Virus record (IMG/VR): IMGVR_UViG_3300031753_000039
Span: 1-22,900 of that record
Reading direction: 5' to 3' (one strand)
DNA length: 22,900 nt
From: a virus
This document shows positions 1 to 22,900 of this stretch, in pieces. Both the position numbers and the translations under genes were made by a program. Each line of letters starts with the position of its first letter. Positions within the stretch are counted from its first letter, which is position 1. The notes beneath the pieces are model-generated. The model was given only the letters and a program-made list of their open reading frames with translations. It was not told where the DNA came from and made no database searches.

Positions 1-1
1 G

Positions 2-1423
2 CTCTACTGGCTGCGCGACCCGCTGATGAAGCAGGCCGTGCGACTGTGGACCGATTACGCGCTCGGCACCGGGGTGAGCTGGGATTCGAAGAACCAGAAA
101 ATCAAAGACCAGCTCGACGAGTTCGCCAAAGGCCGGCGCAACAAGTCGCTGATGGACTCGGAAGGCCAGCGCCGCTCGTCGAAGAAGCTGCTAGTCGATG
201 GCGAGATCTTTTACGCGCTGTTCGACTCCCAGAACCGGACGGCGAAAGAGCCGAAGACCATCCGCCGCATCGACTGCCTGCAGGTCACCGACATCATTTG
301 CGACCCGGACGACGACGAGCACGTGCTCGGCTACCGGAGACTCACGGCCCAGGACAAAGTTCTCTACTACCCGGACTGGCGCAACGACGACGACGACGAG
401 GCGCTGCTGGCCGAGCAGAAGGATCCTTCGAGCGGCGGATTCATTGGCAACAAGGTGGAACAGGGCGTGAAGGTCAAACACGTGGCCTTCGACACCTTGC
501 ACCAGCGGGGCAACGGGCTGCTCTCCTCGAACCTGGATTGGTCGAAAGAGCATCGCCGCTTCATGGAAGCCCGCGTGGCCATCACCCAGGCCCTGGCCAA
601 ATTCGCCTGGAAGGGAAAAGTGAAAGGTGGGCAGGGCATCATCAACCAGATGACAGCCAAGCTGCAGTCGACCTACGCCTCGGCCGGCATGACCCAGGTG
701 GAACGCCATCCCCAGCCCGCACCCGGCGGCACTTGGGTGGAGAACGCCGGCGTGGAGCTCGGCCCGATGCCGCGCGCGACCGGCGCCGGCGACGCCCGCT
801 CGGACGGCGACCAGCTGAAGCTCATGGTCTGTGCCGGCACCGGCATCATGCTGCACTACTTCGGCGATCCCTCGACCGGCAACCTCGCGACCTCGACCGC
901 GATGGAGCTGCCCATGCTGAAGATGTTTGCCAGCTACCAAGCTTTCTGGCAGGACGCCTACCGCGACCTGTTTGCGATCGCACTCGACGAGGATCCGGAA
1001 GAGCGCGAAGTGATCGACATCGTGCTGCCGCCCATCCTGCTCGACGACCTCCGCAAAATCGGCCAGTTCGTGAAGGACTGTGCCGCAGTCTTCCCCGAAA
1101 TCCACGTGCCTTCGGTGCTGCGCTCCATGCTCAATTCCTTCAACGTCGCCAACATCGACGAAGTGATGGATGAGGTCGAAAACAAGCGCGGCGAGCTGGC
1201 CGTGCAGGATCAGGCAGACAAGGCGCACGCCCTGGCGCTGGCCAAAGCCACAGCCAGCGGCAAGAACCCGAATGTAAACAAGCCCGGCGGCGCGCCCGAG
1301 CTCGCCGGCGGCGCCCCTGGCATTCCCGACAACCCGGAAAGCGGCTACAGCTCGACCGAAGCCGAAGACATCGTGGTCGCACTCAACCGCATGGCTGCGG
1401 CACTCGAAGAGGTGCACGCCTGA
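2..1423 (+). CDS. Phage portal protein (5' end outside window)
   Basis: The portal forms the dodecameric ring at one capsid vertex through which DNA is packaged and ejected. The reading frame is open from base 2, and the first ATG (26) lies inside a sequence that already looks coding, so the true start is probably upstream. Supporting features are the early D-G-E-I-F-Y strand typical of portals, a central segment rich in polar residues, and the stretch L-A-T-S-T-A-M-E-L-P with a following aromatic helix (about residues 290-320 counted from base 26), which resembles the stem region of SPP1/HK97-type portals. The C-terminal 60 residues are Gly/Pro/Ala-rich and probably flexible. Its place directly before a minor head protein and capsid protease is the usual order. 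Family assignment rests on motif impression plus context, not a search. Confidence 0.85.
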   Translation, partial: LYWLRDPLMKQAVRLWTDYALGTGVSWDSKNQKIKDQLDEFAKGRRNKSLMDSEGQRRSSKKLLVDGEIFYALFDSQNRTAKEPKTIRRIDCLQVTDIICDPDDDEHVLGYRRLTAQDKVLYYPDWRNDDDDEALLAEQKDPSSGGFIGNKVEQGVKVKHVAFDTLHQRGNGLLSSNLDWSKEHRRFMEARVAITQALAKFAWKGKVKGGQGIINQMTAKLQSTYASAGMTQVERHPQPAPGGTWVENAGVELGPMPRATGAGDARSDGDQLKLMVCAGTGIMLHYFGDPSTGNLATSTAMELPMLKMFASYQAFWQDAYRDLFAIALDEDPEEREVIDIVLPPILLDDLRKIGQFVKDCAAVFPEIHVPSVLRSMLNSFNVANIDEVMDEVENKRGELAVQDQADKAHALALAKATASGKNPNVNKPGGAPELAGGAPGIPDNPESGYSSTEAEDIVVALNRMAAALEEVHA

Positions 1424-1614
1424 TGGTCAAGAAACGCCTGGCCGAAGTCACGCTGCGCAAGGAATCCATCCAGCGCCTGATGCGCGGCCAAACCGTCACC
1501 ATCCGCCTGGGCGACATCGAGCTCGAGCTGCACCTCGATCCGGCGGCGCGCCTCGGCCCCTCGGGCTCGCTCGAAGACTTGATCGCCAACATATTGAGGG
1601 CGCCGCGCGCGTGA
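1423..1614 (+). CDS. Small protein of unknown function between portal and minor head genes
   Basis: This 63-residue protein starts at an ATG overlapping the portal stop codon (TGATG), so it is translationally coupled. It is charged and mixed alpha/beta in character: a basic N-terminus, a V-T-I-R-L-G-D-I-E-L-E-L segment that should form a beta hairpin, and a short C-terminal helix. I do not recognise a family. Small genes at this place in siphovirus head modules are common and mostly uncharacterised. The overlap on both sides (its own stop overlaps the GTG of the next gene) supports it being real. Confidence 0.7.
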   Translation: MVKKRLAEVTLRKESIQRLMRGQTVTIRLGDIELELHLDPAARLGPSGSLEDLIANILRAPRA

Positions 1615-3437
1615 GTCCCGTCGGCGCGATCGCCGAGTTTTTGGAGAAAGCCCGGCGGCCGGGCTTGCTGGGCCTGGCCGGCCGAGCCATCCAGCGCAAC
1701 TGCGCGGCCGACTTGCGCAGCTACTTCCGCGAGCTGGGCACGCGGATTACGGCCATGAAGTTGGAAGAGTTGGCGCACATCGAGCGCAGTATAAGCGCCG
1801 AAACCGCGCGTCACGCGGTCGCGATGCGGATGCACAACCTGCTCCGCTCGCGCCGACCTCTGCTGCTCGGGCTGCTCCACACCCACATCTCGAGCGCGAT
1901 CCGCGCGGCCAACGCGATTCACACCCTGGCCGAAGCCGCGGACGACAGCCCGCAAGTGCCGGGCATGACGGCCGAGGTGGCCGCGGCCTATGCCGAGCTG
2001 CACGCCGGCGAGGCAGTCGCCGGGCTGGACAAGACCACCCAGCAAGCGGTCGCGGATGCAGTCGCGACCGGCATCAGCGATCGCTTAGGGGTCGATGGCA
2101 CGGCGCGACTGATCCAGGGAGTAGTCGACGGAATGAGCAGTTCGCGCGCCTTCACCATCGCCTCGACCGAGATGAACGATGCGATGAGCCAAGCCTTCCT
2201 GCGCAAGCTGGTCGCAAACGACGTGGAGTACAAGCAGTGGATTACGGGCCCGGATCCGTGCGAGGCCTGCATCGAGAACGAAGACGCCGGCGCGATCCCG
2301 GTCGACGAGAACTTCCCCAGCGGCGACGACGCCCCGCCAGCGCACCCGAATTGTGTGTGTGCCGTGGCCGGCGCGCGCGGACTAGGGTTTGGCGAGGCAG
2401 AGAAGAAGCCTCACCTGGTCGAAGTCAAAGGCTGGCCCACGGCGCCGGCGCCGCAGCCGGCACCTCTGCCCAAAGGCGACAAAGGCGAGCCCGGCGAGCC
2501 CGGCACACCTGGGCGCGATGGCAAGGACGGAAAGGATGGCCGCGCTGGAGTCGATGGACGCGACGGCGCAGCCGGAGCAGATGGCCGCGCTGGAGTCGAT
2601 GGACGCGATGGCGCAGCCGGAGCAGCTGGCCGCGATGGAGTCGACGGCCGCGATGGCAAGGACGGCCGCGACGGCGCTCGAGGTGAGACTGGCCCGCAGG
2701 GCCCGCTGCCTGCCCGTGAAGCCGTGGCCGAGGCCGTTGCCCAGGGCATCGCCGAAGTCTTTTCGGAAGCCGGCAAGCCAGGAAAGCGCAGCGCGAAGGA
2801 TCCCTTCGGGCTGGCCAAGGGCCAAGTCAACCTCAACCCCAAAGGCAAAAACTTCGTCTGGTCGACCACGCCCGGCCCGAAAGGCGACACCGGCGCCACT
2901 GGGGCGCAGGGCATGCAAGGCTGGTCGGGCCTGGATGGCGCGCAGTGGTATCAGGGCGCCGGCGCTCCGGTCGCGCTGCACCACGATGGAGACTTCTATC
3001 TCAACAAGACGAACGGCGACGTGTACGAGCAGGTTTCCGGCTCGTGGGGCTCGCCCGTCGGCAACCTCATGGGGCCGCCACAAATGCCAAGCCTAAATTT
3101 CCATCTGGTCGCGAAGCACAGCGACAACGCCAACCAGATCGCGACCGGCAGCGGCGTGCTGACCGGGGTGAATGCCGGCGGCGCCGGCTCGAGCTCGACC
3201 GTGTTCCCTGTCTTCGTGAAGCTGTACGACAGCAACGGGGCGCCCAACCTCACGACCGCGAAGCCGATCTGCGTGGCCGCGGTGCAGATGGGGCTGCAAT
3301 CGCCCGATCCTGTGCCCTCGGGCGGCATCGCGTATAGCGCCGGCCTTTACCTGCTGATCGTGAACGGCATTCAGGACACCGACGACACCCCGGTCGCGAG
3401 CGGCGACTGCAACGTCGACGTGTTCTACCACTCTTAA
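1611..3437 (+). CDS. Minor head protein fused to collagen-like repeats and a C-terminal virion domain
   Basis: Composite protein of 608 residues starting at a GTG that overlaps the previous stop. Residues 1 to about 255 look like an SPP1 gp7/Mu gpF-type head morphogenesis protein: helical, then a segment with C217-x-x-C220 and the closing H245-P-N-C-V-C motif typical of that family. Residues about 288-365 are roughly 26 consecutive Gly-X-Y triplets rich in G-R-D, G-V-D and G-K-D, and a second run of about 8 triplets lies near 421-445. A D-G-D-F-Y-L-N...G-D-V-Y-E segment follows, as often seen after collagen stalks in phage fibres. Residues about 495-608 form a domain resembling the C-terminus of the next gene product. 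The first part should act inside the head near the portal; the rest implies a trimeric stalk displayed on the particle. The single open frame shows no sign of a frameshift. Confidence 0.85.
   Translation: MSPVGAIAEFLEKARRPGLLGLAGRAIQRNCAADLRSYFRELGTRITAMKLEELAHIERSISAETARHAVAMRMHNLLRSRRPLLLGLLHTHISSAIRAANAIHTLAEAADDSPQVPGMTAEVAAAYAELHAGEAVAGLDKTTQQAVADAVATGISDRLGVDGTARLIQGVVDGMSSSRAFTIASTEMNDAMSQAFLRKLVANDVEYKQWITGPDPCEACIENEDAGAIPVDENFPSGDDAPPAHPNCVCAVAGARGLGFGEAEKKPHLVEVKGWPTAPAPQPAPLPKGDKGEPGEPGTPGRDGKDGKDGRAGVDGRDGAAGADGRAGVDGRDGAAGAAGRDGVDGRDGKDGRDGARGETGPQGPLPAREAVAEAVAQGIAEVFSEAGKPGKRSAKDPFGLAKGQVNLNPKGKNFVWSTTPGPKGDTGATGAQGMQGWSGLDGAQWYQGAGAPVALHHDGDFYLNKTNGDVYEQVSGSWGSPVGNLMGPPQMPSLNFHLVAKHSDNANQIATGSGVLTGVNAGGAGSSSTVFPVFVKLYDSNGAPNLTTAKPICVAAVQMGLQSPDPVPSGGIAYSAGLYLLIVNGIQDTDDTPVASGDCNVDVFYHS
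2535..2657 (+). repeat. 45-bp tandem repeat within the collagen-like segment
   Basis: A 45-base unit encoding five Gly-X-Y triplets (G-R-A-G-V-D-G-R-D-G-A-A-G-A-D) occurs at 2535-2579, again at 2580-2624 with one change (GACG to GATG), and then in a degenerate partial copy. The unit length is a multiple of nine, so gain or loss of a copy would lengthen or shorten the stalk without breaking frame or triplet register. Confidence 0.85.
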
Positions 3438-3462
3438 ATTCAACCCTCGAGGCCCCTTACCC

Positions 3463-4197
3463 ATGAAACGCATCTTGCAGCTTCTCGCCGTGCTGGTGCT
3501 CGCGTCCGTCGCTGGGTTCGCCCAGCAGACGGTCCAGGTGACCGATGGCTCGAACACGATCGGCAGCGCGGCCCATCCGGTCCAAGTCTCGCTGGCCAAC
3601 ACCGGCACCAACAGCAATGCGGTTACCGTCAGCTTCGCCAACGGCCAGACCACCGCGGTCACCCAAGCCACCGGGACGAACCTGCACGCGGTCATCGACT
3701 CCGGCTCGACCACCGCGGTCACCCAAGCCACCGGGACGAACCTGCACGCGGTCATCGACTCCGGCTCGACCACCGCGGTCACCCAAGCCACAGGGACGAA
3801 CCTGCACACGGTCGTCGACTCGGGCACGATCACCGCCAACCTCGGGCCGGCCACGTCGGGCGGGCTGAGCATGACGCACTTCGTGGCCGCCGCTACCGAC
3901 AATCACACCAACGTCAAGTCCACGGCAGGCCAGCTCTACAGCGTGCACGGTTTCAACACCCTGGCCACGCCGCTCTACTTCAAGCTTTACGACAGCTCTA
4001 GCACGCCGACTGGCTGCGGTGCGACCAACCTGAAGAAAGTGATCGCGATCCAGGCCGGAACCGAATTTCTGTACACCCAGCCGCAAGGCGTCGCCTTCGC
4101 CAGCGGCATCGGCTACTGCCTGACCTCTGGCATCACCGATGCCGATGACACCGCCACCACGCTAAGCGCGGCCACGATCGACCTCGACTACAAATGA
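3463..4197 (+). CDS. Secreted virion-type domain protein with 20-residue repeats
   Basis: A protein of 244 residues with a textbook Sec signal peptide: M-K-R start, hydrophobic core L-L-A-V-L-V-L-A-S-V-A, and a predicted cut after G-F-A (about residue 20), leaving Q-Q-T at the mature N-terminus. After a T-D-G-S-N segment of a type common in phage surface proteins there are three copies of a 20-residue repeat beginning T-T-A-V-T-Q-A-T-G-T-N-L-H (residues about 63-122). The last 100 residues contain Y-F-K-L-Y-D and G-I-T-D-A-D-D-T, matching a beta-rich domain I associate with phage decoration or neck proteins and resembling the end of the minor head protein upstream. The ribosome site (GAGG at 3449-3452) is weak. 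Function unknown; export is inferred from the signal peptide. Confidence 0.8.
   Translation: MKRILQLLAVLVLASVAGFAQQTVQVTDGSNTIGSAAHPVQVSLANTGTNSNAVTVSFANGQTTAVTQATGTNLHAVIDSGSTTAVTQATGTNLHAVIDSGSTTAVTQATGTNLHTVVDSGTITANLGPATSGGLSMTHFVAAATDNHTNVKSTAGQLYSVHGFNTLATPLYFKLYDSSSTPTGCGATNLKKVIAIQAGTEFLYTQPQGVAFASGIGYCLTSGITDADDTATTLSAATIDLDYK
3648..3791 (+). repeat. Perfect 60-bp tandem repeat
   Basis: Bases 3661-3720 and 3721-3780 are identical, and the perfect 60-base periodicity extends from about 3648 to 3791 (2.4 copies). It then continues in a third copy with a few substitutions up to about 3832. Each unit encodes 20 residues, so copy number changes would keep the frame. Exact identity at synonymous positions indicates recent duplication or ongoing homogenisation. 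Confidence 0.95.
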
Positions 4198-5684
4198 AGT
4201 TTCTGAAACAGACAGCACTCCTCGCGGTCTTGCTGGCGGCGGCTTGCGCTTCGGCGCAGCAGACCATCCGCATGACCGATGGGGTGAATGGCACGGCCGG
4301 GCTGAAGTCGGCGAGCACCCCGGCGGCCCAGTCGGATGTCTCCCAAGTGGTGGCGCTCTCGCCCAACAACACCGGCATCGCAGTGAACCTGCCCGTGATC
4401 GCCAACAAGGCGGCGAACAACGTCGGCGGGGCCACGGTCAAGACTCTGACCGACACCATCACCGCGACCAAAGCGGGGAATTCGCTAATCGTGGCGCTGT
4501 GCGCCGGCGAACCGCTGCCCAACGGCAGCACCGTAGTGGCGACTTTGACCGAAACCGGCGGCAGCGATACCTGGACGCTGGCCGCCGCCGTGGCCAACAG
4601 CACAACTTTCTACTGCGGCATCTACTACGCGACCAACATCACCGCCGGAGTCACGGCGGCGATCATTACCTACTCCGGCGCGTCCGCGGTCAACACCACG
4701 ATCGCGATGGAAACCTGGGAAGTGTCCGGGCTGATCGCACTCTCGCCGCAAGTCTTCGATACGAGCGCCACGGGCACTGGCACCTCGACCGCGCCCTCGG
4801 CTGGTCCCATGAATCCCGACAAGCCGAACGACTACGCCTTCGCCGCCTTCGGCATCGGCACCGCGGCCCAGACCGTCACCCTCGGCGGCACCGGAACCTG
4901 GGTGAACGACTCAGGCCAGGTGAATCCGGCCTCGGCGAGCGGACTCTTCAGCTTCGTCGGCGCTTCCCAGTTCCGCAACAACGATGGGCCACTCACCGCG
5001 GCGGGCACCATTGGATCCGAGCCTTGGGTAGTCGCGACTGCCATGTTTTCCGTGGTGGCGGTCAGTGTCGACGGCCGGGTGATCCTCTACGACGGCACCA
5101 CGCCGGCCGGCGTGGTCGCCGCGAACAATGCGCTGAAGACCGACCACACCTCGGTGGCAGGCGCGGCAATTTCAACCGCGGCCAGCGGCACCCAACTAGT
5201 CGGCGTGCAGGGCCATGCCGGCGCGAACTTTGACGGCGCGACGGGTGCGGCAGTACCGCCGAATGCGGTGCTGTTTGGCGGCACGGATGGCACCAACACG
5301 CGCGCCCCTTACATGGATCCGTGCGCCTACAACGCCTGGACCTACTACTACGTCAACGTCGCCGTGAACACGCAGATCGCGGGCGCGGCCGGGGCCGCGA
5401 AAAATTACTACATCTGCCAGATCTCGATTCTGCCCGTCGCCGGCGCGGCCAACGTAAACCTGGTATCGAGTGCGACTGCGGGCAACGCCTGCGCCACCTC
5501 GACCACGGCGCTGCTGACCGGCGGCACCACTGCGGCCTCGGGCGCAAGCCTTCCCATTAACGGCGGCTTCGTGTGGCCAGCCTCAGGCCGGGCCTGGGCA
5601 TCGACCCAAGCCACCAATCACGCTTTCTGCATTTTCGCCTCGGCCGCGGTTACCGGGGTGATCGCCTACGCGGGGCCACTGTGA
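4194..5684 (+). CDS. Secreted two-domain protein of phage surface type
   Basis: A protein of 496 residues whose ATG overlaps the preceding stop (ATGA), indicating coupled translation. The N-terminus is a Sec signal peptide (M-K-F-L-K-Q, hydrophobic core, A-S-A then Q-Q-T at about residue 23). The mature start Q-Q-T-I-R-M-T-D-G-V-N echoes Q-Q-T-V-Q-V-T-D-G-S-N in the previous protein, so the two N-terminal regions look paralogous. Residues about 80-275 resemble a beta-sandwich module seen elsewhere in this window (pattern: N-S-L-I-V-A, then a W-T strand, then Y-Y-A-x-N-I-T-A-G-V). Residues about 370-496 resemble a separate C-terminal domain frequent in phage fibre or decoration proteins, with paired cysteines and G-G-F-V-W-P-A-S-G. 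No catalytic motif is visible. A cysteine in the signal region is a poor lipobox. Confidence 0.78.
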   Translation: MKFLKQTALLAVLLAAACASAQQTIRMTDGVNGTAGLKSASTPAAQSDVSQVVALSPNNTGIAVNLPVIANKAANNVGGATVKTLTDTITATKAGNSLIVALCAGEPLPNGSTVVATLTETGGSDTWTLAAAVANSTTFYCGIYYATNITAGVTAAIITYSGASAVNTTIAMETWEVSGLIALSPQVFDTSATGTGTSTAPSAGPMNPDKPNDYAFAAFGIGTAAQTVTLGGTGTWVNDSGQVNPASASGLFSFVGASQFRNNDGPLTAAGTIGSEPWVVATAMFSVVAVSVDGRVILYDGTTPAGVVAANNALKTDHTSVAGAAISTAASGTQLVGVQGHAGANFDGATGAAVPPNAVLFGGTDGTNTRAPYMDPCAYNAWTYYYVNVAVNTQIAGAAGAAKNYYICQISILPVAGAANVNLVSSATAGNACATSTTALLTGGTTAASGASLPINGGFVWPASGRAWASTQATNHAFCIFASAAVTGVIAYAGPL

Positions 5685-5686
5685 CC

Positions 5687-6433
5687 ATGAAGCGCTTTCT
5701 TCTAGCTGCTGCCTTGCTGCTCCTGGCCGCGGCTTCGCCTGCCTGGGCCACCTGGACGCTGACCCAGCATCCCATTGGAACCTGCACCGTCAGCTCCACT
5801 ACCTGTGGAGTTACCTTGACCTCCACCGGGGCCGGCCATGTCCTGATCGCAATGGCCGGCTACGGAAGCCTGTCGAGCATCACCGTGTCGGGCGTAACAG
5901 CTGGCGCGTGCTCGGCATCCTGGGTGCATTGCCCCAGCTGTCACGGCAACGATGCTTCCTCCGGCAAGCAAGTTGACGGCTGGTACTGCCTGAACAGCGC
6001 CAGCGGCATCACCAACATTACTTTTACTCTGAGTGCCACCCAGAGCGGTGGGCCTTCCTGGAACGCTTACGTTTTTGAACTTTCTTCCACTACCACTTTC
6101 GTCATCGACAGCACCAACTCTGTCGATGACTCGACCACCTGCACGGTTTGTGCAGGAGTGACTCTCACCCTTACCGGCAGCAACGATGCCATCATGCAGG
6201 TCTACGGCGCAGGGAGTAGTGCTCCCTCGAGCATCAGCTCGCCTTACGTTTTTCAAAACGCCGGCAGTGGGACCTCTTCCAATGCGTCCTTGATTAACAG
6301 TGGTTCGGGAACTGCTCCGAACTGGACTTCCAGCGTCACCGGGAAGGGTGCCGGTGGGGCCATTGCGATCAAAGAGAATGCCGCCGTGACCTGTCACAAC
6401 GCCTTGTCGCTGCTGGGCGCAGGCTGCGCGTGA
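5687..6433 (+). CDS. Secreted cysteine-rich beta-sandwich protein
   Basis: A protein of 248 residues starting at the ATG 2 bases after the previous stop. This start is preferred over an in-frame ATG at 5573 because it alone yields a clean signal peptide (M-K-R-F-L-L-A-A-A-L-L-L-L-A-A-A-S-P-A-W-A). The mature part is one copy of the beta-sandwich module found in four other proteins here (G-H-V-L-I-A-M-A-G-Y near residue 50; a second half beginning T-L-T-G-S-N-D-A-I-M-Q-V). It carries 10 cysteines, an even number that fits disulfide bonding after export, and includes a C-P-S-C-H motif near residue 82. The DNA is visibly more A/T-rich than its neighbours (the line 6061-6120 is about 45% GC) and holds several strong inverted repeats. 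These are signs of separate ancestry. Function unknown. Confidence 0.75.
   Translation: MKRFLLAAALLLLAAASPAWATWTLTQHPIGTCTVSSTTCGVTLTSTGAGHVLIAMAGYGSLSSITVSGVTAGACSASWVHCPSCHGNDASSGKQVDGWYCLNSASGITNITFTLSATQSGGPSWNAYVFELSSTTTFVIDSTNSVDDSTTCTVCAGVTLTLTGSNDAIMQVYGAGSSAPSSISSPYVFQNAGSGTSSNASLINSGSGTAPNWTSSVTGKGAGGAIAIKENAAVTCHNALSLLGAGCA
5792..5812 (+). repeat. Inverted repeat inside the cysteine-rich gene (first)
   Basis: AGCTCCAC (5792-5799) can pair with GTGGAGTT (5805-5812), including one G-T wobble, around the 5-base loop TACCT. It lies in coding sequence and no run of T follows, so it is not a classical terminator. It is listed because three further strong hairpins occur in the same gene. 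Confidence 0.6.
6101..6130 (+). repeat. Perfect 11-bp inverted repeat inside the cysteine-rich gene
   Basis: GTCATCGACAG at 6101-6111 is the exact reverse complement of CTGTCGATGAC at 6120-6130, with an 8-base loop. It is the longest of the hairpins in this gene and encodes V-I-D-S-T-N-S-V-D-D. No T tract follows. Confidence 0.85.
6138..6227 (+). repeat. Two further hairpins inside the cysteine-rich gene
   Basis: CCTGCAC (6138-6144) pairs perfectly with GTGCAGG (6150-6156) around the loop GGTTT. AGGGAG (6211-6216) pairs with CTCCCT (6222-6227) around TAGTG. Both have 5-base loops like the one at 5792. Together with the 11-bp repeat at 6101 they make this gene unusually structured. Confidence 0.7.
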
Positions 6434-6457
6434 AGTTCTGAAACTCGAAAGGATCCC

Positions 6458-7852
6458 ATGAAAAGCCTTCCCTTGAAGCCCGTGGACGAGGCGGCCAAAG
6501 CCGACTCGTTCGACTCCATCCGCTCCGCGGTCTCGGATGCGATCAACGCCAACATCCGCGCCGGCGTCGACATGGACTGCGACGACGACGGCACCCAGGA
6601 CGCCATGGCCGGCGAGTATGCCTGGGTGCAAGACATCTTCCCTGGCCAGGTCGTGTATTCGATGTGTGGCTCGATGTTCCAGTGCGACTACTCGATCGAC
6701 GCCGACGGCGACGTGCAGTTGGGGAAGCCAGCGGAAGTCGAAATCAGCTACACCCCGATCACCGACGGCGACGTCAGCGCGGAATCCTTCCGCGTGCTGG
6801 TCGGCTCGGCGATTCCCTTTCAAGAGTCGGCCTACGACGCCGCCTCGGGCAAGCTCACCATGACCGTCATCCGGCCAGGGCTCAACAAGTCGAAGGCCCG
6901 CTACTATCCCGCCGCGACCCTAAAGCGCGACTACGCGGTCTTTGAGAATGCCAAGATGTTCGCGGACCACCAAAGCGAGAAAGAGGCCAAGGACCGGCCG
7001 GAAGGTTCGGTGAACAACTGGGTGGCGTCGATCAAAAAAGTGTGGCCCGAGTCGGACGGCACCATCAAGGCCGAGGCCATGGTCATCGACCCGCCCTTTA
7101 AGGCCAAGCTCGACACGCTCAACAAGGCCGGCTTGCTGCACGAGATGGGTGTCTCCATCCGGGCGATCGGCGAGGCCAGCGAGCAAGAGCGCGACGGCGT
7201 GACCACGAACGTGGTCGAGTCGCTGATCGCGGCACGTTCCGTAGATTTCGTCACCTATGCCGGCGCGGGCGGCCAGGTAGAGGCGATGGAGTCAGCACCG
7301 CTAGACAACCAGTGGGATGTGGACTTGGTGACGGAAGCGGCTCTCCGCAAACGTCGCCCGGACCTGATCCGCCTGGTTGAAAAACATGCCCAGGAGATCG
7401 CAATGAAGTCTGTAGAACAGCAACTCGCCGAATCGCAAACCCAGCTCGGGGCGCTCACCAAAGAGAACGCCGAGCTGAAAACCAAGTTCGAGGAAGCGCA
7501 GAAGAAAGCCGAAGCGGCCCACAAGACGGCCAGCCGCGCGGCCGTCGAGGTCGAGCTCACCAAGCAACTCGCCGAATCCAAGCTGCCCGAGATCGCGCAG
7601 GCCCGGCTGCGCAAGCAGTTCGCGGAAGCGGAGAAGGCCGACGGCATCAAGGAAGCGATTGCCGAAGAGCTCGAGTACCTGAAGAAAGTCGGCGCCACGA
7701 CCAAGACGCCGGCCCCGAAGAACCTGGGCGCCGCGGCCAACGGCACCACGGAAGAGTCGCAGCAGGAAGAGAAGCCCAACCTCGAGGAAGCGTTCGCGCT
7801 GCTTCCCGGCATGTCCAAGGAAGATGCCAAGGTCGCAGCCACCAGTCTGTAA
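6458..7852 (+). CDS. Capsid maturation protease fused to scaffolding domain
   Basis: A protein of 464 residues with a ribosome site AAAGGA just upstream. Residues about 90-300 look like a phage prohead serine protease: a candidate catalytic histidine H171 in M-F-A-D-H, a candidate nucleophile S233 in M-G-V-S-I-R-A, and a conserved-looking S261-V-D-F-V-T-Y-A-G-A-G-G end to the fold. From about residue 316 to 415 the sequence is a charged coiled coil (Q-Q-L-A-E-S-Q-T-Q-L...), followed by a Pro/Glu-rich tail, as in scaffold or delta domains. The protein would assemble inside the prohead, guide capsid assembly, then cleave itself and its partners. Its position before decoration and major capsid genes fits. 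Which residues are catalytic is inferred from family patterns. Confidence 0.85.
   Translation: MKSLPLKPVDEAAKADSFDSIRSAVSDAINANIRAGVDMDCDDDGTQDAMAGEYAWVQDIFPGQVVYSMCGSMFQCDYSIDADGDVQLGKPAEVEISYTPITDGDVSAESFRVLVGSAIPFQESAYDAASGKLTMTVIRPGLNKSKARYYPAATLKRDYAVFENAKMFADHQSEKEAKDRPEGSVNNWVASIKKVWPESDGTIKAEAMVIDPPFKAKLDTLNKAGLLHEMGVSIRAIGEASEQERDGVTTNVVESLIAARSVDFVTYAGAGGQVEAMESAPLDNQWDVDLVTEAALRKRRPDLIRLVEKHAQEIAMKSVEQQLAESQTQLGALTKENAELKTKFEEAQKKAEAAHKTASRAAVEVELTKQLAESKLPEIAQARLRKQFAEAEKADGIKEAIAEELEYLKKVGATTKTPAPKNLGAAANGTTEESQQEEKPNLEEAFALLPGMSKEDAKVAATSL
7403..7852 (+). CDS. Nested in-frame scaffold protein (internal start)
   Basis: An ATG at codon 316 of the protease gene is preceded by AGGAG (7392-7396) with a 6-base spacer, a better ribosome site than many genes in this window have. 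Initiation there would give a 149-residue protein consisting only of the coiled-coil scaffold and its acidic tail. The start falls at the junction between protease and scaffold domains. The arrangement is the same as lambda Nu3 nested within C, which makes separate scaffold expression likely. It is predicted from the ribosome site, not demonstrated. Confidence 0.6.
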   Translation: MKSVEQQLAESQTQLGALTKENAELKTKFEEAQKKAEAAHKTASRAAVEVELTKQLAESKLPEIAQARLRKQFAEAEKADGIKEAIAEELEYLKKVGATTKTPAPKNLGAAANGTTEESQQEEKPNLEEAFALLPGMSKEDAKVAATSL

Positions 7853-7941
7853 GCCCCACCCCCGGAAATAGCTAAACAAAATCGTTCTACCCGACCCTGG
7901 GCGGCTCGCTGCCTTCCCTGGGCCAAAGGAGAAGTGTTGCC

Positions 7942-8382
7942 ATGAAGAACTTTGTACTGACCGGAGACAACCTCAGTTTCCTGGCCTCGCAGATCGTCAA
8001 CCCGGCGCACGTGACGGGCGATACCTACACCAACCTGGTGGGTACCGGCGAAGGCCTCACCGTTCCAATCAACTTGGTCGAAACTGGCGACCCCGTAGTC
8101 ATCGGGCGCATCGTCGGCGTGGCCAATAACGACGCGCTGCAATCGACCGACACCGTAGTGGTCTCCACGCGCGGCGTCTACAACCTGGCCGTGAAGTGCA
8201 TCCACCACGCGATCACCGTCGGGGAAACCGTCTACATCGACCCGGTGACCGCCGTCGTGAGCGACGACTCCACCGCCGTGCCTTTCGGCTGCGCGCTGGC
8301 CGCAGTCGCGGGCGGTGCGACCACCACCATCAACGTCAAGCTGTTCGGACAAACGCCAGGAGCAGCGGGCGCGAATAGCTAA
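7942..8382 (+). CDS. Capsid decoration protein, DUF2190-like
   Basis: A protein of 146 residues with a strong ribosome site AAAGGAG at 7925-7931. The sequence follows the DUF2190 pattern: N-terminal strand, G-D-P-V-V-I-G-R-I-V-G-V-A-N-N-D-A, then V-V-V-S-T-R-G-V-Y-N-L, A-I-T-V-G-E-T-V-Y-I-D, G-C-A-L-A-A-V-A-G-G-A, and T-I-N-V-K-L-F-G. Members of this family are encoded just before the major capsid gene in many phages and are thought to be head decoration proteins. The 89 bases before it hold no gene and no convincing promoter. Confidence 0.8.
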   Translation: MKNFVLTGDNLSFLASQIVNPAHVTGDTYTNLVGTGEGLTVPINLVETGDPVVIGRIVGVANNDALQSTDTVVVSTRGVYNLAVKCIHHAITVGETVYIDPVTAVVSDDSTAVPFGCALAAVAGGATTTINVKLFGQTPGAAGANS

Positions 8383-8392
8383 GCAGTTCCGT

Positions 8393-8424
8393 GAGGCCTG
8401 CCCAGAGGCCTCTTCTCATTTTTT
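8393..8424 (+). terminator. Terminator-like hairpin before the major capsid gene
   Basis: GAGGCCT (8393-8399) and AGGCCTC (8406-8412) form a perfect 7-bp stem with the 6-base loop GCCCAG. Seven bases later comes a run of six T (8419-8424). This fits a Rho-independent terminator or attenuator. The gap between stem and T run is longer than ideal, so it may be partial, or act in mRNA processing and stability. It would separate decoration-protein from capsid transcripts. Confidence 0.6.
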
Positions 8425-8478
8425 GGCGACCACCACAACACACCAACCGGCCCTGTGCCGGCCAAGGAGAAAAGAACA

Positions 8479-9654
8479 ATGAAAGACTTCCTAAGTCTGA
8501 TCGAGGAAGGCGACAAGCTGGAATCCAGTCTCTCCGACGTCCGGCACCGCATTCCGCAGTTCGATACGAAGCTCGTGAAGTTCATCGAGCTGGTCGCCAA
8601 CAAACACGGCTTCAGCACCGCGAAGCGCACCTATCTCTTGAAGGAAGCGGAGTCGACCGCGGACTTCCCTTACCTCTTCGGGACCGTATTGGAGCGGCAA
8701 CTTTACGCCAAATACAAGGCCGCGGACCCGGATTGGAAGGCTTACATCAAAACCGGCACGCAGAACGACTTTCGGCCCACGTGGTTGATCGGCGTGAACG
8801 GGTTGCAAGGTGTGCTGCCAGCAGTCGCACTCCGCGGCGAGTACAAGAACGACGCCGCGCTGGTCGACGGCCGGGTATTCATCAACCTCAGCAAGTACGG
8901 CCGCGAGTTCGGGTTGGCCTGGGAGGCCTTAATTAACGATGACCTCGGCGCCTTCTCCGACCTGGCCGAGCGCTTCGCCACGGCCGCCATGCGGTCGGAG
9001 TACAAGTTCGCGACGCAGCTCTACTCGTCTGCGAGCGGCCCGCATGCCAGCCTGTTCGGTGCGACCATCGCACATCCCCTCTACACCGCGAACATCACCA
9101 ACCTGTTCTCCGGTGCGGGTGCCACCTTCTCCATCACGAACTTGGCCGCCGCGGCCAGCGCGATGCGGCGCTTCGTCGACTACGACGGTGAGCCCGTGAT
9201 CTTCGACGGGTTCGAGCTCATCGTCCCGCCGGCGCTCGAGATCCCGATGTTGCAGGCCTTGAACCCTGCCAACATCATCCAGTCGGGCGGCGATTCCACG
9301 GCTTCCGCCAAGCCGCAGATCCGCAGCTCGTCCAACACCGTGCCTCAGCTCAACATCACCGGGCACGTCAACCCCTACTTGCCGATCGTCGACACCAGCG
9401 GAAACCAGAATAAAACCTGGTACCTGTTCGGCAAGCTCACCAACTCCGGCTACGCCGCGCGGATCAACTTCCTGCGCGGGCACGAGTCGCCCGAGCTGTG
9501 CATGAAGAACCCGAACAAGATCGCACTCGGGGGAGCAACCATGTCCCCGCTCGAGGGCGACTACGAGACCGACTCCATCCGTTGGAGGATCCGCCACATC
9601 TTTGGCGGCGTCCAGGTCGATCCCAACTACGCTTCGGCATACGTCGGCGCGTAA
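8479..9654 (+). CDS. Major capsid protein
   Basis: A protein of 391 residues and the expected shell subunit of the head. The ATG at 8479 is chosen because AAGGAG lies at 8464-8469; an upstream in-frame GTG (8455) would place that site inside the gene. The protein lacks a long N-terminal propeptide but has HK97-like features: a helical N-terminus with R-T-Y-L-L-K-E-A, a central A-A-S-A-M-R-R-F helix followed by D-Y-D-G-E-P-V-I-F-D-G-F-E-L-I-V-P-P-A-L-E, a pattern typical of Mu gpT-like and related capsids, and a C-terminal strand ending I-R-H-I-F-G-G-V-Q-V-D-P. Its order after protease and decoration genes supports the call. Confidence 0.88.
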   Translation: MKDFLSLIEEGDKLESSLSDVRHRIPQFDTKLVKFIELVANKHGFSTAKRTYLLKEAESTADFPYLFGTVLERQLYAKYKAADPDWKAYIKTGTQNDFRPTWLIGVNGLQGVLPAVALRGEYKNDAALVDGRVFINLSKYGREFGLAWEALINDDLGAFSDLAERFATAAMRSEYKFATQLYSSASGPHASLFGATIAHPLYTANITNLFSGAGATFSITNLAAAASAMRRFVDYDGEPVIFDGFELIVPPALEIPMLQALNPANIIQSGGDSTASAKPQIRSSSNTVPQLNITGHVNPYLPIVDTSGNQNKTWYLFGKLTNSGYAARINFLRGHESPELCMKNPNKIALGGATMSPLEGDYETDSIRWRIRHIFGGVQVDPNYASAYVGA

Positions 9655-9751
9655 CCAGACCGGGGAAGTCGAACCTGGCTTCCCCTCAATACCGGATCCC
9701 ACGCTAGTAGCGTGCGTGGGCGAGCAGAAACTGGCTCGCCCTCCGGTCTGG
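9655..9751 (+). ncRNA. Candidate cloverleaf-like structured RNA downstream of the capsid gene
   Basis: The gap begins immediately after the capsid stop codon. CCAGACCGG (9655-9663) pairs perfectly with CCGGTCTGG (9743-9751), enclosing three hairpins. GGGGAAGTC (9662-9670) pairs with GGCTTCCCC (9677-9685), loop GAACCT. CCCACGC (9698-9704) pairs with GCGTGGG (9714-9720). GGGCGAGC (9718-9725) pairs with GCTCGCCC (9734-9741). A few bases at stem junctions are shared, so not all pairs can form at once. Stems of 7 to 9 bp, nearly all perfect, use up most of the gap. It is not a tRNA. The structure was read by eye; no folding energy or conservation data are available. It could protect the capsid mRNA, direct processing, or regulate the gene downstream. 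Confidence 0.55.
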
Positions 9752-9788
9752 GCTCTGCTCCAACCCCTTGCAGAGTCCAGACGGGAGG
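9746..9788 (+). promoter_or_regulatory. Competing 13-bp hairpin abutting the ribosome binding site
   Basis: Bases 9746-9758 (GTCTGGGCTCTGC) pair with 9770-9782 (GCAGAGTCCAGAC) over 13 continuous positions with one G-T wobble and an 11-base loop. The first half of this stem is also the 3' strand of the cloverleaf's closing helix, so the two folds exclude one another. The stem ends directly before GGGAGG (9783-9788), the ribosome site of the gene at 9798. This is the layout of an RNA switch or processing site. No T tract is present, so termination is unlikely. Confidence 0.5.
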
Positions 9789-9797
9789 AAACATTCC

Positions 9798-10034
9798 ATG
9801 GCACAAGACTTAAAACGGCCGAATAGCGGCATCTCGACCGACAGCAAGAACACGGGCTCGACGGGCAAAGAAACCCAGTCCCCGCGCGGCGAGGGAGCGA
9901 CCACCACGGCCAATCTCCAAGGCGCCGGCGAAACCGACGGCGTGCTCGACACCGCGCAAGACTCATCCACCGCGGTCGGCGGGAAAGAGGAAGGATCCAT
10001 CCGCCAGGATCAGACCGGCTACGCAGGCAGCTGA
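9798..10034 (+). CDS. Small hydrophilic, probably disordered protein
   Basis: A protein of 78 residues starting at the ATG placed 9 bases after GGGAGG; an upstream in-frame ATG (9768) falls within the hairpin and lacks such a site. The sequence is almost entirely Gly, Ser, Thr, Asp, Gln, Lys and Glu with no cysteine, no tryptophan and hardly any hydrophobic residues, so it should be unstructured. I recognise no family. It directly follows the structured gap behind the capsid gene and precedes two tiny genes. A minor head component or an assembly helper are possibilities only from position. Confidence 0.65.
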   Translation: MAQDLKRPNSGISTDSKNTGSTGKETQSPRGEGATTTANLQGAGETDGVLDTAQDSSTAVGGKEEGSIRQDQTGYAGS

Positions 10035-10035
10035 A

Positions 10036-10215
10036 ATGTCCGTGGTCACCTTGCAAGGCGAGAGTCGCGCGCCACGCTTGACGCCCGAGGAAGTGGAAAA
10101 GATTTTCCAGTTCGCCTTCCAGGTGCATGACCACTACGCAACGCGGCCGCAACCGCCGATTTTCTGGCACCGCTCGAACTCGGATGCCTTCTGGAACTAC
10201 CGCTTCGACAACTGA
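10036..10215 (+). CDS. 59-residue protein of unknown function
   Basis: The ATG at 10036 lies one base after the previous stop and the frame runs to TGA at 10213-10215. The protein starts M-S-V-V-T-L-Q-G-E-S, has an L-T-P-E-E-V-E-K-I-F-Q-F-A-F-Q-V helix, and ends in an aromatic-rich tail (F-W-H-R-S-N-S-D-A-F-W-N-Y-R-F-D-N). Tight spacing with both neighbours and sensible composition support it as a gene. I do not recognise it. Confidence 0.6.
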   Translation: MSVVTLQGESRAPRLTPEEVEKIFQFAFQVHDHYATRPQPPIFWHRSNSDAFWNYRFDN

Positions 10216-10222
10216 GGCCTTC

Positions 10223-10300
10223 ATGAAATTTCAACTGTTCTTCGCCTGCGCCGTGATGTGTTTGGTCGCGGCGGTGCTGCTGCTCGGCCCGGTGAAATAG
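10223..10300 (+). CDS. 25-residue single-span membrane microprotein
   Basis: A tiny frame from ATG 10223 to TAG 10298-10300 encodes M-K-F-Q-L-F-F-A-C-A followed by V-M-C-L-V-A-A-V-L-L-L-G-P-V-K. It is one hydrophobic segment of about 20 residues flanked by single lysines, which fits a transmembrane helix. Its stop lies two bases before the next ATG, and a weak GAGG (10214-10217) precedes it. It sits among head-tail connector genes. It could be a membrane-active peptide or a remnant; being so short it may also be chance, though the spacing argues against that. Confidence 0.5.
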   Translation: MKFQLFFACAVMCLVAAVLLLGPVK

Positions 10301-10302
10301 CG

Positions 10303-10737
10303 ATGTCTTTCTCTTACGACCTCGGCACCACCACTGGCCAGATGCGCCTGCTCATCCAGGACACCAACGCCACTTCGCCCTATTTCTCGGATGAAGAGCT
10401 GGCCGCCTTTCAGCAGGTCACGCTGCAACAGGTCGACGGGCCCACCATCTTTTTCGGATCCGGCGACATCCCGCTCAACGAGCTGCTGCTCCTGTCCTGC
10501 GCCCAGGCCATGGACGCACTCGCCAGCCGGGTGGCCGCTTCCGGCGCCGGGCAGACCATCCAGATCGGCGACTTCCGGGTGTCCGGCAAGGATCAGGTCA
10601 CGGCGCTTCAGGCCCTGGGCCAGCGCTTCCGGGATGCCGTCGACAATTTGCCCGCCTGGGGAATCATCGAAGAGAACCTGTGCGGCTTCAACGAGCTGGT
10701 CATCATCCGCAACTGGGTGCTGAGGACGGAACTCTAA
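10303..10737 (+). CDS. Head-tail adaptor (connector) protein
   Basis: A protein of 144 residues. ATG 10303 is chosen over the in-frame ATG at 10258, which lies inside the microprotein gene. The opening M-S-F-S-Y-D-L-G-T-T-T-G-Q-M-R-L-L-I-Q-D-T-N...P-Y-F-S-D-E-E-L-A-A-F matches the common pattern of adaptor proteins that sit under the portal (SPP1 gp15/HK97 gp6 type): R-L-L-I-x-D-T, F-S-D-E-E-I, then a helix rich in Ala and Leu and a D-A-L-A-S-R-V helix. It forms a ring between portal and closure protein. The next gene starts one base after its stop. Confidence 0.75.
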   Translation: MSFSYDLGTTTGQMRLLIQDTNATSPYFSDEELAAFQQVTLQQVDGPTIFFGSGDIPLNELLLLSCAQAMDALASRVAASGAGQTIQIGDFRVSGKDQVTALQALGQRFRDAVDNLPAWGIIEENLCGFNELVIIRNWVLRTEL

Positions 10738-10738
10738 C

Positions 10739-11149
10739 GTGGCCGACGTCTTCGACGCGCAGCTGGACAAGCTGGCCAACGTGCTTACCCGCTCGACCGC
10801 GGGCGGCGACAAGTACGGCCTGGCGGATCCCAGCTACACGACCGTCGCCACCGCCGTACCCTGCCACCTCTCGACCGGCTCGGTCGGGACCGACAAGGAG
10901 CTGCTGGCCAAGGCGAAAGAAGCGATCGCCTACAAGAAGGTCTTTCTCCGGCCGTGGTTTCTCGACCCGGCGCCGGATGGCTCTTACGCGCCGAATCACG
11001 CGATCGGGGCGACTAGCTACAACACCAAGCCGTTGACCCACGATCACTGGTTCCAGATCGACGGCGTGATGTACGACATTTTCCAGATTCACAACCCGGC
11101 CGGCAAAGACCATCACCTCGAAGTGTGGTGCCGCCTGGTGCTGCCATGA
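10739..11149 (+). CDS. Head closure (stopper)-type protein
   Basis: A protein of 136 residues starting at GTG one base after the adaptor stop. After a helical N-terminus the protein is beta-rich, with P-C-H-L-S-T-G and K-K-V-F-L-R-P-W-F strands and an I-D-G-V-M-Y-D-I-F-Q-I-H-N-P-A-G-K-D-H-H-L-E-V-W-C-R-L segment. That last stretch resembles the I-x-G-x-x-Y-x-V-x-x-V-x-x-x-x-G-x-x-H-H-x-E-V pattern of head-tail stopper proteins. Its role would be to plug the portal after packaging and offer a tail docking surface. The call rests on pattern plus gene order. Confidence 0.7.
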   Translation: MADVFDAQLDKLANVLTRSTAGGDKYGLADPSYTTVATAVPCHLSTGSVGTDKELLAKAKEAIAYKKVFLRPWFLDPAPDGSYAPNHAIGATSYNTKPLTHDHWFQIDGVMYDIFQIHNPAGKDHHLEVWCRLVLP

Positions 11150-11391
11150 TCGCCGCCAACCTGATCGAGCTCGAAGAAGTGGTCTCCTCGAACATCGCGC
11201 GCCTCGGCTACGACGAGGAGAGCGCGACCCTCGTGGTCGAATTCCGCTCGAGCCCGGTGCGCTGGGCCTACCCCACGGTGAGCCCCGAGCTCTATCACCG
11301 GCTGCGCGACGCGAAGCCCTCGATCGGCTCGTTCTTTCATCACGAGATTCGCAAGATTTTCAAAGGTACTCGGTTGGAGCTGGCGAGCTGA
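11146..11391 (+). CDS. KTSC-domain protein
   Basis: A protein of 81 residues; its ATG overlaps the previous stop (ATGA). The sequence S-S-N-I-A-R-L-G-Y-D-E-E-S-A-T-L-V-V-E-F-R-S...W-A-Y-P-T-V-S-P-E-L-Y-H-R-L-R-D-A-K-P-S-I-G-S-F-F-H-H-E-I follows the KTSC domain pattern closely: start S-x-I, Y-D, L-x-V-x-F, Y-x-x-V, Y-x-x-L, A-x-S-x-G-x-F-F. KTSC domains are short and found alone in bacteria and phages or attached to other proteins; their function is not well established. Here it sits between head closure and gp10-like genes with overlapping reading frames on both sides, so it is co-expressed with the connector module. Confidence 0.75.
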   Translation: MIAANLIELEEVVSSNIARLGYDEESATLVVEFRSSPVRWAYPTVSPELYHRLRDAKPSIGSFFHHEIRKIFKGTRLELAS

Positions 11392-11801
11392 TGGCGATCG
11401 GCGCCCACGTGACCATGAACCTGCGCGCCGGCGCCGCTGCGCTCGAGGTCAAGACCGTAATCCTGGACGCGACCCGCGAGGTGTTCGACGAGGACATCGT
11501 GCCCACCGCGAAAGAGCTCTCCCCGGTCACTCCGGAAGGCTACGCGCGCAACCTGGAACTCAAGGCTGAAGGCAAACTCAGCCGGCCGGCCATGGGCACC
11601 GGGCACAACCGGCGCTCAATCGACAGTGTGGTGAATCCGAGCGACGCCGGGCCCGAGGCCGAGCTCTTCACGCAGAGCGGATACGGCGGCTACCTCGAAG
11701 TCGGCACCTCGCGCATGCGCGCCCAGCCCTACATCTACCCGGCATTCGAGCAACACATCGGGAAGCTGCCGCTGCGGGTGAAAGAGAAAATCGGTGGTTG
11801 A
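11391..11801 (+). CDS. HK97 gp10-like tail completion/connector protein
   Basis: A protein of 136 residues with ATG overlapping the preceding TGA. The hallmark is near the C-terminus: Y-G-G-Y-L-E-V-G-T-S-R-M-R-A-Q-P-Y-I-Y-P-A-F-E, a near-consensus HK97 gp10 signature (E-x-G-T-S-x-M-x-A-x-P-F-x-x-P-A). An earlier P-V-T-P-E-G-Y...R-S-I-D-S-V-V segment matches the same family. Members help join head and tail, next to the tail terminator gene as here. Confidence 0.85.
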   Translation: MAIGAHVTMNLRAGAAALEVKTVILDATREVFDEDIVPTAKELSPVTPEGYARNLELKAEGKLSRPAMGTGHNRRSIDSVVNPSDAGPEAELFTQSGYGGYLEVGTSRMRAQPYIYPAFEQHIGKLPLRVKEKIGG

Positions 11802-12237
11802 CGTCAACCTGCTCGTGCGCGACTACCTGCTCGGCCAGGCTTCGGTCACCAACCTGCTGGGCACCAACGCCAACGGCTCGATCTATGCGTCTTACGACTT
11901 GCCCGAGCACTTCGACCCCAAGCTCGGGCCAGGGATTCAGATCTTCCGCGCCGGCGGGCCAGGGGCACATTCCGAAATCCTCGCGCTGGTCGACGCGCGC
12001 ACCCAGGTGAAGGTCTGGGCCGACGTCGAAAAGTCGCTACTGGCCTCGCAAGTCTACAGCGCGATCTTCCAGGTGCTGCACGGCGCCTGCATGGTCACGC
12101 TCGGCGACGGCACCATCATCCGGGCGCTCGAGGTGGCTGCCCCGCAAGACATGACCGACCCCGAGACCGGCTGGGCGTTCGTCTTCGCCTTCTACATGGT
12201 GATGGCGCGGCCCAATCCCGGCTACCTCGGGTCCTAA
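11794..12237 (+). CDS. Tail terminator-like protein
   Basis: A protein of 147 residues, GTG start overlapping the previous gene by 8 bases. Features are an N-terminal helix (L-L-V-R-D-Y-L-L-G-Q-A-S-V-T-N-L-L-G) followed by I-Y-A-S-Y-D-L-P, a beta strand with T-Q-V-K-V-W-A-D, a helix (L-A-S-Q-V-Y-S-A-I-F-Q-V-L-H-G), and a closing strand with W-A-F-V-F-A-F-Y-M-V-M. This is the alpha/beta layout of DUF3168/lambda gpU-type tail terminators, which cap the growing tube and bind the head. The position directly before the tail tube gene agrees. Confidence 0.75.
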   Translation: MVDVNLLVRDYLLGQASVTNLLGTNANGSIYASYDLPEHFDPKLGPGIQIFRAGGPGAHSEILALVDARTQVKVWADVEKSLLASQVYSAIFQVLHGACMVTLGDGTIIRALEVAAPQDMTDPETGWAFVFAFYMVMARPNPGYLGS

Positions 12238-12282
12238 GACTTTCAGCAAATCCCTTCGGGGAAGAAAAAGGAGAAACACACA

Positions 12283-12840
12283 ATGCCAGCACAACCCGAT
12301 GTAGCAAGCATCATCGCGGGGCCTGGGCTGCTTTACATCGCCCCCGTTGGAACTGCTCAACCCGCACTCACCACGCCACTGGTTTGGCCCGCCGCCTGGT
12401 ACACGGTCGGCTACACCGACGCAGGAATTGACTGCATCTACACGCCCACGATCAAAGAGGTGTACGTCGATGAGGAAGCCGCCGTGGTACTCGACATCCT
12501 CGAAAAAGAGAAGTTCGTGGTGCAAGCGCATCTGGCCGAGGTTTCGCTGACGAACCTTCAGGCTTCGATCAGCGCTTCGACCTACGTCGCCGCCACCCCG
12601 CAGATCACCGCCGGCTCGCTGCCACTGCAGTACGTGGCCGTGGGAGTCGTCGGACCCGCGCCGGGCGGCTACACCAACCGGGTCATTCTTCTTTCTAAGG
12701 CGATCACCACCGTGGCCGTGTCGATGAAGATCACCCGTAAAGACAAGCAGGTTTTCCCCGTCTCATGGGATGCCCGCAAGATCCAAGGCGTGAGCCTGTT
12801 CTCGATTACCGACATCGGCACCGGCTACGAAGCCAGCTAA
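12283..12840 (+). CDS. Major tail tube protein
   Basis: A protein of 185 residues with a strong AAGGAG at 12268-12273, fitting a highly made structural protein. The pattern G-P-G-L-L-Y-I-A-P-V-G, then W-Y-T-V-G-Y-T-D-A-G-I, K-E-V-Y-V-D-E-E-A-A-V-V-L-D-I-L, and K-E-K-F-V-V-Q-A-H-L-A-E-V-S-L-T-N-L is typical of siphovirus tube proteins, in which the protein is first referred to its own offset and then forms hexameric rings. The gap before it (12238-12282) holds only a 4-bp stem capped by TTCG (12251-12262) and the ribosome site. Confidence 0.82.
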   Translation: MPAQPDVASIIAGPGLLYIAPVGTAQPALTTPLVWPAAWYTVGYTDAGIDCIYTPTIKEVYVDEEAAVVLDILEKEKFVVQAHLAEVSLTNLQASISASTYVAATPQITAGSLPLQYVAVGVVGPAPGGYTNRVILLSKAITTVAVSMKITRKDKQVFPVSWDARKIQGVSLFSITDIGTGYEAS

Positions 12841-12857
12841 CCCCTAACCCCTAACCC
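12838..12857 (+). repeat. Three TAACCCC repeats placing stops in all frames
   Basis: The tail tube stop codon begins a 7-base tandem repeat, TAACCCC, TAACCCC, TAACCC. Since 7 is not a multiple of 3, the TAA triplets at 12838, 12845 and 12852 fall in the three forward frames in turn. Any ribosome that changed frame near the end of the tube gene would terminate here. Confidence 0.8.
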
Positions 12858-12868
12858 AAAGGCGACCA

Positions 12869-13285
12869 ATGAAACCCCGTACCGAAGACGACATCATCTC
12901 GCGTGCGCCCCTCGTAGTGCGACTGGGCGCAAGCGACTTCAACATCCCGCTTTTGCCGGTCACGCCCCAACGGGAGTGGCGCAAAAAGCTGTTCGCCGAG
13001 CTGGTCCCCATCATCGCCAGCTTCAACTTCCAGGTGGATGGCCAGTCCATGACCACCGGACTGACCGCCGCCCTGCTGCACTTCCCGGACAAGCTGGCCG
13101 AGCTGGTCTTCGCCTACTCGCCCGAGCTGCCCCAAGCCGAGATCCTGTTGCCGGCGAACGGGGTCACGGAAGAGCAGATCGCGACCGCCTTCTCCGCGAT
13201 CATGGGCGTGGCTTTCCCTTTTTTGCCGCAGCTCGGACTGGTGACGCAGATGCTGCGGACGACGATAGCGTCCTTGCCTCGGTAG
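12869..13285 (+). CDS. Tail assembly chaperone, short form (gpG-like)
   Basis: A 138-residue product made without frameshifting. AAAGG lies just upstream of the ATG. Its position between tail tube and tape measure, its mostly helical predicted structure, and the presence of a long second frame behind a slippery heptamer identify it as the lambda gpG analogue. Such chaperones coat the tape measure and recruit tube subunits and are absent from finished virions. The last 19 residues (after the slip site) are read only by ribosomes that do not shift. Confidence 0.8.
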   Translation: MKPRTEDDIISRAPLVVRLGASDFNIPLLPVTPQREWRKKLFAELVPIIASFNFQVDGQSMTTGLTAALLHFPDKLAELVFAYSPELPQAEILLPANGVTEEQIATAFSAIMGVAFPFLPQLGLVTQMLRTTIASLPR

Positions 13286-13548
13286 GCGAGCTCTACGAAT
13301 TTGCACTCTCCGAGTGGCACCAGACGCCGGCTGACATCAACCGCGACTGGACCGAAGAGCAGCTGGCTTTGATGTTCCGCAAACGCAACGAACGCGAGCA
13401 GCGCCTGGCGGCCGAGATCGAGAAGCTGCGCGCCGAGGCCGGCGAACCCAGGGAAGAAAAACCTCGGCAGGTTACCGACACCGCCTTCTTCTTGCGCATT
13501 CGCGAGATGCAGACCAAGGGCGGCGCGGGCACGGTTCCACTGTGTTGA
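12869..13548 (+). CDS. Tail assembly chaperone, frameshifted long form (gpGT-like)
   Basis: A -1 shift at the heptamer T-TTT-TTG (13219-13225) joins the first 119 codons to a frame that stays open to TGA at 13546-13548, giving a product of about 226 residues. The added part reads A-A-A-R-T-G-D-A-D-A-A-D-D-D and then V-G-E-L-Y-E-F-A-L-S-E-W-H-Q-T-P-A-D-I-N-R-D-W-T-E-E-Q, a helical domain with E-K-L-R-A-E-A, ending near the tape measure start. The extra domain corresponds to the T part of lambda gpGT. That frame has no good start of its own near the junction, so frameshifting is the natural route. Confidence 0.75.
13219..13258 (+). promoter_or_regulatory. Programmed -1 ribosomal frameshift site
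   Basis: The heptamer TTTTTTG sits in the correct phase (codons CCT-TTT-TTG), matching the X-XXY-YYZ rule. Directly after it CCGCAGC (13226-13232) can pair perfectly with GCTGCGG (13252-13258), a 7-bp stem that could stimulate slipping, although the spacer is shorter than in textbook sites. The zero frame ends 58 bases later at TAG 13283-13285. Confidence 0.75.
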
Positions 13549-13559
13549 AAGACTAATTT

Positions 13560-16500
13560 ATGGGCGCATCCGGACAAGGTATCGACGTCGGCGACGCAGT
13601 TCTTCACTTCCTCGGCGACACCACGCACCTCGACGAAGCCTTCACGCGCGTGCCCGCCGCGGCCGAGGCTTCGATGGGCAAAGCCGCCCGCTCGGTCGCC
13701 CAGGTGGGCGATGCCGTCGACCAGGTGACGGACCAGATGGCCGTCGGCCAGAACGGCGCGGTCAAACTCGGCGAGATCACGACTTTAGCTGGGACTAAAG
13801 CCCGCGAGTCGATGTACCAGGCGCGCGGCGAGCTGGGCTTGCTGGGCGAGATGTTCGGCGTGCACCTGCCGCGGCACGTGCGCTCCTTTGTGGCCGAGCT
13901 GCCCGGCGTGGGCGCCGCCATGAGCGCCGCCTTCAGCGCGACCGCCATCCTGTTTCTGATCGAAGCGCTGGTCAAAGGCATCGAGCGGATCCAGGCCTGG
14001 GCGGAACACGCGCACAAGGTCGCCCTGGCCTGGGACGAGTTCAACACCGTCGTGGCCGGCAGCTTCGCCGGCCTGGATAACAAACTGCTCGAGGCCGGCA
14101 TCAAGCTGGACGAGCTCAAGAACGATCACGTCGACGCGCTGAAGAAAGAGCTCGAGCTGATCGACCACATTTCGATGAAGGAGCTGGAGCAGCAGTTCGG
14201 CATCCTGGCCAAAGCCGCCGACGCCATGTTTGCCCAGCTGAAGGCCAGCTGGTTCGAGCAGGGCGAAGGCTCGAAGGGCGCGAAGAACGCGCTGGAAGAG
14301 TTCAAGGCGCAGTATGACTTGCTGCTCGCCGAAGGCAAGAAGAAAGAGGCCTCGGATCTGCTGGCCGGCACCGCGCACTCCGCGCAAGTCGCACTCGACA
14401 AGCTCACGGCGGCCAAGAAGGCCGCCGAAGAGCTGAACGCGGAAAACGCGAAACTCGCGGCCGAGAACCCGGAAGCCGGGCCCGTGCCGCTCGCGGCCGG
14501 CCCGACCGAAACCGAACTGGGCGCCCAAGAGGTGCTGGTCAAAGCGCTGAATGCCCAGCTCGAGGCCGAGACCAAAATCAACGAGCTGGCCAAAGACAAC
14601 GCCCAGCTGAAGACCGCAGAGGAAGGCAAGAAGCTGGCCGGCGAGCAGGCCGCCGCGGCCAAGCTCGGGCTGGACGCGCAGCTCGAAGCCATCAAGAAGT
14701 GGCGATCCGCGCAGCACATCGCCTTCGAGGCCCAGAAGATTGATCTCACCGCCTGGTTGGTCGCGGAACGCCAAGCGACCGACGCCGCCGCGATCGCACA
14801 CGAAGCCTACCAACAGCGCCTGGTCGCGATCTACAGCCAGGCTGGCGAAACCCTCAAAGCGCAAACCGCGCAGCAGGAACTGGCCACGCTCAAAGTCAAG
14901 GACGCCAGGGAAGCGGAAGACACGCTGGCCGAGGCGATGAAGAAACACCACGCGGCCACGCTGAAGATCGTCGAAGAGTACGGCAAGCTGATCTCGGCCG
15001 GCGTCGACAAGAACTTCCTCGCCACCCAGAAGGCCGCCGAACAGCTGACCCGCGCCGAAGAGGAGCTGGCCAAGGCCCAGGACAAGCTCGCCCAGGACAA
15101 GCTCGCGCAACACTTCAAGGATCAGGAAACCGCGATCGCGCGCCTGGCGCAGATGCACCTCATCAGCGAGGGCCAGAAGAACGAGCGGCTAAAGGCGCTC
15201 GAGCAGGAGCAGGCCACCGCGGCGATCGCCATCTTGAATGACCAACTGGCGCGCGAGCGCGCCCTGGTTGATGCCGCCCAGGCGAAAGTCGAGGCCGCCC
15301 GGTCGAACCCTTTCTTCACCCCGGCGCAGGTCCTCGAGCTGGAAGCCCAGCTGGCCAAGGCCAAGGTTGCGATCGTCAATACCCAAGCCCAGATCGTGCA
15401 GACCGAGGAAAAATTCAACAAGGAAAGCGAAGCCCTGGACAAGAGCCGCTACGGCAAGGCGCTACTGCTGGCGCAAAGCTTCGGGCGGGAACTGCTGGCC
15501 GAACAGTTGCGCCAGAATCACGCCGAGCTCCAAGCCGCGCAGCAGCAACTGATCCTGGCGAAAGACCGCGGCGAGGACACCAAGGCGATCCAGGCGAAGA
15601 TCGTCGCACTCAAGCAACACGAGGTGGCGCTCGAGAAAGAAGCCGCCGGCAACAAGACCCTCATCGCCGGCGAGCTCGCGCTGCATCAGGCGCAACTGCT
15701 GGCCGCGAAGTCCATGCTGGCCGAAGCCAAGGCGCGCGACCTGGACACCACCGCCATCAACAAGCAGATCGCCGCCCTGCAGAAGCTGATCGCGGAAGAG
15801 AAGCTGGAAGTCGCGCAGACCAAGCAGACCGGCCAGGAAATCGACAAGCTGAAGGCCACCACCCAGGCGGCCGCGGCCACCATGCTGAGTTCGATCTCGA
15901 ATGCCATGCAGGGCATCATCACCGGCCAGCAGTCCTTCGGCGCCGCCATGGAAGCGGCGACCTTCAAGATGATTGGCTCGATGGCGCAGAGCTGGGCAGA
16001 ATACTTCAGCGCCAAGGGCATCGCCGACGTCTTCTGGGACCCCACCCTGGGTGCAGCCGAGCTGGCCGCCGCCGCGGCGCTGTACGCGGTCTCGGGTGTG
16101 ATGTCGGGCCTGGCGTCGAACGTGGGCTCGGGCTCGCATGCTGCCCCTGGCAGCGGCCCGATCTCGACTACTGGCGGCGCCCGCACCGTGGCCGCGACCA
16201 ACGGCCCGCAAACCGTGAACGTTACCCACCTGGCAGCGGGCGGCATCGTGCGCTCGCCCACGCTGTTCGTCGCCGGCGACAGCGCCTCGGGCGGCCGCGC
16301 GGAAGAAGCCATCATTCCCCTCGATGATCCGGTCGCCCTGGCCCGGATCGCCAACGCCCTGATGTCGTCGCCCACCCTGCGCGCGGCTTCGCGAGCCGCT
16401 ACCGCGTCGGCGGCTTCAGCGGCTTCGGCGGCGCCGCCCAGTCAGTTCGACGAGACCAACATCGAGAAATTCATGGATCACCTGGGCATGCACCTCGACG

Positions 16501-16661
16501 CGAACGGCGGCGGCGACACCCACATCCACGTGAACGTGAAAGGCTCGGTCGACCACGGCACGCTGGCCGGCCTGGTCCAGAAGATCAACCGCAAGGTGCG
16601 CAACAACACCCTGCACTTGAAGACTTCCGACACGCTGCGGATCACGAGGCGCAGCCAATGA
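13560..16661 (+). CDS. Tape measure protein
   Basis: A protein of 1033 residues and the longest gene in the window. After a short N-terminal domain there is a hydrophobic segment at about 115-140 (A-A-M-S-A-A-F-S-A-T-A-I-L-F-L-I-E-A-L), then some 650 residues of Ala/Glu/Lys/Leu-rich helix with heptad character, then a second hydrophobic region near 825-855 (A-A-E-L-A-A-A-A-A-L-Y-A-V-S-G-V-M-S-G-L). A closing part has A-A-G-G-I-V-R-S-P-T-L-F-V-A-G-D and E-E-A-I-I-P-L, a signature often found in tape measures. At about 1.5 angstrom per residue its length would set a tail near 150 nm. No peptidase or lysozyme domain is visible. No strong ribosome site precedes the ATG at 13560; coupling to the frameshifted chaperone is likely. 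Confidence 0.9.
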   Translation: MGASGQGIDVGDAVLHFLGDTTHLDEAFTRVPAAAEASMGKAARSVAQVGDAVDQVTDQMAVGQNGAVKLGEITTLAGTKARESMYQARGELGLLGEMFGVHLPRHVRSFVAELPGVGAAMSAAFSATAILFLIEALVKGIERIQAWAEHAHKVALAWDEFNTVVAGSFAGLDNKLLEAGIKLDELKNDHVDALKKELELIDHISMKELEQQFGILAKAADAMFAQLKASWFEQGEGSKGAKNALEEFKAQYDLLLAEGKKKEASDLLAGTAHSAQVALDKLTAAKKAAEELNAENAKLAAENPEAGPVPLAAGPTETELGAQEVLVKALNAQLEAETKINELAKDNAQLKTAEEGKKLAGEQAAAAKLGLDAQLEAIKKWRSAQHIAFEAQKIDLTAWLVAERQATDAAAIAHEAYQQRLVAIYSQAGETLKAQTAQQELATLKVKDAREAEDTLAEAMKKHHAATLKIVEEYGKLISAGVDKNFLATQKAAEQLTRAEEELAKAQDKLAQDKLAQHFKDQETAIARLAQMHLISEGQKNERLKALEQEQATAAIAILNDQLARERALVDAAQAKVEAARSNPFFTPAQVLELEAQLAKAKVAIVNTQAQIVQTEEKFNKESEALDKSRYGKALLLAQSFGRELLAEQLRQNHAELQAAQQQLILAKDRGEDTKAIQAKIVALKQHEVALEKEAAGNKTLIAGELALHQAQLLAAKSMLAEAKARDLDTTAINKQIAALQKLIAEEKLEVAQTKQTGQEIDKLKATTQAAAATMLSSISNAMQGIITGQQSFGAAMEAATFKMIGSMAQSWAEYFSAKGIADVFWDPTLGAAELAAAAALYAVSGVMSGLASNVGSGSHAAPGSGPISTTGGARTVAATNGPQTVNVTHLAAGGIVRSPTLFVAGDSASGGRAEEAIIPLDDPVALARIANALMSSPTLRAASRAATASAASAASAAPPSQFDETNIEKFMDHLGMHLDANGGGDTHIHVNVKGSVDHGTLAGLVQKINRKVRNNTLHLKTSDTLRITRRSQ

Positions 16662-17053
16662 TCGTTCCGAAGTTCGTTTACAACCCCGGCTCGGGCAGCG
16701 TCACCTTCACCCCGACCTACCCGCCCATCAACAAAGAGCCGGAAGGCGAGCTGACGGCCACGCGCCACGACTCGATCGCCTCGGCCGGCGCGGTGCAAAT
16801 GGTGAACGAGCGCACCGACTTTTTTCTCAACCTGGACTTCGCTTACGCGGCGCTCGCCGACATGGTGGCCTGGCAGAAGCTCCTCGGGTTTGCCCTGGCC
16901 GGCGGGACCGTGACCTACTACCCCGATTCCACCCTGTCCGCGTCCAACGACTACGTGCTCGACGATACCGACTGGAAGACCCCACGCCTCTGTCTCAACA
17001 CCTTCAGCTTCAAGCTGAAATTGCGCCGCCTCGAGACCTACGACGGCAGCTGA
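16658..17053 (+). CDS. Small distal tail protein
   Basis: A protein of 131 residues with ATG overlapping the tape measure stop (ATGA). It is a beta-rich protein: F-V-Y-N-P-G-S-G-S-V-T-F-T-P, E-G-E-L-T-A-T-R-H-D-S-I-A-S-A-G-A-V-Q-M-V-N-E-R, a strand with D-F-F-L-N-L-D-F, and a C-terminal F-S-F-K-L-K-L-R-R-L-E. It occupies the slot of a distal tail/gpM-type protein between tape measure and hub. The family is not certain. Confidence 0.65.
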   Translation: MIVPKFVYNPGSGSVTFTPTYPPINKEPEGELTATRHDSIASAGAVQMVNERTDFFLNLDFAYAALADMVAWQKLLGFALAGGTVTYYPDSTLSASNDYVLDDTDWKTPRLCLNTFSFKLKLRRLETYDGS

Positions 17054-17066
17054 CCCACCCCTTCCC

Positions 17067-19136
17067 ATGATCCCGGCGACCACCACCTTCCAGACCTCGC
17101 TCGCGGCCTTCCTGCGCGGCACCATCCCGTACCTGATCCAGATCCCCGGCTACACCCGCGCCTTCTCGAACGTGGCCGGCATGACCTACGACCCGCTCTT
17201 CGTGGTCGATTCCGGCTCGCAGTGCAACTCCTCGGGCGGGCTCAGCTTGCAGCCGGCCGCGGTGCAGCTGGGCGTGAATTCGGTCAACTTCGGCGCCACC
17301 ACGGGCACGGCGAAAGCGCCCGCGGCGGGCAACCTGCTGCTGGCCTTCATGGCCTCGTCCAGCACCGGGCCGGCGCCCTCGATCTCGGACACCAACGGCA
17401 ACGTGTGGACGGCGCTGCAAACCTACGCCGGCGGCGCCAGCGGCCTGTGCGTGTGGTGGGCCACGGCCAACGGCGCCGGCATCGACACCGTGAACTTCGT
17501 CTCCGGCAGCAACAACGGCAACTCGTTCTTCGCTGTGCTCGAAATCGACGCGCGCGCCGGCGCCTACGCCACGGCCTACAACTCCGGGACGAGTGCGACT
17601 GCCTCGATCACGATCGGCGGCTACAGCACGAGCTTCGCCCTACAGGGCTCGACCAGCTGGCAGGTCTTCGCCATCCAGTGGGATGCGGCCGGCACGCTCA
17701 ACAAGACCTTCCGGCTGGCCTTTCTCTACGGCGACCTCAACCACGCCGGCACCTTGCCGACGGGCTGGATCCAGGCCGACTTGCAATACTTTCCGGGCAA
17801 CGCTTGCAACAGCGGCGGGCGCACGGGCGCCGGCCTAAGCTTCCTGAATTTCTCCGACTACCTGGCCGTGCCCTGGCTAGTCTCACTCGACCCCCTCAGT
17901 CAGACGGTGAACGATCTCGACGGCGGCGCCGACACCACCAACTTGATGTTCCACGTGCAAGACCGCGGCGGCGCCATCACCAGTGACTTCCCGAACTTCG
18001 TCTTCGAAGGTTCGAAGGTGCTTCTGAACACCTCGTTCACCGGCCTGGGGCGCGCCGACTACTGCACCATCTGGACCGGCTTCATCGACAGCGTGGCCAG
18101 CGACAACTTCAACCTCGAGTATTACTTCAGCTGCCTGGACACCTCGATCAAGCTGGCCCAGGTGATCTATCAGACCGCCGATGACGGCGGCGTGACTTCT
18201 TCCGGCCACCTGCGCACCCTCAACGCCAACCCGATGGACATCCTGCTCGACATTTTGCAGAACCAGATCGTGAACGCGGACGGCACCAAAGGCTTGCCCG
18301 CCGCGCTGATCGACTCCGCGACGATTACCGCCTACCGCGACGGCCCGCTGGCCGGCCTCAGCTTCCTGTTCCACTTGAGTTCGCCGCCGGCCGCCCTCGA
18401 CTTCATCAAGAACCAGATCATGAAGCCGCTCGGCGGGTATCTCTTCGTGAACGCGCTCGGCCAGGTCACGGTCGCGTTCTTCTACCCACTCACCGGGCCG
18501 GTCGCAGCCATGACCCTGGGCCCGGCGAACTGGACTTCGATCCCATCGGCCGAGCAGACCGAGATGGTGAACACGGTCGAATACCAGTTCGACAAGGACG
18601 ACGGCGACTCGACCGCCAGCGGCAACTACCTGCAAGACATCGTGGAGGAGTACCAGCCGTCGATCGCGAAATATGGCATCTACGGCGAACACGTGGTGCA
18701 AGCCGATGGGCTGCGCTCGGCCTTCCTCGGCTACTTCATCGCCACGTTCATGTCCTGGCTAATCTTTTTCCGCTACGGCTTCAAGAACCTGAAGTTCGAT
18801 GGGAACGCCGCCGACTCGCTGTGGTCGACCATGCGGCTCGAGTCGGGCGATGTAGTCGCGGTCACCCATCCCCAAGTGCCGGACCGCGCCGCCGGCGTGA
18901 TGGGCATCACGGGCAAGCAGTTTCAGATCCTGGATAAGAAGTGGGATTTCACCGCCGGCCTGCTCACCTTCACCATGATCGACGCCAGCTACCTGGCGAA
19001 ATTCGGCTTCTTTGAGATCGCACCCAACGCGGAAGCGGACTACACCTCGGCCTCGGGCGCGGACCAGGCGCTCTATATGTTCGAAAGCGAAGCGGGCTTT
19101 TACTCGAACGGCAACCCCGGCAACATCCTCGGCTAA
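17067..19136 (+). CDS. Tail hub protein with inserted beta-sandwich module
   Basis: A protein of 689 residues. Residues 1-60 look like the first strands of a tail hub (L-I-Q-I-P-G-Y-T-R-A-F...Y-D-P-L-F). Residues about 61-250 resemble the recurring surface module: G-N-L-L-L-A-F-M, I-S-D-T-N-G-N-V-W-T-A-L, W-W-A-T-A-N-G-A-G-I-D-T-V. From about 266 the hub resumes (V-S-L-D-P-L-S-Q-T-V-N-D-L-D-G-G, C-T-I-W-T-G-F-I-D, N-P-M-D-I-L-L-D-I-L) and ends with L-E-S-G-D-V-V-A-V-T-H and V-M-G-I-T-G-K-Q-F-Q-I-L-D-K-K-W, typical of gpL/gp27-like or Tal-type hub proteins. It should sit at the tail tip, with the insert projecting outwards. Hub identity rests on gene order and pattern. Confidence 0.72.
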   Translation: MIPATTTFQTSLAAFLRGTIPYLIQIPGYTRAFSNVAGMTYDPLFVVDSGSQCNSSGGLSLQPAAVQLGVNSVNFGATTGTAKAPAAGNLLLAFMASSSTGPAPSISDTNGNVWTALQTYAGGASGLCVWWATANGAGIDTVNFVSGSNNGNSFFAVLEIDARAGAYATAYNSGTSATASITIGGYSTSFALQGSTSWQVFAIQWDAAGTLNKTFRLAFLYGDLNHAGTLPTGWIQADLQYFPGNACNSGGRTGAGLSFLNFSDYLAVPWLVSLDPLSQTVNDLDGGADTTNLMFHVQDRGGAITSDFPNFVFEGSKVLLNTSFTGLGRADYCTIWTGFIDSVASDNFNLEYYFSCLDTSIKLAQVIYQTADDGGVTSSGHLRTLNANPMDILLDILQNQIVNADGTKGLPAALIDSATITAYRDGPLAGLSFLFHLSSPPAALDFIKNQIMKPLGGYLFVNALGQVTVAFFYPLTGPVAAMTLGPANWTSIPSAEQTEMVNTVEYQFDKDDGDSTASGNYLQDIVEEYQPSIAKYGIYGEHVVQADGLRSAFLGYFIATFMSWLIFFRYGFKNLKFDGNAADSLWSTMRLESGDVVAVTHPQVPDRAAGVMGITGKQFQILDKKWDFTAGLLTFTMIDASYLAKFGFFEIAPNAEADYTSASGADQALYMFESEAGFYSNGNPGNILG

Positions 19137-19139
19137 CCC

Positions 19140-21206
19140 ATGTCTCAACCTGTTTTCGTCGGCGACACCAAAAACAGCGGCTCGAGCGTTTCCTCGCTGG
19201 TTCTGACCCGCACCTGCACCGTGCTCAACACGCTGGTCGTGGGCATCGCGCTGGCCGATGGCAGCCAGTCGGTTTCCGGCATCACCGACTCGGCGGGTTC
19301 GGTCATGGGCGTGCCCGTCAACCACTGGCAGCCGATTGGCGGCAACCGCTTCGGCGCGGTGCGACTGGAATACTGGGCCTGCCGCTCGATCGCCGCGATC
19401 ACTTCGCTGACCATCACGCTCACCGGCGCCCAGTACATCCGCGCCATGGTGGCCGAGTATTCCGGAGTTTCCGCCTTCGGCGTGACCGGCGCGCTGCAAG
19501 TCAACGCCTACCAGAATCCCCACCCCACCAACAACCTGGTGCTGATCGTTTCGGAAGAAGCGGTCTCTTCCCAGCTCATGGTGACGTTCTTTGCCGTGGG
19601 CTCGATCAACTTCGGCGGGACCCTCGTCGGCATCCAGCGCGACCAGACGCAATTCTCCGGCTCGCTGCCGGGCCTCTCGCTCGCCGAGCAAGGCACGGCC
19701 GACGCCAACAACCTGTTGGACACCGAAATCGCAGTCGCGCAACTGGCGACCGCGGTCAACCTGGCGGCCTCGAACCTGCAAGGCATCACCCTGCTGCTTT
19801 CGGGCGGGCTCACCTTGCGCTCGCAGCCTGGCTTCTGCGACATCCCCGATTCGAGCTTCGCGTCCGGGCAAGTCTGCCGCGGCATCAACCTGGCCAAGAT
19901 CTCGGAAAATGCCGAGCTGGGCATGGTCCGCTTCGAGGTGTTCTACGGCACCTATCGCGACGGCGACACCGTGAACCTTCCGGTCTCGACCGTCGACTCC
20001 TACTCGTACACCCGCGAAGAGTGCCTGTACGTCTGGGCGCCGAAGTCGACGGTGAACCCGGCCACGGGCTGGGCCTCGGCGGAAGAAGCCCTCTGGTACT
20101 GCAACTGGCAAGTCGACCAGTGGCAATCCTCACTCTCGCCCGGCGGCGGCGTGCATTGCGAGGAGTGGTACACCTGGATCCACTCTTCGAAGCCCAACAG
20201 TCGCACCACGGACGGGATTCTCGCCGTCTTCACCATCGCGCAGCGCCGGCAGCGCGACCTGATCCTGGCGACCACGCCCAGCTACAGCGACATCGCCGAT
20301 ACCACCTTCTACCAGGACGAACCGCTCGAGCAGGCCGACGCCCAGCAGATGAACGAGAACGCGAAGTTTGCCGTGGTCTCGACCGAGGCGATCTACATGG
20401 GCGAGTTCGTCGACGCCGACACCGTGCCGCGGCCGATCTCGCCGGCCGACGGCTACGTCTATGCTTACGCCAACTGCGTGTTCATCCCCTGCTGGCGTTG
20501 GACCTACCAGAAGACCAGCTACACCGCGCCCACCAGCGGGCTGTTCCTGCAGCGGCTCGAGTCGAACGTCACCTATGCGACCGGCGTGGTGCATTGCGAC
20601 ACCTTCCTCGATCACGTGGCCTCGAATTCGAACATCGACGCCATGGCCGGCCGGGTCGCAGTCTTCGCCATCTGCACCCGGCCGGTGACGGGCACGCCCT
20701 TTAGCCTGGGCAACGAATTTTCCGAAGTCGACCTCACCGAATTCCAGCCCGGCAACCCGCTGCCGCATGAGCTCTTGCAGCAGGTCAACGACAACACCCA
20801 GGAAGCGATCAGCGTGCCGGAGATCTTCACCCACCTGGCGCAGACCAACGGCTACACCGTGCCCTTGCCGGTGAGCCCGCGCGACGGCTACCAGTATGCC
20901 CGCTCGGAGATCATCGTCCTCTGGTCGATTCACTCGACCGGGCCGGACTCGGCCGAGCGCCTGATCCTGTTCGAGGAGTACGTCGACCAGTCCACGGGAG
21001 TCGCGACCATCGCGGAGTTCCGCCTGCCCCACGGCGGGGTCGGAACCTTATACAACGACGGCTCGCTCGACATCGTGGTGATTGCCATTCGCTCCGGCAG
21101 CGGCCGGCTGCCCTCGGGTGCGAGCTCGTCGACGGTCACGCAGCCTGGCGATCTCGGCAGCCCCGCGGCCGGCGGCGTGGCCACGGTCACCGTGAACGGA
21201 GTCTGA
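19140..21206 (+). CDS. Tail fibre/receptor-binding-type protein with three internal repeats
   Basis: A protein of 688 residues starting 3 bases after the hub stop. Residues 1 to about 210 appear to be another copy of the beta-sandwich module (L-N-T-L-V-V-G-I-A-L, I-T-D-S-A-G, a strand with A-M-V-A-E-Y-S-G-V). From about 240 to 660 three diverged repeats of roughly 140 residues follow. Each has an N-E-N-A-K or N-D-N-T-Q helix start, a G-x-Y-x-x-G-D-T-V-x-x-P-V-S-x-x-D-G-Y-x-Y strand pair, and an I-L-A-V-F-T-I-A or V-A-V-F-A-I closing strand. Repeats of this type are common in tail tip proteins. Receptor binding is inferred from position and architecture. Confidence 0.7.
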   Translation: MSQPVFVGDTKNSGSSVSSLVLTRTCTVLNTLVVGIALADGSQSVSGITDSAGSVMGVPVNHWQPIGGNRFGAVRLEYWACRSIAAITSLTITLTGAQYIRAMVAEYSGVSAFGVTGALQVNAYQNPHPTNNLVLIVSEEAVSSQLMVTFFAVGSINFGGTLVGIQRDQTQFSGSLPGLSLAEQGTADANNLLDTEIAVAQLATAVNLAASNLQGITLLLSGGLTLRSQPGFCDIPDSSFASGQVCRGINLAKISENAELGMVRFEVFYGTYRDGDTVNLPVSTVDSYSYTREECLYVWAPKSTVNPATGWASAEEALWYCNWQVDQWQSSLSPGGGVHCEEWYTWIHSSKPNSRTTDGILAVFTIAQRRQRDLILATTPSYSDIADTTFYQDEPLEQADAQQMNENAKFAVVSTEAIYMGEFVDADTVPRPISPADGYVYAYANCVFIPCWRWTYQKTSYTAPTSGLFLQRLESNVTYATGVVHCDTFLDHVASNSNIDAMAGRVAVFAICTRPVTGTPFSLGNEFSEVDLTEFQPGNPLPHELLQQVNDNTQEAISVPEIFTHLAQTNGYTVPLPVSPRDGYQYARSEIIVLWSIHSTGPDSAERLILFEEYVDQSTGVATIAEFRLPHGGVGTLYNDGSLDIVVIAIRSGSGRLPSGASSSTVTQPGDLGSPAAGGVATVTVNGV

Positions 21207-21207
21207 T

Positions 21208-21792
21208 TTGCCCACTCTCGATTCCGCTACCGACAACCTCAACGACTCGTTACCCGCGGCGCCGGCGGGCGCGCAGAACGTCAAGTGGCAAGCCGATTCG
21301 GCCGCGACGGATCCGCGCAACATCTCGGCCTACCACGCCTTCGCCACCGCGACCGTGGCCGGCCTGGTGCCCACCCCGCCGAACGATGCGACCAAGTACC
21401 TGGACGGCACCGCCAACTGGTCGAAGCCCAGTTCTGGCCTGGTGGGCGCCATCGGCATCACCATCGACGGCGGCGGATCCTCGCCGGCAACCGGCTCGAA
21501 AGGCTACATCCAGGTGCCTTACGGGTGCACCATCACCGGCTGGACGCTGGTCGCCGATCAATCCGGCTCGGCGCAGATCACGGTCAAAAAGTCGACCTAC
21601 GCCGGTTTCCCCACCACCTCGTCGATCGTGGCCAGCGCGCAGCCGGCGCTGACGAGCGCGCAAAAAAATACCAGCACCACGCTGACCGGCTGGACGACGG
21701 CCATCACCGCCGGCGACATCCTGGAATTCAATCTCGATTCCGTCGCCACCTGCCAGCGCGTGACGCTCGAGCTACAGATCACGAGGACCTAA
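21208..21792 (+). CDS. Tail fibre-type protein with TTG start
   Basis: A protein of 194 residues. The TTG at 21208 is chosen because the frame contains no internal methionine and AACGGAG (21195-21201) lies 6 bases upstream. The N-terminus (D-S-A-T-D-N-L-N-D-S-L-P) and D-A-T-K-Y-L-D-G-T-A-N-W-S are typical fibre tip segments. The C-terminal 110 residues (G-I-T-I-D-G-G-G-S, G-Y-I-Q-V-P-Y-G-C-T-I-T-G-W-T-L-V-A-D-Q-S-G-S, L-T-G-W-T-T-A-I-T-A-G-D-I-L) match a small beta domain I recall from many phage fibres. It is likely a short side fibre or tip protein. Confidence 0.75.
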   Translation: MPTLDSATDNLNDSLPAAPAGAQNVKWQADSAATDPRNISAYHAFATATVAGLVPTPPNDATKYLDGTANWSKPSSGLVGAIGITIDGGGSSPATGSKGYIQVPYGCTITGWTLVADQSGSAQITVKKSTYAGFPTTSSIVASAQPALTSAQKNTSTTLTGWTTAITAGDILEFNLDSVATCQRVTLELQITRT

Positions 21793-21796
21793 AGCA

Positions 21797-22669
21797 ATGA
21801 GCTATGTCTCCCAGCAGTTTCTGATTAACGATTGCAGTACGGACGCCAACTTCCGCAGCTGGGGCTCGGCCATCAGCGCGGCGATTTCCTCGATGGGCTG
21901 GGTGTCGAACGGTGACACCGGCCAAGTGAACTGGACGACAGTCACCTCGCCGGCCGCGGGCAGCTTCGTGTACGAGTGCTGGAAGCCGGGCGACGCCGGC
22001 ACCACGTTTGTGCTGAAGGTGGAGTACGGGTCCGGTTCGGGTGCGACCAAAGGTCCGCGGATGCGGTTCTCGCTCGGGACGACCTCGAACGGCGCGGGCA
22101 CGTTGACCGGGCTGCTATCCACCGTGATGGATCCCTCGCTGGCCGCGGCGGCGGGCAACGGCGCGGTCACTTACGACTGCTATTTCTCCGGCGACACCAA
22201 CCGCCTGGGCATAATGGTCTGGAGAAGTTTAGGTGGGAACGGCGCCCCGTTCGGCTGTTTCGTGGAGCGCACCCACAACACCGACGGCACCGATAGCAAC
22301 GATGGCGTGACCCTCGCGGTCTTCTCCAATGCCAACTCGCCAGCCGGCAGCGTCTACCAACAGACCATCGTGTTCGGCGTGGCCGCGGGCAACGTCCCCA
22401 CCAACAAAAGCTACGTGATGATTTGGAATGGGACGAACTCTTCCGGCGCTTTCAACAATGACATTCCGATCACTCCAGGTTTTCCGGATTACGGGCGCTA
22501 CGGGAACCCCATGACCGTGATTGGCTGGGTGCACGCCCAGGACGTGGCCGAAGGCTGCGAGTTCACCACCACGCTCTACGGGGCCACGCGCACCTACCTG
22601 GCTACCGCCCAGTTCAACACCTCTTTCCCCACCAACGGCCAGCTGAAACTCTGCATGAGGTACGACTGA
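21797..22669 (+). CDS. Tail fibre/virion surface protein of unknown family
   Basis: A protein of 290 residues with ATG 4 bases after the previous stop. Beta-rich and Gly/Ser/Thr/Asn-rich. It begins M-S-Y-V-S-Q-Q-F-L-I-N-D-C-S-T-D-A-N-F-R-S-W-G-S-A-I-S-A-A, a segment that looks like a conserved phage fibre head, and is followed by long Gly/Asn-rich strands with aromatic spacing. No enzymatic motif is evident. The run of similar genes around it supports a role in host contact. Confidence 0.65.
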   Translation: MSYVSQQFLINDCSTDANFRSWGSAISAAISSMGWVSNGDTGQVNWTTVTSPAAGSFVYECWKPGDAGTTFVLKVEYGSGSGATKGPRMRFSLGTTSNGAGTLTGLLSTVMDPSLAAAAGNGAVTYDCYFSGDTNRLGIMVWRSLGGNGAPFGCFVERTHNTDGTDSNDGVTLAVFSNANSPAGSVYQQTIVFGVAAGNVPTNKSYVMIWNGTNSSGAFNNDIPITPGFPDYGRYGNPMTVIGWVHAQDVAEGCEFTTTLYGATRTYLATAQFNTSFPTNGQLKLCMRYD

Positions 22670-22900
22670 TGGCGATCGCTGCGACCACTGGCTCGGCGGC
22701 CAACAGCGCCGTCGCCGTCGCCAGCCTAGCTCTACCTTCGGTCACGCCGACCTCCGGCCGCGATGTGGTAGTCGTAGTCGCGCTCGGCTCGACGGCTTCG
22801 TCGGTCAATTCGATTTCCACGTCGGCGGGCAGTTATACCAGTTGGACGCTGCGGGCCTCGAAGAATGGGACCGGAGTTCGCGTCGAGATTTGGACCGCTC
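22669..22900 (+). CDS. Tail fibre-type protein, start of another beta-sandwich module (3' end outside window)
   Basis: The ATG overlaps the previous stop (TGATG) and the frame is open to the window end, 77 residues seen. The visible part (V-V-V-V-V-A-L-G-S-T, S-I-S-T-S-A-G-S-Y-T-S-W-T-L-R-A-S, V-R-V-E-I-W-T-A) follows the opening of the beta-sandwich module found in four other proteins here. No signal peptide. Confidence 0.65.
   Translation, partial: MAIAATTGSAANSAVAVASLALPSVTPTSGRDVVVVVALGSTASSVNSISTSAGSYTSWTLRASKNGTGVRVEIWTA

Follow-up and report, generated by a model that had tools for sequence, protein, structure and literature searches.

Three adjacent genes for predicted exported proteins in a phage structural operon

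Structural operons of tailed phages are assumed to encode cytoplasmic products, and the locus described here raises the question of what three consecutive genes with predicted signal peptides are doing among head genes. The window analyzed is the entire IMG/VR virus record of 22.9 kb. As the original prediction described, the genes SP1 (positions 3463 to 4197, 244 amino acids [aa]), SP2 (4194 to 5684, 496 aa), and SP3 (5687 to 6433, 248 aa) are tightly packed on the plus strand between the minor head and protease genes, with a 4-base overlap (ATGA) between SP1 and SP2 and a gap of 2 bases between SP2 and SP3. The neighboring genes, all on the same strand, are those of the portal protein (26 to 1423, phrog_10963), a MuF-type minor head protein directly upstream of SP1 (1611 to 3437; PF04233, E = 1.6e-7), and, at the right border, a probable capsid maturation protease (6458 to 7852), assigned from a weak match to phrog_207 (E = 3e-4) plus synteny. 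They are followed by the major capsid protein gene (8479 to 9654), recognized by synteny and conservation and used for finding relatives, and a tail terminator homolog (11800 to 12237, phrog_123).

Searches of SP1 to SP3 against Pfam and PHROGs gave zero matches, and no sequence-related protein was found among solved structures. With the query P0002, no viral relatives were found by the pattern method, and with P0002 and P0003 none among cultured phages. The C-terminal 125 aa of SP2 resemble an SP-cassette protein of one relative (45% over 127 aa), and SP3 has one relative, in the SP cassette of locus L023 (46% over 108 aa). The third-position GC content (GC3) of SP3 is lower than that of the neighboring genes. 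SP1 ends in a jelly-roll knob (3859 to 4194, plus strand) with two cysteines, C185 and C219. Ahead of the knob it contains three near-identical 60-bp tandem repeats (3664 to 3843, plus strand, TTAVTQATGTNLHAVIDSGS) with the motif QATGTNLH at 3664, 3724, and 3784; this motif also occurs in many other phage proteins, mostly without a signal peptide.

Predicted signal peptides of type I

Each of the three N-termini has a charged n-region, a hydrophobic core, and an A-x-A-type cleavage site. The predicted signal peptides, all on the plus strand, are MKRILQLLAVLVLASVAGFA before QQ in SP1 (3463 to 3522), MKFLKQTALLAVLLAAACASA before QQ in SP2 (4194 to 4256), and MKRFLLAAALLLLAAASPAWA before TW in SP3 (5687 to 5749). 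The calls were made with a home-made rule that scores the n-, h-, and c-regions and the (-3, -1) positions, and not with SignalP; in its calibration, the rule accepted all six known type I signal peptides tried, as well as one lipoprotein, and rejected RecA and EF-Tu. All three products passed, which bears out the earlier claim that each carries a Sec signal peptide and answers the check proposed for it, here run as a rule-based score. None of the other plus-strand genes of the window passed, and the background was one call in 347 homologs of portal, MuF, protease, capsid, connector, and tail proteins. When the same N-termini were shuffled, 2.5 to 4.6% passed, and three signal-peptide genes would be consecutive among about 22 genes with a probability of about 0.013 by position alone (20/1540).

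The signal peptides of SP1 to SP3 have type I sites and show no lipobox. The A/QQ residues at the cleavage site are invariant across nine SP1 homologs. The SKSFAGSS cassette domain is 66 to 84% identical among loci, and the signal peptides in front of it have diverged in sequence and are still called by the rule. By their n-, h-, and c-regions and the A-X-A site, SP1 to SP3 are predicted to be proteins of the Sec/signal peptidase I type.

Cysteine parity of the mature proteins

Exported proteins in many bacteria favor even cysteine counts because of disulfide formation (PMC7678975). The mature parts of SP1, SP2, and SP3 contain 2, 6, and 10 cysteines, respectively. In 18 phage loci, the window and related phages, the mature parts of signal-peptide proteins had an even number of two or more cysteines in 52 cases, an odd number in 5, and none in 2, versus 64 even, 71 odd, and 57 without cysteine among the proteins of the same loci that lack a signal peptide (Fisher's exact test, P = 2.5e-9; P = 3e-4 with one protein per homology cluster). 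Exported copies of the knob had 0, 2, or 4 cysteines in nine of nine genomes, and the virion-borne copies described below had a single unpaired cysteine in five of the nine. The parity lends independent, if indirect, support to export.

The candidate host, G001, showed no such bias in its own signal-peptide-like proteins (9 even and 15 odd in a 300-kb sample), so even parity is not a universal mark there. Four DsbA-family matches were found in G001, and neither DsbB nor VKOR was found in it. Taken at the level of sequence, export of SP1 to SP3 is supported by the signal peptides, the cysteine parity, and the conservation of signal peptides in diverged homologs.

An accessory cassette at several sites of late operons

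Relatives were collected via the capsid and portal proteins. The site between the MuF and protease genes is occupied by signal-peptide genes in the window and in L025, whose capsid protein is 87% identical and which has a gene for an 806-aa signal-peptide protein there. Directly 3' of that gene lies an open reading frame (ORF) resembling an SGNH hydrolase (L025, 6883 to 7569, GDSITVG). The block is absent between the MuF and protease genes of L026, L027, L030, L078, L086, L087, L089, and L095 to L098, in which the MuF protein is short, without an extension, and the protease gene comes directly next. This presence or absence at one site among close relatives is the pattern by which a moron is recognized.

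Signal-peptide genes were found at other late sites as well. L026, with an 82% identical capsid protein, has three of them between the tail terminator (phrog_123) and tail tube genes, a site that also carries them in L027, L115, L117, and L125. The run lies between the portal and protease genes in L013, 3' of the capsid gene in L124, and, as three genes, ahead of the terminator in L122 (the closure-terminator site). L117 and L125, in which five or more such genes separate the terminator gene from that of the tail tube, come from a second family of phages, one whose capsid is of the HK97 type (phrog_10) and which also has head closure Hc1 and a major tail protein. Only the beginning of a run is seen in L120 and L123, both of them fragments.

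The search of related phages for the three-gene block gave a divided result: related signal-peptide genes exist at several sites, and close relatives lack the block at this one. The block had been assigned to the head gene cluster, and that assignment has to be dropped because of this distribution. As judged from these loci, the SP block is an accessory, mobile late-operon cassette and not core head machinery.

A virion-borne twin of the SP1 knob

The original prediction overlooked that the gene adjoining SP1 encodes a twin of its knob. The MuF protein consists of a core without a signal peptide (1611 to about 2381), a collagen repeat (2475 to 2708, PF01391), and a C-terminal graft of linker plus knob (2943 to 3434) whose knob (3093 to 3428, all plus strand) is homologous to that of SP1 (E = 3e-8). 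The mature domains had been described as resembling virion surface modules, which is supported for SP1 with its homolog of a MuF-fused domain and is not established for SP2 and SP3, which matched no family or fold. Linker and knob of the window match the C-terminal grafts of tail terminators in L026 (41%) and L027 (39%), with E about 1e-31. In L026, L027, and L115, the graft is on the tail terminator and not on MuF, and the SP genes come next.

In a profile search, an exported and a non-exported knob occurred together in nine genomes, with adjacent genes in eight. The non-exported knob is on MuF in the window, on proteins at the tail-terminator position in L026, L115, L116, L120, L123, and L125, at the N-terminus of the head-tail adaptor in L124, and in a stand-alone protein in L013. 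Knobs have thus been grafted onto at least three different structural proteins, in addition to the stand-alone form. No conserved stretch was found when a mixed knob alignment was used as a search. A MuF homolog in L085 (1796 to 3469) has an intein-like insert, ending in VTHNC, just ahead of a conserved C-V-C-A-V end.

Mean identity was 54% among exported knobs, 46% among virion-borne knobs, and 36% across the two types (n = 9), and the two types co-travel (Mantel r = 0.42, P = 0.018, n = 9). Since each type is more alike within itself than across, the two lines are old and move together. The exported and virion-borne knobs of one genome are no closer (37%) than those of different genomes (36%). 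The pairing has exceptions: L027 has the graft, but its exported protein is of the SP2 type; L025 and L122 have neither an SP1-type knob nor a graft; the cassettes of L025, L122, and L126 are without knobs; and most cassette proteins besides SP1 have no virion twin.

Fold, distribution, and probable host of the knob

The SP1 knob was modeled with AlphaFold2 from 19 sequences as a sandwich of beta-strands only (pLDDT about 95). The fold matched 124 predicted phage proteins at E of ≤0.001 (best E = 9e-13), many of them Caudoviricetes proteins without an assigned function. Matches in the PDB (plant-virus coat jelly rolls, the HFTV1 turret, Ena fibers, and the BC2L-C lectin) had E values of about 1e-3 or weaker and indicate a generic jelly roll only. 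A by-eye suspicion that one jelly-roll module is common to SP2, SP3, and the tail proteins at 17067 to 19136, 19140 to 21206, and 22669 onward was dropped because the hhalign probabilities of 0.3 to 8% were not significant. PM2 P2, the best fold match of the third cassette protein, was left unused, the model being of low confidence (pLDDT 62).

Among cultured phages, the proteins that contain the knob are unannotated and lack a signal peptide. Among 396 Acidobacteriota genomes searched, it was present in one, and that match is a phage contig, almost identical to L027, from the bin of a Bryobacterales genome. The host is therefore probably an acidobacterium, although phage contigs can be misbinned. 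Integrase-family recombinases are encoded by four carriers of knob cassettes, so these may be temperate.

Possible roles of the exported proteins

Signal peptides, cysteine parity, cassette mobility, knob homology, and knob pairing were computed; the final location of the proteins, their ligands, and the benefit are what we infer. Our preferred explanation, held tentatively, is that the SP proteins are soluble, disulfide-folded binders acting on the cell surface, debris, or matrix. The window's three genes may then be its copy of a mobile cassette, carried in late operons, that encodes exported binding proteins specific to phages, a proposal put forward with similar caution. SP1 to SP3 would be translated alongside the virion genes, exported by Sec, cleaved, and probably disulfide folded outside the cytoplasm. 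On the particle, the collagen stem of MuF would display the virion version of the SP1 knob, a putative binding point near the portal vertex. The cassette proteins would reach the periplasm, be freed at lysis, and bind the same ligands as the virion knob or related ones, such as envelope, glycan, debris, or matrix, so that progeny would be spared trapping on, or readsorption to, infected cells and debris. The occlusion logic would be that of T5 llp, a partial precedent.

Several observations count against soluble binders. The SP proteins have no outer-membrane anchor and may therefore remain periplasmic before lysis. The within-genome knobs, being no closer than between-genome ones, give no sign of tracking one ligand and, as a sequence comparison, argue mildly against a tracked common ligand. 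Cassettes without knobs, and the scarcity of virion twins among cassette proteins, also weigh against this explanation.

The main competing reading is that the proteins dock onto virions once the cell has lysed. In this two-compartment assembly, which we regard as possible but doubtful, the SP proteins are appendage subunits that fold in an oxidizing compartment and wait in the periplasm; the docking step itself, of the SP1 knob onto the neck-grafted knob at cell lysis, is judged equally doubtful. Two orthologous knob lines traveling together are what partner subunits would give, neck or portal-vertex proteins carry the graft, which in most cases directly adjoins the SP genes, and SP1 is built of repeats followed by a knob. 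However, the partners would have to bind while both undergo dilution, we know of no precedent in tailed phages for docking of exported subunits after lysis, and it is common for SP proteins to have no knob and for cassettes to have no graft (L025 and L122); the cassette proteins that lack a knob speak against a general docking role. That a tailed-phage virion is finished outside the cytoplasm, by periplasmic, disulfide-folded appendages that dock during lysis onto a homologous domain, fused by the cassette to a protein of the neck, is an unlikely proposal.

Less likely again, the genes could be accessory exported morons independent of the virion, encoding matrix adhesins or envelope modifiers, with the knob likeness due to domain reuse only. 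The accessory and mobile nature of the cassette, the recombinases of the possibly temperate carriers, and the SGNH-like ORF beside the SP gene of L025 would fit, but this reading does not explain why pairing with a virion graft is so strict, the 4-base overlaps and the location in the late operon link expression to the production of virions, and the knob was not found in 395 of the 396 Acidobacteriota genomes. It is very improbable that the N-termini are hydrophobic segments of cytoplasmic structural proteins and not working signal peptides: the rule-based predictor and the absent parity bias in the host sample leave room for this, against which stand the cysteine parity of the phage proteins, the false-positive rate of 1/347, and signal-peptide features kept at differing N-termini of proteins whose mature parts are 66 to 84% identical.

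Comparison with known systems

Accessory genes for exported products, exclusion lipoproteins, and extensions of MuF are all known already. In T5, llp adjoins the receptor-binding gene pb5, and Llp blocks the receptor (PMC9586334). Llp, like SP1 by prediction, is an exported phage-encoded protein whose gene lies beside that of a virion binding protein (for SP1, the knob as a putative binder). It is a small lipoprotein expressed early, whereas the SP proteins are larger, soluble, and encoded in runs of two to six in a late operon. Exclusion lipoproteins of the Llp/Cor type have a lipobox, in contrast to the type I signal peptides of SP1 to SP3, and SP1 differs from Llp and these lipoproteins in sharing a domain with a virion protein.

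Phage morons, such as lom and bor of lambda, resemble the SP cassette in being accessory, in encoding exported products, and in their insertion among structural genes. The cassette differs in its several tightly packed, presumably cotranscribed genes for exported proteins and in the twin domain fused to the neighboring virion gene. MuF proteins with C-terminal extensions include MuF toxins (PMC5576092), which, like the MuF protein of the window, carry a C-terminal domain on an N-terminal MuF head protein. The window extension consists of collagen and jelly-roll knob only, no toxin domain was found in it, and its graft moves to other structural proteins. Caulobacter KSC gp046, S2B gp004c, and Octadecabacter DB2_15 have the same knob domain as SP1; these stand-alone proteins, in which no signal peptide was found, are encoded near tail-fiber, terminase, or lysis genes.

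No description of exported virion-like proteins in tailed phages, and none of a comobile virion graft plus exported homolog in late operons, was found in the literature searched, which covered few subscription journals. The exported twin of a virion domain suggests that phages have a means, so far undescribed, of acting beyond the cell. The structural operons of several lineages of soil phages include a mobile block of predicted exported proteins, which has as its partner a homologous domain fused to the particle. If the proposals hold, phages would either release soluble versions of their own binding modules that control adsorption around the lysing cell or finish their particles once lysis has occurred. 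Both readings are testable with the sequences at hand, and the knob can serve as a marker for finding more such systems.

Further signal-peptide genes in the collected phages

The third cassette protein of L026 (12392 to 13150) and L117 (7453 to 8190) ends in a conserved basic tag, KRRKLxRLGV. Small signal-peptide proteins of 123 to 192 aa are encoded upstream of the terminase region in the window relatives L083 (at 2583), L088 (at 4934), and L091 (at 3705). A T7-like phage (L005, major capsid protein phrog_212) has, a short distance past the capsid gene, five signal-peptide genes in a row (4955 to 8874), with no knob. In L020, five Sec-type genes in a row are adjoined by a gene (433 to 1329) whose N-terminus is twin-arginine-like (MKRRNFIKLAAQA), so the Tat route may serve some phages as well.
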